NCBI RefSeq assembly: GCF_900107195.1
Contig: NZ_FNPB01000010.1
Coordinates: 1 to 64,000, forward strand
DNA: 64,000 nucleotides
Source of the DNA: Halobellus clavatus
Lineage (GTDB): Archaea; Halobacteriota; Halobacteria; Halobacteriales; Haloferacaceae
Direction: 5' to 3'
The position numbers were made by a program, and so were the translations under genes. Shown here in pieces: positions 1 to 64,000 of this stretch; the stretch's first letter is position 1, and every line of letters begins with the position of its first letter. The notes beneath the pieces are model-generated. The model searched no databases. It worked only from the letters and a program-made list of their open reading frames with translations, and had not been told where the DNA came from.

Positions 1-927
1 GACGTCGTCGTCGCGGTCGGCGGGGGCAGCGTCATCGACACGGCGAAGTGCGCGACGCTGCTGAAGACGAACGACGGGCCCCTTCCGGAGTACGAGGTGA
101 ACACGCCTGAAGACGTGACAGCCGGCAGTATCGAGAACCACACCCATCCGCTGATCACGATTCCGACGACGGCCGGGACCGGGAGCGAGGTGGACTACTG
201 GGCGGTGATCACCGCTCCGGACCGTGAGTTCAAGATGGCGATCGGCCAACCGCCCCTGTACCCGGACGGCCCGTATCTCGGTGCCGACGTATCGCTCGTC
301 GATCCGGAACTGACGGCGTCGCTCCCGCCGCGACAGACCGCCGCCACGGGATTCGACGCGTTCTCACACGCCCTGGAAAACCACGTCGCGGCGGGCGCGC
401 CCGAACTGGTCAAGCCCTACACGCGGCACGTGATGGGGCTCGTCCCGGAGCACCTCCCAGACGCCTACGAAACGGGCGCGATGGAGGCCCGCGAACAGCT
501 CCTGTTCGGGTCGCATATGGCGGGCTTCTGTGAGAACTTCGCCGGATTCGGAGCGATCCACTCGCTGGCGGAGGTGACCGGGGGAATGTATCCGGAGATT
601 CCGCACGGCGAGGCGATCGCCGTGTTCACGCCGCCGGTGATGCGGTACAACCTCGAAGAATACCCCGCTCGGCACGCGGAGGTGGCCGAGGCGATGGGCG
701 TCGACGTGTCTGGACGCTCCGACGTCGAGGCCGCGCACGCGGCGGTCGAGGCCGTCGAGGCCCTCATCGACGAGGTCGATCTCCCGACGAGCCTCGAAGA
801 ACTCGGCGTCGATCGGGGCGACCTCCCCGCGATCGCCGAAAAATCACTCGACACGATCGAGATCCACGACAACCCGCGTGCGGCTGACGCCGAGGACCTC
901 CTCGAAGTCGCAGAGGACGCGTACTGA
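1..927 (+). CDS. Iron-containing alcohol dehydrogenase, 5' end outside the window
   Basis: The reading frame is open from base 1, so the start codon lies upstream. The first residues carry the family's GGGSVIDTAK dinucleotide-binding loop, followed by TIPTTAGTGSEV and two metal-ligand regions (around FDAFSHALE and HSLAEV...PHGEA). These are the hallmarks of the group III, iron-dependent alcohol dehydrogenases, which interconvert an alcohol and an aldehyde with NAD(P). About 308 residues are present of a usual 380-400, so roughly the N-terminal fifth is missing. The substrate cannot be told. The next gene points the other way, so this gene ends its transcription unit here. Confidence 0.93.
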   Translation, partial: DVVVAVGGGSVIDTAKCATLLKTNDGPLPEYEVNTPEDVTAGSIENHTHPLITIPTTAGTGSEVDYWAVITAPDREFKMAIGQPPLYPDGPYLGADVSLVDPELTASLPPRQTAATGFDAFSHALENHVAAGAPELVKPYTRHVMGLVPEHLPDAYETGAMEAREQLLFGSHMAGFCENFAGFGAIHSLAEVTGGMYPEIPHGEAIAVFTPPVMRYNLEEYPARHAEVAEAMGVDVSGRSDVEAAHAAVEAVEALIDEVDLPTSLEELGVDRGDLPAIAEKSLDTIEIHDNPRAADAEDLLEVAEDAY

Positions 928-996
928 CCGGCTCTCGCACCAGGGTGTCCGTCTTGGCACCCGGTTCGGCTGCCGACTCCCGGTGCACACCCGTGG

Positions 997-1311
997 TCAG
1001 GCGAGCTCGCTGTCGATCTGCTGCCGAAGTTCCTCGGCGGTAATCTGATACACGTTGTTCCCGCGGTCGTCACGACGGCGAATCGCACTCGCACACTCGA
1101 CCCCGTCGATCACGAACGCCCACGTGCTGGGATGACTCGGCTCCTCGCTGACCAGTTCCACCGTCACGCCGTACTCGGACTCGACCGCGGCGAGGACTTC
1201 GTGAACGTACGTCCCGTCCAGAAGGCGCGACGGCTCGTACTCCGGCAGCCCCAGTTCGTCCCGGAGTTCGGCGTTTTTTTGCCACCAGTCGGGTCTCTCG
1301 GAGGAACCCAT
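997..1311 (-). CDS. Small conserved haloarchaeal-type protein, function unknown
   Basis: A 104-residue acidic protein that starts MGSSERPDWW and ends IDSELA. It has no signal peptide, membrane segment or cysteine cluster; predicted content is mixed helix and strand. Composition (rich in D/E, poor in K) fits a cytoplasmic haloarchaeal protein. It converges on the alcohol dehydrogenase with a 69-nt gap and diverges from the amidohydrolase gene. I do not recognise a family and assign no function. Confidence 0.7.
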   Translation of the reverse strand: MGSSERPDWWQKNAELRDELGLPEYEPSRLLDGTYVHEVLAAVESEYGVTVELVSEEPSHPSTWAFVIDGVECASAIRRRDDRGNNVYQITAEELRQQIDSELA

Positions 1312-1440
1312 ACGCCGCGATTACGGATCCGGTCAGGTAGTCTTTACGACGGTGGGGGACCCACTCGCGCCAGCGAAGCGGACCCGACGAGAGTGAAGCA
1401 GCCTGCCGCAGCGGCGAATCGTCACCAGTGCAGAAAAAGC

Positions 1441-1449
1441 GTTATATAA
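1441..1449 (+). promoter_or_regulatory. TATA box for the amidohydrolase-Rieske operon
   Basis: The string ttatataat lies about 28 nt before the ATG at 1474, the normal archaeal spacing for a leaderless or nearly leaderless transcript. It supports the chosen start. Confidence 0.6.
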
Positions 1450-1473
1450 TCCCTCGTCGAAACGTGCAACTGG

Positions 1474-2547
1474 ATGTCACAGAGAGCCGCCCACGCGTTA
1501 GCGGAGACCACGGTCGTGGACACAGACGTTCACATCACTGTCCCCGAAGAAACGATCGCAACGTACCTCGAGGAGCCGTACCGTTCGAGCATCACCGACT
1601 CGCCGCACCCGATGTTCCCCTCAAGCAGTTGGGATCAACGGATGGGCGGCAAGATCGACGACTACTTCTCGACGTTCACTGGGCCCGAAGACGTCAGAGA
1701 GTTCCAGGCGGACTTCGAGATCGAGTATCCGATCATCAACACCTTCGAACCGCTCGGAAAGTTCTCCCAGCCAGACTTGGCGATGAGTCTGATGCGGGCG
1801 TACAACGACCTCCTGCTCGACAAGTTCCTCGACGACTACGACTTTCTCGGGTTGGCGGCCGTGGCGACACAGCGGCCGAGAGAGGCCGCCGAGGAGATCG
1901 AACGGATCGGTGACAACGACCAGATCGTCGGTCTCTATCTCGGGACGAGCGGCGAGTACCCGCCCCTCGGCGATCCGTCGAACGATCCCATTTACAGAGC
2001 CGCCGAAGACCACGACCTGCCCATCGTGTTCCACGGGAACGGGGAAGAGTTCATGTTCGACTTCCCGTTGCACAACAAGGGGTTCAACAACTACTTTGAG
2101 GTCCAGTCGCTCGGCCACCCGTGGCAGCAGATGGCGACGATGGCCAGCGTTATCGGCGAAGGCGTCCCGGCGAAGTTCCCCGATCTCAACTTCGTCTTCC
2201 TGGAGGCGGGGATCGGGTGGGTGCCGTATATGATGCATCGGATGAACAAGATCTATCGGATGCGTCGGAGCGAGGTCCCGCTCCTCGAGCAGTCCCCCGA
2301 GGAGTACATCCGCGATCAGTTCTACATCGGGTCACAGCCGCTCGGTGAGCCCAACCGGTCCGAGGATATGAAACGCATCATCGAGACGCTCGGAGCGGAT
2401 ATGCTGATGTTCGCGACCGATTACCCACACTGGGACTTCGATCACCTCGAAGAGCTAGATAAGTACTTACAGCACTACTTCACCGAAACGGAACGGCAGC
2501 AGATCCTCTACGAGACGCCGGCCGAAGCGTTCGGGCTGTCGATCTAA
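1474..2547 (+). CDS. Amidohydrolase-2 family (ACMSD-like) metal-dependent hydrolase or decarboxylase
   Basis: A 357-residue TIM-barrel protein. A D-x-D-V-H motif at residues 16-20 stands where the family usually has H-x-H near the N-terminus; FHGNG in the middle and ATDYPHWDFD near the C-terminus supply the other expected metal or catalytic positions (the Asp of TDYPH). The family (COG2159) includes 2-amino-3-carboxymuconate semialdehyde decarboxylase and benzoate-type decarboxylases as well as hydrolases, so a C-C or C-N bond-cleaving step is likely but the substrate is unknown. The Rieske gene follows after 19 nt, implying one operon, and an importer follows that. The TATA box at 1441-1449 supports the start. 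Confidence 0.85.
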   Translation: MSQRAAHALAETTVVDTDVHITVPEETIATYLEEPYRSSITDSPHPMFPSSSWDQRMGGKIDDYFSTFTGPEDVREFQADFEIEYPIINTFEPLGKFSQPDLAMSLMRAYNDLLLDKFLDDYDFLGLAAVATQRPREAAEEIERIGDNDQIVGLYLGTSGEYPPLGDPSNDPIYRAAEDHDLPIVFHGNGEEFMFDFPLHNKGFNNYFEVQSLGHPWQQMATMASVIGEGVPAKFPDLNFVFLEAGIGWVPYMMHRMNKIYRMRRSEVPLLEQSPEEYIRDQFYIGSQPLGEPNRSEDMKRIIETLGADMLMFATDYPHWDFDHLEELDKYLQHYFTETERQQILYETPAEAFGLSI

Positions 2548-2566
2548 TCAGCAGGGGAGACACTAT

Positions 2567-2932
2567 ATGAGTGAACACACCGTCGCAACGGTCGGTGAAC
2601 TGAACGATGGCGACAGAAAACTGGTCGAAGTCGAGGGACGAGAGATCGCCCTGTTTCGGACTGATGGCGAGTTCCGAGCCTACACCAACTGGTGTATCCA
2701 CCAAGGAGGGCCTGCTTGTGAGGGCAGCGTCACGGGGACTAGCGACGCGGAGTTCGATCGCGAGGAACTGGAAACCGAACTCCAGTGGTGTAAGGAAGGA
2801 GAGGTGCTGAACTGTCCGTGGCACGGCTGGGAGTACGACATACCGACGGGCGAGTGCCTCTCGAAGGAGGGAGCGAAACTTCCCGCACATCCGGTACGAG
2901 TCGAAGACGAGGAAGTCGTCGTCTCACTGTAG
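2567..2932 (+). CDS. Rieske [2Fe-2S] ferredoxin-like protein
   Basis: A 121-residue protein made of a single Rieske domain. The cluster ligands are visible as C43-x-H45 and C83-x-x-H86 (in CIH and CPWH). The spacing between them is long because of an acidic insert at about residues 55-80. There is no signal peptide or membrane helix, so it resembles a soluble Rieske ferredoxin rather than a bc1-type subunit. Such proteins donate electrons to non-haem oxygenases, but no oxygenase gene is visible here. It is 19 nt downstream of the amidohydrolase, so the two are probably co-transcribed. Confidence 0.9.
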   Translation: MSEHTVATVGELNDGDRKLVEVEGREIALFRTDGEFRAYTNWCIHQGGPACEGSVTGTSDAEFDREELETELQWCKEGEVLNCPWHGWEYDIPTGECLSKEGAKLPAHPVRVEDEEVVVSL

Positions 2933-3040
2933 CGGAACGAAGGGTATCGGATTCGCGGCAGCGGTTCCGCAGCAACTCGATTCGCTGTCCGGCACACGAC
3001 TGGTGCTCAGCCCCCAATCATCAGCCATATAGAAAAAGAA

Positions 3041-3047
3041 TTAAATA
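3041..3047 (+). promoter_or_regulatory. TATA box for the ABC importer operon
   Basis: ttaaata in an A-rich tract sits 24-30 nt before the ATG at 3071. The importer therefore probably has its own leaderless promoter rather than depending on read-through from the Rieske gene. Confidence 0.6.
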
Positions 3048-3070
3048 GTGTTATCAGTATTTCCGAGTGT

Positions 3071-4024
3071 ATGGCTAACACACGCCGAGATGTCCTCAAG
3101 CGAGGCCTTGCCGCGTCCGGAGCGACCGTCCTTGGATCCCTGGCCGGGTGTACAGGAACGCTCACCGGCGGGGGGTCGACCACGACTGTGACCGCCGCAT
3201 CGATGCAGTGGACCGAAGCCGAACTGATGGGATATCTCGGGTTCGAGTCGATCAAAGCGAACACCGAGGCAGAGATCGAAGACGAACTGTCCCTCGGGGG
3301 GTCGATGCAGTGCTTCCAGGCGCTCAACAACGGGGAGATCGGGTTTTATCACCTCTACACGGCCGGTGCGTACGCGACGATTCCCCCGAAGCACGACGAG
3401 ATTCCGAGCGATCCCGAGGAAGTATACCAGCAAGCGAAGCAGGAGATGCAGGAGGAACACGACCTCCGGTACCTGCAGCGCGCCAACTTCAACAACACGT
3501 ACGCCCTCGCTGTCCGTCCGGGCTGGCAGGAGGAGACGGGCGTCGAGACGATCAGTGACCTCGCAGACTATCTCAACAGCGGAAACACCGACATTACCGT
3601 CGTGCTGGGTCCAGAGTTCGCCGAACGTGAAGACGGCTGGCCGGGAGTCACCGACTCGTACGGATTCACCGGGGCGGCCGAGGAACTGAACATCAGAAAA
3701 ATCGGGGCGAATCTCACGTATCAGGTCCTCGGCGAGGGCGAAGCGGACGTCGGGATGGTCTTCACGACGAACCCAAAGATCCAGCAGTACGACCTGGTCG
3801 TCCTGGAGGACGACCAGAACTTCTTCGCCCCGTACAACCCGGCGCCGCTCGCCAGTCCGGACGCCGTGCCGTCAGGGTCCGCCGTCGAAGAGGCGCTCAA
3901 CGCGCCGATGGCCGCACTCAGCAGCGAAGAGAAGGTAATCGAGCTGAACGCTCGAATCGCTCTCGATGGAGAGGACGTCCAAGACGTGGCTGTCGACTTC
4001 TTAGAGAGCGAGGGGATCATCTAA
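3071..4024 (+). CDS. ABC importer substrate-binding lipoprotein, OpuC/OsmF (quaternary amine) type
   Basis: A 317-residue solute-binding protein. The N-terminus has a twin-arginine signal (RR at residues 5-6), a hydrophobic stretch and a lipobox ending at C27, so it should be exported folded by Tat and lipid-anchored outside the cell. The mature part has the periplasmic-binding-protein type 2 layout of the glycine betaine/choline/carnitine group. It is followed by permease, ATPase and permease genes with gaps of 3 nt or less, giving one four-gene importer. Ligand identity is an inference from the transporter class; aromatic-cage residues were not confirmed. Confidence 0.87.
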   Translation: MANTRRDVLKRGLAASGATVLGSLAGCTGTLTGGGSTTTVTAASMQWTEAELMGYLGFESIKANTEAEIEDELSLGGSMQCFQALNNGEIGFYHLYTAGAYATIPPKHDEIPSDPEEVYQQAKQEMQEEHDLRYLQRANFNNTYALAVRPGWQEETGVETISDLADYLNSGNTDITVVLGPEFAEREDGWPGVTDSYGFTGAAEELNIRKIGANLTYQVLGEGEADVGMVFTTNPKIQQYDLVVLEDDQNFFAPYNPAPLASPDAVPSGSAVEEALNAPMAALSSEEKVIELNARIALDGEDVQDVAVDFLESEGII

Positions 4025-4027
4025 CTG

Positions 4028-4744
4028 ATGAGCGCAGCGCACCTGGGCGTGGTGCCGTTGTTCATATCGCCGTACCTCGAGTTCGTGGTCCAGAACGTCG
4101 ATCAGTTGTTCGCCCGACTGATCGAACACATCCTGATCACGGCCGAGACGGTGCTGATCGCGGTGCCGATCGGGGTCAGCCTCGGGGTGCTGATCACGTA
4201 CAACGACCGGGCAGCGACGGCGGTGCTGTGGCTAGCCGGTATCGCAATGACGATTCCGAGTCTGGCGGCGTTCGGACTGCTCGTCCCGTTCTTGGGGATC
4301 GGGAGCGATCCGGTCGTGTTCACACTGATACTCTACTCACAACTGCCGGTCATCAGGAACACGTACGTCGGCCTGACGGGTGTCGAGGAGGCGACCAAGG
4401 AGGCCGGCAAGGGACTCGGGATGACCCGCCAACAGCGCCTCAGGCGGATCCAGATTCCGATGGCGCTGCCGATTATCCTCGCTGGGGTCCGCAACGCCGT
4501 GGTCATCGTGGTCGGCGTCGCCGCAGTCGGAGCGTACATCGGCGCCGGCGGCCTCGGAGAGTTCATCTTCAATGGCATCAGGCAAGGTGATTCGGTGATG
4601 ATCGTCGTCGCGACGATCATCGTCTCGCTGTTGGCACTCGTTGCCGACTACGGGATCGCCACTGTCGAACAACTGCTCCGGATCCGCAACGGCGAACAGG
4701 TCGAACAGCGGGCCAGCACACAGCTCATACAGAAGGCACGATAA
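4028..4744 (+). CDS. ABC importer permease, OpuC/ProW type (first)
   Basis: A 238-residue integral membrane protein with about five or six hydrophobic helices. The cytoplasmic EAA loop that docks to the ATPase is visible as EAGKGLGMTRQQRLRRIQ, followed by the conserved PMALPIILAG. It begins 3 nt after the binding protein and its stop codon overlaps the start of the ATPase gene by 1 nt, so translation is likely coupled. It forms the translocation pore with the second permease at 5729. Confidence 0.9.
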   Translation: MSAAHLGVVPLFISPYLEFVVQNVDQLFARLIEHILITAETVLIAVPIGVSLGVLITYNDRAATAVLWLAGIAMTIPSLAAFGLLVPFLGIGSDPVVFTLILYSQLPVIRNTYVGLTGVEEATKEAGKGLGMTRQQRLRRIQIPMALPIILAGVRNAVVIVVGVAAVGAYIGAGGLGEFIFNGIRQGDSVMIVVATIIVSLLALVADYGIATVEQLLRIRNGEQVEQRASTQLIQKAR

Positions 4745-5727
4745 TGATCGAATTCGAAGACGTTACGAAGGTATACGCGGACGGGACCGAAGCCATAGAC
4801 GGGATCAACTTCACTGTCGAGGAGGGCACCACGACCGTACTCGTCGGCCCATCCGGTTGCGGGAAGACCACCAGTATGAAACTGGTGAACAGGCTCGAAG
4901 AGCCCACCGAAGGGACGGTGTACGTCAACGGAACCGATAATCAGGAACTCGACAAGATCGACCTCCGGCGGGGGATCGGGTACGTTATCCAGGAGATCGG
5001 CCTGTTCGATCATTTGACCGTCGGTGAAAACATCGCGACGGTTCCGGAACTGGTCGGCTGGGACCAATCGAGGATCGACGACCGCGTCGACGAGCTGCTG
5101 GAACTGATGGATCTCTCGCCGGAGTACCGAGACCAGTATCCGCGCGAACTCTCGGGTGGGCAGCGGCAACGAATCGGTGTCGCCCGAGCCCTCGCCGCCG
5201 ATCCGGATATCCTGCTGATGGACGAACCGTTCGGTGCACTCGATCCCATCACCCGGGAGAATCTGCAAGACGAGTTCCTCCAGATTCAAGACCGGATCAA
5301 CACGACCATCCTGTTCGTCACCCACAGCATCGACGAGGCGCTCAAGATGGGCGATCGGATCGCCATCTTCGACGTCGGCGAAGTCGTCCAGTACGACACG
5401 CCGGCGGAGATCCTCTCCAATCCGAAAAACGAATTCGTCGAGAACTTCATCGGAGAGAATCAGACGTTCAAGCAGCTCTCGATCACACCCGTCCGCGAAG
5501 TAATGGACGACCCACAAGCCTACGAGTCGGCCGAATCAGAGGTGGCACCCGCAGCCGACGGTGGAGAGTACTACAGCATCTCACCCGATAGCTCACTGCA
5601 GGTCGGCTTGACGCGGTTGTTGAGTATCGAGCACACCACACTTCCGGTCGTCGACGGTGGTGAGGTCGTCGGCTTCCTCACCGAGGACCACGTCCGGTCG
5701 TACTTCGATTCTGCGGGGGAGCCGTAG
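4744..5727 (+). CDS. ABC importer ATPase with C-terminal CBS-like region, OpuCA/ProV type
   Basis: A 327-residue nucleotide-binding subunit. Walker A is GPSGCGKTT (residues 35-43), the signature is LSGGQRQRIGVARALA, Walker B is ILLMDEPFGALDP and the H-loop is FVTHSIDEAL. After residue 250 there is a segment with CBS character (TTLPVVDGGEVVGFLTEDHV), as in OpuA/OpuCA ATPases where tandem CBS domains sense ionic strength; only one CBS repeat is clear here. It hydrolyses ATP to drive import through the two permeases flanking it. Confidence 0.94.
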   Translation: MIEFEDVTKVYADGTEAIDGINFTVEEGTTTVLVGPSGCGKTTSMKLVNRLEEPTEGTVYVNGTDNQELDKIDLRRGIGYVIQEIGLFDHLTVGENIATVPELVGWDQSRIDDRVDELLELMDLSPEYRDQYPRELSGGQRQRIGVARALAADPDILLMDEPFGALDPITRENLQDEFLQIQDRINTTILFVTHSIDEALKMGDRIAIFDVGEVVQYDTPAEILSNPKNEFVENFIGENQTFKQLSITPVREVMDDPQAYESAESEVAPAADGGEYYSISPDSSLQVGLTRLLSIEHTTLPVVDGGEVVGFLTEDHVRSYFDSAGEP

Positions 5728-5728
5728 T

Positions 5729-6403
5729 ATGGCTGGCGTGATCTCTACCTCACTCAGTGGAATCCGGTACCTGCTGGACAATCTCCCGGAGTTCTGGCAG
5801 CTACTGGCGGAACATCTGGTCCTGGTGGTAGCGTCGGAAATCATCGCCATCTCGATCGCTGTGCCGCTGGGAGTCATTGCTGCCCGGCACGAGAAGCTGA
5901 AGAGTCCGATCCTCTCGGTTGGCAACGTGGCGCAGACAGTGCCACCGCTGGCCATCATTGCGCTGATGTTTCCGATTCTCGGCCTCGGGTTTCTGCCATC
6001 GTTCGTCGCCCTGTTCATTTATGCGCTGCTCCCGGTCCTCGTTAACACGATTACGGGGCTAGAGAGCGTGGACGAGGGGACGATCGACGCGGCGAAAGGA
6101 ATGGGGATGACACAGAACGAGCGCCTGACCAAGATCCGCTTTCCGCTGGCGCTGCCGATCATCTTCGCGGGAATCCGCACGAGCACCGTGATCAACGTCG
6201 GGACGGCCTATCTGGCCTTCTTCATCGGCGGCGGCGGCCTGGGTGCCTGGGTCATCAGTGGCATCAACCTATTCAATATGCCGCAGGTGTTCGCCGGTGC
6301 GATCTCCGGTGCGGTACTCGCTATCTCTCTCGACCTGTTGTTGGCGGCGGTCGAGAGCCGCCTGGGCAACTCGGGCCCGGCCTCTGCACAGGTGGCAGCG
6401 TAA
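5729..6403 (+). CDS. ABC importer permease, OpuC/ProW type (second)
   Basis: A 224-residue membrane protein, related to the permease at 4028. The EAA loop reads DAAKGMGMTQNERLTKIR followed by FPLALPIIFAG. The ATG at 5729 starts 1 nt after the ATPase stop and is preferred over an in-frame upstream codon at 5657, which would add a polar, arginine-rich tail overlapping the ATPase. This is the last gene of the importer operon; the organisation binding protein-permease-ATPase-permease is typical of OpuC systems. Confidence 0.9.
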   Translation: MAGVISTSLSGIRYLLDNLPEFWQLLAEHLVLVVASEIIAISIAVPLGVIAARHEKLKSPILSVGNVAQTVPPLAIIALMFPILGLGFLPSFVALFIYALLPVLVNTITGLESVDEGTIDAAKGMGMTQNERLTKIRFPLALPIIFAGIRTSTVINVGTAYLAFFIGGGGLGAWVISGINLFNMPQVFAGAISGAVLAISLDLLLAAVESRLGNSGPASAQVAA

Positions 6404-7219
6404 GTTCGGCCGGACCCGCCTTCGGAGCCACGAACTGCTGACTCGCTGGACGCTCTGGTTTCCTCCGCTTCACGCTCGATAGATTGTTTGTTCGGGATCC
6501 CGAGAGTGTCTAGAGATGAGCAAATTTTCTATCAGTCTGCAGTATATATTTAGAATGTGTAATAAATGTACATACGGACTCGTATAGGGGATTTGTCGCT
6601 GACGGTCTGCGCGTCGAACTACCGCCATCGATCACTGACTAGCCGCCTTACGAGTACGGGATGAACGCTCACTAAGGGTTCACGGATCGCTCGTCACGAT
6701 GCGAAGTCAGTGAAGAAAATATTTCCCGCTTGACCCAAAATAAACCGGAAAGATACTCGTGTTTCACAGTACAATTATGTAGTTTAGTTCGACTCGCCGT
6801 CAGCCGCAGCCAGGGGAAGACTGCCGGACGATAGCGGCGGTTGATACGACGTCTGCGCGTCGTCTGTGGCCGCCGCGCGGCCGGCGCTCTCAGATTCGAC
6901 AGTGGTGTGGCTTCCCGCGTCGGTTTCCACGCCACGACTCCCGGAGCCGCCTCGTTGGTTGCGACTCGATACTAATAGCGGGTATCCGCGGTGTCGTTCG
7001 CAAGCCGCAATGGGACGCGGATCCCCGAGTGGTCCCGAGTGGTCCGGAGGTCCCCTCAGGGTGTCACATCCGGATGGGTCGCCCGAATCGAACGGTCTGA
7101 GTCGGAGCGTGCTCCCCGCCGTGACACGGTCGGCTGCGCTCGGCGCATCATCGGGTTCCCTTTGTGAGTACCCGGCGTGCGGCGGAACCCTTACCGCCCC
7201 GGCGACCACTGCTGGTGGT
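6404..7219. other. Long intergenic stretch without a convincing gene
   Basis: These 816 bp fall into an A+T-rich half (about 6500-6790) and a GC-rich half. No tRNA, transposase or repeat pair is visible. A reading frame on the minus strand (6784-7299) and an N-terminal extension of the next gene are open, but both have low-complexity, proline/serine/arginine-rich translations with no recognisable domain. A tandem decamer (ccgagtggtc twice) occurs near 7027. It may be a remnant or a regulatory region. Confidence 0.5.
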
Positions 7220-8065
7220 ATGCAGGCGGTCCCAGAGACACCGGAGTTGACGCTGTCATCTGATCTGACAGGACACCTCTGGATCCAGGAACTTCCCACG
7301 GGTGGGTGGCTCCGGTTTCAGGTGACGGCTGGCGGCGGACTCGAGTTCGGCACGCCGGAGGGGACAGGTGTGACCGCTACAGCGGTACCTCCCCCGTATC
7401 GTCGGGCCGCCTTGCAGGTCCGCGGCGCGATCGACCGGGAGGCGATGCGAACCGCGACTGATGACCCCGCCGCGATCACGTTCGTCGGCCGCGCCACGTG
7501 GAACGACGGCATCGCGTACCCGTGGCAGGAACTTCCGGCGTTTCTCGGCACGGACGTCTGGACCGACGAGCGGGCGCAGTATCTGTCGCCGGATATGGCG
7601 ACGAGTGCGTTCGACCGACTTGGCCTCCCGACGCCCCCCGCAATCGTGAAGGAACAGCCCGCCGCCCACACCGATATCGCCCGGTACACGGAGGCCGAGG
7701 AGTTTCCCTCGTCGGCTTGGCGCGACGGCCGCGCGGCCGGCGTGCTCATCCGCGATAAGACCGGGACCCGTGCGCAGGCGTGGCGTCCCAGAGTGACCGA
7801 GGCGGGATCGGCGCACGATGCCCAGTCGGCCGAGTCGCTGGCCGAACAGTACGCGACGGAAGCTCGCCTCGCGGCTGTGGTCGACCGCCTGCAGAACGCC
7901 GGAGAGGCCCCGTCGGTCGAGACCGTGCGTGACCGGGTCGTCGCCGACATCGCCCGAGAGCACTACCCCGTGTTGTACCACGACGGTGCTCCCGTGGTGT
8001 CGATGCGGGCGTTCGAGTCTGCGGTCGCCGAGACCGTCCACCGATACCTCGCAAGTGAATCGTAA
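7220..8065 (+). CDS. RNA-ligase-like (nucleotidyltransferase fold) protein with apparently lost catalytic lysine
   Basis: A 281-residue protein. The order GHLWIQE...LRFQ, then FVGRATW...FLGTDVW, then AAGVLIRD...RAQAW matches the layout of haloarchaeal RNA ligase-like proteins (motifs I, III/IIIa, IV and V of the covalent nucleotidyltransferases). In the active family motif I is K-x-D-G; here the corresponding residues read LPTG, so the lysine that would form the enzyme-AMP adduct appears to be missing, and motif V reads RAQA rather than RAKx. It may be a non-catalytic paralog. The ATG at 7220 is chosen over an in-frame start at 6866 because recognisable sequence begins there and a ccttac promoter-like element lies about 25 nt upstream. 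The family call rests on remembered motifs. Confidence 0.6.
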   Translation: MQAVPETPELTLSSDLTGHLWIQELPTGGWLRFQVTAGGGLEFGTPEGTGVTATAVPPPYRRAALQVRGAIDREAMRTATDDPAAITFVGRATWNDGIAYPWQELPAFLGTDVWTDERAQYLSPDMATSAFDRLGLPTPPAIVKEQPAAHTDIARYTEAEEFPSSAWRDGRAAGVLIRDKTGTRAQAWRPRVTEAGSAHDAQSAESLAEQYATEARLAAVVDRLQNAGEAPSVETVRDRVVADIAREHYPVLYHDGAPVVSMRAFESAVAETVHRYLASES

Positions 8066-8200
8066 ATGAGGGACCTGTGGGGAACGCGGTGGCGACGACC
8101 GATCTCGGGCGAAATCACGAGGAGGGTCCCACAGAGCTACGCGTGTGGATCTTGGCCGGGGGAACTGACCGTCCGAGAAACAGCCCGGGCGTTTCCGAAA

Positions 8201-8207
8201 TATAAAT
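8201..8207 (+). promoter_or_regulatory. TATA box upstream of the histidine kinase
   Basis: tataaat after a short A-rich run. It predicts a transcript start near 8230, giving a leader of about 30 nt before the GTG (8257) or ATG (8263) of the kinase. Confidence 0.55.
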
Positions 8208-8262
8208 CCGCCAGACGGCGTATGGCCAACCGTGACCCAACTGTGAACCGACCGTCGTGTCG

Positions 8263-9873
8263 ATGTCGTCCGCAGCAGCGATCGGGCAACGACCGCGGGC
8301 AGTTGTGGCGTCCGCGCCGGAACCTGAGGCCGAGATGAGTTTTCGGAATCGGCTGGAACCGGAGGCCCTGCTCGTCGCGATTTCCGGCTTCGGCATCACG
8401 CGGTTGTTCGTCGCGGAGACGCTTCGCATCGACGCGGCTCTCCCGTTTTTGATCGCGGGACTGCTCCCGCTCGTCGTGGGACTCGGCCTGTGTCTCTACG
8501 GCGTCGCCCTCGCCGTCGGGCCATTCGCTCCGGCGTACGTACGCACCGTCGCACGCTGGCACCTCCTCGGCGTCGCGACGATGGCGGCCATCTTCGGGAT
8601 CACGGCTGTCGATCAACTGCTTCGAACCGGGGTCGTCACTGTCGGTCAGGACGCGCCGCTCCTCTTCGCAAACGTGCTTCTCGGGGGCGCGGTCGGCGGG
8701 ACCCTCACCGGCATCCAGTCGGGACGATCCCTCCGGCAGCAGCGGGAGATCCGACGGTCGGCGAACCGCGCGTTGCTCGTCAACCGACTGCTGCAACACG
8801 AAGTCATCAACTCGATCACCATCATCGGCGGGCACGCCGACGTGCTGCAGAACACCGACGGCGACCGCCCGGAGTCGACAGCGGCGATCAGGCGGGCCGT
8901 CGATCGGATTCGTGAGACGGTCGACGAAGTCGGCATCGTCGCACGAGATGCCGAGGGCTCGGACCGAAGCGACCTCGAACAGATCATCAGGACCGAAGTG
9001 GCGGCGCTCCGGGAGGAACACGACGTCGACCCCGACATCGTCATCGACGCGGAGGACACGACCACCGTCGGCGACGATCGGCTCTCGCTCGTCGTTCGGG
9101 AGTTGCTGACGAACGCCGTTACACACGGCGCGTCGCCGACCGTCACGGTTCGCGAGCGGGCCAACGCGCTGGAACTCACGGTTGGCAACGACGGGCCGGG
9201 GCTCCCACCGGGACAGCGGACGTTGCTCGAGTCGGGAGAGTTCCCCGAGTTCGACGACCCCTCGGCGGGGTTCGGTCTCCAGATCATCCGCTTGCTCGTG
9301 ACGCAGTTCGGCGGCGACATCCGAGTGGCGTCGGGAGACGACGGGACCGATCGCACGCGGATCACCGTCGCGCTGCCGCGTACCGAACGAGAGCAGTTGC
9401 GTCCGGAGACGATCGGACTCGGGATCTCGACTGTCATCGGAGCCATCGTGGCCGGCGTCCTCGGCGGCATCGCGATGGGGGCGTACTTTCAGTCCGCGAC
9501 GGGGGTGCTGCCGGTCATCGGGTCGCTGTACGGGATCGAGAGTCCACTGGTGGGATGGATCACCCACCTCTTTCACAGCGCCATCTTCGGGCTGTTTTTC
9601 GCCGCCGGGACTGCGACGCCTGCAATCAGACGGTTCGCGTCCGGACCACTCAGGTCCGCAGCGCTGGGTGTCCTCTGGGGTGTGGTACTCTGGTTCGTCG
9701 CCGCAGGAGTTCTGATGCCGCTCTGGCTCGGCGTGCTCGGGATTCCGGCCCCCGTCCCGAACCTCTCAGTCAACGGGTTCGTCGCCCACGTACTCTGGGG
9801 AGCGGTGATGGGGTTCTCCTATCGCGTGGTGAGTGCGGCCAGCCCCGGACGACTCGTGCCGCAGAAGACGTGA
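8263..9873 (+). CDS. Membrane histidine kinase with an additional C-terminal membrane domain
   Basis: About 536 residues. Four hydrophobic helices near the N-terminus lead to a dimerisation helix with a likely phospho-acceptor in LLQHEVINSI, then an HATPase domain with N box ELLTNAVTHG, G1 NDGPGLP and G2 GFGLQIIRLL. The usual kinase ends there, but this one continues for about 150 residues with four more predicted helices and the motif VPNLSVNGFVAHVLWG. No receiver or response regulator is adjacent. Possible starts are GTG 8257, ATG 8263 and ATG 8335; 8263 is used because of the upstream TATA box, but 8335 is just before the first helix and is also plausible. Confidence 0.88.
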   Translation: MSSAAAIGQRPRAVVASAPEPEAEMSFRNRLEPEALLVAISGFGITRLFVAETLRIDAALPFLIAGLLPLVVGLGLCLYGVALAVGPFAPAYVRTVARWHLLGVATMAAIFGITAVDQLLRTGVVTVGQDAPLLFANVLLGGAVGGTLTGIQSGRSLRQQREIRRSANRALLVNRLLQHEVINSITIIGGHADVLQNTDGDRPESTAAIRRAVDRIRETVDEVGIVARDAEGSDRSDLEQIIRTEVAALREEHDVDPDIVIDAEDTTTVGDDRLSLVVRELLTNAVTHGASPTVTVRERANALELTVGNDGPGLPPGQRTLLESGEFPEFDDPSAGFGLQIIRLLVTQFGGDIRVASGDDGTDRTRITVALPRTEREQLRPETIGLGISTVIGAIVAGVLGGIAMGAYFQSATGVLPVIGSLYGIESPLVGWITHLFHSAIFGLFFAAGTATPAIRRFASGPLRSAALGVLWGVVLWFVAAGVLMPLWLGVLGIPAPVPNLSVNGFVAHVLWGAVMGFSYRVVSAASPGRLVPQKT

Positions 9874-9884
9874 GGGCACCTGGT

Positions 9885-9945
9885 GTCGGTATCGACCGGC
9901 GAGTCGTGAGGGCGGTCGGCGTCGGTATCGACCGGCGAGTCGTGA
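9885..9945. repeat. Exact 25-bp tandem repeat just after the kinase gene
   Basis: gtcggtatcgaccggcgagt followed by cgtga occurs at 9885-9909 and again at 9921-9945, a period of 36 bp. It begins 12 nt after the kinase stop codon; the stop region itself also contains cgtgagggc, as does the end of copy 1, so the unit may derive from the gene's 3' end. Confidence 0.85.
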
Positions 9946-10086
9946 CCCGGCGGTGCGGCAGGCCACCCAGCCGCGGTCGCCGCCGTCGTCAGGTTCGCTC
10001 CGAATCTCTCAGTATTCCCGAAGAACGGCTCGAATAGCTCGGCGGTTTTCGCACGGACGGGGAGTCGGGCCGGCGTCGCTGTGCGG

Positions 10087-10791
10087 TCAGACGCTCGCGA
10101 CGATCGAGACGTAGCTCACCTGTCCGGCCTCGACCGCGGCTTCGAGTTCCTCGATGGCGTCCAGCGCGCGCTGCCCCCGCTCGCCCAGCAGGCCGAGGAT
10201 TCCCTCGTAGTCGACGCGGTCAGTCACCCGGTCGCGCAGTGCGAGGAGTTCGTCGTGGTGGTCGTCCACTGTCTCGACGTCGAACCCGGCGTCGCGGAGT
10301 CGGGCCAGGAATCGGTCGCGACTCCGCGTCCCGGTCAGACAGAGGGCCTCGGCCATCCGGTCGGGGATCGCTGGCCCCTCGCCGTCGACCACGACGTCCG
10401 AGAGGGCGAGGCGACCGCCGGAGTCCAGCACGCGGTGAGCCTCCTCGAGCGCCGCCGGCAGCTCAGTGAGACAGAGGACACACTCCGCGAGGAGGACGTC
10501 CACCGACTCATCCGCGACGGGGAGCGCCGTGGCGTCGCCCCCGATCGTTCGGTCAGCACTCCGCGAGGGGTCGGGGTCGACGCCGACCGCGGTAGCCCCG
10601 CGCTGGCGTGCGACCGTTAGCGCGTGACCGGCACCGCAGCCGACGTCCAGCAGGCGTGTCTCGGAATCGACGTGGGCTCGATCGAGCAACTGCGCCGTCG
10701 CCTCGATGCCGCCGGGATGCAGGGGGCCATCGAGGACGGTGTCGAGTGTACCCCACGGGTTCGCGAGCGCGGCGTCGAGCAGTCCGTCCAT
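10087..10791 (-). CDS. Class I SAM-dependent methyltransferase partnered with a radical SAM enzyme
   Basis: A 234-residue Rossmann-fold methyltransferase. Motif I is LLDVGCGAGHALTVA, the acidic residue after strand 2 is in VGVDPD, and motif IV reads LLAECVLCL with a cysteine in place of the more usual polar residue. Its ATG overlaps the stop of the radical SAM gene by one base (TGATG), so the two are almost certainly translated together and act in one pathway. It resembles small-molecule methyltransferases of the UbiE/ArsM kind, but the substrate is unknown. Confidence 0.87.
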   Translation of the reverse strand: MDGLLDAALANPWGTLDTVLDGPLHPGGIEATAQLLDRAHVDSETRLLDVGCGAGHALTVARQRGATAVGVDPDPSRSADRTIGGDATALPVADESVDVLLAECVLCLTELPAALEEAHRVLDSGGRLALSDVVVDGEGPAIPDRMAEALCLTGTRSRDRFLARLRDAGFDVETVDDHHDELLALRDRVTDRVDYEGILGLLGERGQRALDAIEELEAAVEAGQVSYVSIVASV

Positions 10792-12278
10792 CAGTCACAC
10801 CCGTCGCCGCACCCGTCGGTGGGACACCCGCCGTCGGGAGCCGTCTCCCCGCCCCGATAGGCCGCAGCGTCGCCACGCGCTGTGAGCGAGTCGTCGACGG
10901 CGTCCTTTCCGCCCCAGTCGTTGCGATTCCGGAGCGCGTACACCCCGTCCTCGGTCGTCATATTGTGTCCGCAGAAGGGGACTAGCTCCCCATCGGTGGT
11001 GGGAACGGAGAGACAACAGTTGCTCAGTCGGTCGAGGTCGGCCGCGTCCGCGTCCATAAATCCGGTAAACGACACGGGAACGACCTCGTCGAACAGTCCC
11101 TCGACGCCGCCGGGCACGTCGACGCCACAGCACCCGGCGGTCTTGCACGCCCACTCCTCTCCCGCGGCGGTGCCGGCGAGTAACTCCATATAATCGCCTT
11201 CGTCGACCATCCCCGACAGGGCGTCCCAGAGGTGGTCGTCGACGTACTGCGTGAGTGGCACGAACTCGTCGACGTCGGCGGACGTCTCCGCACAGCCACA
11301 GGTAGCCGAGTCCTCGGCAGCGTCGGCAGTCCCTGTCGGGTCCGTCTCGCGCGGAACGAACGCGGTTCCGATCTGACAGTACGCCGAACAACAGGGGGCA
11401 GGTAACAGGTCCCGGGGATCGAGCGTCTCGATCTGTGTGGCCAGCAGTCGGGTCGCCTCGTCGAGGGCGAATCGGCCCTCGTCCTGGTCGTAGCGGCCGA
11501 AGTGCGCCACCGGCTGGAAGTTGACAGAGCGAACGACGTCGCGGTTCTCCAGCGCGAATCTGACGATGTCGCCCATCTCGTGGTCGTTGACCCCGGGGAC
11601 GACCGTCGGGACCAACACCACCGGTAGGTCGGCGGCGCGACAGGCGTCGATGGCGGCGTGCTTCTCCTCGACGAGGTCGACCTCGCGAATCTGCTCGTAC
11701 GTCTCACTCGTCAGGCCGTCGAACTGCAGGTAGATCGCCGTCACGCCGGCGTCCGCGAGTCGTTCGGCGTAGCCGTCCGCTGTCGCCAACCGGATCCCGT
11801 TGGTGTTCACTTCGACGTGATCGATGCCTTTGCTCTGAGCGCGCTCGACGAGTTCGGGGAGGTCGTCTCTGACGGTGGGTTCGCCACCGGAGAACTGAAT
11901 CGGGCGACCGCCGGCAGCGGCCACCGTCTCGAGGAGCGCGTCGATGTCCTCGTCGGACCGGTGCGCGCCGCCGGGACCGGAACTGGCGAAGCAGTACGAG
12001 CACGAGAGGTTACAATCCTCGGTCACCTCGACGACGGCCAGGCACGCGTGGTCGGGATCGACGGTCAGGTCACCGTCGTACTCCGGGTTCGGCCCGAACT
12101 CCGCGGCCCACTCCCAGTGATCCAGTGACCCCCAGACCTGTCGGGTGGCCGTCCCGTGCTCGGGGCACTCGCGGGTGAGAAAGACCCCGTCGCCGCGCGT
12201 CTCGTACTGGCCGGGGACCGCCTCGAGACAGTCCGGGCAGAGACTCGTCGTCGTCGCAAGCGTGTCACTCTCTTGCAC
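10791..12278 (-). CDS. Radical SAM enzyme resembling tetraether lipid synthase (Tes/MJ0619 family)
   Basis: With the GTG at 12278 the protein has 495 residues. The N-terminus has a zinc-ribbon or rubredoxin-like set (C14, C17, C38 in CPDC...ECPEHG), the radical SAM cluster is C89-x3-C93-x2-C96, and SGGEPTVRDDLPEL follows. The C-terminal third has many cysteines (PAPCCSAYC, CGC, ACKTAGCCG, NCC, FCGHN), consistent with auxiliary iron-sulfur clusters. This layout matches the archaeal Tes family, which couples lipid chains; whether this member does so is unproven, and haloarchaea are usually regarded as making diether lipids. A frame open to 12380 exists, but a TATA box about 25 nt before 12278 argues for the shorter, leaderless form. 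Confidence 0.82.
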   Translation of the reverse strand: MQESDTLATTTSLCPDCLEAVPGQYETRGDGVFLTRECPEHGTATRQVWGSLDHWEWAAEFGPNPEYDGDLTVDPDHACLAVVEVTEDCNLSCSYCFASSGPGGAHRSDEDIDALLETVAAAGGRPIQFSGGEPTVRDDLPELVERAQSKGIDHVEVNTNGIRLATADGYAERLADAGVTAIYLQFDGLTSETYEQIREVDLVEEKHAAIDACRAADLPVVLVPTVVPGVNDHEMGDIVRFALENRDVVRSVNFQPVAHFGRYDQDEGRFALDEATRLLATQIETLDPRDLLPAPCCSAYCQIGTAFVPRETDPTGTADAAEDSATCGCAETSADVDEFVPLTQYVDDHLWDALSGMVDEGDYMELLAGTAAGEEWACKTAGCCGVDVPGGVEGLFDEVVPVSFTGFMDADAADLDRLSNCCLSVPTTDGELVPFCGHNMTTEDGVYALRNRNDWGGKDAVDDSLTARGDAAAYRGGETAPDGGCPTDGCGDGCD

Positions 12279-12298
12279 GTTGGTCAGGAGGGTTGCGG

Positions 12299-12307
12299 TA
12301 TAATAAT
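12299..12307 (-). promoter_or_regulatory. TATA box for the radical SAM-methyltransferase operon
   Basis: On the minus strand the sequence reads attattata, 21-29 nt before the GTG at 12278, which places the transcript start at or next to that codon. Confidence 0.6.
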
Positions 12308-12381
12308 CGTGCCGGGGGTGTGCAGCGGGCAGACGATACCGGGTATCGCTGCCGGGTCCCGTCGGTACCACAGCGCCCAAC

Positions 12382-12388
12382 CCTTATT
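12382..12388 (+). promoter_or_regulatory. TATA-like element for the DUF547 gene
   Basis: A cccttattt element lies about 26 nt before the ATG at 12412, as expected for a leaderless message. It is divergent from the promoter at 12299-12307, about 80 bp away. Confidence 0.5.
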
Positions 12389-12411
12389 TCGAGTGGGTCC
12401 GGACAGGCCGT

Positions 12412-13158
12412 ATGCCCCGCACAGAAGCGCGCTCGCAGCCATCTGCGCCACCAGATGAGTCGCCGACGGCGCTCGCTCGGGGGCTGCTCGTCGCCTGCAA
12501 GCGCGGCGACGCGACCGACCGATATCGGAGTGCGCTCGCGGCGCTCACCGAGGACGAACTCGGCCGGGTCAGGACCGACCGACAGACCGCGCTGGCGTTC
12601 TGGCTCAACTGTTACAACGCCGGCACGCAACTCTTGCTGGCGGAACGGCCCGACCGCTACGAGAGTCCGTTCCGGTTCGTTCGGTTCTTCCACGCGCCGG
12701 CCCTAACCGTCGGGGGGTCCTCGTTGCCGCTGGATCGTATCGAGAACGGGATTCTCCGCGGGGGTCGATCGAAGTACGGCCTGGGCTACCTCCCGAAACT
12801 GTACGTCACTTCCGTCGAGCGGCGGTATCGGCTGGACGAGTGCGACCCCCGGATCCACTTCGCGCTGAACTGTGGCGCGGAGAGTTGCCCGGCCATCCGC
12901 GAATACGAGCCGGATCGAGTCGACGAACAACTCGACCGGGCGACTCGCCACTACCTCGATTCGGAGGTGACGTACGATCCGGACTCGGGTGTCGTCTCCG
13001 TCCCTCGCGTGTTCCTGTGGTTCCGCGGCGACTTCGGTGGACGGTCGGGAATCCGGTCGTTCCTCCGCTCGTACGGGGCGCTTCCGGACGGCGCTCGACC
13101 GAAGATCCGCTATCAGTCGTGGGACTGGTCGAAAGCGGCCGGCGCGTACGCCGAGTAG
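12412..13158 (+). CDS. DUF547 domain protein
   Basis: A 248-residue protein matching the DUF547 pattern: AFWLNCYNA near residue 62, a central NCGAESCPAI with paired cysteines, and a C-terminal VFLWFRGDFGG block. No signal peptide is visible, so it should be cytoplasmic. The biochemical role of DUF547 is unknown to me. It faces the radical SAM gene across a divergent promoter region and is followed 41 nt later by a peroxiredoxin-like gene, so the four genes may form a functional module. Confidence 0.85.
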   Translation: MPRTEARSQPSAPPDESPTALARGLLVACKRGDATDRYRSALAALTEDELGRVRTDRQTALAFWLNCYNAGTQLLLAERPDRYESPFRFVRFFHAPALTVGGSSLPLDRIENGILRGGRSKYGLGYLPKLYVTSVERRYRLDECDPRIHFALNCGAESCPAIREYEPDRVDEQLDRATRHYLDSEVTYDPDSGVVSVPRVFLWFRGDFGGRSGIRSFLRSYGALPDGARPKIRYQSWDWSKAAGAYAE

Positions 13159-13199
13159 CCACCTGCACGGTTTTCACCGTCGGATGTTACTATTGCTGT

Positions 13200-13697
13200 A
13201 TGGCCACGCACGTGCGAGACTTCACGCTCCCGAACGTCTCCGTCGGTCCGGACCCGTTCTCGCTCGCTGGGCTCTCCGACGACGTCTCCTTCGTCGTCCT
13301 CTTCTTTCAGCGGGATCACTACTGTACCAACTGTCGGAAGCAAGTCCAAGCCCTCGCTGCGCGGATCGACGAGTTCAGAGAGCGCGACGCCGAGATCGTC
13401 TCGATCGTTCCGGAACCCGTCGATCGCGTCGAGTCCTGGCAGGAGACGTACGATCTCCCGTACCCGCTGTTGGCCGATCCGCAAGCGGAAGCGGGGGACG
13501 CGTACGACCAGCCCGTCCGGTTCGGGATTCTGGGGAAAGTTTCCGACTTCTTCGGTCGGATGCCGGCGGTCGTCATCGTCGACAGACGCGGGGCCGACCC
13601 CGAGATCGCGTACGTTCACAAGGGATCCTCGACGTTCGACAGGCCCGAGATCGACGACCTGCTCGCGGAACTCGAAGCGCTCCGGACCGCCGAGTGA
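13200..13697 (+). CDS. Peroxiredoxin/redoxin (AhpC-TSA family) with CxxC
   Basis: A 165-residue thioredoxin-fold protein. VVLFFQRDHYCTNCRKQ holds a C42-x-x-C45 pair at the place of the peroxidatic cysteine of AhpC/TSA proteins, and the C-terminal half has the cis-proline strand region around GRMPAVVIVD. It would reduce peroxides or act as a thiol-disulfide partner in the cytoplasm. A longer frame opens at 12840 but overlaps the DUF547 gene; the ATG at 13200 begins recognisable sequence. Confidence 0.85.
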   Translation: MATHVRDFTLPNVSVGPDPFSLAGLSDDVSFVVLFFQRDHYCTNCRKQVQALAARIDEFRERDAEIVSIVPEPVDRVESWQETYDLPYPLLADPQAEAGDAYDQPVRFGILGKVSDFFGRMPAVVIVDRRGADPEIAYVHKGSSTFDRPEIDDLLAELEALRTAE

Positions 13698-13870
13698 TGG
13701 CCCCGCGGCCTCGACGCCGCCCGGCCACTTCGGCGTCATCGGGGGAAAACATCTCTGGGCCGGTGCTAGCGAAGGGGCCCGCAGGTTCCTCGTCGTGGCG
13801 CTTCGCACCGTCGTCGACTTCCGTCTGGTCGGCGGCGGATTCGGCGGACGATGAGCACCGACCGAGCGGC

Positions 13871-14140
13871 TCAGGTGTCAGACAGATCGAGCGAGTAGAT
13901 GCGTTGTCTGGCGTCGACAAAGGAAATCTGTGACGTGACGAGGTCGTGTTCTTCCAGTTGGGTGAGCGCGTATCGAACGGTGCGCGGCGGGAGGAGCGTC
14001 AGTTCGGCGAGTTCCGACTGTGTGCTGTCGCCCTCGTATTCGAGCGTCTTCACGACCAGTTTCGCGCTCGGGGGCAGGTCGCGGAGGACGCTCGAGGCGT
14101 CCTGAGCCGCGAGGGGTCCTTGATCCTGGATCATTATCAT
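13871..14140 (-). CDS. Winged-helix transcriptional regulator (MarR-like)
   Basis: An 89-residue protein whose core is a winged helix: AKLVVKTLEYEGDSTQSELA as helices 1-2 and LPPRTVRYALTQLEEHDLV as the recognition helix region. There is no effector domain, so it may bind DNA as a dimer without a ligand or respond through a partner. A tattaag element on the minus strand upstream of 14140 is a possible TATA box. It stands alone, with its 3' end facing the peroxiredoxin gene. Confidence 0.85.
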   Translation of the reverse strand: MIMIQDQGPLAAQDASSVLRDLPPSAKLVVKTLEYEGDSTQSELAELTLLPPRTVRYALTQLEEHDLVTSQISFVDARQRIYSLDLSDT

Positions 14141-14410
14141 TCCCCACGGACGGAACCGTCTTAATACACTATTGCCCGTGCGATTCGATCACACAACCGT
14201 CGGACTCCCCGCCAGCGCTCTACGCCCGACAGGGTGAGTGTTCTGCGGCGGTGGGTGAGACGGCGACAGGTTCGGTCACCGTGAGGCCGTCGTGCGACTC
14301 TCGGGATGCGCGGTCAGTGACGGACGATCATCCCCGTCGCATAGACCCATATTTCAGTTGTGATAATGGATAAGTAGTATTTTGAGGGTCTGTTCGTATT
14401 TCGACAATGT

Positions 14411-14818
14411 ATGGCAGAGACTGTACTCGAAGAAGCTGACGCATACACCGCAAAATGGGACCCGGAACTCGAGATTCCGATCTTCAAGTGGGAGGGGTTC
14501 GTCGCCGGAGACGAATTCCGGGAGAACGCCCGTCGGTGGGAAGAGATTATGGCGGATCGTGGTGTCGAAAGGTACATCGTCGACACGCGGGAAATTGACG
14601 CGCACGATGACGCTGACAAGCAGTGGCTTGCGGAGACCTGGGTGCCTGCGCTCGTCGATATCGGAATTCGCCGCGGTGCTGGTGTCTACGGTGAATCGAC
14701 GCTCGCCAGTATGGAGATGGAACAGGTAGAAGAGGAACTGAGCGCGATCCATCCGGAGTACGAATTCCGTGTGTTCCCGACTGCGGAGGAAGCGAAAGAC
14801 TGGTTGGCCTCCCAGTAA
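14411..14818 (+). CDS. STAS/SpoIIAA-like domain protein
   Basis: A 135-residue acidic protein with the alternating strand-helix pattern of SpoIIAA-like STAS proteins: a first strand around IPIFKWEGFV, a second around RYIVDTREID, and a C-terminal strand-helix ending AKDWLASQ. Haloarchaeal proteins of this type are soluble; their role is not established, but STAS domains often bind nucleotides, lipids or regulatory partners. A gtagtatttt element lies upstream. No operon partner is visible. Confidence 0.72.
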   Translation: MAETVLEEADAYTAKWDPELEIPIFKWEGFVAGDEFRENARRWEEIMADRGVERYIVDTREIDAHDDADKQWLAETWVPALVDIGIRRGAGVYGESTLASMEMEQVEEELSAIHPEYEFRVFPTAEEAKDWLASQ

Positions 14819-15125
14819 CGCGGTCACAATCGCTCACGCTCCAGTGCTCCGTCGTGACACGCCAACGGGCCACGTCGTCGCCGCTCGGGTATTCACTGTT
14901 GACTGTCGTCGAGTCGCCCGAATTGGTCACGAGGAGCCCATTGAAGACAACGCCCTGAGCCAGGCGTACGATATCCACTGCCCGCTTGCCAACCGTTTCC
15001 ATTTCCCGCCACTTTTTGTGTCGAAACTTCGATACGTATGGGCCTGACTATCGGTTATCGGTCTTCGAATATCAAATTTGAGTATCAGGGGTAATGTTTA
15101 TCACGGTCTCTTCTAACTAGCGGGT
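14819..15125. other. Intergenic region with promoter at its 3' end
   Basis: 307 bp. A tgtttatc element at 15095-15102 lies about 27 nt before the ATG at 15126 and is the likely TATA box for the transducer operon. A minus-strand frame from 15002 is open into the STAS gene but has no domain I can name. Nothing else was recognised. Confidence 0.5.
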
Positions 15126-15449
15126 ATGGTAACACTGGGGGCACTCGAACCCGGAGAACTAGTACTGTTGACCGTCGCACTCGTCGGGGTAATCCCGGTG
15201 GCCCTCAGATACAGTGACGAGGCCAAGTGGTTCACCGTCGGATACTGCTGTCTGGTCATCGGCGCCATCGCGACGAACGCGGAGGCGCTTTTCCTCGGTG
15301 ACCTGCTGAACTTCGTCGAACACGGCGTCGGGTTGCTCGGATCGGGGCTGGCGTTCGCCTACGCAGCCTACGAGCGTCGGGAGTCGCTCCTCGGTGCGGG
15401 AAGCGCGGGGAGTGAGACCCCAGAGGCGACGGAGGTCGCGGAGGGATAA
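15126..15449 (+). CDS. Three-helix membrane protein, partner of the adjacent transducer
   Basis: A 107-residue protein with three predicted membrane helices (about residues 12-28, 36-58 and 60-84) and a short acidic cytoplasmic tail. Its stop codon is 3 nt before the transducer start, so the two are co-translated. The spacing of its helices and short motifs such as GxIAxNAEALFLG resembles the N-terminal three-helix module of that transducer, suggesting a duplicated sensor module encoded as a separate chain. No ligand-binding residues were identified. Confidence 0.78.
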   Translation: MVTLGALEPGELVLLTVALVGVIPVALRYSDEAKWFTVGYCCLVIGAIATNAEALFLGDLLNFVEHGVGLLGSGLAFAYAAYERRESLLGAGSAGSETPEATEVAEG

Positions 15450-15452
15450 CCG

Positions 15453-17003
15453 ATGGTTTCGATCGTTGCCCTCATAGACGTCGTGGCGGTCGCCGCCTTC
15501 GGAGCCGCCGTGGTGATTTCGATTCGCAATTACCGTGACTTCGAGCTGGAGGCCGGGTTCTGGTCGAACGTCGCCTTCGGGAGTCTCCTGGGGGCGATGT
15601 GGACCGGCGTCGTCGCGCTGGAGTGGCTCGGCATCAGCGGGTCCTTCTGGGACCTGCTGAGTCTGCTCCTGTTGTCGATCACGATTGGCGTGTTCGCGAT
15701 CACCTCGACCGGGTCGCTGTCGTCGGTCGTCGAGCTGAAGACGGAGCGACAGCGCGTCGAGCGCGAGCGGCAGAAGGCGCAGGGAGCGAAAGAGGACGCA
15801 CAGGACCTGAACCGGGCGCTCGAATCGAAGGCGACCGCGTTCGGCAGGACGATGTCGGCGGCTGCGGACGGCGATCTGACCCAGCGGATGGATCGGGAGA
15901 GCCAGAGCGAAGCGATGACCGAGATCGCCGAATCGTTCAACGCGATGATGGCGGACTTCGAGTCGACGATGGCAGGGATCCGGGAGTTCTCCACTGAGGT
16001 CGTCGACGAGGCCGGGAACGTCGGTAACAGCGCCCGCGAGGTCGAATCGGCCAGTCAACTGGTCAGCGAATCCGTGCAGGACATCGCCACGAACAATTCC
16101 AGACAGACCGAGAGCCTCGAGACGGTTTCCAACGAGATGAACGACCTCTCGGCGACCGTCGAAGAGGTCGCGTCCTCGGCCGACGAGGTCGCGACGACGG
16201 CCGAAGAGGCGACGAGACGCGGCGAGAACGGCCGCGAAAATGCGACCGAAGCGATCGAAGCGATGACTGAGATCGAAGCGACGAGCGAGCGGACCGTCGA
16301 AGAGATCGAGTCGCTTGAATCGCAGATGACCGCCATCGGCGACATCGTGGACCTGATCGACGACATCGCCGAACAGACGAACCTCCTGGCGCTGAACGCG
16401 TCGATCGAGGCCGCTCGTGCGGGCGAGGCCGGCGAGGGCTTCGCCGTCGTCGCCGACGAGATCAAAGATCTCGCGATGGAGGTCGGCGAGGCAACTCGGA
16501 AGATCGAAGAGCGGATCGGGGACGTCGAAGCATCGACTTCGGATGCGGTCGACGAAATTCAGGAGATGCGCTCGGAGGTGACCGGGGGCGCGGACACGAT
16601 CGAAGAGACCGTCGAGGCGCTCGGCGACATCACCGAGTACGTCGAATCGATCAACGACAGCATCCAGGAGGTCAGTCGGGCGACTGACGAACAGGCCGCC
16701 TCGGCACAGGAAGTCGTCGCGATGGTCGACGAGGTCGTCGAGGACAGCCAACAGACCGTCGAGAAGACCGAAAATGTCTCTGCTGCCGCCGAGGAGCAGG
16801 CGGCATCCCTCAGCGAGGTCTCGACCGGCGTCGACGTCCTCGCCGATCGAGCCTCGACCCTCGAAGACGAACTTGCGACGTTCGAGATCGAAGCCGGTGC
16901 CGACGAGGACGACTCGCTGACGGTCGATGCGGGGAGCGCCGACAGCACGCGTGCCGCGGCCGACGGTGGAGATTGGACCTTCGACAACGCCAATTCGTCC
17001 TGA
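15453..17003 (+). CDS. Methyl-accepting chemotaxis transducer (Htr) with three-helix N-terminal module
   Basis: 516 residues. Three membrane helices (about 4-24, 36-56, 63-84) lead into a HAMP-like linker and a long cytoplasmic coiled coil with the highly conserved signalling tip [20 protein letters not shown]. Glutamate/glutamine-rich heptads on either side are candidate methylation regions. There is no large extracellular domain, so the signal is probably sensed in the membrane (for example light through a partner, redox state or membrane potential) or by the small protein encoded 3 nt upstream. It would signal to CheA/CheW, which are not in this window. Confidence 0.93.
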
Positions 17004-17182
17004 CCCGTCGGCCGTTCAGCCACTGGGTGAGGCACCGGGTGCGGCGTTTGGGTGTGCTTCCGTGTCTCCGCATCGTGGAGGAGCAAGAGTGTCGTATCCG
17101 GACAGCGGTGTTTCCTTGATCGTGCCGTCGGTTAGGACGCGAGATCGGCCGACTGCTGGAGCCACTCTTCGCGAGGCGGGCC

Positions 17183-17557
17183 TCAGTGACGATTCGGCGT
17201 GTCGCTCGTGGCCTGGTCGGGAGAGTCGCTGAACCGCACGACCAGTTCCTCCGTCGTAACTGCGTAGACGGTCATCTCTTTGCCTTTTTCTGAGTACCAC
17301 GTCCCGACTGGCGCGACGAGATCGACCTCGTGGAGCCGATCTAGGTGGTACGTGACGTTCTGAATCGACTGCCCGATCGCGGTGGCGACGTCCGAAGCCG
17401 TCCCCGGTTCGTCCTCGAGCGTGTTCAGGATCTCCTGGGCAGTGTCCGATGAGAGCACCTGTAGCAGATCGGAGTGTGTCTCTCCGTCGAGGACGACGTC
17501 GGTCTGTTTCTGCGGGGCGTGTTCGACTGTCGGTTCGTGGGGGAATGCGCTGGACAT
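17183..17557 (-). CDS. ArsR-type winged-helix regulator
   Basis: A 124-residue regulator. The helix-turn-helix lies at about residues 30-85 (LLQVLSSDTAQEILN, then TASDVATAIGQSIQNVTYHL, RLHEVDLVAPVG), followed by a wing and short C-terminal tail. No metal-binding cysteines are visible, so it is an ArsR-fold regulator without an obvious metal site. The ATG at 17557 is preferred to an in-frame codon at 17683 because the latter would run through the promoter. It is divergent from a GbsR/MarR gene and a palindrome covers its presumed transcript start. Confidence 0.85.
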   Translation of the reverse strand: MSSAFPHEPTVEHAPQKQTDVVLDGETHSDLLQVLSSDTAQEILNTLEDEPGTASDVATAIGQSIQNVTYHLDRLHEVDLVAPVGTWYSEKGKEMTVYAVTTEELVVRFSDSPDQATSDTPNRH

Positions 17558-17580
17558 TGGTTGCAGGGCTCTATCGTTCT

Positions 17581-17627
17581 GTTTGTTCGGTCCAGTCCGA
17601 ACAAACGAATCAAACGATTTAATACTT
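17581..17627. promoter_or_regulatory. Divergent promoter with a 10-bp inverted repeat between ArsR and GbsR genes
   Basis: gtttgttcgg (17581-17590) and ccgaacaaac (17597-17606) form a perfect inverted repeat with a 6-nt spacer. A tttaatactta element at about 17617-17627 can serve as TATA box in both directions: on the plus strand it is 25-30 nt before an ATG at 17648, and on the minus strand the transcript start would fall inside the palindrome. The repeat is well placed as an operator for either regulator. Confidence 0.65.
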
Positions 17628-17647
17628 ACGGAGCCCTTACCAGAGAT

Positions 17648-17701
17648 ATGACCCAAGAGAGAACTCATCACGTCGGGAACCAAGGGGCCTCATATGAGTG
17701 A
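17648..17701 (+). CDS. Possible 17-codon leader peptide overlapping the GbsR start
   Basis: An ATG at the expected leaderless start is followed by 17 sense codons (MTQERTHHVGNQGASYE) and a TGA at 17699-17701. The GbsR ATG at 17694 lies inside this ORF in another frame, an 8-nt overlap. It could couple translation or regulate the downstream gene; it could also be chance. Confidence 0.3.
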   Translation: MTQERTHHVGNQGASYE

Positions 17702-18200
17702 AGGGAACCGTCCGCTCGCACGTGAACGCGTCATCGAATCGCTGGAACAATCGGCCGAGGTGTACGGATTGAGTCGGAGCGCTGGACGGATCTACGGGGT
17801 TCTTTATTTCGCCACCGATCCGCTCTCGATCCCTGAACTCGTCGAAGAGACCGGGTACGCGAAATCGACAGTGAGCAACGTGACGCGGACGCTCACACGG
17901 ATCGGACTGATCCACCGTCGCTCTTCGGAGGGCGGTGGCCGGCGCGTCCGCTTCAGCGCCGAACAGGAGATCTGGTTCATTCTACAGGACGTCTTTCAGC
18001 AGTACATCCAGCGCGAAATTCAGACGACGCTGCGGACCATCAAACGAGCCGAAGCGCAACTGTCGGAACCGGAGTCGCACGAAGGGGAGCGAATCAGGGA
18101 GCTCCGTGCGACGTACGAAGACCTCGAAGAGATCACCCGACTGGCCACGGATCTCTCCGCCGCGGAACTTCGAGCGGCACTCGAAGCGTACGAGCGGTGA
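17694..18200 (+). CDS. GbsR/MarR-family transcriptional regulator
   Basis: 168 residues. A winged helix near residues 25-85 (GRIYGVLYF, LSIPELVEETGYAKSTVSNV, LIHRRSSEGGGRRVRF) is followed by a long C-terminal helix pair rich in E/R, likely a dimerisation coiled coil. This is the GbsR layout, a family in which the best known member controls glycine betaine synthesis from choline; that function should not be assumed here. It is divergent from the ArsR gene and may share its operator. Confidence 0.88.
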   Translation: MSEGNRPLARERVIESLEQSAEVYGLSRSAGRIYGVLYFATDPLSIPELVEETGYAKSTVSNVTRTLTRIGLIHRRSSEGGGRRVRFSAEQEIWFILQDVFQQYIQREIQTTLRTIKRAEAQLSEPESHEGERIRELRATYEDLEEITRLATDLSAAELRAALEAYER

Positions 18201-18255
18201 CCGACCTCGACGGTGGGGGTCGGGCCGTCCCGTCGGCGCTCGCCCGCGCCGTCGG

Positions 18256-18807
18256 TCACCAGTAGACGGTGTACGTACAGCGGTCGTCCCCGTTCCGCCG
18301 GCAGCCGGATCCGGTCTCCTCGATGAACACGAACGAGTCCATCGACGCGTACTGTTTTGCCACCCCTCTGATGAGCCCACGATCGAACGGACAGGGATAC
18401 GGATTGTGGCACGTCATCGTGCCGGCCTGGTCGTCCGTCTGCTCGAAGCGATACCACCCGATCGCTCCGCCTCGATGGTTCCGCTGATACGCCTCGTCGA
18501 TCGACTGCAGCCCGGCTGGAACCGTATCGAAGTCGTTCGGCCACTCGGCGACCTCGGGAATCTGTTCGCCGAGCCGATCCAAGACGTGTGGCTGCAACTC
18601 GTCGGCGATCGCCTCGAACGCATTCAACCACGCCTGTTGGGGATACCACTCGTCGGGTGCTGGGTCCGTGATCCCCTCCTCAGCGAGGGCACGCAACGCG
18701 CGCTCCTGATACGACGCGGAGAACTTCCCCATCCCTTCTTTCACGATTGTCAGGACCGTTTGCCCGTTGATTTCGACGTCCGGGTCAAACGCTTCGTACG
18801 AGGCCAT
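18256..18807 (-). CDS. V4R/heme-NO-binding-like small-ligand-sensing protein
   Basis: 183 residues. An N-terminal helical part (INGQTVLTIVKEGMGKF...) is followed by a strand-rich part and ends with three cysteines and the pattern C-x-Y-x-V-x-W, a terminal feature seen in V4R and related domains. CHNPYPCPFD adds two more cysteines in the middle. The overall order suggests the haem-NO-binding/V4R fold used for small-molecule sensing, but I did not identify a definite haem histidine. No signal peptide. Neighbouring genes are regulators and do not define its role. Confidence 0.5.
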   Translation of the reverse strand: MASYEAFDPDVEINGQTVLTIVKEGMGKFSASYQERALRALAEEGITDPAPDEWYPQQAWLNAFEAIADELQPHVLDRLGEQIPEVAEWPNDFDTVPAGLQSIDEAYQRNHRGGAIGWYRFEQTDDQAGTMTCHNPYPCPFDRGLIRGVAKQYASMDSFVFIEETGSGCRRNGDDRCTYTVYW

Positions 18808-19197
18808 TACACCAGAATTTCAGGCGGCCCGACATAAATCCGGCAGGTATAGTAGCGTGTGCAAGTCTTCACTCGCACGATCGCACAACGGCATGCGATC
18901 GGCTGCGCAATCAGTTGCAAACGCTACTAGATGCTCCCTGTGCCCTCTCGGGAACCCACGGTCCGTCTTAATCGAAGTCACGTTCTCTCACTATTCCGGG
19001 ATTACCCGTGATAGTTCATATGTTCGATACTTACTGTCAGCCCCTAGATGATCTAATAATTCCCGATCAAAGACACCAGATAGCCGATATCTGAGAGGAA
19101 ATTTGCGTATCGTATCGAACCAGTGAATAGATATATTTCTCGTTATATCGCGTCTGTACCGGACACCTGAACACACACGTGCCGGGATGGTCAGCCC
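18808..19197. other. A+T-rich intergenic region containing a nested inverted repeat
   Basis: 390 bp between two convergent-side 5' and 3' ends, with no coding frame of note. It holds the inverted-repeat element at 18850-18929 and several tATAta tracts (around 19060-19150). No tRNA was seen. Confidence 0.5.
18850..18929. repeat. Nested inverted-repeat element, possible MITE or structured RNA
   Basis: The ends tagtagcgtgtgcaa (18850-18864) and ttgcaaacgctacta (18915-18929) pair at 14 of 15 positions. Inside, cgatcgca (18878-18885) and tgcgatcg (18894-18901) form a perfect 8-bp stem with an 8-nt loop. The 80-bp unit has no coding content. I found no target-site duplication and no second copy in this window. 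Confidence 0.6.
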
Positions 19198-19647
19198 TCA
19201 GCACTCGGCACCCCCACGCGAGTCGCCGGGGCGGTTGCTGGCGAGCCACGCACCGATTCGACTACCGAGTTCGCCGACGAGCGCCGCGAGGCCGAATCCC
19301 AGCGCGCCGACGGCGATGACGAATCCACCAGTGAGTAGCGTCGCGCTCGTCAGGAACCACGCCGGTCCGGCCAACCCCGCAGTCGCCGCGACGATGTCGA
19401 AGACGACCCACAGCACCGGGAGGCCGCCGATCACGCCGACCTTGGCTCCGACGCCGGTCGGGGTGCAGTCCGCCCGCACGGTGAGGTATCCGGCGAGAAT
19501 TCCACCAAACACCAGTGCGTTTAACGAGAGTTCGGACCCCGTCTGCCAGTAACTGAGAGTGGTGAACGGGAGCGAAGCGAGTCCGCCGACGAGCGCGTAC
19601 CGCCACTGGTCGGCGTCACGGAGGGAGGGGAGACCGTTGTCGAACAT
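19198..19647 (-). CDS. DUF5518-like four-helix membrane protein
   Basis: 149 residues with about four hydrophobic helices. The start MFDNGLPSLRDADQW leads to WRYALVGGLASLPFTTLSYW, followed by GGILAGYL, the pattern of small haloarchaeal DUF5518-type membrane proteins. The ATG at 19647 is preferred; an in-frame ATG at 19686 would add a 13-residue tail encoded by a strong hairpin. A divergent, frameshifted relative lies at 19813, so the two are probably paralogs from a local duplication. Function unknown. Confidence 0.72.
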   Translation of the reverse strand: MFDNGLPSLRDADQWRYALVGGLASLPFTTLSYWQTGSELSLNALVFGGILAGYLTVRADCTPTGVGAKVGVIGGLPVLWVVFDIVAATAGLAGPAWFLTSATLLTGGFVIAVGALGFGLAALVGELGSRIGAWLASNRPGDSRGGAEC

Positions 19648-19657
19648 CGGATGATTC

Positions 19658-19677
19658 CCGCTTCGGTAGCGAAGCGG
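19658..19677. promoter_or_regulatory. Perfect hairpin 10 nt upstream of a DUF5518-like start codon
   Basis: ccgcttcg-gtag-cgaagcgg is an 8-bp stem with a 4-nt loop. In the minus-strand transcript of the gene ending at 19198 it would sit at the start of the leader, just before the ATG at 19647. Confidence 0.55.
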
Positions 19678-19692
19678 ATAATGCACCTGATG

Positions 19693-19707
19693 AATACAAT
19701 ATGTATT
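19693..19707. promoter_or_regulatory. Palindrome aataca-ata-tgtatt in the divergent promoter region
   Basis: A perfect 6-bp inverted repeat with a 3-nt spacer, A+T-rich and placed where a TATA box for the minus-strand DUF5518-like gene is expected. It may be a TATA element, an operator, or both. Confidence 0.4.
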
Positions 19708-19812
19708 TGACCGTTCACTCGGTGTCGAGGGGTCTCTCTCCGTGTTTCTCGACGAACAGCGGCTGACTGGATGTACATAACTCCGGCGGCGAGTGTGCGA
19801 TCAACCCTCCAT

Positions 19813-20206
19813 ATGACTCACGTTTCACCCCACTGGCGGGCCGCGCTGCTCGGCGCGATCGCCTCCCTCCCCCGTGACGGCTGTGCTGAACGGGCTGCCG
19901 AACGCTGAAGCGACCGTCGTCGGTAGCGTGATGATCTTCGGCGCGTTCGTCGCCGGCGCCATCGCCGCGCGCCGCTCGATAGACCCGGGTGCCGTCGGCC
20001 TGCGGACCGGATTCCTGGGTGGCATCGTCGCAATAGGGGTCTTTCTCGGCACCAGCGGGATAGCGGCGACCTGGTCGCCCGCGCGGACCGCCTTCTTCGT
20101 CGTCGCGGGCGGGGTGGTGCTCTGCGTCGCTCCGATATTCGGGCTCGGTTGCGGTCGCGTCGGTGGCTGGGTGGCGAGCCTCGGTACCTCGTATCGGACG
20201 GCATAG
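19813..20206 (+). pseudogene. DUF5518-like membrane protein gene interrupted by a +1 frameshift
   Basis: An ATG at 19813 opens a frame MTHVSPHWRAALLGAIASLP that runs off into DGCAERAAER and a stop, while another frame continues from 19874 as VTAVLNGLPN... with three more helices to 20206. Joining them at the five-C run 19869-19873 restores W-x-A-L-x-G-x-x-A-S-L-P-x-T, the same pattern as in the divergent paralog at 19647. One extra C therefore breaks the gene. It may be a real mutation in a homopolymer, a sequencing error, or, less likely, programmed frameshifting. Confidence 0.75.
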
Positions 20207-20586
20207 CGGACCCATCACTCCGGTCAGTGGGAAGTATGCCTGAGACCGTTCGATCTCTCCACGCGGCGCAGGCCCTCTGAGCCGACGGTCTCGCGGCCCT
20301 CGCGACATCGTCTCGTCACGGTGATGAGTTCTCCGTCGCCCGGGGGGTGACGCAGCCCCCGCGAGCCCCTCGGTCACCCTCTGCGGAGTGGACGCCCAGC
20401 GCCGTCAGAGATGACCACTCGCGGGGACGGCGGACAGCCGTCAGCGACAGTGGCACCCGGTCCTGCGCGTGAGACGGATCGTCAGAGAACAGGTGAACGA
20501 AGGGGTGCCCGCGCGTCTGACCGGATTACGACACGACCCAAATCCATATATTTGGTGAGTTGGAAGTGGACGACACTATCGAACGT
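20207..20586. other. Intergenic region with a palindromic promoter near its 3' end
   Basis: 380 bp, GC-rich, without a plausible gene on either strand. The only clear element is the TATA-containing palindrome at 20538-20555. Confidence 0.5.
20538..20555 (+). promoter_or_regulatory. Inverted repeat overlapping the TATA box of the Bat-type regulator
   Basis: ccaaat and atttgg flank ccatat, giving a perfect 6-bp inverted repeat with a 6-nt spacer that contains the TATA-like catatattt. It lies 31 nt before the ATG at 20587 and would block TBP binding if occupied, which suggests repression, perhaps autoregulation. Confidence 0.5.
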
Positions 20587-21240
20587 ATGCCGATCATCGC
20601 GAAGGTGTATTTCTCACACCCAGATATGGCGTTGGCAAACGTCATCTCGTCATTCCCGGACACGAACATCCGTGTGCTACAGGAAGTGAGCACGGATCCG
20701 GTGAGTGACAACTCCTTCTTCGTCGTCGAAACCGAGCAGACCGAGGCCCTCGAACGTGAACTCTCCGCGGATCACACCGTCGAAGAGGCACAGCGCGTGT
20801 CGAGTTACGAGGACTGGCCCGTCTACAGCATCAGGTTCACGCCCGAGACGCTACTTCTCGGGTCGGTCGTGACCGAGCAGAACGGCTTCGCGCTCGATGC
20901 GTACCAGTACGAGGGCGGGTGGATCGAACGGTGGCAACTGCCCGACAGAGAGTCCTTGCAGTCCGTCTGGGAGTACGCGAACGATCAGTCGTTCGACTTC
21001 GATATTCACAAGGTTTACCAGATCTCTGAGAGCAACGGGCAGGACGACACCACCATCACGGACAAACAGCGAACTGCACTGCTATACGCCTACGACAACG
21101 GCTACTTCGAGAAGCCCCGCGGCACGACGCTCGAAGAGATCGCAGACGCCCTGGATATCTCCACCACGGCAGCCAGCGGACGGATCTATCGCGGGATGAA
21201 GAACCTGATCGAGTCCTCGATGAAGGATCTCTCCTCGTGA
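20587..21240 (+). CDS. Bacterio-opsin activator (Bat)-type HTH-10 regulator
   Basis: 217 residues from the ATG at 20587 (a TTG at 20560 is in frame but upstream). The N-terminal two thirds form an alpha/beta sensor region typical of small Bat-like regulators, and the C-terminus is the HTH-10 domain: DKQRTALLYAYDNGYFEKPR, then EEIADALDISTTAASGRIYRG. Proteins of this type control metabolic or phototrophic genes in haloarchaea; the target here is unknown. A palindrome over its own TATA box hints at autoregulation. Confidence 0.9.
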   Translation: MPIIAKVYFSHPDMALANVISSFPDTNIRVLQEVSTDPVSDNSFFVVETEQTEALERELSADHTVEEAQRVSSYEDWPVYSIRFTPETLLLGSVVTEQNGFALDAYQYEGGWIERWQLPDRESLQSVWEYANDQSFDFDIHKVYQISESNGQDDTTITDKQRTALLYAYDNGYFEKPRGTTLEEIADALDISTTAASGRIYRGMKNLIESSMKDLSS

Positions 21241-21507
21241 CGCGACTCAAGTTACCCGTCAGGTGATCACCCCAGTCGGCCGAGCGGTCGCCGAGCCGGC
21301 GCCGCCGACGCGTTCGGACCGGGACGCGAACTTTCTTGCGGACGCGGGATGAACCGTCGTGATGAATGGTATCACGCACGCTGAACGTCCGGACGGGGAG
21401 GCGTCTGCCGACGTCACGTCGCGCCTGGGGGAGATGGTGAGGACCGCTCGACCCAGTCGTCGGTGCGACGCGCAGTGCCGACCCAGCGAGAACGCCTGTG
21501 GCCCCCA

Positions 21508-22089
21508 ATGAGTGAGGACGGGCGGCCCCGCGTCCTCGCCGTCGACGACGAACCGAACGTCGCGAAGGCGTACGCGATCTACCTGAAAGAAGCGTACGAC
21601 GTCGAGACGGCAACCGACGGCGAGTCTGCGCTGGCGGCGGTCGACGACTCGATCGACGTCGTCCTCCTTGACCGGCGGATGCCGGACCTGACTGGTGACG
21701 AGGTGCTCCGGCGGCTCCGAGACCGCGGATACGACGGGCAGGTCGCACTGATCACCGCAGTCGACCCACAGCTCGACGTACTCGAGCTCGACTGTGATCT
21801 GTACCTGACGAAACCGGTCACCAAGGCCGACCTCGTCGATGCGGTCGACCAGTTGGTGCAGGTCGGCCAATACGATGGACGCGTCCGGGAGCAGTTCAGA
21901 CTCGCGCAGATCCGAGTGGCGGTCGAAGCGGGCGTCGACCCATCGAAACTCGCAACCAGCGAGGAGTACGACGCGCTCCTCGAGCGGCTTGCGGAACTGA
22001 GCGAGCAGACCGAGGCGGTCGCAGAACTGATGCACGAGGAGACGTTCGCGGCGGCCTTCCGCGATCTCCCGGACCCCTCGGGAACGTAG
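21508..22089 (+). CDS. HalX-domain response regulator (first)
   Basis: 193 residues. Receiver domain with acidic pocket D13-D14, phospho-acceptor D55 in VVLLDRRMPDLTGDE and the lysine in YLTKPVT, followed by a HalX coiled region (residues 120-185). HalX regulators lack a DNA-binding domain I can recognise and probably act through protein contacts. The ATG at 21508 is the start of the receiver; an in-frame codon at 21463 adds an arginine-rich tail. No kinase is adjacent. It is closely similar to the regulator at 39321. Confidence 0.92.
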   Translation: MSEDGRPRVLAVDDEPNVAKAYAIYLKEAYDVETATDGESALAAVDDSIDVVLLDRRMPDLTGDEVLRRLRDRGYDGQVALITAVDPQLDVLELDCDLYLTKPVTKADLVDAVDQLVQVGQYDGRVREQFRLAQIRVAVEAGVDPSKLATSEEYDALLERLAELSEQTEAVAELMHEETFAAAFRDLPDPSGT

Positions 22090-22261
22090 CGATCACGTCC
22101 CGGGGGCACCCCGGCGGGTTCCATAGGGGTGTTCTCGCGAGGGTCGACCTCCGAAGAACGGTGGTCGAGACGCTTCGACGGGAGAGGAAACTCCAGCCGT
22201 GGGTCGGCCAGCCAGCGCCAATCAACAACGGTTTTGCCTCTCGATGGCGCTTCGGAGAGGT

Positions 22262-22849
22262 ATGCACGCGATCACCAACAGCGGGTGGATCGAGGTCGTC
22301 ACGGGGTCGATGTTCTCGGGCAAGACCGAGGAGATCCTCCGACGGCTCAGGCGGGCAGAGATCGCGGGCCAGGAGATCGCGGCGTTCAAACCCGCTGTCG
22401 ACGACCGCTACGGTGAGGCGACCGTCGGTTCGCACGTCGGACGGCAGTGGGACGCGACGGTCGTTCCGGGCGAGGACGAGGGCGTCTGGGAGATCCGTGA
22501 GGCGCTCGACGGCGAGGACGTCGTCGCGATCGACGAGGCGAACTTCTTCGACGCGGAACTCGTCGAGGTCTGTCAGCGGCTGGCCGACGAAGGACGGCGC
22601 GTACTGATCTCCGGCATCGATCAGACGTACCGCGGCGAGCCGTTCGAGCCCCTCCCGCAGTTGATGGCCGTCGCCGAGTACGTCGACAAACTGCAAGCGA
22701 TCTGTGCGCAGTGTGGCGAGCCGGCGACGCGGAATCAACGGCTCGTCGACGGGCAACCTGCGCACGTGGACGACCCGACGATCGTCGTCGGCGCCGAGGA
22801 GTCCTACGAGGCCCGCTGCCGGAACTGTCATACCCTTCGGCGCGACTAA
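22262..22849 (+). CDS. tdk: Thymidine kinase
   Basis: 195 residues, type II thymidine kinase that phosphorylates thymidine with ATP for nucleotide salvage. P-loop GSMFSGKT (residues 15-22), Walker B-like VVAIDEANFF, the lasso region LPQLMAVAEYVDKL and a structural zinc site from CAQC and CRNC. Length is as expected. The ATG at 22262 is chosen because conserved sequence starts 5 residues later; an upstream in-frame ATG at 22199 is not supported. The next gene follows after 12 nt. Confidence 0.96.
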   Translation: MHAITNSGWIEVVTGSMFSGKTEEILRRLRRAEIAGQEIAAFKPAVDDRYGEATVGSHVGRQWDATVVPGEDEGVWEIREALDGEDVVAIDEANFFDAELVEVCQRLADEGRRVLISGIDQTYRGEPFEPLPQLMAVAEYVDKLQAICAQCGEPATRNQRLVDGQPAHVDDPTIVVGAEESYEARCRNCHTLRRD

Positions 22850-22861
22850 CTGAGGTATACT

Positions 22862-23464
22862 GTGACGACCTGGGTAGCCGATCCGGAGGGCGGACGGGAC
22901 AGAGGACCGCGGGGGATCGCACGCGCGTGGGTGGAAGTACTCGTCCGCCCCCGACAGTTCTTCACGAACGGGGTCGCCCCCGGGGATCAGGCACCCGGAC
23001 TGGTCTTCGCCGTCACCGTCGCCGTGGCGTATACGATCGGATTGTTCTGGTTCGTGCCCGAGCGGATTCCGAGCCTCGCTGGTGGTCCCGGCGTCTCAGC
23101 CGCCATCGCGATCGCGGCAGTGACGCTCGTGATCGCGCCCGCGACGCTTCACCTGACGGCCGCGCTGCAGACCGTGATACTCATCCTGCTCGTCGACGAC
23201 CGGGCCGGCGTGAGTGAGACGGTACAGGTGATCGGGTACGCGGCCGCGCCGTGCGTCGTCGCCGGCGTCGACGTCCCAGCGGTCCGGTTCGTCAGCGTGC
23301 TCTACGCCGCGGCGCTACTCGTGATCGGCCTCCGGGAAGTCCACGAGACGACAACGGCCCGCGCGCTGCTCGCAGGCGCGATTCCCGCCGTGTTGCTCTT
23401 CGGAACGGCCTTCGGCGGTATCCCGGCCGGCGAGGCGCTGCTCCGCGCGGCCGGACTGATCTGA
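22862..23464 (+). CDS. Yip1-like membrane protein
   Basis: 200 residues. An N-terminal amphipathic stretch with VLVRPRQFFTNGVAPGDQ is followed by five or so hydrophobic helices; this R-P-x-x-F-F...G...Q entry pattern is usual for haloarchaeal Yip1-domain proteins. It is 12 nt downstream of thymidine kinase, so probably co-transcribed, but no functional link is evident. Role in archaea unknown. Confidence 0.75.
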   Translation: MTTWVADPEGGRDRGPRGIARAWVEVLVRPRQFFTNGVAPGDQAPGLVFAVTVAVAYTIGLFWFVPERIPSLAGGPGVSAAIAIAAVTLVIAPATLHLTAALQTVILILLVDDRAGVSETVQVIGYAAAPCVVAGVDVPAVRFVSVLYAAALLVIGLREVHETTTARALLAGAIPAVLLFGTAFGGIPAGEALLRAAGLI

Positions 23465-23606
23465 TCGGTCGCCCGGGGAGCGATGACCGTTCGATAGCCG
23501 TCGAGCGGTCGAACGGTCTTCCCGCGACGCTCGGGACGAGTCGGATCGGGGGTTCGGCAGCCGTGATTCGACAATCGTTTTAGTCGTGGCATATTTGATG
23601 CTCATA

Positions 23607-25793
23607 ATGGATTGGATTACGCACGACGAGGACGTTTGGTTCGAGTTCAGGGGCAATTCGCCCGAGCAGCTCACTCCGGGACGGTTCTACAAGGGAACGG
23701 TCGACGGGTTCGCCGACTTCGGCGTGTTCGTCGACCTCGCGCCGGGCGTCACCGGCCTGCTGCACCGCAGTGAACTCGACCGTCGGCTCGAGAGTCTCGA
23801 TTGGGAATCCGGAGACACGGTCTTCGTACAGGTGAAGAACGTCCGGAGTAACGGAAACATCGACCTCGGCTGGTCGATCCGCCAGTCCGAGTCGGAGTTC
23901 CGCGGGGCCCGCGTCCACGACCCCGACGGCGACGAGGACGGACAGCCCATCGAGGCCGACGACGGCGGCCCCGAGCCGGTGAAGAAGACGCCGAAGGGGG
24001 TCTCGACGAAGTCGCGGGCGACGAACGGCACGGAGTCCGGCGACGAACTCGGAGCCGACACGACGACCGAATCGGACGCGGGAGCGACCGAGACCGACGA
24101 CGTCGACTCCGCGAGCGGTGAAACTGCGCCGGCGAGCGACGAAACCGAGCCGGCCGGTGGCGAGACTGACTCCACGGGCGACGAGGCCGACCCCGTCGAA
24201 ACGGATGCAGAGGCGTCGGCGGAGGCCGACGACACCGTGAGCGACGGGAGCCACGACGACCACGAGGAAGCGGACGAGCGCGAGGACGAACCCGAACCGG
24301 AGCCTGAACGCGTCGCCGTCGAATCGCTCGGCGACCGCGTCGGTGACCGCGTCCGCATCGAGGGCGAGGTCGTCGGCGCGCGCCAGACTGGCGGCCCGAC
24401 GATCTTCGAGGTCCGCGACGAGACCGCCGTCGTCGACTGCGCCGCGTTCGTCGAGGCCGGCGTCCGCGCGTACCCCGAGGTCGAGGAGGGCGACGTCGTC
24501 CGACTCGACGGCGAGGTCGAACTCCGCCGCGGCGAGCTCCAGATCGAGACCGAGGACCTGACCGAACTCACAGACGAGGAGGCCGACGCGGTCGAACAGC
24601 GCCTCGTCGACGCACTCTCGGAGAAGGCCCGCCCCGAGACGGTCGAACCGCTCGCCGACCACGAGGCGGTCGCAGCAGTGACCGAACAATTGACCGACGC
24701 CGCCGAAGCGGTCCGCACGGCCGTGTTGCAGTCCCGACCGATCGTCGTCAGGCACGCCGCCACCGCCGACGGCTACGTCGCCGGCGCGGCCATCGAGCGG
24801 GCGGTGCTCCCGCTCATCCGTGAGGAGCACGCGCGCGCCGACGCCGAGTACCACTTCTTCACCCGGCGACCCCTCGACGACCCGGTGTACGGGATGGACG
24901 CCGCGACGAACGACGTGACGCGGATGCTGCAGGACAACGAGCGCCACGACGAGAAACTCCCCCTCGTCGTCCTCGTCGGCGTCGGCGGGACGACCGACTC
25001 TCTCGACGGACTCGGCCTCCTCGGCGTCTACGGGGCCTCGCGCGTCGTCGTCGACGCTGACACCGTCGACAGCGAAGTCGTCGACGAGGCGAGCGTTCTG
25101 GTCTCGCCGAACCTTACCGACACCGACGTGGCCGACCTCTCGACCGGCGCACTCGGCGCGAACCTCGCGGCCGCAGTCAACGCCGACGTCACGGACGACC
25201 TCTCGCACCTGCCAGCCGTGAGCTACTGGGAAGGAACCCCCGACGCGTACCTCGATCTGGCTGACGAGGCTGGCTACGACCGCACCCGCACGCGCGAACT
25301 CCGCGAAGCCGTCGCGCTCGAAGCCTACTACCAGTCCTACCAGGACAAGCGCGAACTCATCACTGATCTCCTGTTCGAGGACGATGGTGGACTCGCCGGC
25401 CACGTCTCCGAGCAGTTCCGGAAGAAACTCGACGACGAGGTCGCCACCGCCAAGGCCAATGTCGAGTCCCGAGCGGTCGAGGGCGTCGACGTCGCCGTCC
25501 TCGACGCGGATTCCTACAGTCACCGCTTCGACTTCCCGCCGACGTCGCTGCTCGCGGACACGCTCTCCCGGCGTGACGACGCGGCCGCGACGGTGGTCTA
25601 CGCCACCGACGAACTGTTCGTCCGAACCGACGCCGACATCGACGTGCGCGCGGTCGCGGCATCCGCCAGCGAGGCCGTCCCCGAGGGCGGCGTCACCGCG
25701 GTCGGCGTCCGCCAGAACCGCATCGAGTTCCTCTCAGGGGCCCGCGACGATGTCGTCGACGCCGTCGTCGACGCCGTCGTCGCCCAGCTCTGA
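23607..25793 (+). CDS. S1/OB-fold and DHH-DHHA1-like protein with altered DHH motifs
   Basis: 728 residues. An S1 RNA-binding domain (about 20-90, GRFYKGTVDGFADFGVFVDL), a long acidic, repeat-like linker (110-230), an OB fold (about 235-320), then a DHH-type phosphoesterase core and a DHHA1-like end (PEGGVTAVG...RQNRIEFL). In RecJ-like nucleases the core has D-x-D-G and D-H-H; here the first site reads HAATADGY and the expected DHH position reads VVVDAD, so activity may be altered or absent. It may bind nucleic acid. The ATG at 23607 is used; an in-frame GTG at 23586 is possible. Confidence 0.8.
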   Translation: MDWITHDEDVWFEFRGNSPEQLTPGRFYKGTVDGFADFGVFVDLAPGVTGLLHRSELDRRLESLDWESGDTVFVQVKNVRSNGNIDLGWSIRQSESEFRGARVHDPDGDEDGQPIEADDGGPEPVKKTPKGVSTKSRATNGTESGDELGADTTTESDAGATETDDVDSASGETAPASDETEPAGGETDSTGDEADPVETDAEASAEADDTVSDGSHDDHEEADEREDEPEPEPERVAVESLGDRVGDRVRIEGEVVGARQTGGPTIFEVRDETAVVDCAAFVEAGVRAYPEVEEGDVVRLDGEVELRRGELQIETEDLTELTDEEADAVEQRLVDALSEKARPETVEPLADHEAVAAVTEQLTDAAEAVRTAVLQSRPIVVRHAATADGYVAGAAIERAVLPLIREEHARADAEYHFFTRRPLDDPVYGMDAATNDVTRMLQDNERHDEKLPLVVLVGVGGTTDSLDGLGLLGVYGASRVVVDADTVDSEVVDEASVLVSPNLTDTDVADLSTGALGANLAAAVNADVTDDLSHLPAVSYWEGTPDAYLDLADEAGYDRTRTRELREAVALEAYYQSYQDKRELITDLLFEDDGGLAGHVSEQFRKKLDDEVATAKANVESRAVEGVDVAVLDADSYSHRFDFPPTSLLADTLSRRDDAAATVVYATDELFVRTDADIDVRAVAASASEAVPEGGVTAVGVRQNRIEFLSGARDDVVDAVVDAVVAQL

Positions 25794-25951
25794 GGCTCCC
25801 GCAGTCCCGCTCCGGATTCGCGCGCATCGCCTGAGAGCCACCGCTGTTCGTCTCTCGCCCGATTCCCGGGAGCGACACGCTTAACCCCGAAACAGGTCGA
25901 TAGACGCGTAATGAATCGTCGCTCGTCGCCACTGCCGGCGGTGATCGTCGC

Positions 25952-27640
25952 GTGAGCACGGACACTGATTCGGAGTCCGACGTCGAGGAGTCCGATCCCA
26001 CCGAGAGCGCGGCGTTCCGCCGGACCTGTGAAGACCTCGTCCAGCGGATTCTCGACGGCGACGTCGGCCGCGACGACCTGGAATCGGCGAAACTCGACGC
26101 CTGTTCGACGCACTCGTCGCCGAAGGTACCGAAGAACGCCGAGATTCTCCAGCACGCGCCGCAGGGTCGTCGCGAGGAGGTGAAAGAGGTCGTCCAGCGG
26201 AAGCCCGTCCGGACGGCCTCGGGCGTCTCGCCGGTGGCCATCATGACGTCGCCGCATATGTGCCCGCACGGGAAGTGCCTGTATTGCCCCGGGGGGCCGG
26301 CGTCGGAGTTCGACTCCTCGCAGTCGTACACCGGCCACGAACCCGCGGCCGCTCGCGGCGAACAGAACGATTACGACCCCTACGGGCAGGTGACGCTCCG
26401 GCTCGAACAACTGCGACACATCGGCCACCCCGTCGACAAGGTCGAACTCATCCTGATGGGGGGGACGATGACCGCGCGGAGTCACGACTACCAGGAGTGG
26501 TTCGTCAAGCGCGCCCTCGAGGCGCTCAACGACTACGATCTCGACGCCCAGCCGAATCCCGCCGAGGGGAAGTCGTTCAAACCCGATCCCGAGGACGTCG
26601 AGTTCCGCTACCTCGAGGACGTGATCGCCGAGAACGAGACCGCTGACATCCGAAACATCGGGACGACCTTCGAGACGAAGCCCGACTGGTGCGACCCCGA
26701 ACAGATCGACCGGATGCTCGACCTGGGGGCGACCAAGGTCGAGGTCGGCGTCCAGACGACGTACGAGCGCGTCAACAGAGAGATGCACCGTGGTCACGGC
26801 GTGCAGGCATCGATCGACGCGAACCGCCGGCTCCGCGACGCCGGGTTCAAAGTCGGCTTCCATATGATGCCGGGCCAGCCGGGAATGACCAAAGAGATGA
26901 TCCTCGAAGACTTCCGCCAGCTCTTCGAGCGCGAGGCGTACCGCCCCGATTACCTCAAGATCTACCCGACGCTCGTCGTCCGCGGGACGCGCGTCTACGA
27001 CCAGTGGCGGCGCGACGAGTTCGAACCGCTCGACAACGAGGCGGCCGCCGAGATCATCGCGGAAGTGATGGGCATGATCCCCGAGTACACGCGCCTCCAG
27101 CGCGTCCAGCGCGACATCCCCGCAGACTTCATCGACGCCGGCGTCTGGAAGTCGAACCTCCGGCAGTTGGCCCAACAGCGAGCCGATGAGAAGGGCATCG
27201 ACGTCCGCGACATCCGCGCTCGCGAGGCGGGGATGAACGAGGCCGATCCCGATCCCGAGCGGGTGGAACTGAGCGAGACGACCTACCAGGTCGCCGGCGG
27301 GACCGAGCACTTTCTCGCCTTCGAGGACCCCGTCGCAGATCTCTTGGTGGGGTTCTGCCGACTCCGGTTCCCGAACGAGCCGATCCGTCGCGAACTCGAC
27401 GACGCCGCGATCGTCCGCGAACTCCACGTCTACGGCAGCGAGGCGGGCATCGGCAGCGGCGAGGGCGAGTGGCAGCACAAGGGCTACGGCCGCCGTCTGA
27501 TCAGGCGCGCCGAAGAACTCGCCGCCGACGCCGGCTACGACGAACTCGCGATCATCTCGGGTATCGGGGCGCGAGCGTACTACCGGGACAAACTCGGCTA
27601 TCACCAGGACGGGCCGTACGTCTCGAAGTCCATCCGGTGA
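25952..27640 (+). CDS. elp3: Elp3, tRNA uridine-34 carboxymethylating radical SAM acetyltransferase
   Basis: 562 residues. The radical SAM cluster motif is in MCPHGKCLYCPGG, followed by the KSFKPDPEDV and PGQPGMTKEMILEDF regions typical of Elp3, and a C-terminal GNAT acetyltransferase domain (HKGYGRRLIRRAEE...ISGIGARAYYRDKLGY). Archaeal Elp3 works alone to start the cm5 modification of wobble uridine with acetyl-CoA. The start is a GTG at 25952; the first 40 residues are an acidic extension. It follows the DHH-like gene by 158 nt. Confidence 0.96.
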   Translation: MSTDTDSESDVEESDPTESAAFRRTCEDLVQRILDGDVGRDDLESAKLDACSTHSSPKVPKNAEILQHAPQGRREEVKEVVQRKPVRTASGVSPVAIMTSPHMCPHGKCLYCPGGPASEFDSSQSYTGHEPAAARGEQNDYDPYGQVTLRLEQLRHIGHPVDKVELILMGGTMTARSHDYQEWFVKRALEALNDYDLDAQPNPAEGKSFKPDPEDVEFRYLEDVIAENETADIRNIGTTFETKPDWCDPEQIDRMLDLGATKVEVGVQTTYERVNREMHRGHGVQASIDANRRLRDAGFKVGFHMMPGQPGMTKEMILEDFRQLFEREAYRPDYLKIYPTLVVRGTRVYDQWRRDEFEPLDNEAAAEIIAEVMGMIPEYTRLQRVQRDIPADFIDAGVWKSNLRQLAQQRADEKGIDVRDIRAREAGMNEADPDPERVELSETTYQVAGGTEHFLAFEDPVADLLVGFCRLRFPNEPIRRELDDAAIVRELHVYGSEAGIGSGEGEWQHKGYGRRLIRRAEELAADAGYDELAIISGIGARAYYRDKLGYHQDGPYVSKSIR

Positions 27641-27751
27641 TCGACCGGTGGGATCGGGCGGGACCCACAGGGTGGTCGACGGACCGACAGTCGTCGAATC
27701 ACCGACTCCGAAAGAGATTCCCCGACGTACTGCGTCGCCGCCGGTAGACCG

Positions 27752-28867
27752 ATGAGCAAGCCGCCACTCAGTGAGGTGATCAGCGCTCGGACTGTGACCG
27801 AGGCGGCGGCTATCGTCGAGCGGGTCTGGGAGGCCAGAGGGTACGACGCTCGGATCCGGTTCAGTGGCCCCGACGTTCACGTCGAAGCGGCAGGCGAAAC
27901 GCCCGACGGCACCGCTCGCGAGGTCCGTGTCTGGGTCACCGCCGGCGGACGAATCGCGGCACACCAGACGCGGGCGTACGCTCAGCAGTGCGACCGCGCG
28001 GACGTCGAGCCGTATCTAGTGGTCATCGGCGACGCACGGCTCGCAGGCGACGCACATCGACCCGAGATCGTCGAACTCGACGCGTCGTCGCTGGCGGCGA
28101 GAGTCCGCGAGGCGGGTGTCGAGTCGTCCGTCTACGACTTCGTAGAGAGGGCTGCCGACGCGGGGGATGACGTGGCACGGGACTGGTTGGGCGATCCGAT
28201 CGACGAGACGGCTGAAGCGACAGCCACGGACGACGACTCCTCGGCAGACGGCGACGACGAGGACCGGCTCGGACGCCGTGCTGCGATCAAGCGCGGGAGC
28301 AAGTACGTCGTCGCGAGTTTCCTGACGTACCTCGCCGTGGAGCGGCTCTCAGAGGAACTCCGCCGATCGCCGGGTCTCCGGAGCGACATCGACCGACGCA
28401 TCGCGTGGCTCGGGGCACGGGTACCCGACCTCGAGGCGCCGATCTCCGAGAGCACGCCCGAACCCACTGAGGCTCCCGAGACACCCGCCAACGGGAGCAT
28501 CCCGAGCGTCCCGAACGGATCGGCGCAGGGGACGCCGCCCGCGGACACGACAGCGCTCTCGTTCGAGTCACTGCGGTCGGATCCGGCCGCCTTCGTCGGG
28601 ACGACGGTTCGATACAGCGGTGAAGTCGCCGAGACCACTGAACGTCGCTCGAAACGGTTCGTCGTCATCCGGGTCGAAGAGGGCGGCGCGTGGCGCGGCG
28701 ATCTCGTCGGACGCTGGCCGGCCGGGCGCTTCTTCGACGGCAGTCTCGGGTTTCGGTTGCTGGACGGATCGACGGTCACCGTCTGGGGCGACGTCCTCGG
28801 AACGTCGTCGGTGATCGTCGGCGAGACCCTTCCGGCCATCGAGGTCGTCGCGTTCGAGCGAGTCTGA
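27752..28867 (+). CDS. Haloarchaeal protein with restriction-endonuclease-like N-terminus and OB-like C-terminus
   Basis: 371 residues. The N-terminal 110 residues (ARTVTEAAAIVERVWEARGY, EVRVWVTAGG, YLVVIGDA) have the helix-strand order of Mrr/RecB-like restriction endonuclease folds, but a clear D...E-x-K triad is not visible. An acidic linker, a weak hydrophobic segment near residues 180-197 and a threonine/proline-rich stretch follow, and the last 100 residues look like an OB-type beta barrel (VGTTVRYSGEV...VTVWGDVLGTS). Function unknown; the fold call is tentative. Confidence 0.6.
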   Translation: MSKPPLSEVISARTVTEAAAIVERVWEARGYDARIRFSGPDVHVEAAGETPDGTAREVRVWVTAGGRIAAHQTRAYAQQCDRADVEPYLVVIGDARLAGDAHRPEIVELDASSLAARVREAGVESSVYDFVERAADAGDDVARDWLGDPIDETAEATATDDDSSADGDDEDRLGRRAAIKRGSKYVVASFLTYLAVERLSEELRRSPGLRSDIDRRIAWLGARVPDLEAPISESTPEPTEAPETPANGSIPSVPNGSAQGTPPADTTALSFESLRSDPAAFVGTTVRYSGEVAETTERRSKRFVVIRVEEGGAWRGDLVGRWPAGRFFDGSLGFRLLDGSTVTVWGDVLGTSSVIVGETLPAIEVVAFERV

Positions 28868-29080
28868 GCAGCGTCGAGGCCCTGGTCGGCTGCTGAGGGT
28901 GCCACCCAGAGCGACATAGTCGCATCACAGGGGGCGAACAGTCGACACGGTTCGAATCGAATCGCGCCCCGTGCCGCCGTGTCGAGCAACCGCGAGACGG
29001 CAGGGGCGTGGCGTGAGGCACGCGGGGACTGGCCGCGGTTCTGGATATAAACCTTCGGCCCTGCGTCGACGACCGAATCG

Positions 29081-29629
29081 CTAGGTGTCGTCCGGGAGCG
29101 CCGTTTCCATCGCGATGTGTGGGATCCCGGCCTCCTCGAACTCCGCACCGTGCGCCTCGTAGCCGAGTTTGTCGTAAAACGCCCGAACGCGGGTCTGTGC
29201 GTGCAGCGCGAGCCGATCGAACCCCTCGGTCCGAGCGTGGTCTTCGACCGCCCGCATAATCCGGCGGCCCCAGCCCTCGTCGCGTCTCTCGGCGGCGACC
29301 GCGACGCGTTCAGCCTTCGCCGTGTCGGACTCGCCGCCGTCTCCGTGCGCGTCGCTCGCGGCGGGTCGAAGTCTGGCCGCGCCCACGGGCTCGCCGTCGT
29401 CGTACGCGACGAAGTGTGTCGCCTCGGCGCTGGGGTCGTCGTACTCGTCGTACTCGATGGCCTCGTCGACGCCCTGCTCGTCGACGAAGACCGTTCGGCG
29501 GACCGAGAAGGCGTCCCGCCGCTGTGCGTCAGTCTCGACGACAAATACGCCCGTCGGGTCGTCGGCGGACGCAGGCGGGTCGCCCGGTCCGTCACCGGAG
29601 TCGTCTGTCGGAGTCACGGTCGACGCCAC
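29081..29629 (-). CDS. GNAT N-acetyltransferase
   Basis: 182 residues. The order VRRTVFVDEQGV, then EPVGAARLRP, then the acetyl-CoA loop RDEGWGRRIMRAVEDHAR and RVRAFYDKLGYEAHG is that of ElaA-like GNAT acetyltransferases. It would transfer an acetyl group to a small-molecule or protein amine. The first 25 residues are an acidic extension. The neighbouring membrane-protein gene is 56 nt away on the same strand upstream, so a two-gene operon is possible. Confidence 0.88.
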   Translation of the reverse strand: MASTVTPTDDSGDGPGDPPASADDPTGVFVVETDAQRRDAFSVRRTVFVDEQGVDEAIEYDEYDDPSAEATHFVAYDDGEPVGAARLRPAASDAHGDGGESDTAKAERVAVAAERRDEGWGRRIMRAVEDHARTEGFDRLALHAQTRVRAFYDKLGYEAHGAEFEEAGIPHIAMETALPDDT

Positions 29630-29685
29630 GGACTGAGCGACGCTGAGCGTTTCGGTCTCGGAGGAGTGCCCGACGGAGAACAGAT

Positions 29686-30471
29686 TCAGGGCTGCTCGAC
29701 GGCGACGCCGCCGTCGACGGGGCTGCTGTCACCCGTGCCGCCGAGGCCACCGCTGTTGTCGCCGCTGAGTTGTACGTAGGCGTCGGCCATAATGCCGTAC
29801 AGGAGGATGAATAGCGTGCTGTTGAGCAGGGTGACAATGACTTCGCCGACGAGGGCCGAGCCGACGAGATCGAAGATGGTCCCGACGGTGCCGACGACCG
29901 CGCCGACGACACCGGCGAGCAGGATGATCACTGACAGTTTCAGTCGGCTTCCCTTCGTCTGGCCCCAACTGCGCTTGATCGCGGCGAACGCACGCTGGTC
30001 GTCGACGGCGACCTCGAAGAGGAAAAAGAGCAGCGCTGCGCCGAGGTAGATGCCCGGGAGGACCAGAAGCGTCAGTCCGATCGACACCGCAATCCCGACG
30101 ACGAGTCCGCCGCCGATCAGCGACAGCGTCGCGCGGCCGATCCGTCGGCGATAGAGCTCCGGGGGGAACGTCGAGAGTTCGCTCATCGGCCGCGTGAGCG
30201 CTCGCGCGAGCGCGACGAAGAACGCCGAACTGAGCACCAGCACGACGAGGAAGAGGATGCTCGCGACCGACCCGGAGACGGGCAGCGTCAGCCCGAACAT
30301 CTGGCCGGTCTGCGGAGCCGCGCCCGCGGGGATGAAACCGAGCACGGCCGTATTGACCGTCGCCTGAATCGAAAACTGGATGAGTAACAGGGCGACGAAC
30401 AGGATGCCACCACTTCGGGTGAGAACCCGTCTGATACCGTCACCGAACGCTTGACCGAGTCGGAGGGCCAT
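29686..30471 (-). CDS. Multi-spanning haloarchaeal membrane protein (DUF7847-like)
   Basis: 261 residues with five or six hydrophobic helices and long glycine/valine-rich stretches (for example VVLVLSSAFFVALARAL). The start MALRLGQAFGDGIRRVL at 30471 fits the usual amphipathic beginning of such proteins; a frame open to 30516 adds 15 polar residues. No transporter or enzyme motif is visible. Similar proteins in haloarchaea are uncharacterised. Confidence 0.7.
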   Translation of the reverse strand: MALRLGQAFGDGIRRVLTRSGGILFVALLLIQFSIQATVNTAVLGFIPAGAAPQTGQMFGLTLPVSGSVASILFLVVLVLSSAFFVALARALTRPMSELSTFPPELYRRRIGRATLSLIGGGLVVGIAVSIGLTLLVLPGIYLGAALLFFLFEVAVDDQRAFAAIKRSWGQTKGSRLKLSVIILLAGVVGAVVGTVGTIFDLVGSALVGEVIVTLLNSTLFILLYGIMADAYVQLSGDNSGGLGGTGDSSPVDGGVAVEQP

Positions 30472-30584
30472 ACCCGTAGTCGTGTTTCGACCACTATAAG
30501 CCCCGCTGAGACTCACACGCAGATTTCAGCTATCGCTCTGGGACTAGTCGGCGCGAAAAAATATCGGGGTGTGCGAGTCGTCGC

Positions 30585-31184
30585 TTACTCGAAGAGTTCG
30601 ACAGCCTGCTCGTAGCGGGCGCTGGGTTCCTCCCAGTCGACGACCTCGAAGAAGTTGTCCACGAAGTCGCCGCGAGCCGGACCGTAGTCGTGGTAGTAGG
30701 AGTGCTCCCAGACGTCCAGTGCGAGGACCGGGTGGCCGCCCCAGACCGCGCCTTCGTCGTGGTTGTCGACGACCACGTTGCGCAGCTGGTTCGAGAAGGA
30801 ATCGTAGACCAGGAGGGCCCATCCGCTCGCGTCGGACGCGGCGGCTTCGAATTCGCCCTTCCAGGCCTCATAAGACCCGAAGTCAGCTTCGATGCGGTCG
30901 GCGAGGGCACCCGTCGGCTCGTCGCCGCCCTCCGGCGACATCGAGTTCCAGAAGAGGTCGTGGAGGATGTGACCGCTGCTGTTGTGGGTCACGTTCCGGA
31001 TCGCACCCGCAGAGGAGGAGAAGTCGTGCGCCTCGCGGTTCTCTTCGAGCGTCTCCTCGGCCGCGTTCCAGCCGTTCACGTAGCCCTGATGGTGCGTGTC
31101 GTGATGCCACGTGAGGACTTGTTCAGAAATGTGCGGTTCGAGGGCGTCGTAATCGTATGGTAGGGGATCGAGTTCGTAGCTCAT
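30585..31184 (-). CDS. sod: Superoxide dismutase (Mn/Fe family)
   Basis: 199 residues. The metal ligands sit in the expected places: WHHDTHHQGYV, HNSSGHILHDLFW and DVWEHSYYHDYGP, and the family signature DVWEHSYY is intact. It converts superoxide to hydrogen peroxide and oxygen in the cytoplasm. Haloarchaeal members usually use manganese; the metal cannot be told from sequence alone. The ATG at 31184 has a good Shine-Dalgarno sequence, unusual among the genes here, so this message probably has a short leader. Confidence 0.97.
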   Translation of the reverse strand: MSYELDPLPYDYDALEPHISEQVLTWHHDTHHQGYVNGWNAAEETLEENREAHDFSSSAGAIRNVTHNSSGHILHDLFWNSMSPEGGDEPTGALADRIEADFGSYEAWKGEFEAAASDASGWALLVYDSFSNQLRNVVVDNHDEGAVWGGHPVLALDVWEHSYYHDYGPARGDFVDNFFEVVDWEEPSARYEQAVELFE

Positions 31185-31191
31185 AGTTTGA

Positions 31192-31231
31192 ACCTCCGTT
31201 ACATCACACGTTCGGAACGCTGTTAAATATT
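31192..31231 (-). promoter_or_regulatory. Shine-Dalgarno and TATA box of the superoxide dismutase gene
   Basis: On the minus strand ggaggt (31192-31197) is 7 nt before the ATG at 31184, and an aatatttaa TATA-like element lies at 31223-31231. The predicted transcript starts near 31200 with a leader of about 15 nt. Confidence 0.6.
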
Positions 31232-31332
31232 GAGGGAGAAGTGGTAACAAGGTACGTCCCTCGGTATCTGTAACCAGAATCAATTTCACCTCGCGGACGG
31301 ACGTTTTTGTCTCTCTGTCCCCTCGCTCCCAT

Positions 31333-31731
31333 ATGTCCACGCCCGACGACGGACCGACTGCCGCAGACGACACCAACGTGTTCGGCGACCCGCTGGAACC
31401 GTGTGGCCGCGACCCGGAGACGGGCTACCTGCGCGACGGGCACTGCCGACACCTCCGACGCGACCCCGGGCGACACGAGGTGTGCGCCGTGGTCACGGAA
31501 GCGTTCCTCGAGTTCAGCAGACAACGCGGGAACGACCTGATCACCCCGCGGCCGGAGTTGAATTTCCCCGGACTCGACCCCGGCGACCGGTGGTGCCTCT
31601 GCGTCCCGCGCTGGATCGAGGCCGAGGAGGCGGGGTGTGCGCCCCCGGTAGTGTTGGAGGCGACGAGCGAGGCCGTCCTCGAAGACGTCTCGCTGGCGAC
31701 GCTCGAATCCCACGCCGCCGAGCAGACGTAG
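31333..31731 (+). CDS. DUF2237 family protein
   Basis: 132 residues. NVFGDPLEPCGRDPETGYLR at the N-terminus, then CAVVTEAFLEFSRQRGNDL and DRWCLCVPRW match the DUF2237 pattern of short cysteine-containing proteins. The biochemical function is unknown. It is divergent from the superoxide dismutase gene across 148 bp and converges on the photolyase gene. Confidence 0.88.
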   Translation: MSTPDDGPTAADDTNVFGDPLEPCGRDPETGYLRDGHCRHLRRDPGRHEVCAVVTEAFLEFSRQRGNDLITPRPELNFPGLDPGDRWCLCVPRWIEAEEAGCAPPVVLEATSEAVLEDVSLATLESHAAEQT

Positions 31732-31774
31732 CCACGCAATCACCGGATCAGCTGCGCCCGGGCGAACCCGCGAT

Positions 31775-33229
31775 TCAATCGTCGCCGCGGGCGGCCTCGA
31801 ACATCGCGAGCGCGGCCTCCCGTCGCTCGCTGTGGTCGACGATCGGTTCCGGGTACTCGGTCTCGATACTGGCTCGCTGCGTCGGCGAGAGTTCGTGCCA
31901 CTCGTGGATCAGGTCGGCCTCGACGCCGCGGAGTTCCGGGACGTACTCTTTGATGTACTCCGCGTCCGGGTCGTAGCGCTCGCCCTGCGTCATCGGATTG
32001 AAGATCCGGAAGTACGGCTGGGCGTCCGTGCCCGTCGAGGCCGCCCACTGCCACCCGCCGTTGTCGTTGGCGGTGTCGTGATCCGCCAGGTACTCCCGGA
32101 AGTGCGCGTAGCCCTCCCGCCAGTCGATCTGGAGGTCCTTCGTGAGGAACGAGGCGACGATCATCCGCACGCGGTTGTGCATATACGCCTCGTCTTTCAG
32201 CTGTCGCATCCCCGCGTCGACGATCGGATAGCCCGTCTCGCCGGCCTTCCAGGCCGCCAACTCCTCGGCGTCGTCGCGCCAGTCGATCTCGTGTTCGTAC
32301 TCGCGGAAGTTTTCGGAGACCACCTCGGGATTGAAAAAGAGCACGTGGGTGTAGAACTCCCGCCACGCGAGTTGGGACTGGTACTCCTCGACGGACTCAC
32401 GTGCGGCCTCGTCGTCGGCCCGCTCGAGCGCGTCGGCGGTGGCCTCGTACACCTCGCGTATGCCGATCGTGCCGAACTTCAGATCGGTCGAGAGGTGCGA
32501 GACCGCGTTCCGGGTCGGATAGTCGCGGTCCTCCTCGTAGCGGAAGATGCCGTCCGCACAGAAGTCGGCCAGGCGCTCACGGGCTGCGGCCGTACCGGCC
32601 GGCTGCACGTCAGCACCGGGCGCTTCGAATCCCAGCTCCTCGATCGACGGCAGCGCGTCGCCCTCGACGGCGGCGAGGGCTTCCTCCTCGGGGGCGGCGA
32701 ACGGGTCGGGTTTCGGTCGGTCGCGCCACTTCTTCCAGAAGTACGTGAACACCGAATAGGGATCCCCGTCGTTGGTGGTGATCGACCCCGGCTTGTGGAA
32801 GATCGCGTCGTGAACCGAGGCCCTGGCGATATCGCGCTCGTTCAGAGCCCGGCGGACGCGGGCGTCCCGCTCGCGAGCGAGGCCGGAGTAATCCTTGTTC
32901 CAGACGACGCGTTCGGCGTCGTACTCGACAGCGAGGTCGGGCAGGATGTCGGCGGGGTCGCCGCGGGCGACGAGGAGATCCGACCCGCGATCGCGGTACC
33001 ACGCCCGGAGCGTCGAGAGGGCGTCGAGCATGTACCGAACCCGCGGCGCGCCGGCGTGGTCGAGGACCGCATCGTCGAAGACGAACACCGGAACCACGGG
33101 GCCGCTTGCTGCGTCGCCGTCGGCCGCCCCGCCGTCGCGCTCCCTGTCGCCGCCCGCTGCGTCGGCAGCCATCGCGAGCCCCCGGTTGTCGGCCGCTCTG
33201 AGGTCCCGCCGGTGCCAGTGGAGTTGCAT
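31775..33229 (-). CDS. phr: Class I deoxyribodipyrimidine photolyase
   Basis: 484 residues. The N-terminal antenna domain starts LHWHRRDLRAADNRGL; the FAD domain carries YPIVDAGMRQL, YMHNRVRMIVASFLTKDL and GWQWAASTGTDAQPYFR, which match CPD photolyases that repair pyrimidine dimers with blue light. An insert rich in glycine and acidic residues lies in the first 40 residues. The ATG at 33229 is the natural start. It is one of two photolyase-family genes in the window. Confidence 0.96.
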   Translation of the reverse strand: MQLHWHRRDLRAADNRGLAMAADAAGGDRERDGGAADGDAASGPVVPVFVFDDAVLDHAGAPRVRYMLDALSTLRAWYRDRGSDLLVARGDPADILPDLAVEYDAERVVWNKDYSGLARERDARVRRALNERDIARASVHDAIFHKPGSITTNDGDPYSVFTYFWKKWRDRPKPDPFAAPEEEALAAVEGDALPSIEELGFEAPGADVQPAGTAAARERLADFCADGIFRYEEDRDYPTRNAVSHLSTDLKFGTIGIREVYEATADALERADDEAARESVEEYQSQLAWREFYTHVLFFNPEVVSENFREYEHEIDWRDDAEELAAWKAGETGYPIVDAGMRQLKDEAYMHNRVRMIVASFLTKDLQIDWREGYAHFREYLADHDTANDNGGWQWAASTGTDAQPYFRIFNPMTQGERYDPDAEYIKEYVPELRGVEADLIHEWHELSPTQRASIETEYPEPIVDHSERREAALAMFEAARGDD

Positions 33230-33293
33230 ACCGATCGGTGGGCCGCCCTTCCCGTGAACGTGTCGGCAGATCCGTCCGACTCCGAGTCGACGG

Positions 33294-33352
33294 GATCGAT
33301 GTCTTCCCGTTTCACTCGGGAGTGGTTAGATCGATGTCTTCCCGTTTCACTC
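33294..33352. repeat. 24-bp tandem repeat at the 3' end of the mptE-like gene
   Basis: gatcgatgtcttcccgtttc followed by actc occurs at 33294-33317 and 33329-33352, a period of 35 bp. Copy 2 overlaps the last codons and stop (33347) of the mptE-like gene, and both copies are flanked by a gtcgac-type context, so the gene's 3' end has been copied once downstream. Confidence 0.85.
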
Positions 33353-34030
33353 CGGGTCGACTGGATCGATAGCCTCCCGCCTCCCGTCGAGGACACCGAA
33401 CCGCTCGTCGCGGCGGCGCTCCAGGTACTGAAGGAGTCGTTCGGCCCAGCGGAGTTTGGCCGCCTTCGCGTCGTCGACGGTCGGGTCGTCGAAGTCCCAG
33501 CCGACGAAGCGGAGGGCAGCCGCGCCGAACTCGTCGGCCAGGAACGCCGCCCGGTCGCCGTCGGTGAAGCCGCCGAAGTTGTAGACGGTCGGAATCGGCT
33601 CGGCTTGCGTGGTCGCGAGAACGTGCGCCTGGTCACAGCGCGGCGTCCACTCCTCGACCAGGGCGAGGTTGTCCCCGTGGGCGTGTGCCGCGACGGGCGT
33701 CCCCTCCTGGGAGAGGGTCACGGCCGTCTCGGGGTTCTTGTCGAGATCCGTCACCAGGAGGTCGAGATCGTAGCCCGCCTCGCGGACGACGTCGCCGGCA
33801 GTCGAGGCCGCGAAGATCAGGTCGGCGTCGGCGACGCGGTCGATTTCGGCTTCGAGGCTTGGGGCGGCACCGACGATCGCGACTGTCGATCCGGCGCAAT
33901 CGAGACGGTCGAGGTCGAAGGGGGTCGCGTACTGCGCGATGGCGTCGCGGGCGCGCTCGTCGCCGTCGCGGGGGTACCCGAACGCTGCGAGAATCGACTC
34001 GTAGATCGGTTCCCACGCTTCGAAGCGCAT
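33347..34030 (-). CDS. mptE: MptE-like 6-hydroxymethylpterin diphosphokinase (DUF115)
   Basis: 227 residues. VAIVGAAPSLEAEIDRV, FAASTAGDVV, LLVTDLDKNPETAV and FVGWDFDDP match the archaeal MptE/DUF115 family, which diphosphorylates 6-hydroxymethyl-7,8-dihydropterin on the way to folate or methanopterin-type cofactors. The ATG at 34030 is preferred over a frame open to 34075. A DHPS-like gene lies upstream on the same strand, giving a pathway link. The last codons are part of a tandem duplication at 33294-33352. Confidence 0.9.
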   Translation of the reverse strand: MRFEAWEPIYESILAAFGYPRDGDERARDAIAQYATPFDLDRLDCAGSTVAIVGAAPSLEAEIDRVADADLIFAASTAGDVVREAGYDLDLLVTDLDKNPETAVTLSQEGTPVAAHAHGDNLALVEEWTPRCDQAHVLATTQAEPIPTVYNFGGFTDGDRAAFLADEFGAAALRFVGWDFDDPTVDDAKAAKLRWAERLLQYLERRRDERFGVLDGRREAIDPVDPE

Positions 34031-34270
34031 CGTTACCACTCTCCGGCATAACGGTGCGAGTCGGAATGGCACCAAGTACCCCTACCCGCGTGCCCTTCCG
34101 ACTTCCAGTGCGTCGATTCCGATGGGTTCATCATAAGTTTTCCCGTGTTCTGATGGCGCTGACACGGCGACACGGGTCGTCAGATGCCCGTTCGTGACAC
34201 GAACGTTCATATTCTCGTCTGTCGTCGGCGACGGACGCCCGGGTCGCACTGCGACGCCGCAGGCTGTCTC

Positions 34271-35497
34271 TCATTCGACGTGGGCGGTGATCGTTTCGAG
34301 CGCGTTCGCCACGCCGGCGGAGCACTGACGCTCGTCCGCGTCGAGTGCCGCGAGTGCCCGCGGGGTCCCGAAGAGCAGGGCCGCGCGGCCCCCGTCGGCG
34401 TCGACCTGCCCGCCGTCGCTGCGAGGCGCTGCATTCGCCGCGCCGTCGGTGGGCTCGACGGCCTCGCCCGTCACGACGGTTGCACCCGCAGCGGCGGCGG
34501 CCGTCGACAGCGCGCCGACGTCGCCGTCCGAGAGTCCCCCGAGTTCGAACACCCGCACGACGGCCTCGGTGCCGAGGCGCTCGTCGTCGGTAGCGCCGAT
34601 TCGTGCGAGGTGACGCTCGGCCTCCCGCGGCGTGGTCACGTCGAGTTCTTCGACCGCGACGTCGCCGCTGCCGCGTTCGCGGATCCGCGAGCGGGCGAAC
34701 TCGTGGCCGATCAGGGCCGCGTCTCTCGTCTCGGCGACGTCGTGCGTCCGGATCACGTGCGCCCCGCGTTCGACCGCCATCGAGGTCGCCGCCAGCGAGA
34801 CCGGGAGTGCCTCCTCGGTATCGCGACCGGCGACCGCTCGGAGGAAGTTCTTCCGATTGATCGAGACGAGAATGGGATAGCCGAGTCCGCGGAACTCCCG
34901 CAGCCGCCGGAACGTCTCTCGATCGTCCGCGAGCGTCTTCTCTTCGGACCAGCCGCCGAAGGCCGGATCGACGAGGGTCTTGTCGGTGAACCCGTTGAGC
35001 GAGAGCGCGTCATAAATATCGTCGACGTCCTCGATCGCGCCCGGGCGTGTCAGATCCGGCGGTGACGCCATCTTCGCGACCGCCACGTCGCGCTCCGCAC
35101 AGACCCGTGGCATCTCCGGATCCGCGAATCCGCAGATGTCGTTGACCATGTCGAAGCCGCGATCGAGGGCCGCCTCCGCGACCTCGTGGTACCGCGTCTC
35201 GATCGAGAAGACGGCGTCGCCGGAGACGCTTTCGAGGGTCTCGACGGCGGTATCGAGCCGCTCGAGTTCGCCCTCGGCGGAGAGAACCTCGAAGCGCTTG
35301 TTCGCGGATTCGAGGCCGACATCGACGATGTCTGCGCCCTGTTCGATGAGTTCCTCGTCGACGTAGGCGGCGGCCTCGCCCGGGTCGTCGAAGACGCTCG
35401 GATCGTACGGCGACTCCTTCGAGACGTTCAGTACGCCCATAATCCGCGGCGGGTGTTCGTCACCGATCGGCAGTCCGGCGGCGTCGACAGTTCGCAT
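34271..35497 (-). CDS. Dihydropteroate synthase-like protein with C-terminal extension
   Basis: 408 residues. The TIM barrel of DHPS is recognised from PRIMGVLNVSKES, ADIVDVGLESANKRF, FDMVNDICGF, LVSINRKNF and AHVIRTHDV. In true DHPS the loop reads GGEST-RPG and binds the p-aminobenzoate side; here it is GLESANKRF, so the substrate may differ. About 120 residues beyond residue 285 (alanine-rich, with a helix-strand pattern) are extra compared with bacterial enzymes of about 280. It probably condenses a pterin with an aryl amine in tetrahydrofolate synthesis. Start ATG 35497. Confidence 0.85.
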   Translation of the reverse strand: MRTVDAAGLPIGDEHPPRIMGVLNVSKESPYDPSVFDDPGEAAAYVDEELIEQGADIVDVGLESANKRFEVLSAEGELERLDTAVETLESVSGDAVFSIETRYHEVAEAALDRGFDMVNDICGFADPEMPRVCAERDVAVAKMASPPDLTRPGAIEDVDDIYDALSLNGFTDKTLVDPAFGGWSEEKTLADDRETFRRLREFRGLGYPILVSINRKNFLRAVAGRDTEEALPVSLAATSMAVERGAHVIRTHDVAETRDAALIGHEFARSRIRERGSGDVAVEELDVTTPREAERHLARIGATDDERLGTEAVVRVFELGGLSDGDVGALSTAAAAAGATVVTGEAVEPTDGAANAAPRSDGGQVDADGGRAALLFGTPRALAALDADERQCSAGVANALETITAHVE

Positions 35498-35615
35498 ATA
35501 CGTTGCTTGGGCGGCGGACACATATACTGACTGGCAGCGGCGGGGGGTCGCGGTCGATTCGACGACGCCGGATCGACCCCGGCGCATTTTAGCCGTGCGA
35601 CAACAACCGCCGCGT

Positions 35616-35921
35616 ATGCCGAAGCCCAAAACCGAGTTCGAGACGCTCTATCCGTACCGGCTCTACGAGCCCGAAGACCTCCTCGATCCCGAGTTGATGT
35701 ACACCGTGCCCGAGATCGCGCGCCTCCTCCAGGGGCTCGATCCGGACGCCGAACTCGATCCCGACACCGAGGCGCAACTCATCCGGTGGACGGTCCCGTG
35801 GCTGATGGCACATACCGACGATCTGGTGATCAACGATCCCGTCGGCGACGAACCGGGCTACTTCGGACTCGTCCACGACGAGCATCCGCCCGAGGAGATT
35901 CCCGAGGACGCCGACGAGTAG
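35616..35921 (+). CDS. Small conserved haloarchaeal protein (DUF5827-like)
   Basis: 101 residues, acidic, beginning MPKPKTEFETLYPYRLYEP and containing ELMYTVPEIARLLQGLDPDA. I associate this pattern with an uncharacterised haloarchaeal family, DUF5827, with moderate certainty. There is no signal peptide or membrane helix. It converges on the MBL-fold gene and starts 118 nt from the DHPS-like gene, which is divergent. Confidence 0.75.
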   Translation: MPKPKTEFETLYPYRLYEPEDLLDPELMYTVPEIARLLQGLDPDAELDPDTEAQLIRWTVPWLMAHTDDLVINDPVGDEPGYFGLVHDEHPPEEIPEDADE

Positions 35922-35993
35922 GTATCGACGTAGCAGAGCGTCCTCACAGCCCTCCACAGCGCGTCCGCCGCGGCGACTGTCGTGGCCGACACC

Positions 35994-36572
35994 TCATCCC
36001 ATCCGGGCTGCCTGTCGGGCCAGTTCGACGTCGGCGAGCGGGTCTTCGACGATGCTCGGGCCGTGCCCGACGTGCAGCGCCGTCAGATTCGCCTCGACGG
36101 CCTCGTACAGCGCGTCGATGCTCTCGATGATCGTCTCGCGGTCGCCGCCCTCGAGATCGGTCCGGCCGAAGCCGCCGTTCTCGAAGACCAGGTCGCCGGC
36201 GAAACAGACGCCGGACGCCGGCGAATAAAAGCAGAGGTGGTCGGGCTTGTGTCCGGGCGTGTGCAGCGCCTCGTAGTCGTCGTCGCCGAGCGGAACGCGG
36301 TCCCCGTCGTCGACGACCGTGTCGACGTGTTCGTTCGTGGGGTCGAACCCCCAGGTCTCCACGTCGAACGCCGAGCGGATCGCCGGGAGGTTTTCGACGT
36401 GGTCCGGGTGCGTGTGCGTGAGGTAGATCCGATCTAGGTCGTCGACGTGCTCGTCGATGCGGCTGACGACGTCGAAGTTCGACCCGGCATCGACGAGCGC
36501 CGTCGTCTCACCGGTCACCAGGAACACGTTCGAGGTAAACGCGCGGACGCTCCGAGCGAGGTTGTGAATCAC
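35994..36572 (-). CDS. MBL-fold metallo-hydrolase
   Basis: 192 residues. The zinc-binding signature is LTHTHPDHVEN, followed by LHTPGHKPDHLCF, FAGDLVF and LHVGHGPSI, the standard glyoxalase II/beta-lactamase fold order. Substrate unknown; possibilities include hydroxyacylglutathione-like thioesters or other esters. The chosen GTG at 36572 gives VIHNLARSVRAFTSNVFLV; a longer frame to 37025 is an artefact of the neighbouring gene's antisense. Confidence 0.88.
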   Translation of the reverse strand: MIHNLARSVRAFTSNVFLVTGETTALVDAGSNFDVVSRIDEHVDDLDRIYLTHTHPDHVENLPAIRSAFDVETWGFDPTNEHVDTVVDDGDRVPLGDDDYEALHTPGHKPDHLCFYSPASGVCFAGDLVFENGGFGRTDLEGGDRETIIESIDALYEAVEANLTALHVGHGPSIVEDPLADVELARQAARMG

Positions 36573-36686
36573 GCCCGTCACTACTCGCGTGCCCGACTTC
36601 GCTCTTTCCTCTTTCCTCTTTCTGCGCGACGGGTGCCGTCTTCGCCGGTCCGTGTGCTTTTGTGTGCTCGCAGCGACGACACCGAC

Positions 36687-37196
36687 GTGTACCGGAAGGG
36701 TCACTACGGCGTCTCGTTGCTGGTCTTTGCGCCCATCGCCTTCGTGCTGCTGTCGTTCGAGCAGGTCGACCTCGCCGTCATCACCGGGGCGGTGATGCTC
36801 TGGCTGGCGATGCTGCCCGACGTCGACCACCGGGTGCCGGGGATCGCCCATCGCGGGCCGACTCACTCGCTGGCGTTCGCCGCGCTCGTCGGAGCGGCCT
36901 TCGGCGGCGCTGGCGTCGTCCTCTCGGGCGCACTGGGTGATCCACTCACCGGCGTCGCGTTCGTCGGAGGAGTCTCGGTCGGCGTCCTCGGGTTTTCGAT
37001 CGGCGCGCTCACCGTCGTCGCACACCTCCTCGGCGACGCACTCACTCCCGCGGGGGTGAACTTTCTGTGGCCGCTGTCGGGGCGAACGTACTCGCTCTCA
37101 CTCTGGACTGCCGACAACACCGTCGCCAACTACGGGCTGTTTGCGGTCGGCATCTTCGCGACGGGCGCGGGCGCGTATCTCGGAGTCGCGCTGTGA
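36687..37196 (+). CDS. YdjM-like membrane metal-dependent hydrolase (DUF457)
   Basis: 169 residues from a GTG at 36687 (VYRKGHYGVSLL). Four or five hydrophobic helices carry MLPDVDHRVPGIAHRGPTHS and HLLGDALTPAGV, the H/D-rich motifs of the YdjM/DUF457 family of inner-membrane proteins that resemble metal-dependent hydrolases. Activity unknown; some relatives are linked to LexA regulation or lipid turnover. It is divergent from the MBL gene, with starts about 115 bp apart. Confidence 0.85.
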   Translation: MYRKGHYGVSLLVFAPIAFVLLSFEQVDLAVITGAVMLWLAMLPDVDHRVPGIAHRGPTHSLAFAALVGAAFGGAGVVLSGALGDPLTGVAFVGGVSVGVLGFSIGALTVVAHLLGDALTPAGVNFLWPLSGRTYSLSLWTADNTVANYGLFAVGIFATGAGAYLGVAL

Positions 37197-37225
37197 CCGG
37201 CCTCCGGGGTCGATAACGTCACAAG

Positions 37226-37233
37226 GCTTATTT
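37226..37233 (+). promoter_or_regulatory. TATA box of the cold-shock gene
   Basis: cttattta lies 27-34 nt before the ATG at 37260, supporting a leaderless or very short-leader message. Confidence 0.6.
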
Positions 37234-37259
37234 ACCATCTTCTCGTTGGGGCAAGTGCA

Positions 37260-37454
37260 ATGGCGAAAGGTACGGTTGCGTTCTTTAACGACACAGGCGG
37301 ATACGGTTTCATCGAAAGCGAGGACTCTGAGGAGGACGTCTTCTTCCACATGGAGGACGTCGGCGGCCCGGACCTCGAAGAAGGACAGGAAGTGGAGTTC
37401 GACATCGAGCAGGCCGACAAGGGCCCGCGCGCGACGAACCTCCAGCGCCTGTAA
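37260..37454 (+). CDS. cspA: Cold-shock protein (CspA family)
   Basis: 64 residues forming a single OB-fold cold-shock domain. It starts MAKGTVAFFNDTGGYGFIES, with RNP1 (GGYGFIES) and RNP2 (VFFHMED) RNA-binding motifs. It binds single-stranded nucleic acid as an RNA chaperone. The ATG at 37260 is preceded by a TATA box with leaderless spacing. It stands alone, facing away from the photolyase gene that follows on the other strand. Confidence 0.97.
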   Translation: MAKGTVAFFNDTGGYGFIESEDSEEDVFFHMEDVGGPDLEEGQEVEFDIEQADKGPRATNLQRL

Positions 37455-37553
37455 GGACGCACCACGGAAGCGGTACTGCAGTCGGCGATCCAGTCGAGTC
37501 TCACCACGATTCTACATTTCTCACGCTCTGAGCGGAGGCCACGTCCAGCGCGA

Positions 37554-39080
37554 TCACAACGTACCCGAATCAGCGCGCTCGCGCAGTTCCGCCGCGCGCT
37601 CCCGGATCTCGGCCCATTCCGCGTCGTCCTTTCGGTCGACGTGTGAGTACATCAGTCCCATCCGTCCTGTGCCGCGGAGGGTCTCCTCGTTGCGGTCGAG
37701 GAAGTCCCAGTACAGCGCGTTGAATGGACAGGCGTTCTCCCCAGTCGTCTTCGTCTTCGCGTACGCGCAGTTCGCACAGTGATCGCTCATTCCGTCGATG
37801 TAGTTCGCCGAGGCGGCGTAGGGTTTCGACGAGAGCACGTCGGTACCGAACGACCCCATCCCGACGACGTTCGGTGTCGTCACCCAGTGGTAGGCGTCGA
37901 CGAAGCCGAGGTGGAACCACTCGTTGAGTTCGGCGGGTTCGACGCCGTACAGCAGTGCGAAGTTCGAAAGCACCATCAGCCGCTCGATGTGGTGAGCGTA
38001 CCCTCGCTGGCGGACGTGCCCGACGGCTTCCGAGAGGCACTCCATCTCGGTGTCGGCGTCCCAGTACAGCGGCGGCAGCGACGCCGTCTGCTCGAGTTGA
38101 TTCGCCGTCGCCAACTCGGGCATCGACCGGCGGTAGACGTGCCGCATAAACTCCCGCCAGCCGATCACCTGCCGGACGAACCCCTCGACACTGTTGAGCG
38201 GCGCGTCGCCCGATTCGTAGGCCTCGAGGACCGGCTCGACGACCGCCTCCGCGCGGAGGAGCCCGAGATTCATCGCGGCCGAGAGCAGCGAGTGGCTCAT
38301 CGCCCACTCGTCGGTGCGCATCGCGTCCTGGTACGCGCCGAACTCAGAGAGCCGTTCGGAGACGAAGTGATCGAGCGCGCGCTCGGCGGCCGCGCGGGTG
38401 ACCGGCCAGACGAACGGCTCCGGTTCGCCCCAGTGGTCGTCGTAGCGTTCGGTGACGAACTCCTGGACGTCTTCGGTGATTCCATCGGGCTCGAACCGCG
38501 GGACGCTGGGCGGCGTCCAGTCGGAGGGCGGCGTCTCCCTGTTCTCGTCGTCGTAGTTCCACTCGCCGCCGACCGGATCGGCTCCCTCCATCAGGATCCC
38601 CGTCTCCCGGCGAACGTGGCGGTACCACGCCTCTTGCCGATAGCTCCCGATGTCGTCCCCCTCGGTCCCCGAATCGGCCCGACCGTCGGCCCACTCGTCG
38701 AAGAACGCGCGATCGGTCAGAAACAGGTCGTTCTCGACAAGCGTGAGGGTCCCCCCACGCTCCTCGACGAGGCGGCGGCGTCGCTCGTCGGCGCCGTGGC
38801 TCGGAGACCGGATCCCGACGAGATCGTCCTCTGGGTTCGCCGCGAAGTACCGATCTAGCCCTTCACCGAACGTCTCGGCTTCGAGGTAAGTGACCTCGTA
38901 CCCGCGTTCGCGGAGCGCATCGCGGAAGTGGCGCATCGCGCTGAACACCAGCGTGAGCTTCTGCGGGTGGTAGCGCTTCCGTTCTGCGAACGCGTGCGCC
39001 TCGATGAGCAGGACGTGGTCCGCCGATGCGAGCGCCGCGGTCTCAGGGTGCAGTTGATCGCCCAGGAGCCAGACGGTCAT
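37554..39080 (-). CDS. Iron-sulfur photolyase/cryptochrome (PhrB/CryB family, likely (6-4) repair)
   Basis: 508 residues. N-terminal VWLLGDQLHPETAAL, then a helical FAD domain with GWREFMRHVYR and YAHHIERLMVLSN. Four cysteines are placed as in the FeS family: one in TEMECLSEA, two in DHCANC and one in ENACPF, predicting a [4Fe-4S] cluster. Members of this group repair (6-4) photoproducts. The ATG at 39080 is used; an upstream frame to 39215 gives a low-complexity tail. With the class I photolyase at 31775 it would cover both major UV lesions. Confidence 0.94.
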   Translation of the reverse strand: MTVWLLGDQLHPETAALASADHVLLIEAHAFAERKRYHPQKLTLVFSAMRHFRDALRERGYEVTYLEAETFGEGLDRYFAANPEDDLVGIRSPSHGADERRRRLVEERGGTLTLVENDLFLTDRAFFDEWADGRADSGTEGDDIGSYRQEAWYRHVRRETGILMEGADPVGGEWNYDDENRETPPSDWTPPSVPRFEPDGITEDVQEFVTERYDDHWGEPEPFVWPVTRAAAERALDHFVSERLSEFGAYQDAMRTDEWAMSHSLLSAAMNLGLLRAEAVVEPVLEAYESGDAPLNSVEGFVRQVIGWREFMRHVYRRSMPELATANQLEQTASLPPLYWDADTEMECLSEAVGHVRQRGYAHHIERLMVLSNFALLYGVEPAELNEWFHLGFVDAYHWVTTPNVVGMGSFGTDVLSSKPYAASANYIDGMSDHCANCAYAKTKTTGENACPFNALYWDFLDRNEETLRGTGRMGLMYSHVDRKDDAEWAEIRERAAELRERADSGTL

Positions 39081-39320
39081 CGTATCAGTGTCTGACGCTG
39101 GAGACAAAACCGCCACGGCCGTCGGGCCTCGCGGGACCGCAGAGTTCGAGTGGTGGAGCCGCCCGCTTTCCCCGTGGTGATGCGTGTCACCCCGCGGTGC
39201 TGAGATCGGCAGCAAACGCGCCGGTGCGCCCCGTTCGTTGCTGATAAGCGTGACCGGTCACTCACGCTGCCGTAGGGCAAGAATTTAGATGGCTGGCCCC
39301 GAGACCTACAATAGATCGAT

Positions 39321-39932
39321 ATGGACGGCGCTACTCCCCGAATCCTCGTCGTCGAAGACGAGCCTGACTTGGCAGAACTCTACGCCATCTATCTCTCGGA
39401 CACATACGATGTGGAGACGGCGACCGACGGCACGACCGCACTCGACGTGGTCGACGACGACGTCGACATCGTGTTGCTCGACCGTCGGATGCCTGATCTG
39501 ACTGGCGACGAAGTCCTCGAGGAGATCCGCGCTCGCGGGATCGACGCGCAGGTGGCGATGATCACCGCGGTCGAACCCGACACAGACATTGTCGAGATGC
39601 CGTTCGACGACTACCTCGTCAAGCCCGTCACCCAAGAGGACCTCCACAGCCTCGTCGAGGTGCTCCTCCGCCGAGCGAACTACGACGACCGTTCCCAAGA
39701 GTTCTTTCGCCTCGCCTCGAAGAAGGCCGCGCTCGAATCCGCCCCGGACGTCTCAGTCGAGGAGGAAGACGAGTATCAGGAACTCACCGATCGGATGGAA
39801 GAGATCCGCGACGAACTCGACGATACCCTCGCGGACCTGAGCGACGACGACTTCCGCGACGCGTTCGCCTCGTTCCCCGACGGCGAGGCCGACGCCGATT
39901 TCGACGACCTGGATTCGGATCCCTCGTTCTGA
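39321..39932 (+). CDS. HalX-domain response regulator (second)
   Basis: 203 residues. Receiver with acidic E12-D13, phospho-acceptor D54 in IVLLDRRMPDLTGDE, lysine in LVKPVT, then a HalX coiled region (QEFFRLASKKAALE...). It is highly similar to the regulator at 21508 but has a longer acidic tail ending DLDSDPSF. An aatttaga TATA-like element is at 39281-39288. No kinase is next to it. Confidence 0.93.
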   Translation: MDGATPRILVVEDEPDLAELYAIYLSDTYDVETATDGTTALDVVDDDVDIVLLDRRMPDLTGDEVLEEIRARGIDAQVAMITAVEPDTDIVEMPFDDYLVKPVTQEDLHSLVEVLLRRANYDDRSQEFFRLASKKAALESAPDVSVEEEDEYQELTDRMEEIRDELDDTLADLSDDDFRDAFASFPDGEADADFDDLDSDPSF

Positions 39933-40001
39933 CGCCATCTCATCGCGGCCGCGCCCGCTATCCGCTGAGCCGCCTCGCACCTCACGGCCGAGCGGCCCCG
40001 G

Positions 40002-40799
40002 TCACCGACGACTGCCCGGTTGCGGATCGACGTGCGCGGGGGCGAGCAGATCCTCGATGCGCTGTTCGTCGAGCCACTCGAGGAGGTGTGCTAACTGTGT
40101 CGCGGCGGCATCGAAGAGCTCCGCCCCGATCTCGGGGGTCGCGTCCGTCTGATCGCCGAAGACGCCGCTCTCTGAGTTCTCGACCGCGTCGTAGAACGTC
40201 CGCGCGCCGTGTCGGTTCAGATGCTCGGCGTTTTCGACGTCGACGATGCCGCCGTCGCGGGCGGCCTCGAACTCCTCCTCGCGGACTAACTCGGGCGCGA
40301 GGTGCTGGATCATCGCGGTCTCTTTCGGTCCCCCGTGCGGGCCGTTGTGCTCGAAGGCCTCGTCGACGAGTTCGGGGATCGACTCGTCCCACATCCACTC
40401 GACGGCGTAGATCGTGCCGTCGTCGCGGAGGCGCCGACCGACCTCCCGCAGGTGTTCGACGTTGCCGCCGTGGGCGTTGACGAAGACGACGCGGTCGATG
40501 CCGTGGTACGCGAGGTTCCGCGTGAACGACTCGACGTAGTCGCGGAACGCCGGCGGATCGACCCACATCGTGCCGTGGAACTGCCGGTGGTGCGGGCTGA
40601 CACCGACGTTCACCGTCGGCGTACAGAGGTAGCCGGTCCGGTCAGCGGCCTCACGGGCGAGTCCCTCCGCGATGAGGTGATCCGTCGCGAGCGGGAGGTG
40701 CGGGCCGTGCTGTTCGGTCGACCCCAGCGGCACAATCGCGACCGATTCCTCGGCGACGTAGTCTCCGAGTTCGGGCCACGTCTGGTCTGCGACGTACAT
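40002..40799 (-). CDS. Creatininase-family amidohydrolase (ArfB-like)
   Basis: 265 residues. PLGSTEQHGPHLPLATDH carries the metal-binding E, H and D residues, VNAHGGN is the second metal region, and HGGPKETAM gives the catalytic-side glutamate. The family includes creatininase, mycofactocin peptidase and the archaeal ArfB formamide hydrolase of riboflavin and F420 biosynthesis; in an archaeon ArfB is the most likely role, but the sequence cannot separate these. Start ATG 40799; longer frame to 40838 not supported. Confidence 0.85.
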   Translation of the reverse strand: MYVADQTWPELGDYVAEESVAIVPLGSTEQHGPHLPLATDHLIAEGLAREAADRTGYLCTPTVNVGVSPHHRQFHGTMWVDPPAFRDYVESFTRNLAYHGIDRVVFVNAHGGNVEHLREVGRRLRDDGTIYAVEWMWDESIPELVDEAFEHNGPHGGPKETAMIQHLAPELVREEEFEAARDGGIVDVENAEHLNRHGARTFYDAVENSESGVFGDQTDATPEIGAELFDAAATQLAHLLEWLDEQRIEDLLAPAHVDPQPGSRR

Positions 40800-40851
40800 A
40801 CCGAGCGGTAGACGTGAAGCCTCAAGAAGGTACGCCACCCGGCGGATCGCA

Positions 40852-40967
40852 GGTCGGGTCGACGCAGTCTGGGGTTATTCGATCGCGATCGGACCGGTGC
40901 AATCCGAAGTTATCCGGTCGGGGTCGAGTCGGCGCAGTCCGGAGTTATTCGACCGCGGTCGGACCGG
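40852..40967. repeat. Imperfect tandem repeat at the 3' end of the bactofilin-like gene
   Basis: A block gcagtc-t/c-gg-g/a-gttattcga followed by cgcg-a/g-tcggaccgg occurs at 40864-40897 and 40934-40967, with a weaker partial copy (gcaatccgaagttatccggt) between them at about 40900-40918. Copy 2 encodes the last residues GPTAVE and stop (40945) of the gene; copy 1 would encode GPIAIE and a stop. The gene's end has been duplicated downstream. Confidence 0.8.
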
Positions 40968-42075
40968 CCGCCGTCCCCACGTCGCCGGTGTCGCCAACGT
41001 CGCGAACCGCAGCGACGAAGGCGCCGAGTCCTAACAGCACTACCGCGAACTGGATTAGCCCGCCAACGACGGGAACCGCGGCGAGTATCGTCACGACGGC
41101 GACGCCGACCAGCAGCGCCACCCAGCGATTCGCATAATCGGCCAGCGACAGCGTCCAGCTGCCGATCGCGACGGCGCCGTACACGCTGGCGACCCACAAC
41201 AGCACGCCGAAGACGAGGAAGCCAGCCAGCGAGAGCGGGATGCCGACGATCGTGATGAGCAGTATCAGGAGGGCGATCGGCGTCGCGATCAGCGCGAGCA
41301 GACCGACGCCGAGGCTCCGGAGCGTCCGCGTCGTGCCCTCGGTGACCACCCGGCGACCGAACGCCGGGGCGGCGAACAGGAGGACGGCTCCGAGGAGGAG
41401 GTTCGTGACGGCGCCATAGAGCGTGCCGACCCAACTGGGAATCGTCGGCAGCGACGCCCCGCCGCCACCGCCGCCGGAGCCGAACACGTCAGGGCCGGCG
41501 ACCGACAGATTCTCGTCGCGAGTGACCTCGCCCGCGACGGTCGCGCCGTCGGCGATCGTTGCGGTCTCGGCGTCGTACGTTAGCGACCCGCCGATGGAGG
41601 CGTTCGGTCCGACGGCGAACGTCTCCGCGCCGACGGTCGCGTCGCCGTCGACTGTCCCGTCGAGTCGGACGTCAGCCGACCCCGCTTCGAGCGCGCCCCC
41701 GATCCGGGCGCCCTCGCGGAGTTCGAATGCGGCCGAACCGGCGGTGACGTCGCCCTCGACGACGCCTTCGACGATGACGCTCCCCGCGGCCGCGTCCACG
41801 GAGCCTGTCACGCGGCCGGTCTCGGTGATCAGGACCGACCCGGCCGCGGCCTCGACGTCGCCATCGACCGTCCCGGCGATGATGACGCTCCCGGCAGCCA
41901 CTTCGAGGGGTCCGTCGCGCGTCTCTTCGGCGTCAACGCGGACGACGCCGCCGAAGGATCCGTCTCCGCCCGGCCCGCTCGGGCCGGTCGACTGTGCGCT
42001 TGCGAGTGCTGGCACTCCGCCGAGGACGACGAGCGCGGCGAGGAGGAGTGCCAGGTGTGGATGGAGGTGTGACAT
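40945..42075 (-). CDS. Bactofilin-like protein with signal peptide and membrane helices
   Basis: 376 residues. A Sec-type signal ending at ALASAQ (about residue 28) is followed by a right-handed beta-helix-like region made of G-x-V/D-G-x-V/A repeats (VAAGSVIIAGTVDGDVEAAA and so on, to about residue 180), as in bactofilin polymers. A glycine/serine linker leads to four hydrophobic helices and a short tail. The extracellular part would be the beta-helix. Start ATG 42075; a GTG at 42084 is in frame. Function unknown, perhaps cell-surface structure. Confidence 0.82.
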   Translation of the reverse strand: MSHLHPHLALLLAALVVLGGVPALASAQSTGPSGPGGDGSFGGVVRVDAEETRDGPLEVAAGSVIIAGTVDGDVEAAAGSVLITETGRVTGSVDAAAGSVIVEGVVEGDVTAGSAAFELREGARIGGALEAGSADVRLDGTVDGDATVGAETFAVGPNASIGGSLTYDAETATIADGATVAGEVTRDENLSVAGPDVFGSGGGGGGASLPTIPSWVGTLYGAVTNLLLGAVLLFAAPAFGRRVVTEGTTRTLRSLGVGLLALIATPIALLILLITIVGIPLSLAGFLVFGVLLWVASVYGAVAIGSWTLSLADYANRWVALLVGVAVVTILAAVPVVGGLIQFAVVLLGLGAFVAAVRDVGDTGDVGTAAGPTAVE

Positions 42076-42229
42076 CGTGCTCACGAGAGGGGGACCTCTC
42101 AGGTGAGGCTACGATGGAACGTGAGTAAAAACTTATCATCTATCTAATTGGTATCCGGCCGTGGACGCCGGTCGGTCCCTCGGCTGCCGGCGCGCGGAGG
42201 TTTTTGACGCCCCGGTTCGTGGCACCGCT

Positions 42230-43207
42230 ATGGAGTACACGACACTCGGTAACACGGGCGTAACGGTCTCGAAGATCTGTCTCGGCTGTATGAGCTTCGG
42301 GGACATCGGCTGGCGCGATTGGGTCCTCGACGAGGAGGCGGGGACCGAACTGGTCGACCGGGCGATCGACCTCGGTGTGAACTTCTTCGACACGGCGAAT
42401 ATGTACTCCGAGGGCGGCTCAGAGCGCGTCCTCGGTAACGCCCTCGCGGAGTACGACCGCGAGGAGTTCGTCGTCGCCTCGAAGGTCTACTTCCAGATGG
42501 ACGAAGACGACCCCAACTCCGGCGGGCTCTCGAAGAAAGCCATCGAGCGTGAACTCGACAACTCGCTCGATCGTCTCGGGATGGACACACTGGACCTGCT
42601 GCAGATCCACCGCTGGGACTACGACACTCCGATCGAACAGACGATGCGTGCGCTGGACGACGCTGTCCAGCGAGGCAAGGCCCGATACGTCGGCGCGTCG
42701 TCGATGTGGGCACACCAGTTCGCCGAGGCGCAGCACGTCGCCGAACGCGAGGGCTTGACGCCGTTCTCGACGATGCAGAACCACTACAATCTCCTCTATC
42801 GGGAGGAAGAGCGCGAGATGCTGCCGCTCTGTGACAAACAGGACGTCGGCGTCATCCCGTGGTCGCCGCTGGCTCGCGGGTGGCTGACCCGCCCCCACGA
42901 GGAGGCCCGTTCGACGACGCGCGGGGAGAGCGACGACTACGCGCACCAGCATCCGTACCTGGAGGGCGGCGGCCGCGAAGTCAACGAGCGCGTCCAGGAG
43001 CTCGCCGAGGAGAAGGGCGTGAAGATGGCACAGATCGGCCTCGCGTGGCTGTTCGAGGACGACCGCGTCGACGCGCCGATCGTCGGGACGACGAGCGTCG
43101 AACACCTCGAAGACGCGGTCGAAGCGCTGTCGATCGATCTCTCGCAGTCGGACATCGAGTACCTCGAGGAGCCGTACGAACCCGTCCGCGTCTCGGGCCA
43201 CGAGTGA
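42230..43207 (+). CDS. Aldo/keto reductase
   Basis: 325 residues, (beta/alpha)8 barrel. The catalytic Asp-Tyr pair is in FFDTANMYSEGGSE, the lysine in VVASKVYFQ and the histidine in LLQIHRWD, all as expected; the NADPH-binding end reads PIVGTTSVEHLEDAVEA. It reduces an aldehyde or ketone of unknown identity. The ATG at 42230 is chosen since MEYTTLGNTGVTVS is the standard beginning. It is divergent from the bactofilin-like gene. Confidence 0.95.
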   Translation: MEYTTLGNTGVTVSKICLGCMSFGDIGWRDWVLDEEAGTELVDRAIDLGVNFFDTANMYSEGGSERVLGNALAEYDREEFVVASKVYFQMDEDDPNSGGLSKKAIERELDNSLDRLGMDTLDLLQIHRWDYDTPIEQTMRALDDAVQRGKARYVGASSMWAHQFAEAQHVAEREGLTPFSTMQNHYNLLYREEEREMLPLCDKQDVGVIPWSPLARGWLTRPHEEARSTTRGESDDYAHQHPYLEGGGREVNERVQELAEEKGVKMAQIGLAWLFEDDRVDAPIVGTTSVEHLEDAVEALSIDLSQSDIEYLEEPYEPVRVSGHE

Positions 43208-43267
43208 GAGCACGAGTGAGCCTGCGAGCGAGGAACTGGATCGACCGCGAGAGCGGCTGACCCGAGG

Positions 43268-44494
43268 CTACGACGACCCGTCGACGGCGACCTCGCGGTC
43301 CTCGTTCGGTCCGCCGCTCTCAGATGCGGTGATCCGAACGACCGCGCGGGCGGCGACGAGTGCGATGGCCACCTCCGAGAGGCCGACGACGAGGAACGAC
43401 GTCAGATAGCCCGCGGCCGCCGTGGTGACGCCCCCCAGCAGGAAGCCCGCGAGAAAGCCGAGACTCCCGAAGACATTGAATCCGCCCAGCGCCGCCCCGC
43501 GCGTCTCCGGGGTGGCGACGTCGGTGACGAGCGCCATCGTCGCGGGTGAGACGAGCGCCCCGAGCGCGCCGACAGCGATCATCCCGGCGATGGCGAGCGC
43601 GACGGTCGGCGCGATGCCCACGGCGACGATGCCGAGTCCATAGCAGATGGAGCCGACGACGACCGGGGCCGCTCGGCCGATCCGATCCGAGAGGATTCCC
43701 GCGGGATACTGCAACAGCGCGAACGGGACGAAGAACGCCGCGAGAGCGAGCCCCGCACCCGCCGCGCTCAGTCCGAACGCGTCGCGGAAGTAGTAGACTC
43801 CGACCAGCGCGAAGAACCCCGCAGTCATCCGGTCGATGAACCCAAACGCGTACGGGACGCCGAGTTGCGGCCGGCGTCTGAGCCGCCGGAGCGCGTCGCC
43901 GACGCGGAGGCCCTCGGCACCCGGGAGGTCCTCGGAGATGGTCACGAAAAGCACCGCGACGACGAGGAGCGTCGTTGCGGCCGCGTACAGCGGATAGATA
44001 GGGTCTGCGTCGGCCAGTCGGCCGCCGACGACCGAACCGATCGCGGCCCCCAGTCCGATCGCGATCCCGGCCGCCCCCATGTTCTGGCCGTTGCCGCCGG
44101 CGAGATCCGCGAGCGCGGTGATCGCCAGCGAGAACGCGCCGATCGTCATCGCGCCGCCGAAGAGTCGAATGACGAGCACAGCACTGAACGAGAGCCCCAG
44201 TCCCGGGGCGGCCGCCAGCAGAAGATAACTGGACGCGCCGCCGACGGCACCGGCCGCTGCGAGCGGCGTTCGTCGGCCGAGCGCGTCGCTCGCGGCCCCC
44301 CAGACGCTCGCGAAGATCACGAAGGCGGCGAACTCCGCGACCAAGAACCACATTCCCGCCCGGATCGCCCCGTCGCCGCCCAGCGCCGAGATGATGTCCT
44401 CGACGCCCGGGTACAGAAAGACCTGCGAGACGAGGACGCCCCAGACGGCTACCGCCAGCCGGATCCGGGTTCCACGACGAGTCACAGTCTCCAT
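43268..44494 (-). CDS. Major facilitator superfamily transporter (first)
   Basis: 408 residues with about twelve hydrophobic helices and the motif-A-like loop GAASDALGRRTPLAAAG between helices 2 and 3, plus GILSDRIGRAAPVVVGS in the second half. This two-halved structure is typical of MFS exporters. Substrate unknown. Its 3' end converges on the aldo/keto reductase gene with a 60-bp gap. The ATG at 44494 is the natural start. Confidence 0.92.
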   Translation of the reverse strand: METVTRRGTRIRLAVAVWGVLVSQVFLYPGVEDIISALGGDGAIRAGMWFLVAEFAAFVIFASVWGAASDALGRRTPLAAAGAVGGASSYLLLAAAPGLGLSFSAVLVIRLFGGAMTIGAFSLAITALADLAGGNGQNMGAAGIAIGLGAAIGSVVGGRLADADPIYPLYAAATTLLVVAVLFVTISEDLPGAEGLRVGDALRRLRRRPQLGVPYAFGFIDRMTAGFFALVGVYYFRDAFGLSAAGAGLALAAFFVPFALLQYPAGILSDRIGRAAPVVVGSICYGLGIVAVGIAPTVALAIAGMIAVGALGALVSPATMALVTDVATPETRGAALGGFNVFGSLGFLAGFLLGGVTTAAAGYLTSFLVVGLSEVAIALVAARAVVRITASESGGPNEDREVAVDGSS

Positions 44495-44645
44495 AGCCGG
44501 CCAGAACAGATATTCACGTCGTTTTCCGCTCTCCCCAGTTCGACGCTCCGGGTACCCGGACTCGTCGTCCAGCCGTCATCGCCGGGCGTCCGGCGGTTCA
44601 CCGTCCCAACAGAACCCACTTTGCCGTCAGTCTCCTACGGCGTGT

Positions 44646-45947
44646 ATGGCTGATGGACCCGACGAGTGGACGCGGCGGGCAGCGATGAAGGCCGCCGTCG
44701 CGGCCGGCGGCGCGGCGGCCCTGTCGGCGTGTCTCGATCGGTCCTCGGAGCCGGCCCCGTCGGGCCCGGACGACCCCTCGTCGCTCCCGGCGCGACAGCA
44801 CGCGTGGAACGACCGCGTTCGAACCGACGACTACGGGAACAGGCTCCTGCCCCGACACCAGACGCTCATCTATCTTCGGCTTCCCGGCGAGGGGCCGCCG
44901 GAACCCGCCGCCCGGAGCGCCGTCGAGAGAGCCCTCAGGACGCTCGATCGAGCCTACGAGCGGAGCCACGATGGATTGCTCCACTCACTCGCGTACTCGC
45001 CGCGGTACTTCGATCGCTTCGACGACGCCCTCCCGGCGGATATCGATCTCCCCGAACCGCGCACGCTCTCGCCGTTCGAGACGCCGACGTTCGATCGGCA
45101 GGACGCGCTCTTACATCTCGCGTCTGATCGGCCGGACGTCGTCCTCGCGGCCGAGGAGGCGCTGCGGGGACGCGAATCGACGGTGAACGGTGTCGAGGTC
45201 GAAACCGCCCTGACCGACGCGTTCGTCGTCGCAGACCGCCGAACCGGGTTCGTCGGTGCCGGGCTGCCGGCCGAGAGACAGGACGGGCTCAAGGGGATCC
45301 CGAATTCGAACCCCGTTCCGGAGGCATCCCCGCTGTTTATGGGGTTCAAAGCGGGGTTCAGGAAGAACCAGGCCACCGAGGACACCGTCACCATACCGGA
45401 TGGCCCCTTCGCCGGTGCAACCACGAAACACGTCTCGAACCTCCGGATGCGCCTCGACGACTGGTACGGGGAGCAGTCGTTCGACGAGCGTGTCGCGGAG
45501 ATGTTTTCGCCCGCACACGCTGAACGCGGGGTTGTCGACGGTGTCGGCGAGAACCTCGGCGCGAGCAACGGCATCACGCCGGAGATACTGGATCGCATCC
45601 CCGAAGACGTTCGCGAGCACGCTCGCGTCGGCCACGCGCAGAAGGCGGCACGGGCGAACCGGAGGGACGACGGAACGGTCCGGACCCTCAGACGGCACTT
45701 CGAGTCGACCGACGACAACGAGGCCAGCCTCCACTTCCCGAGCCTCCAGCGGGAGATCTCGACGTTCGAGGAGGTCCGAGCCGCGATGAACGGAACGGAC
45801 CTGACGGAACTCCCCACGATCCGGCAGCGAGCGAACAACGGGATCCTCGAATACGTGTTCGTGAAGCGGCGCGGCAATTTCCTCGTGCCTCCGCGCTCGC
45901 TCCGAGCGCTGCCGACGCCCGCGGGTGACACACCCGGGCTCGACTGA
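44646..45947 (+). CDS. Tat-exported lipoprotein related to Dyp-type peroxidases (DUF7405-like)
   Basis: 433 residues. A twin-arginine pair at residues 10-11 in EWTRRAAMKAAV and a lipobox cysteine at residue 29 predict export and lipid anchoring. The C-terminal segment ARVGHAQKAARANRRDDGT matches the haem-ligand neighbourhood of Dyp peroxidases (a histidine before a K-x-x-R-x-N stretch), but the G-x-x-D-G motif of the distal pocket is not apparent. It may bind haem outside the cell. A longer frame from 44391 is unsupported. Confidence 0.72.
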   Translation: MADGPDEWTRRAAMKAAVAAGGAAALSACLDRSSEPAPSGPDDPSSLPARQHAWNDRVRTDDYGNRLLPRHQTLIYLRLPGEGPPEPAARSAVERALRTLDRAYERSHDGLLHSLAYSPRYFDRFDDALPADIDLPEPRTLSPFETPTFDRQDALLHLASDRPDVVLAAEEALRGRESTVNGVEVETALTDAFVVADRRTGFVGAGLPAERQDGLKGIPNSNPVPEASPLFMGFKAGFRKNQATEDTVTIPDGPFAGATTKHVSNLRMRLDDWYGEQSFDERVAEMFSPAHAERGVVDGVGENLGASNGITPEILDRIPEDVREHARVGHAQKAARANRRDDGTVRTLRRHFESTDDNEASLHFPSLQREISTFEEVRAAMNGTDLTELPTIRQRANNGILEYVFVKRRGNFLVPPRSLRALPTPAGDTPGLD

Positions 45948-46007
45948 GCAGTGTGGGGTGGGCAACAGGGACGGTTCGACGCTCGTCCGAATAGTGGAAC
46001 CCGACCG

Positions 46008-46694
46008 TTAGAGCTGGCTGTCGATCGCGCTACGAACCGTGTCCAAGCCGTATCCGTCGAGTAGTTCGCCGTCGACGTAGACCGCCGGCGTCCCGGGGAT
46101 CTCCCGTTCGACGCCCTCCTCGCGGTCCGCCTCGACGACGGGCCGGTAGGCTTCCTGATCGGCGGCCCCGGCCACCGCACACCCGTCGACGCCGAGGTCG
46201 TCAGCGAGGTCGTGGACGACCTGGTAGCCCTCGCCGGGCAGTCGATCCTGATTCTCGTAGACGCCCTTCGCGAACTCGAAGAAGGTCTCCTGATCGCTGC
46301 GGTCCTGTACTGCCCGGGCGGCCGAGGCGGCGAGCCACGACCAGTCGCTCACCGGGATCGGGAAGTCGAAGAAGCGGTAGTGCACGTCGCCGGCGTCGAC
46401 GTAGGTCGATTTGATCTCCGGATACACCGACTGGGTGAAGTCCCGGCAATGCGGACAGGTGAAGTCCTCGAACACGTCGACGGTGACGGGGGCGTCGCTG
46501 GGGCCGAGTGCCGGACGGGGGAGCGAGGAGACGGATTCGAGCGTGCCGACGTCACACCCCTCCGGGAGCGCGGCGCTGGCGGTCTGCGTACTCCCACTCT
46601 CACCACCGCCGCCACCGCCGAGACAGCCCGCGATCGATCCGAGCGCGGTCGCGCCGCCCAGCGCGGCGAGGTACGACCGTCGTGTGGTTCGCAT
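46008..46694 (-). CDS. Tat lipoprotein with DsbA-like thioredoxin domain
   Basis: 228 residues. RR at residues 5-6, hydrophobic stretch and lipobox cysteine at 24, then a glycine-rich linker and a DsbA-type thioredoxin fold with C80-P-H-C83 in FEDFTCPHCRDF and the cis-proline loop GTPAVYVDG. It likely forms or isomerises disulfides in exported proteins. It is divergent from the small DUF1918-like gene with starts about 95 bp apart, and converges on the Dyp-like gene. Confidence 0.9.
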   Translation of the reverse strand: MRTTRRSYLAALGGATALGSIAGCLGGGGGGESGSTQTASAALPEGCDVGTLESVSSLPRPALGPSDAPVTVDVFEDFTCPHCRDFTQSVYPEIKSTYVDAGDVHYRFFDFPIPVSDWSWLAASAARAVQDRSDQETFFEFAKGVYENQDRLPGEGYQVVHDLADDLGVDGCAVAGAADQEAYRPVVEADREEGVEREIPGTPAVYVDGELLDGYGLDTVRSAIDSQL

Positions 46695-46789
46695 ACCCGA
46701 ATTGTGGAACCGAACCCATATAATCGCGTTCGTCCCGGAACGCCGGGCGGAACCAGTCTATTTTTCACCGCCGCGCGCGCTCTGTCGGT

Positions 46790-46996
46790 ATGGAGTTCGA
46801 CGAAGACGACAGCGTGGTACTGCACGACAAACACAGCGAGTTCGACGGCGAGGTCGGCACCATCACGCAGGTCGTCGAGACGATGTTCGGCGACGCGACG
46901 TACACCATCAGCTTCGACGAGGGCCAGGAGGTCGGCGTGTCGGCCGATCAACTCGAGGTCGCAGACGACGCGGACGACGCGGACGACGAAGAGTAG
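46790..46996 (+). CDS. Small DUF1918-like acidic protein
   Basis: 68 residues. MEFDEDDSVVLHDKHSEFDG followed by GEVGTITQVV and TYTISFDEGQEVGV resembles the SH3-like fold of DUF1918 proteins. The C-terminus is a short acidic repeat (DDADDADDEE). Function unknown. The next gene begins 36 nt downstream on the same strand, so they may be co-transcribed. A ctattttt element lies about 30 nt upstream. Confidence 0.75.
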   Translation: MEFDEDDSVVLHDKHSEFDGEVGTITQVVETMFGDATYTISFDEGQEVGVSADQLEVADDADDADDEE

Positions 46997-47032
46997 CGGG
47001 AGTTTTTCACGCCCCAACGCGAAGCGTTCTCG

Positions 47033-47482
47033 ATGCCCCGAATCCCGTTTCACTACGTCGATCTGCGGACCTTCTGCTACGAGACCGAGGACGACAAGCG
47101 CGTAGAGAGTGCGCTGCGGACGTTCCTCCCCGAGGACTTCGCGGTGAGCCGCACCGAGAGCGAGGGCCACCACGGCGATCGGATCGTCGTCCTCTCGGCG
47201 CGCGTCGAGAACGCTGACGACGTCCGGCACGTCCTCCGGCGACTCGCGTCGCTTCCGGAGTTCGAGACCCTGCTCTCGGAGTTGGACGACCGCGTCACCG
47301 ACAACACCGAACTGTTCCTTCGCCTCGACAAACAGGCGGCGTTCGGCGGCACGGTCCGTCGCGGCGACGGCATCACCCTCCGAGCGAAGGTCGAGGCCTA
47401 CCCGGCGTCGAAGGAGGCGGCCGTCGAGAACGCCCGCGAGGCGCTCGAACGCGCAGCGACGCTCGATGCCGACCCCGAGTAG
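47033..47482 (+). CDS. Archaeal RNA-binding protein, COG1325 (DUF54) family
   Basis: 149 residues. Opening IPFHYVDLRTFCYETEDDKR, middle GHHGDRIVVLSARVENADDV and LFLRLDKQAAFGG match the COG1325 family, annotated as an exosome-associated or RNA-binding protein in archaea. Its detailed function is unclear. It follows the DUF1918-like gene by 36 nt. Confidence 0.88.
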   Translation: MPRIPFHYVDLRTFCYETEDDKRVESALRTFLPEDFAVSRTESEGHHGDRIVVLSARVENADDVRHVLRRLASLPEFETLLSELDDRVTDNTELFLRLDKQAAFGGTVRRGDGITLRAKVEAYPASKEAAVENAREALERAATLDADPE

Positions 47483-47571
47483 GGCGACCGGCTCTCCGAT
47501 TCGCTGTCGGCGTCGGACGCGCCGTTCAGAGCCGGTCGTGCCGCACACCAGCGACAGATACTGGCCATTGC

Positions 47572-47583
47572 AATAAATATATC
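47572..47583 (+). promoter_or_regulatory. TATA box of the gene at 47608
   Basis: aataaatatatc lies 25-36 nt before the ATG at 47608, consistent with a leaderless transcript. Confidence 0.55.
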
Positions 47584-47607
47584 ATCCGACCGAAAGAACG
47601 GTCGACG

Positions 47608-48261
47608 ATGCCCTCCACCCGTCAGGACGTCGATCGGCCGTCGGACGCGGTCGCCGTGGCGAATCGGTATCTCAGACGTGAACGCCCGCTGAGTGCCCTC
47701 GTCGCCCTGATCGTCGTCGCGATATTCGTCGGAACGTTCCTCGCGACCTCGCTCGTTCCAGCGCTCGTGATCGGGGCCGCGCTCGTGCTCCTCACCCGGG
47801 CACCGATCATCCGGTCCCGCGGATCAGTTCGGCTCCAGACCGACGCCGACGTAGAGAGCGTCGTCGACTCGTTCACCGGCGCGACGCCTCCAGTGCTGGC
47901 GTTTCAGTGGGGAATCGCAGATCGGATCTCCACGGAAGACGGGCGGGTCCGCTACCACATCTCGTATCTCTTCGGGTTGCGATCGGTCGCGGTGACTGTC
48001 GAGACCGAGACCGAGACCGCAGCGAACGGAACCCAACACCTCGAGTTGACAGTCACCGCGAACGAACGACCCTGGTCGACGTATGCTGTGCGGATCTCTC
48101 GAACGGCCGATCGGACCGTGATCGAGTACGAATACGAGGCTGACCGGCGGTTCGGCCTCCGACGGATCCCGCAACGTCTCGTCGCCGTGCGGTATCGCGA
48201 CGAGGCGCTCTCGGCGCAGGGGTACACGGTCGTCGACCGCGACGAACACTTCGGGGTGTAG
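47608..48261 (+). CDS. Two-helix membrane protein, function unknown
   Basis: 217 residues. Two hydrophobic helices at about residues 32-70 (LIVVAIFVGTFLATSLV and LVIGAALVLLT) are followed by a soluble, beta-rich domain with repeated V-x-V-E-T-E-T-E. No enzyme motif is visible. It converges on the large transducer gene (8-nt gap). I do not recognise a named family. Confidence 0.72.
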   Translation: MPSTRQDVDRPSDAVAVANRYLRRERPLSALVALIVVAIFVGTFLATSLVPALVIGAALVLLTRAPIIRSRGSVRLQTDADVESVVDSFTGATPPVLAFQWGIADRISTEDGRVRYHISYLFGLRSVAVTVETETETAANGTQHLELTVTANERPWSTYAVRISRTADRTVIEYEYEADRRFGLRRIPQRLVAVRYRDEALSAQGYTVVDRDEHFGV

Positions 48262-48269
48262 CGACTCGC

Positions 48270-50582
48270 TCAGTCGAGCGAGCCGCCGTCGGCGGCGGTT
48301 TCCGATCGGGTCAGGCCGCCTGACTGCGGCTCAGGCGTCGGCGACTCCGTCTCGGAGACGGTGAAGGCCGCCAACTGCGCCTGTAGTTCGTCGGCCTGGT
48401 CGGCGAGCGTTTCGGCACTCTGTGCGACCTGCGTGAGCGACGCGGTTTGCTCTTGAGCGGCCGCCGACACGGTGTCGGACTCCTCGTTCACCCGCTCGGC
48501 CTTCGTAGAGACCTGGTCGACCATACTGGCCACTTCCTCGGTCGAACTCGCCTGTGCGTCCGTCGCATCGCTGATCTCCTGGATGCTCTGGTTCGACGCC
48601 TCGACGTTGTCGGCGATCGCTCTGAGTGCCGCCGAGGCGTCCTCGGTCGTCGCCGCCCCGTCCTCGACTCGCTCACCCATCTCGCGGATGCTGCCCACGA
48701 CTTCGTCCGTCGACGCCTGGATGTCGGTGATGAGTCCCTCGATCTCGTCTGTCGAATCCGCGACTTCCTGTGCGAGTTCTTTGATCTCGTCGGCGATGAC
48801 GGCGAACCCCTCGCCCCCGTTGTTGGCCTGAGTAGCTTCGATCGAGGCGTTCAGCGCGAGCATATTTGTCTGCTCGGCGATGTCCGTGATCACCTCGACG
48901 ATCTCGCCGATCTCGTCCATCTCGCCCGCGAGCGACTCGACCTCCGTGATCGTCTGCTCGGCCTGACTCTCGATAGCGTCCATCTCTTCGAGCGCCGCGG
49001 TAGCCGATTCGCGGCCCTCCTCGCCGAGCGTCGCGGTCTGCTGTGATTTCGTCGCCATCTCGTCCACCGAGGAGGCGACTTCCTCGATGGTTCCCGAGAG
49101 GTCCTGCATCTCCGCGGCGACCTCTTGGAGGTTCGCCGACTGTGACTCGGCGTCCGCGGCGATGTCCTGGATCGAGGCGTTCATCTGTTCGCTCGCGGAC
49201 TGGCTTTCGGCCGTGCCGGCGGTGACTTCCTCGCTGGCGACCGCGACGCGGTCGGCGAACGAACGAATCTCGACGACCGTCTCCTCGATGTTCCCGACCA
49301 TCGCGTTGAACGCCTCGCCGATCTGTGTCATCGCCGCGTTCTCGCTTTCAGGATCGACGCGGACGGTGAGTTCCCCGTCGGCGGCGCGTTCCATTCCCGA
49401 GCTGTACGCGTCGGCCTTGGCTTCGAGGTGGTCGACGAGCTCCGCCGAGCGCTGCTTTTCGCGCTCGGCCTCCCGGATCCGCTCGCGGAGGGCGTCACGC
49501 ATCCCGCCGAACGCGCCGTAGAGTTGTCCGATCTCGTCGACCCGGGCTGATTCGAACGCGACATCGAGGTCACCGTCTTCGAGGGCCTGCGCCTTCGAGG
49601 TCAGCCGGTTGAGTTCCGAAATGGTGTTGCGACCGATCGTCACGCCTAGCACAGCGAAGCCCAACAACGCCCCGCCGAGGAGGATCAACAAGTTCTGCGA
49701 AATCTGTTGTTGGAGGGCGAAGAGCGTGCTCGTCGGCGAGTGGATCATCACGACCCAGTCCGTGCCCGCGACCGGCGCGTAGCCCATCGCCATCTCCGTA
49801 CCGCTCATCTCCATCTCCATATACCCGGACTGTCCGTCCAGCCCGTTCTTGACGGCCATCGAGTCGACCGATTCCGTGTCCGAAGCGCCCATATTCTGCG
49901 TCAGGATCTCGTCGGTTCGGTGGCTGAGGACGGTGGTTCCGTCGGAGTCGACGACCTTCGTGAACGAATCCTGAAGCGGCCGAGGCAGGCCAGCGGCGTA
50001 GCTCTCGAGATCGATCACCATCACGAGGACGCGATTCTCCTGATTCGGCACGGCGGCGATGACTGCGGCTGCGGCCGTCTGGGTGTTCGGGTCCTCGTAC
50101 GGTTCCGAGACGCGAACGCCGTTCTCGCCCAGGTCGAGCGAGCGCTGCATCCACGGGATACCGCGAACGGCGGCGTTGGCTCCGACCGCTTCCGACTCGG
50201 AACTGGCCCGATAGATGCCCGTCTGGGTGTCAAGATAGTGAACGACGACGACGTCACTCGGGAGTTTGCCGTCTTCGAGTTGCTGACTGAGATACGCGGA
50301 GATCTGCGGTGAATCGCCGCTCTGGACGGGTGCCGAGTACGCCAGCGTCTGGGCGGCCGTTCTCATTTGCTGGACCCACTCGCTGAGTGACACCGACTGC
50401 GTCTCCGCGGCCGTCTCCAGTCGAATTTGGGCGTCTTGTGACAGTTCCTCGTTGGTCTCGACGTACGTTACGGCGCCGACGCTGCCGATGAACAGCAGGA
50501 TGACGAAGATCGCGATGCCGGATTTGACCGCCCATCGCTTCCGGATCATCGCAGGGATCACTATCTCGCGTAGTGGGCGCAT
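48270..50582 (-). CDS. Methyl-accepting chemotaxis transducer with extracellular Cache-type sensor
   Basis: 770 residues. Helix 1 at about residues 18-38, a large extracellular region (40-280) with the PAS-like order of dCache domains ([12 protein letters not shown]...[15 protein letters not shown]...[17 protein letters not shown]), helix 2 (about 285-310), HAMP and a coiled-coil signalling region with the tip [20 protein letters not shown]. Ligands of Cache domains are often amino acids or amines, but none can be assigned. The ATG at 50582 is used; an ORF open to 50852 is a false extension. An IR lies just upstream of its TATA box. Confidence 0.94.
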
Positions 50583-50604
50583 TATCACGCTGTGGGAAGG
50601 GTAC

Positions 50605-50633
50605 CCAATTAAGTGATAGGTCGTGACTATCAC
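50605..50633 (-). promoter_or_regulatory. Promoter of the Cache transducer with a perfect inverted repeat
   Basis: gtgatag (50613-50619) and ctatcac (50627-50633) form a 7-bp inverted repeat with a 7-nt spacer. A cttaatt TATA-like element on the minus strand overlaps its inner edge (about 50607-50613), 25-31 nt before the ATG at 50582. The repeat may be an operator or activator site. Confidence 0.55.
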
Positions 50634-50820
50634 GGTTGAAAATAGCCTCGGAACGACCGGCCAGTCGGGCCGTACCGGGGGTCGAGTCGGGCCGGGTGAA
50701 TCCGTGCCGGGATCGGACCGGTCGACGGGAGGGGCCGCAGCCAGCGTGAAGAGTAACGGCCGTCGTCGGAGAGAACCACTCGCGGAGAGAGATCCGCTCG
50801 GACGGGGCCGAGAAACCGGG

Positions 50821-51228
50821 CTACTGTGCGTCCTCGATCTGCGGCGAGACATCTTCAGAGAGGTAGTCGATGCACCACTCGATATCGGCCATCGAGGCGG
50901 CCGTTCCGTCGCGCTGAATCGAGATCAGGATGCCCGACTTCGTCGTCAGGTTGTCCGGCCACTGCAAGATCCACGCCTCCTCGAAGATGTGGATGACCGA
51001 CTGGAGGTCGCCTGTCTTGAATGCGTCTTCCGTCCCTCCGAGGTTCAGTTGACTGAGAACGGCTTCGTCGACCAGTTCGCGGTCCTCGGCGTTCGAGTAC
51101 GACGCGCGAACGTCCGCTCGGAGTTTCATCTCGAAGTCCAGCCCGTTGTATCGGGTCACACCCCGGAGCTCGTCACCGACGCGTTCGGAGACGGCGTCCC
51201 AGATCGTCTCTACGAGCGGTTCAGTCAT
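50821..51228 (-). CDS. Uncharacterised small acidic haloarchaeal protein
   Basis: 135 residues, cytoplasmic by composition. [20 protein letters not shown] starts it and [16 protein letters not shown] lies near the middle; the order of helix-strand-strand-helix is similar to uncharacterised haloarchaeal families such as DUF7522, but I cannot confirm this. It is upstream of the Cache transducer on the same strand, 238 nt away, with its own promoter. No function can be given. Confidence 0.62.
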
Positions 51229-51345
51229 ATGTGATTGTGGTGGGGAGATGTGTTAACTATTGTTGCAGATAGCCCAACGGCGGCCGCCTGACGGTGAGAG
51301 CCCGTTCAGTCGTCGTGGGAGGTCGGGACGTTCGTTCGGACCGGC

Positions 51346-51909
51346 TCAGGCATCTATCCACTTGATCGAGCAGCCCTGTGACGGGGTCGACTCGACGGGA
51401 ATCTCCTCGCCTGCGAGCAGGGCTTCGACGGCGTCGCGCATCTCGTAGCGCTCGGGCTCGGCGTCGGGGTTCATCGCGTCGTCGATCCGCGAGTGGAACG
51501 CCAGCCGGAACGCGTCGCCGTCGCGTTCGAACAGGAACGGATCCGGGGTACAGACCGCCCCGTACTCCCGGGCGACCGCTTGCGACTCGTCGCGCAGGTA
51601 CGCGGTGTACTGCACGTCGCCGTTTTCGACCCGTTCTTCCATCCGTTCGAGTGAGTCGTCGGGGTACTCCTCGGCGTCGTTCGGGTTGATCCCGACGACC
51701 GCGAGATCACCGTACGCGTGAGCCAGGTGATTCAGTTCCTCGACCTTCGCCTCCGCATACGGACAGTGATTGCAGGTGAAGACCACGAGCAGGGCGTCGT
51801 AATCGGCGAATTCCGACAGCGAGTACGTCTTACCGTCCGCCCCGGGAAGCTCGAAGGCCGGGGCTTCGTCGCCACGCGACAGTTCGGAGTCGGATTCGAC
51901 AAGGACCAT
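51346..51909 (-). CDS. Thioredoxin-family/peroxiredoxin-like protein
   Basis: 187 residues. Opening APAFELPGADGKTYSLSEFA and VVFTCNHCPYAEAKVEEL, with a C-x-x-C pair at the active-site turn, then DVQYTAYLRDESQAVAREYG and TPDPFLFERDG, the order of AhpC/TSA-thioredoxin relatives (the resA/AhpC-like redoxin group). It would reduce or exchange disulfides. The chosen ATG at 51909 gives a sound N-terminus; a long frame beyond it is antisense to other sequence. Confidence 0.86.
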   Translation of the reverse strand: MVLVESDSELSRGDEAPAFELPGADGKTYSLSEFADYDALLVVFTCNHCPYAEAKVEELNHLAHAYGDLAVVGINPNDAEEYPDDSLERMEERVENGDVQYTAYLRDESQAVAREYGAVCTPDPFLFERDGDAFRLAFHSRIDDAMNPDAEPERYEMRDAVEALLAGEEIPVESTPSQGCSIKWIDA

Positions 51910-52007
51910 ATCCGATGGACGGTCCCGTGGGTAAAAGACGTGTCCGTTCCAGGAGGGACGGCGTCTGCGCCCGCTGGCGGTCCGCGGCCGGTGCCCGCGC
52001 CGCCGAC

Positions 52008-53261
52008 TCAGTCGCTCTCGACGCCGGTCGCTGTGCGGAGCACGTCGCTGTCGGCATCGCGGACGATCCGCCACGCGAGCCCGAGCGATGCGAGGCCGAT
52101 CCCCGCCACGAGGCCGAACGAGACGCCGAGGCCAGCCGTGTCGATCAGATACCCGAACACTGGCGGGGCGACGACGCCGCCGAGTGAGATGCCGATCGTC
52201 ACGAGCGCGAAGTTCTTTCCCAGATCGGCACGCGCAGAGAGCCGGTCGGCGAGCGTCGAGCGCGCCGGGCGGGAGAAACTGATGCTCCCGCTCAGGAGCA
52301 ACACCAAGACGAGCCCCGCCAGTGGGAGCGAGAGCGTCGCCAGCAACGCCGACAGGACGACGAGCGCAGCGTAGCCGGCGACGACGATTGGCCCTGCCCC
52401 GATCCGATCGGTGAGGCCCCCGCCCGCGAGGATCAGCCCGGCCCCGACCGCGAGCATCGCGGAGGTGAGCGCGCTCGCGGTGCCGTCCGCGAGGCCGTAC
52501 CCCCCAGCGAGCAGACTGGGCGTGTAGGTCCGGATCGTCCACGCGGCGATCGACGTGAGGAACGCGAGCACGGTGAGCCCGAGGATCCCCTCCGAGGCGG
52601 TCAGGGTCCGGACCAGCGACTGGAGTCGACCCGGGATCGAGCGCAGGGTGGGACGCTCCTCGGGGCGTTCGGCCAGCCCCGGCCGCGTGATCTCGTCGTC
52701 GACCGTTCGGAACCTGAGGAGGCAGTACGCGCTGTAGACGGCCCCGATCGCGGTGAGCACCCACAGTGCGGTCCGCCAAGAGAGCCCGAGCGCCGTCGTC
52801 GCTGCCACCACGGCGAAGGGGGCCGCGAGTCCGACCGCGCCGCCGAACGCGTGGACGCTGTAGGCCCGCCCGCGGGTGTCGTCCGTCGAGGCCGATGCCA
52901 ACAGCGGATAGTGCGCCGGGTGGTGGCCGGCGACGCCGACCCCGACGACGAACTGCGCGGCCAGGAGCCACGCGTAGGAGGTCGCGGTCGCCGTGAGCAC
53001 CGCTCCCAGCGTGCCGAGCACGAGCGAGATGCCGAGCACGAGCGTCCGGCTGTACGCATCAGAGAGGTAGCCCAGCGGGAGCTGCAAGAGGAGGATGACC
53101 GCGTTCTGGACGCCGATCGCCAATCCGATGGCCGCGATGCTGACGTCGAAGCGAGCGGCGAGAACGCCGACGAGCGGCGCGAGCATCACGATGTAGGAGT
53201 GATTGACGAAGTGCGACCCTGTCACGAGCGCAACGACGCTCCGGTTCCCTGCAGCCGTCAC
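52008..53261 (-). CDS. Major facilitator superfamily transporter (second)
   Basis: 417 residues with about twelve hydrophobic helices and the motif-A-type loop GYLSDAYSRTLVLGIS. The first-half sequence HFVNHSYIVMLAPLVGVLA is the beginning of fosmidomycin-resistance-like and similar MFS proteins, but the substrate is open. Start is a GTG at 53261. It is 117 bp downstream of the DUF58 gene on the same strand, so it may be transcribed separately. Confidence 0.9.
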   Translation of the reverse strand: MTAAGNRSVVALVTGSHFVNHSYIVMLAPLVGVLAARFDVSIAAIGLAIGVQNAVILLLQLPLGYLSDAYSRTLVLGISLVLGTLGAVLTATATSYAWLLAAQFVVGVGVAGHHPAHYPLLASASTDDTRGRAYSVHAFGGAVGLAAPFAVVAATTALGLSWRTALWVLTAIGAVYSAYCLLRFRTVDDEITRPGLAERPEERPTLRSIPGRLQSLVRTLTASEGILGLTVLAFLTSIAAWTIRTYTPSLLAGGYGLADGTASALTSAMLAVGAGLILAGGGLTDRIGAGPIVVAGYAALVVLSALLATLSLPLAGLVLVLLLSGSISFSRPARSTLADRLSARADLGKNFALVTIGISLGGVVAPPVFGYLIDTAGLGVSFGLVAGIGLASLGLAWRIVRDADSDVLRTATGVESD

Positions 53262-53378
53262 AGGTGGTGGTCGTCACCGAAGGGGAATATACTCGCCGAA
53301 ACCGTCCCGCGACTCGTCCGCGACGACGGGAAGAGAAACCGAGACACAGCGGACGGCGAACGCGCCGCCCTGACCGGT

Positions 53379-54272
53379 TCACCCGCGGCTGCGACGCCGC
53401 TCGCGGTCGCCCTGGCGTCGCCAAACCTGCGCGAACGACTCGAAGAAGTCCGCATCGGTGTCCACGACGACGTGCTCGGCGCGGAGGCGCCGCGCTCGGG
53501 CGGCGACGTCGTCGATGTGGGCCGACAGCCTGTTTCGGTACGACTCCGCCGTCGAGCCCGCGAAGTACGTCCGCTGGGTGGCTCCGGTCTCTGGGTCCTC
53601 GAAGACGGTGTCGCCGGCGACGTCGGGGTCCCGTTCGTCGGGGGCGACGACGTGGAGCAAGAGCACGTCGTTGTCGCCGAGCGCCGCGAGTCCGTTCTCG
53701 ATCGCGTCGGGATCGGCCAAGAAGTCGCTCACGACCACGACCAGCGAGCGCGAGTGAATCGTCCCGGCGTAGGCCGCGAGCGCGTCGGCGAACGCGGTCC
53801 GGTCGTCGGGGTCGATGTCGTTCACCCGATCGAGGAGTCGGAGCAGTTCGCCCCGGTTCGACTGGCGACGGTCGAGCCGTTCGACGTCGGTCCCGATCGT
53901 CGCGAACCGGAACGCGTCGTGCCCCGCCGCGGCGAAGTACGCGAACGCGAGTCCGAACCGGGCGCCGAACTCGAATTTGTGCGCGTCGCCCTCGCCGAAG
54001 TCCATCGAGGCAGAGGTGTCTAAGAGCACGTGGACCGTGAGGTTCCGCTCGGCCTCGTACTGCTTGATGAAGTACTGGTCCGTTCGCGCGTAGACCCGCC
54101 AATCGATGCGCCGGACGTCGTCGCCCGGCGCGTACCGCCGGTAATCGCTGAACGTGAGCCCCTCGCCGACGTTCGGCGACTGCTGTTCGCCCTGTCGAGG
54201 CGAGTCGGTCTCCCGCGTCAGCGACGTCTCGAGGGCGGCGAGTTCGTCGAGGAACGACGGCTCAATCGGCAT
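53379..54272 (-). CDS. DUF58 domain protein of the MoxR cluster
   Basis: 297 residues. FSDYRRYAPGDDVRRIDWRV is the DUF58 signature, followed by a VWA-like core (VHVLLDTSASM with D-x-S-x-S). In MoxR-VWA systems the DUF58 protein is a partner of the MoxR ATPase in assembling or activating protein or metal complexes. Its ATG at 54272 overlaps the MoxR gene by 11 nt, so translation is coupled. Last gene of the operon. Confidence 0.93.
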   Translation of the reverse strand: MPIEPSFLDELAALETSLTRETDSPRQGEQQSPNVGEGLTFSDYRRYAPGDDVRRIDWRVYARTDQYFIKQYEAERNLTVHVLLDTSASMDFGEGDAHKFEFGARFGLAFAYFAAAGHDAFRFATIGTDVERLDRRQSNRGELLRLLDRVNDIDPDDRTAFADALAAYAGTIHSRSLVVVVSDFLADPDAIENGLAALGDNDVLLLHVVAPDERDPDVAGDTVFEDPETGATQRTYFAGSTAESYRNRLSAHIDDVAARARRLRAEHVVVDTDADFFESFAQVWRRQGDRERRRSRG

Positions 54273-55215
54273 CGTCGAGCAGCGTCGCGACGACGTCGTC
54301 GGCGGTCGTGCCCTCGCGCTCGGCACGGAAGTCGACGATAAGTCGGTGTCTGAGTACCGGATTGGCCATCGCCGCGACGTCGTCCCAGGTGACGTGTGAT
54401 CGGCCTTCGAGGAACGCGCGCGCTTTCGCGGCCACGACGAGCCCCATACTGGCCCGCGGACTCGCCCCGAACTCGACGTTCTCTGCAGTCCGGGTCGCCC
54501 GCACGAGATCGATCACCCTGTCGCGGATGTCGTCGGCGATCGGTAGTTCCCGCACCAGTTGCTGGGCGCGCTGGAGTCCCTCGCGGGAGAGCACCCGGTC
54601 GACCGCTGGGTCGGGTGCGCCCGTCGTGTAGCGATCCACGATCTCGCGCTCCTCGCCGCGGCTCGGATAGTCGACGAGGATCTTGAGGAGGAACCGGTCG
54701 GTCTGGGCCTCCGGGAGCGGGTAGGTGCCCTCCTGATCGATGGGGTTCTGCGTGGCCAGGACGAAGAAGGGCCGCGGGAGGTCCCGCGTCTCACCCGCCG
54801 TCGTCACCTGTTTCTCCTGCATTGCCTCCAGGAGCGCAGCCTGGGTCTTCGGCGTCGCGCGGTTGATCTCGTCGGCGAGGACGAGGTTCGCGAACACCGG
54901 GCCACGCTCGAAGACGAACTCCCGATCACCGCCGGCCTCGCGGATGATCTCCGTGCCGGTGATGTCGGCCGGCATCAGATCGGGCGTGTTCTGGATGCGC
55001 GAGAACGAGAGGTTCGTGGCCTCGGCGATCGTCCGCACGAGCGTCGTCTTCCCCAGTCCGGGGTTGCTCTCGATCAGGGCGTTGCCGTCACAGAGCAAAC
55101 AGACGAGCAGTTGCTCGACCACGTCGGACTGCCCGACGATTCGTTTGCCGACCTCCGTGCGGAGGGCTGTGAGTCTGCGCTGAATCCGGTCGATGTCGTC
55201 GTTTGAGCCGTTCAT
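54262..55215 (-). CDS. MoxR-family AAA+ ATPase
   Basis: 317 residues. Walker A GLGKTT (residues 53-58 in ESNPGLGKTTLV), Walker B LVLADEINRA, sensor region FVLATQNPIDQEGT. MoxR ATPases act as chaperones with VWA-domain partners, inserting cofactors or remodelling complexes. It sits between the 323-residue membrane protein (12-nt gap) and DUF58 (11-nt overlap) in an operon that also encodes two VWA membrane proteins. The client is unknown. Confidence 0.96.
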   Translation of the reverse strand: MNGSNDDIDRIQRRLTALRTEVGKRIVGQSDVVEQLLVCLLCDGNALIESNPGLGKTTLVRTIAEATNLSFSRIQNTPDLMPADITGTEIIREAGGDREFVFERGPVFANLVLADEINRATPKTQAALLEAMQEKQVTTAGETRDLPRPFFVLATQNPIDQEGTYPLPEAQTDRFLLKILVDYPSRGEEREIVDRYTTGAPDPAVDRVLSREGLQRAQQLVRELPIADDIRDRVIDLVRATRTAENVEFGASPRASMGLVVAAKARAFLEGRSHVTWDDVAAMANPVLRHRLIVDFRAEREGTTADDVVATLLDDAD

Positions 55216-55227
55216 CGGTTCGTATCG

Positions 55228-56199
55228 CTATTGGGTCGTCGCCGTCGTCTCGTCGTCTTCGATCTCTCTGATTCGCAGGTTGTACTCGCGGACGAGGGCG
55301 GCGTCCTCGATCCGTTCTTCACCCCTGAATCCGGCCTGCTGACTGTCGAACTCGCCGCTTCCGCCGCCGACGTCGCCGTAGTTGTCACCGCCGCCGGCCC
55401 CGCCTTCGTCGATCACCTCGCCGCTGCCCGTGACGCTGATGTTCTCAAGTTCCTCGCCCGCCTGGACGTCCTCGCGGTCGCCGAGTACTTGGTCGCCGTC
55501 CTGGAGCCCGTCGTCGTCCGGCTGCTCGACGGTCGGGCCGCCGTCGGGCCCGAACAGCCCCCCGAGATCCGGATCGACGACAGCGACCTGGATGCTCGCG
55601 ATGCTGATGAGGACGATCAGCACGGCCGTGACGGCGACGCGGCGCAGCGCGACGAGCTCGAACGTCGACGTCTCGCCGAGCGTCTCGATCACGTCGTCGT
55701 AGAGCCGCCGCGCCATCGTTCCGTCGTGTCCGTCCTCGATGGCGTCGCGAGCCGTCCGCAACGCCGCGCGGAGCGTCGGGTTCGCGGCCTCGAACTGCTC
55801 GACGAGGGGCCGTCGCATCCGGAACAGAAACCCGGCGGCGAACGCGACGACACCGAGTGCGACGGCGACGAGCGAGGGCGCGCCGACCGTCTGGGGCGCT
55901 GCGGTTCCCAGGACGGGCACGCCGCGGAGCGCTGTGACCAGAGCACTCGGGAGTCGGACGTGGACCGCCAGAGCGCCGGGCTCGAAGAGCGCCAAGAGGA
56001 GGTTCGCCGCGAGTGCGACGAGCGCCGCCTCGACGGCTGCGTGGATGACCGCGGCCTTCCGGACCTCACGGCGGACCTCGTCGAGCGCCGCGCGTATCTG
56101 CGCGGTCGGGGCACCGGACGCCGCCGACGCTGCCTCCGTCGATGGGGATCCACTCGCTGCGTTCCTTCCGTCGGGATCTGGATCCGGGTCACTCGACAT
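55228..56199 (-). CDS. Membrane protein of the MoxR-VWA cluster (DUF7502-like)
   Basis: 323 residues. Four hydrophobic helices: two around residues 45-90, one near 112-130 and one at about 185-205, then a disordered acidic, glycine-rich tail (VTGSGEVIDEGGAGGGDN) and a short helix. The tail would hang outside or inside depending on topology. It overlaps the coiled-coil protein gene by 11 nt. Function is unknown but gene order ties it to the MoxR module. Confidence 0.82.
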   Translation of the reverse strand: MSSDPDPDPDGRNAASGSPSTEAASAASGAPTAQIRAALDEVRREVRKAAVIHAAVEAALVALAANLLLALFEPGALAVHVRLPSALVTALRGVPVLGTAAPQTVGAPSLVAVALGVVAFAAGFLFRMRRPLVEQFEAANPTLRAALRTARDAIEDGHDGTMARRLYDDVIETLGETSTFELVALRRVAVTAVLIVLISIASIQVAVVDPDLGGLFGPDGGPTVEQPDDDGLQDGDQVLGDREDVQAGEELENISVTGSGEVIDEGGAGGGDNYGDVGGGSGEFDSQQAGFRGEERIEDAALVREYNLRIREIEDDETTATTQ

Positions 56200-56548
56200 T
56201 ATCACACGCTTCCGGGACGCTCTCGTTCTCTTGCGGCCACTGCTCACAGACCGTCTGCAGGTCCTCGCGGGCGGCGTCCCGGTCGGACCGCACCTGTTCG
56301 AGTTGGCTCTCCAGCGATTCGATCTCCGATTCGAGTTGCGACACCTGCGACTCGAGCGAACTGACCCGATCGCGGGCGGTCTGTAGGTCCTCCCGCAACT
56401 GTTCGTTCTGTTCGCGGAGCTGGCTGTTCTGTGTCTCGACTGCCGAGACGCTCGACTGGTAGAGGACCGTCACCCCGACGGTCCCGGCGGCGAGGACCAG
56501 CAGGGCGACGACGAACACCACGTTGGGGCGACGGCCGACGAACGTCAC
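56189..56548 (-). CDS. Single-helix membrane protein with a long coiled coil
   Basis: 119 residues. One membrane helix (about residues 9-28, VVFVVALLVLAAGTVGVTVL) is followed by an almost continuous coiled coil with heptads (SSLESQVSQLESEIESLE) and a short tail with two cysteines (VCEQ...PEACDN). It overlaps its upstream neighbour by 4 nt (ATGA) and its downstream neighbour by 11 nt. It may scaffold the MoxR/VWA complex at the membrane. No named family known to me. Confidence 0.83.
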   Translation of the reverse strand: MTFVGRRPNVVFVVALLVLAAGTVGVTVLYQSSVSAVETQNSQLREQNEQLREDLQTARDRVSSLESQVSQLESEIESLESQLEQVRSDRDAAREDLQTVCEQWPQENESVPEACDNVE

Positions 56549-58902
56549 GGGAGGCCTCCGTCCGAGGTGGTCGTTTGGCGACGAACTTGAAGCCGCCGGT
56601 AGCTCACTTCGGCGGTGAATACGAGCAGTCCGGCGAGGAGGAAGAGCCAGGTCCAGTCGGTCTGGACCGGACGGACGCCGCTGGCCCTGTCGGCGGCGAA
56701 CCGGGCGATCGCTGCACCCTGGCCGGCGGTGAACTCGCGACCGCCCGTCTCCTCGACGAGCGAGTCGAGGCCTGGTGCCGGGCCGAACGAGGCGTACTCC
56801 GCGGGGTAGTTCGCGGCGTAGGTCGCGTTCGCGACCCGGAAGTAGCCCGTCTCCTCGGGAGTGACCGTCGCCCGATACGTCTCCTCGCCGGCCCGTCGGA
56901 ACGAGAGGCTCTCGATCTCCGGGCGCGCGGTCCCCCGGTACGTCACCGTCGTCGGGACGCCGACGCGGGTGTCCGGCAGGCCGACGATCCCCGTCGCTTT
57001 CCGCTCGGGGTCGCCGATGGCGTAGTTCGTCGTCCGCGTCAGGAGAAGCGAATCGGGCTCACGGAGCAGGCCGTCGAGGGTCCCGTCTTCGCTGTAGGCC
57101 GAGACCGTCGCGACGCGCCCCAGCCCGTAGCGCCACGTCGCGACCGCCGGCTGCCCGTCGCTGCCGGCGACGAGGAAGTTCGCGCCCGGGCGGACCGAGA
57201 CCGCGTTGAACGCCGCTGGCGACGACGTCAGCGTGACTCCCGAGGTGACGAATGCGCTCCGGTCGAGCACGACGAGGCCGGACCCGCCCGGCGCGCCAGC
57301 GCCGCCGAAGAGGATGCCCAGCCGAGTCGTCTCCGTCGCGCGGAAGTAGCTGCCGCCGCCCGCGCCGGCGATCGTCCGGAGCGTGCCCTCGTTGACGCGC
57401 TCGCCCGCACCGACGGTGATGACTCGGATGCCCCGCTCGGAGAGCCGCGCGGCGATCTCCGCCGCGCGCTCGGGGTTGTCGCCGCCGTCGCTGACGAGGA
57501 TGATCGTCCCGGTCCGATCGCCGAGCAGTTCGGCAGCGCCGTTCACGCCGGCCGCGATGTCCGTTGCACCGCCGGCGCGGAGCCGCCGGATCTTGTCCTG
57601 TAGTTCGCCGCGGTTCCGCGAGAGCGGTTCGACATCGCTCACTCGGTAGGCCTGATAGTTGAAGCCGACCAGACCCACCTCGTTCTCGTCGCCGAGTTGG
57701 TCGAGGACCGACAGCGCGGCGGACTTCTGGATCCGCATCCCGCCCTCGGCGCTGCCGGAGACGTCCACGGAGAGGACGATGTTCGTCGCGCGCCGCTGGC
57801 CTTCGCCGACCGAGACCGGGAGCATCGACGCGATCTCCGACCCGCGGTAGTTGCCGCCGGCGAAGGCGTTGGGCCCGCCGACGACCAGCAGGCCCCCGCC
57901 GTCGATGACGAACGCCTGCAGTCGATCGACGTTCCCGATCGAGTCCGCCGGTGCGTCCTGCACCACGACGGCGTAGTACGAGGAGAGGTTCTCCGGGACC
58001 TGTTCGGCGGTCGTGACGTCGTAGAGTTCGCCGAGGTACTCGCGGAACGGGTACTCGCCCGGCGAGACGTAGAGGACTTCGGGCCGCTCGACGACCCGCA
58101 CCGTCTTCCGGGAGACGTCGTTCGCCGCGAAGCGGTCGGTCACGTCGATCTCGGCGGTGATCGTGTGGCTCCCCGTCGACTGGAACGTGTGATTGAACGG
58201 AACCGTCGTCGGCACGTCGTTCGCCGTGCGTTCCAGCACCCGCTCGCCGTCGACCCGCACGGTGACCGTCGCCGAGGTGTTCGGGCCGACGCCGTCGATA
58301 CGAGCAGCGAAGCGGTTTTCGACGCCGAGGCTGGCCTTTTCGGGCCCCGAAACCGTTACCGAGCGCTCTCTCGTCCGCGGCTCCGGGGAGACGGTCGAGA
58401 CCGACGCGTTGACCGAGCGTGCGAGCGCCGCCGCCTCCCGGAGCGACTGCCCGCTCGTGACGCGTCCGTCGCTGACGAGGATGAGGCTGCCGTTCTCTCG
58501 GACGTTCGCGGCCACCGCGTCGCCGATCGGCGAGGACGCGTTCGCGCCCACCGGAACCCGCCGGACCGAGACGCCCGCGGATTCGATAGATTCGGACAGC
58601 CGACCGGCGACGTTCGGTGTGACGGCGACGCTGTCGGAGCGGTCGACGAGCATCGTCACGCTCGGGTCGCCGGCCGTCTCCCGCGACTGGACGGTGTACG
58701 GCCCGGCGGCACCGACGACGACGAGCGCGACGACAGCGACGCGCGCGGCCAGGAGCCAGCGACGGGAGGTCATCGACGCCGCCCCCGAGGCGGCCCGATA
58801 GATCAGCGCCCACGCCGCCGCTGCGCCGAGCGGCAGCGCCAGGAGGAACAGCGGGCGGGCGAGTCCGACCGAGAGCGCGTCGGTGAGTTCGACGCTCACC
58901 AT
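56545..58902 (-). CDS. Large VWA membrane protein of the MoxR cluster
   Basis: 785 residues. Helices near residues 15-35 and 50-68 and again at 755-775 bracket an extracellular or lumenal region with a VWA domain having a complete MIDAS: VDVSGSAEGG, GGATDIAAG and LVSDGGDN. A first, degenerate VWA-like part with LVDRSDSVAV is at about residue 87. Such proteins are paired with MoxR ATPases and resemble BatA/BatB. It overlaps the 605-residue VWA gene by one base and the coiled-coil gene by 4 nt. Confidence 0.9.
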   Translation of the reverse strand: MVSVELTDALSVGLARPLFLLALPLGAAAAWALIYRAASGAASMTSRRWLLAARVAVVALVVVGAAGPYTVQSRETAGDPSVTMLVDRSDSVAVTPNVAGRLSESIESAGVSVRRVPVGANASSPIGDAVAANVRENGSLILVSDGRVTSGQSLREAAALARSVNASVSTVSPEPRTRERSVTVSGPEKASLGVENRFAARIDGVGPNTSATVTVRVDGERVLERTANDVPTTVPFNHTFQSTGSHTITAEIDVTDRFAANDVSRKTVRVVERPEVLYVSPGEYPFREYLGELYDVTTAEQVPENLSSYYAVVVQDAPADSIGNVDRLQAFVIDGGGLLVVGGPNAFAGGNYRGSEIASMLPVSVGEGQRRATNIVLSVDVSGSAEGGMRIQKSAALSVLDQLGDENEVGLVGFNYQAYRVSDVEPLSRNRGELQDKIRRLRAGGATDIAAGVNGAAELLGDRTGTIILVSDGGDNPERAAEIAARLSERGIRVITVGAGERVNEGTLRTIAGAGGGSYFRATETTRLGILFGGAGAPGGSGLVVLDRSAFVTSGVTLTSSPAAFNAVSVRPGANFLVAGSDGQPAVATWRYGLGRVATVSAYSEDGTLDGLLREPDSLLLTRTTNYAIGDPERKATGIVGLPDTRVGVPTTVTYRGTARPEIESLSFRRAGEETYRATVTPEETGYFRVANATYAANYPAEYASFGPAPGLDSLVEETGGREFTAGQGAAIARFAADRASGVRPVQTDWTWLFLLAGLLVFTAEVSYRRLQVRRQTTTSDGGLP

Positions 58903-60719
58903 CAGAGATCACCTCGCCGTCGGAGCACCGCGAGTTCCCCGATCGCGACCGCAACGAGGCCGAGCGCGAGATACTCAGTCAGCGGATCCGGGGCGGTCCG
59001 CTCCTCGGTGCGCGACGTCGCGCCACCGCTCGCCGTCTGATCGACCGGTGCTGCCACGACGTCGGACTCGCTCGGGCTGAGGAGCGTCGCACTGTATCGG
59101 CGGTCGTCGGTGGCGTAGAACCCCGCCTCGCGGGTCACCACGCTCGACGCAGTCACCTCGCCAGCCGGCGTCTGGATCGCTGTGCGGTTTCCGAACCGGA
59201 TCCGTGCGCCGGTCTCGCGGTTCAGTTCCGCGAGCGACTCGCGTCCGGCGAGCCCGTAGACAGCCCGTTTCCAGAAGATCGGGTACTCGTAGTCGTATTT
59301 GAACGACGAGGCCGATTCCAGATAGCCGTAGTAGAGGACCCGACCGCCGTCGCGCGAGTCGGTCGCCACGATCGGCGTCCCGTCGGTCGTCGATACGAGC
59401 GCCTGCCCCGCCCGGAGGTCACCGCGAACGTGTCGCTCCGGCGGCGGGAAGGTGAGACCGCGCGTGAGATCGGCGTCTGCGGGGGTCCCGAGCGTCGGGT
59501 TCGACCCCATCGTCGTCGGCTCGACGAGCAGGAGGTCGCCGTAGTCCTCGACCGGCATCGACGAGAGCGACTGCGCCTGGATTCCGACGCCGCCGCCCGC
59601 CGAGAGCGCCTCGCGGCCGGCCGTGAGGTGCGTTTGCCCGAGCGAATCGGCGTCGGCGTTGCTGTAGAGGACCGCGTCGTAGGCCTCGCCGGGCGGGTTC
59701 GGGGGCCGATCCGGCGGCCTGACGGTGGTCAGTTCGACCGGTTCGAGCACCGACAGTGCCGCGGTCAGATAGCGGTTCTCGTCGTTCGTGACGAGTAAGA
59801 CGTCGACAGTCGCGTCCGCGGGCGCGGCCACGTAGGCGACGTCGTCGGTCGGGAACGAATCTCCCGGCGAGAGGCGGAGTTCACCGCCGCCGTCGGGCAC
59901 CGGGAGCGTGACGCTCCGGACGTCGCCGGCGTCGAGCGAGACCGTCGTGGACTCCTCGCCGAGTGAGACCTCCCGGTCGACGGCGTCTGCGCCGAAGTTC
60001 TGGATCGAGACCGTGACTTCCTCGCCGGAGAACTCCCGATCGACGATGCCGACGTTGCCCGCGCCGCCCCCGGCGAACTGCCGGAGATCGACCGTCAATC
60101 CGCGTGCGCGGGCCGCCTGCACGGCCGGTCGCCAGTCGTCGTCGCCGGCGAAGTCGCTGAGAACGACGATCCTGGCGTTCTCGCCGGCGATGCTCGTCGC
60201 TCGTGAAATCGCCGTGCGCAGGTTCCCGGGAGCGGCCGTCGGGCGGAGCGACGACAGCGTCGTCTCGGCGTCCGACGCGGTACCGCCGCGGAGCGCGATC
60301 CTCGCGCTCCCGTCGGCGACGACGACGGACGTGGTGGGGGTGACGTCGGTGCGGGCGGCCGCGACTGCCTGATCGAACCGCGTCCCGTCTCCGGTCTCGA
60401 CGTTCATACTGGCGCTGGCGTCGACGATCAGTACTGTCTCCTCGACTGTCTCGGACTGTGGCGCGGCGACGTACGGGCTCGCGAGCGCGAGCGCGAACAG
60501 GAGTATCGCCAGCAGATGGAGCGCCAAGAGCGCGTTGCGCTTGAGTCGTTCGAGCAGCGGCGTCGACGACGAGGTCCCCGAGGCGTCCGACAGGAATCGG
60601 ACCGTCGGGAGCGTCACCCGTCGCGGATCCGGCCGGATCAGATAGAGGATGAGCACGGGAACGGCCGCCAGCAGGGCGGCGAGACCGAGCGGAGAGAGGA
60701 AAACGTCGGAGAGGGCCAT
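58902..60719 (-). CDS. BatA-like VWA membrane protein, first gene of the MoxR-VWA operon
   Basis: 605 residues. The BatA N-terminal domain is seen as PLGLAALLAAVPVLILYLIR and RRVTLPTVRFL; a VWA domain follows with LIVDASASMNVE (D-x-S-x-S), then a long beta-rich part and a C-terminal helix near residues 580-598. A glutamine-amidotransferase-like segment (AYDAVLYSNADADSLGQ) occurs between, as in the BatA-like DUF4159 group. The ATG at 60719 is preferred to an upstream frame. It heads six overlapping or closely spaced genes. Confidence 0.9.
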   Translation of the reverse strand: MALSDVFLSPLGLAALLAAVPVLILYLIRPDPRRVTLPTVRFLSDASGTSSSTPLLERLKRNALLALHLLAILLFALALASPYVAAPQSETVEETVLIVDASASMNVETGDGTRFDQAVAAARTDVTPTTSVVVADGSARIALRGGTASDAETTLSSLRPTAAPGNLRTAISRATSIAGENARIVVLSDFAGDDDWRPAVQAARARGLTVDLRQFAGGGAGNVGIVDREFSGEEVTVSIQNFGADAVDREVSLGEESTTVSLDAGDVRSVTLPVPDGGGELRLSPGDSFPTDDVAYVAAPADATVDVLLVTNDENRYLTAALSVLEPVELTTVRPPDRPPNPPGEAYDAVLYSNADADSLGQTHLTAGREALSAGGGVGIQAQSLSSMPVEDYGDLLLVEPTTMGSNPTLGTPADADLTRGLTFPPPERHVRGDLRAGQALVSTTDGTPIVATDSRDGGRVLYYGYLESASSFKYDYEYPIFWKRAVYGLAGRESLAELNRETGARIRFGNRTAIQTPAGEVTASSVVTREAGFYATDDRRYSATLLSPSESDVVAAPVDQTASGGATSRTEERTAPDPLTEYLALGLVAVAIGELAVLRRRGDL

Positions 60720-60851
60720 CGTGATGGTGGGGGACCCCCGGGATATTGGGCCTTTCCCACTGCCGTCGGCCGACAGTTCGCCCGCAGCCGATGCGTGCCG
60801 TTCGATGGCGGGAGAGCAAATCATTTCAACAGGGCACCCCTCGCCTCAGGT

Positions 60852-61340
60852 ATGGAAGCGAAGCGGGAACTGCTCGACCTGTTGCTGAGCGACGCTCGAC
60901 AGAGCACTGAGGACATCGCGCGACAACTCGGCGTCGACGCAGCAACGGTCGAGGAGCTGGTCGACGAGCTAGAGGCCGAGGGGGCAGTCCGCGGGTACCA
61001 GGCCGTCGTCGACTGGGACAGCGTGGACGAAGGACACGTCCGCGCGGAAGTCGAGTTGAACGTCGAACTCGACCGCGAGACCGGCTACGAGGACATCGCC
61101 CAGCGGATCGCGAAGTTCTCTCAGGTCGCGTCGCTGCGGCTCATCTCAGGCGACTACGACTTCGCTGTCGACGTCGAAGGCGACTCGATGCACGACGTCT
61201 CGAACTTCGTCTCAGAACAGATCGCGCCGATTCCCGAAGTCACCCAGACGGTGACGCACTTCGTGATGCGGACCTACAAGGAACGCGGCGTCTACTTCGG
61301 CGACGGCGACGACGACGACCGACTGGCCGTCTCACCATGA
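60852..61340 (+). CDS. Lrp/AsnC-family transcriptional regulator
   Basis: 162 residues. An N-terminal helix-turn-helix (ELLDLLLSDARQSTEDIARQ, TVEELVDELEAEG) is followed by a RAM-type ligand domain (AEVELNVELDRETGYEDIAQ, LRLISGDYDFAVDVEGDS). The C-terminal glycine/aspartate tail is short. The aminotransferase gene begins inside its last codon (ATGA overlap), so the pair forms an operon and the regulator probably controls amino-acid metabolism. Confidence 0.95.
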   Translation: MEAKRELLDLLLSDARQSTEDIARQLGVDAATVEELVDELEAEGAVRGYQAVVDWDSVDEGHVRAEVELNVELDRETGYEDIAQRIAKFSQVASLRLISGDYDFAVDVEGDSMHDVSNFVSEQIAPIPEVTQTVTHFVMRTYKERGVYFGDGDDDDRLAVSP

Positions 61341-62503
61341 GCGAGGAGCTCACGAGCCCGCTCTCGAAGCGAGCGCGACAGACGCCGCCGTCGGGAATCC
61401 GCCGGTTCTTCGAACTCGCCGAGGAGATGGACGACCTCGTCTCCCTCGGCGTCGGCGAACCCGACTTCTCGGCGCCGTGGGCCGCTCGCACGGCCGCGAT
61501 CGACTCCCTGGAGAAGGGACGGACTTCCTACACCGCGAACCGCGGCCGTCGCGACCTCAGAGAGCGGATCGCCGAACACGTCTCCCGGTACGACCTCCAC
61601 TACGACCCCGACGAGGAGGTCCTCGTCACCACGGGCGCGTCAGAGGGGGTCGATCTCGCGATGCGCGCGCTGGTGGATCCCGGCGACGTGGTGGCGGTCC
61701 CCGAACCGTCGTACATCTCCTACGGGCCGACGGTGACGTTCGCCGGCGGCGAACCGCTCTCGGTTCGGACTCGCGCCGAGACCGACTTCGTGCTCACCTA
61801 CGACGACCTCGAACGCGCCGGGGCCGCCGAGGCGTCGGTGCTGGTCCTCTGCTATCCGAACAACCCGACCGGCGCGGTGATGAGTCGCGACGAACTCGCC
61901 GAGGTCGCCGAGTTCGCCCGCGAGCACGATATCTTCGTCCTCTCGGACGAGATCTACGCGGCGCTCCGGTACGAAGACGACCACGTCTCGATCGCGACGC
62001 TTCCGGGGATGCGCGAGCGGACGGTCGTGTTCAACGGCTTCTCGAAGGCCTACGCCATGACGGGGCTGCGTCTGGGCTACGCGCTCGGCCCCCCGGAAGT
62101 GATCGACGGGATGAATCGAATCCACCAGTACACGATGCTGTCGTCGCCGACCACGGCACAGTACGCCGCCATCGAAGCGCTCGAATCCTGTGACGACGCC
62201 GTCGCGGAGATGCGAACGGAGTTCGATCGCCGGCGACAGTTCGTCATCTCGCGGTTCAACGAACTCGGGATGGACTGCTTCGAGGCGAAGGGCGCGTTCT
62301 ACGTGTTCCCGCAGTGTCCGCCCGGGTGGGAGAACGACGAGGAGTTCGCAGAAGCCCTGATCCGAGAGGAACGCGTCGCACTCGTACCGGGACGGGTCTT
62401 CGGGGCCGGCGGAGAGGGCCACCTGCGCGTCTCCTACGCGTCCGGAATGCGTGATCTGAGGACGGCACTCGATCGGATCGAGTCCTTCGTCGAGTCGCGC
62501 TGA
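61337..62503 (+). CDS. Class I/II PLP-dependent aminotransferase
   Basis: 388 residues. Substrate-end motif GVGEPDFSAPW, the LCYPNNPTGAV stretch, and the PLP lysine in FNGFSKAYAMTGLRLGYA (K in FSKAYA) are all intact, and the C-terminus has RVSYASGMRDL. It resembles the aspartate/aromatic aminotransferase group. The substrate is not determined; the co-transcribed Lrp gene suggests an amino acid. Start overlaps the Lrp stop by 4 nt. Confidence 0.95.
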   Translation: MSEELTSPLSKRARQTPPSGIRRFFELAEEMDDLVSLGVGEPDFSAPWAARTAAIDSLEKGRTSYTANRGRRDLRERIAEHVSRYDLHYDPDEEVLVTTGASEGVDLAMRALVDPGDVVAVPEPSYISYGPTVTFAGGEPLSVRTRAETDFVLTYDDLERAGAAEASVLVLCYPNNPTGAVMSRDELAEVAEFAREHDIFVLSDEIYAALRYEDDHVSIATLPGMRERTVVFNGFSKAYAMTGLRLGYALGPPEVIDGMNRIHQYTMLSSPTTAQYAAIEALESCDDAVAEMRTEFDRRRQFVISRFNELGMDCFEAKGAFYVFPQCPPGWENDEEFAEALIREERVALVPGRVFGAGGEGHLRVSYASGMRDLRTALDRIESFVESR

Positions 62504-62559
62504 GGGAGACGTTTCAGTTCACAAAGTATTATTTGGGAGGCCAACCTGAGTGAAAACGA

Positions 62560-63342
62560 ATGCACGCAGGACGCGGCTCCGACGACGCAGCCGTTGGTGC
62601 CACTGTGGGCGTTGCGACGGCCCTCGAGGACCTGAAGTCGCGCGGAAGCGCGCTGCTGGTCGTCGGGTCGGTGCCGGAGACGGAGTACGCACGCGTTTCG
62701 GGGTGTATGCTCGGTGACGCCTCCGAAGATCGGCGGCGATTGATCGTCGAACGGGGACGAAGTCCGGACGTTCGCTTCGCTGACATCGATCGCTGGACGC
62801 CCGAGTGGACGCGGATCCTTCACTGCGATGTCGACGCCAGAGGGTCGACGGACGTAGACGCCTCGGGAGCAGCGACTCCCGAATTCGGAACCGACGGCCC
62901 CGAATCAGGACCGACTGGCCCGTCGTCCGAGGGAATGCCGACGAATGGTCCCAAGCGATCGCTCGACGTCAGGACGTCGGTGTCGGGGTCGGTCACCGAA
63001 CTGGGTATCGAAGTCAGCACCGCAATCGATCAGTTGAACACGATCGCGGGAGGACTCGACCCGGCGGAACTACGAATCGCGTTCGACTGCACCACGTCGC
63101 TCCTCTCGAGGTACGACGAACAGACCGTCTTTCGCTTCCTCCACCTCCTCGCCAACGACGTGCGACGCGTCGAGGCGATGGGCCACGTCAGGCTCCAGAA
63201 GCCGTACGACGCGGAGATCGTCAGGCTGCTAGAACCGCTCTTCGACGCGGTCGTCGAACTGCGTCTCGAGGGGACGGTGACGCAGCAGCGATGGCACTTC
63301 CGCGACGCGGGGGTGACCTCGGAGTGGCTGTCGATCGACTGA
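62560..63342 (+). CDS. DUF7504-like haloarchaeal protein (degenerate RecA-like fold)
   Basis: 260 residues. An N-terminal strand after helix (GSALLVVGSVPETEY), a serine/threonine/glycine-rich linker at about 90-130, and a C-terminal alpha/beta part (LRIAFDCTTSLLSRYDEQTV, FRFLHLLANDVRRVEAMGHV) match the DUF7504-type proteins, which look like RecA-fold proteins without a P-loop. A tattattt TATA element lies about 30 nt before the ATG, so the message may be leaderless. Function unknown. Confidence 0.72.
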   Translation: MHAGRGSDDAAVGATVGVATALEDLKSRGSALLVVGSVPETEYARVSGCMLGDASEDRRRLIVERGRSPDVRFADIDRWTPEWTRILHCDVDARGSTDVDASGAATPEFGTDGPESGPTGPSSEGMPTNGPKRSLDVRTSVSGSVTELGIEVSTAIDQLNTIAGGLDPAELRIAFDCTTSLLSRYDEQTVFRFLHLLANDVRRVEAMGHVRLQKPYDAEIVRLLEPLFDAVVELRLEGTVTQQRWHFRDAGVTSEWLSID

Positions 63343-63368
63343 CTGCGGCGAGCACACCGACCAGTACG

Positions 63369-63378
63369 TTTTTTATTA
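63369..63378 (+). promoter_or_regulatory. TATA box of the last gene
   Basis: gttttttatta lies 22-31 nt before the ATG at 63400, consistent with a leaderless transcript. Confidence 0.55.
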
Positions 63379-63399
63379 TGTGCGTGAATCCGTAACACG

Positions 63400-64000
63400 A
63401 TGGAACGCTTCGATCGCCGTGAGCACTCGGCTTCCGACCCGATCCCGGCGACCGGGGACGATCACCTCCAGATCGAGTTCGAGACGCTCCCGGATCGAAG
63501 CGGAGTCGTCGTCTCCGACCCGATCGAACGGAGCCAGTTCGCGCTTTCGACGCCCGGACCGGGCCGCATTCGACAGGCCGATCCGACGGCGTTCCAGTTC
63601 CCCGCCGACGCCGCGGTGAGCCTGCGGACCGACCAACTCGACCTCGAAACTGCTGTCTCCGTCTGTGTTCGCGACGGCGACGGCCAGATGCTGGCCCAGA
63701 CCGAACACTTCGCAGACCAGACGTTCCCCGAGGGTCGATACAGCATCGAACTCTTCGCGCCGATCAAACTCTACCTCCGGGTCGACTCCTCGCTTCGGGT
63801 CGTCTCGGACGCGATGCAAACCAGACTCGAGTTCGGTGACGACACCGACGTGCTCGTGGGCGCGCGTTCGCACCACAAACGCCCCGCAGCGACGATCCAG
63901 ACCACCGATCGACCGCGGGACGCGATGCGTGCGGTCTCGCTCCTCGGGTCAGCCCTGAAGACGACCAGCGTCGAGCGCTCGTACCCGTCGCTGCGTGGCC
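63400..64000 (+). CDS. Conserved haloarchaeal protein of unknown function, 3' end outside the window
   Basis: The ATG at 63400 opens a frame of 200 codons with no stop before the window ends. It begins MERFDRREHSASDPI, with DRSGVVVSDPIERSQFALST, ELFAPIKLYLRVDSSL and LVGARSHHKRPAATI. This pattern is familiar from long (several-hundred-residue) uncharacterised haloarchaeal proteins that occur near DUF7504 genes, an inference from memory. No enzyme motif is visible in the present part. Confidence 0.85.
   Translation, partial: MERFDRREHSASDPIPATGDDHLQIEFETLPDRSGVVVSDPIERSQFALSTPGPGRIRQADPTAFQFPADAAVSLRTDQLDLETAVSVCVRDGDGQMLAQTEHFADQTFPEGRYSIELFAPIKLYLRVDSSLRVVSDAMQTRLEFGDDTDVLVGARSHHKRPAATIQTTDRPRDAMRAVSLLGSALKTTSVERSYPSLRG

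Follow-up and report, generated by a model that had tools for sequence, protein, structure and literature searches.

The Tes/TrsS superfamily of radical SAM enzymes takes its name from two families. TrsS is uncharacterised and sometimes contains selenocysteine. Tes is tetraether synthase; finding it in an organism is taken to mean that the organism can make GDGTs, on which palaeotemperature proxies rest. Tes has two hydrophobic pockets for lipids, and MJ0619 contains three [4Fe-4S] clusters plus one rubredoxin-type metal.

In the Tes protein MJ0619, an N-terminal cluster is held by C73, C77, C80 and a histidine, and there is a C-terminal cluster with a labile Met439; Tyr459 is strictly conserved across 1,000 archaeal homologues, yet is not catalytically essential (Lloyd et al. 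2022, PMC9433317). Among Halobacteria, Zeng et al. 2022 (PMC8941075) counted 20 that carry ‘Tes homologues’ whose function is unclear. Halobellus clavatus and Halorientalis regularis are two that they name, and in the lipid analyses published for those Halobacteria GDGT was not found. There are also precedents for pairing a radical SAM enzyme with a methyltransferase: ArsL with ArsM for arsinothricin, and ArsS with ArsM for arsenosugars (PMC8552651).

The window analysed here is a stretch of 64,000 nucleotides from Halobellus clavatus. It contains a radical SAM gene next to a methyltransferase gene. The features are listed below, with positions in the window.

8257..9873, plus strand: convergent histidine kinase; a small protein encoded next to an actinobacterial radical SAM gene (L118) matches the membrane part at its C-terminus
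10087..10791, minus strand: class I SAM methyltransferase, METHYLTRANSFERASE partner, 234 aa, closest to the DVU_1556 family
10339..10341, minus strand: methyltransferase Cys151, aligned with ArsM Cys224; invariant (alignment)
10480..10482, minus strand: methyltransferase Cys104, aligned with ArsM Cys174; invariant (alignment)
10791..12278, minus strand: radical SAM gene, TrsS-like (non-Tes), 495 aa, GTG start at 12278
10794..10877, minus strand: Cys-rich disordered tail of the radical SAM protein (pLDDT about 40), unconserved in relatives
10971..11081, minus strand: C-terminal cluster region VSFTGFMDAD...NCC...PFC; cysteines kept, Thr at the Met439 position and Val at the Tyr459 position (alignment)
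11376..11402, minus strand: PAPCCSAYC motif (C296, C297, C301), in place of the Tes helical insertion (alignment)
11991..12014, minus strand: radical SAM [4Fe-4S] motif CNLSCSYC, C89-x3-C93-x2-C96 (PF04055), invariant
12045..12101, minus strand: segment of the MJ0619 N-terminal auxiliary [4Fe-4S] cluster (C73, C77, C80, His), ligands gone here (alignment; PMC9433317)
12132..12260, minus strand: rubredoxin-like / zinc-ribbon N-terminal domain, C14x2C17x20C38x2H41 (PF23545, residues 7-49)
12412..13158, plus strand: divergent DUF547 protein (PF04784, 107 bits), a recurrent neighbour in haloarchaea and Thermoplasmatota
13200..13697, plus strand: redoxin/AhpC-TSA protein with a CTNC motif, weakly SelL-related, a recurrent haloarchaeal neighbour

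The radical SAM protein

The open frame proposed by the initial annotation is genuine. Its GTG start agrees with the N-terminus kept in relatives, MxxxxxLAxTTSLCPxCL, and third-position GC is 82%, as measured on a slightly longer open frame. There is no in-frame TGA in this frame. In-frame TGAs in relatives were considered as selenocysteine, and turned out to be ordinary stops of coupled genes, or to be out of frame.

Pfam recognises Radical_SAM (PF04055, 107 bits) and, over residues 7-49, Zn_ribbon_HMPTM (PF23545). The match to the sequence of the MJ0619 crystal structure 7TOL is far beyond chance (E 6e-61). When an AlphaFold model (pLDDT 85, pTM 0.86) was compared with PDB folds, 7TOL and 7TOM came out on top (E 1e-37, TM 0.72). 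Judged by its sequence, the protein is a member of the Tes/TrsS radical SAM superfamily.

A layout like that of Tes had been noted before, and part of this stands. Fold, domain order, rubredoxin domain and radical SAM motif are all alike, and the rubredoxin-type motif C14-x2-C17-x20-C38-x2-H41 has the same spacing as C9-x2-C12-x20-C33-x2-H36 in MJ0619. The SAM-contact Gln and Arg (equivalents of Q268 and R275) are present, as are the cysteines of the C-terminal cluster. The rest does not survive a comparison of active sites with MJ0619. In the alignment, the N-terminal ligands C73/C77/C80/His are missing from this protein and from every haloarchaeal row of its type (the query type), and Met439 has become Thr and Tyr459 has become Val in all haloarchaeal relatives as well. 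Where Tes has a helical insertion following P-x-P, this protein has PCCSxYC; the full PAPCCSAYC motif is common to the methyltransferase-linked relatives in Thermoplasmatota and actinobacteria.

Bacterial TrsS-type relatives mostly retain both the N-terminal cluster and Met439, so losing them is a haloarchaeal feature. Tyr459 is generally absent outside Tes. The present protein would thus be predicted to contain two [4Fe-4S] clusters and one rubredoxin-type metal.

The cysteine-rich C-terminus that had been remarked upon also divides in two. Conserved in relatives are C301, C421, C422 and C436. The extreme end (CPTDGCGDGC) is disordered in the model, and is ruled out as a functional element because relatives do not conserve it.

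Two haloarchaeal families

On the Tes profile (NF045702), which has a cut-off of 450 bits, the protein scores 274 bits (244 in the genome search) and does not reach the cut-off. Its best NCBIfam model is TrsS (NF045646), with 339 bits over residues 9-446, below that model's cut-off of 490 bits.

In a tree of 80 rows, Tes sequences make up one clade and haloarchaeal sequences of the query type another, with an SH-aLRT of 100 each. A careful second tree of 40 rows gives 100/100 for both of these clades, and also for a methyltransferase-linked Thermoplasmatota protein as sister to the haloarchaeal query-type clade. An AU test rules out placing the query type together with haloarchaeal Tes (p 0.0005).

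The initial annotation had raised the idea of a coupled lipid, and had itself named a position outside the Tes clade as counting against it. Since the protein does lie outside that clade, and lacks the N-terminal cluster ligands, Met439 and Tyr459 that define Tes, a Tes function is unsupported. Moreover, because a methyltransferase gene always accompanies this separate, uncharacterised branch, the protein probably does not make tetraethers. It very probably belongs to a TrsS-type pair rather than to Tes.

The resemblance to TrsS consists of the best-scoring model, and of an adjoining methyltransferase of the DVU_1556 type, which bacterial TrsS loci have too. An example is a Syntrophorhabdus-like locus (L077), where a full-scoring TrsS (566 bits) lies beside a DVU_1556-family methyltransferase and a DVU_1553 CoA ligase. 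Bacterial TrsS loci are often near molybdenum or tungsten enzymes and a CoA ligase. There are differences too. The haloarchaeal protein stays under the TrsS cut-off and lacks features that bacterial members retain (the N-terminal auxiliary cluster and, mostly, Met439). Its gene has neither a DVU_1553 CoA ligase nor a C-GCAxxG-C-C protein as a neighbour, and the methyltransferase is 3' in haloarchaea, as opposed to 5' in Deltaproteobacteria.

A survey of 391 Halobacteria genomes found the query type in 16, with 57-81% identity over the compared stretches. Genuine Tes is present in 4 (L021, L022, L023 and L024, in genomes G224, G052, G359 and G303), scoring 450-686 bits on the Tes model. None of the 391 genomes has both. 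The N-terminal cluster, Met439 and Tyr459 are retained in three of the four haloarchaeal Tes proteins; in the one from G303, several ligand positions are degenerate. The query type is a second haloarchaeal family beside genuine Tes.

Homology searches merge these families. Halorientalis regularis, among those listed as having Tes homologues, has the query type only (strain TNN28; L058, a contig of 245,031 bases, also G168). Splitting the two families resolves part of the paradox of Tes homologues without GDGTs, and earlier hints of a tetraether gene in some haloarchaea were partly mistaken. The four sampled Halobacteria with true Tes are the haloarchaea worth testing for tetraethers.

Presence of the query type is patchy, being scattered over genera, and haloarchaeal plasmid records yielded 5 copies, the plasmids in question measuring 288-565 kb. 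This patchiness and plasmid location suggest horizontal spread. One Haloarcula halophila plasmid (G367:C2) carries two near-identical copies, at 44470-45960 and 511492-512981 (L006, L025), of which the second is split over two frames near residue 70. In Haloarcula sinaiiensis ATCC 33800 the pair is carried on pHsi540, as genes KDQ40_RS17720 (radical SAM) and KDQ40_RS17715 (methyltransferase).

The methyltransferase and its arsenic-type cysteines

The initial annotation called the methyltransferase fused in the operon. It is in fact a separate gene, whose start overlaps the radical SAM stop by one base (TGATG). The suggestion of another substrate, handled together with this adjacent enzyme, has become well supported. 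Of the haloarchaeal loci scanned, the 21 with sufficient flank all have the methyltransferase directly after the radical SAM gene, a count that leaves out L069, which is cut by a contig end. The same holds for the haloarchaeal plasmid loci L043-L046 and L049. It lies 3' of the radical SAM gene in 19 of 19 actinobacterial loci and 5' of it in Deltaproteobacteria, Dehalococcoidia and Synergistaceae. The pairing is also found in Thermoplasmatota, and so recurs in two domains. Gene calls in unannotated contigs are our own. No methyltransferase was found beside Tes at any Tes locus scanned.

Two loci (L072 and L101) were considered as fusions of the pair, and turned out to hold adjoining genes that are read in separate frames; L088 is the sole true fusion.

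At loci of the Coriobacteriales/Peptococcaceae branch no methyltransferase was found either. Members of the Coriobacteriales/Chloroflexota branch without one (L075, L090, L097) have DUF2064 (glycosyltransferase-like) and ferredoxin-type genes on their flanks, and molybdopterin oxidoreductases are near several of them. This branch probably has a different function.

The best model for the methyltransferase is the DVU_1556 family (NF045667), with which it shares an HPGG motif and a cysteine pair, although at 136 bits it remains under the cut-off of 155. On the ArsM model it scores 70 bits against a cut-off of 263. By profile and by fold, the solved proteins closest to it are RebM/AtmM-like enzymes, generic methyltransferases for small molecules. 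ArsM was ranked lower in these searches, or was not among the top 50. The fold search does not put ArsM first.

In 20 methyltransferase sequences there are 12 invariant residues, mostly glycines and acidic residues of the SAM region, plus Cys104 and Cys151. These two remain invariant down to 23% identity. They match cysteines of true ArsM proteins (the L088 fusion and L114), which map to Cys174 and Cys224 of CmArsM, and the partner thus has equivalents of these two arsenic ligands. Among the alignable other methyltransferases of the host genome, a cysteine at the first (Cys104) position is absent.

Unlike ArsM, the partner is shorter and has no equivalent of Cys72. The CmArsM mutant C72A keeps MMA(III) methylation and loses arsenite methylation (PMC3877260); two cysteines therefore suffice for mono-substituted As(III). 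The radical SAM protein and the methyltransferase form an uncharacterised cross-domain module, whose cysteine signature is specific and testable.

Gene neighbourhoods link the superfamily to arsenic here and there. In two distant relatives, what looks like a genuine ArsM takes the place of the partner. Gagatemarchaeum (L088) has a TrsS-ArsM fusion, scoring 450 and 241 bits. It occupies one frame in a Candidatus Gagatemarchaeum bog metagenome assembly (L088:2893-5001, plus strand), and the ArsM part keeps three As-binding cysteine motifs. In Aromatoleum the radical SAM gene is followed by ArsM (245 bits). Such fusion or adjacency with ArsM did not recur in 429 further genomes from the classes of L088 and L114.

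In a Micromonosporaceae locus (L118:1812-12688), the neighbours of the pair are ArsR/SmtB, an ArsC-like gene, an LPD/MerA-like flavoprotein and ACR3, which exceeds its cut-off with 436 bits. A second radical SAM copy in that genome has no ACR3 nearby. A general arsenic link in actinobacteria is ruled out, as ACR3 is near 1 of 19 loci. The host genome (G000) has no ACR3. The Halorarius copy has an ArsC-like gene immediately 5' of the radical SAM gene.

ArsL+ArsM and ArsS+ArsM resemble the present pair in combining a radical SAM enzyme with an As-type cysteine methyltransferase. They differ in that the radical SAM families are unrelated, that the protein here has a rubredoxin domain and an auxiliary cluster, and that for this locus the arsenic role is putative. 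The 25 best model hits of the radical SAM protein include no ArsL model and not ArsS (TIGR04167) either.

Thiol-redox neighbours are common to haloarchaea and actinobacteria: LPD/MerA-like flavoproteins, DUF3179, and a redoxin or CcdA with a thioredoxin-like protein. Where DUF547 and redoxin genes occur apart from the pair (Halorubrum, Haladaptatus), they have thiol-redox and transport neighbours, and no pathway emerged. Histidine kinases similar to the convergent one in the window are found near other haloarchaeal radical SAM copies. This kinase is a possible regulator of the pair, its membership being uncertain.

Candidate functions

The TrsS-type protein and the methyltransferase are tentatively read as an obligate pair acting on one shared substrate, most likely a thiophilic element such as arsenic; this could well be right, and could as well not be. 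The reading starts from the observed family placement, the absent Tes features, the conserved pairing and the conserved cysteine pair. Given the evidence for and against arsenic, and the recurrent thiol-redox neighbours, a thiophilic element or a thiol is favoured as substrate, with arsenic first and held loosely. A thiophilic element is quite possible; arsenic specifically, taken by itself, would be rather unlikely.

The putative mechanism is as follows. The radical SAM [4Fe-4S] cluster would cleave SAM to give a 5'-deoxyadenosyl radical. The retained cysteines of the C-terminal auxiliary cluster and the PCCxxxC site may bind the substrate or an intermediate, or keep it stable, a part that the C-terminal cluster plays in MJ0619. 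The radical SAM protein would then form a bond to carbon, its type being presumed, and the partner, whose two invariant cysteines match the As-binding pair of ArsM, would methylate the product, presumably in that order. For the likeliest class of substrate, this product would be a mono-substituted R-As(III), needing only two cysteines.

A more far-reaching version is distinctly unlikely. It would be a new route to carbon-metalloid bonds, in which a radical SAM enzyme of the Tes superfamily links As(III), held at PCCxxxC, to a carbon radical, possibly at the end of a lipid or alkyl chain, where Tes attacks. In haloarchaea, Thermoplasmatota and actinobacteria, the two-cysteine methyltransferase would then complete a methylated organoarsenical, which might be an arsenolipid.

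It is a distinct possibility, if a doubtful one, that the pair serves to make or modify a different small organic compound, for instance a thiol, a peptide, a lipid headgroup or a cofactor of the pterin kind, and that the two cysteines of the methyltransferase are engaged in a disulfide or in metal binding instead of handling a metalloid. This would fit a fold and profile nearest to small-molecule methyltransferases, the thiol-redox enzymes next to the pair across domains (redoxin, CcdA with a thioredoxin-like protein, LPD/MerA-like flavoprotein, DUF3179) and the inconsistent presence of ars genes. However, it leaves unexplained why the invariant pair falls exactly on two ArsM ligand positions, and why ArsM is fused or adjacent in two lineages. 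The molybdenum and tungsten enzymes and CoA ligase at bacterial TrsS loci in turn fit arsenic poorly. TrsS-family loci adjoin a molybdopterin aldehyde oxidoreductase (1474 bits, L119), an aldehyde ferredoxin oxidoreductase (L126), DMSO-reductase-family enzymes and MoeA-like genes, all of which would suit an accessory enzyme that modifies the cofactor of a molybdenum or tungsten enzyme. Such a role is very unlikely here, given that the annotation around the haloarchaeal plasmid copies shows no such enzyme, and that the bacterial families most consistently beside molybdoenzymes have no methyltransferase.

Least probable of all is a diverged tetraether or macrocyclic-archaeol synthase, coupling lipid chain ends under some condition. 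The protein does share fold and domain order with 7TOL (TM 0.72), and it retains the rubredoxin domain, the radical SAM cluster, the Q268/R275 equivalents and the C-terminal cluster cysteines. The AU test does not reject a sister-group relation between the query type and Tes as a whole (p 0.46), and MA_1114, a second Tes homologue, yielded just trace macrocyclic archaeol (PMC8941075). Against this, it is outside the Tes clade with 274 of 450 bits, has no N-terminal auxiliary cluster, carries Thr for Met439 and Val for Tyr459, and has lost the helical insertion. Its methyltransferase partner is obligate and absent from Tes loci, and published lipid analyses of H. regularis, a carrier of the query type only, found no GDGT. 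The shared-substrate pair remains the preferred reading.

Elsewhere in the superfamily, plasmids of Persicobacter (L048:5232-5978, plus strand) and Mycobacterium avium (L143:3189-3974, plus strand) carry a prolipoprotein-diacylglyceryl-transferase-like gene beside another branch, hinting at a lipid role for that branch.
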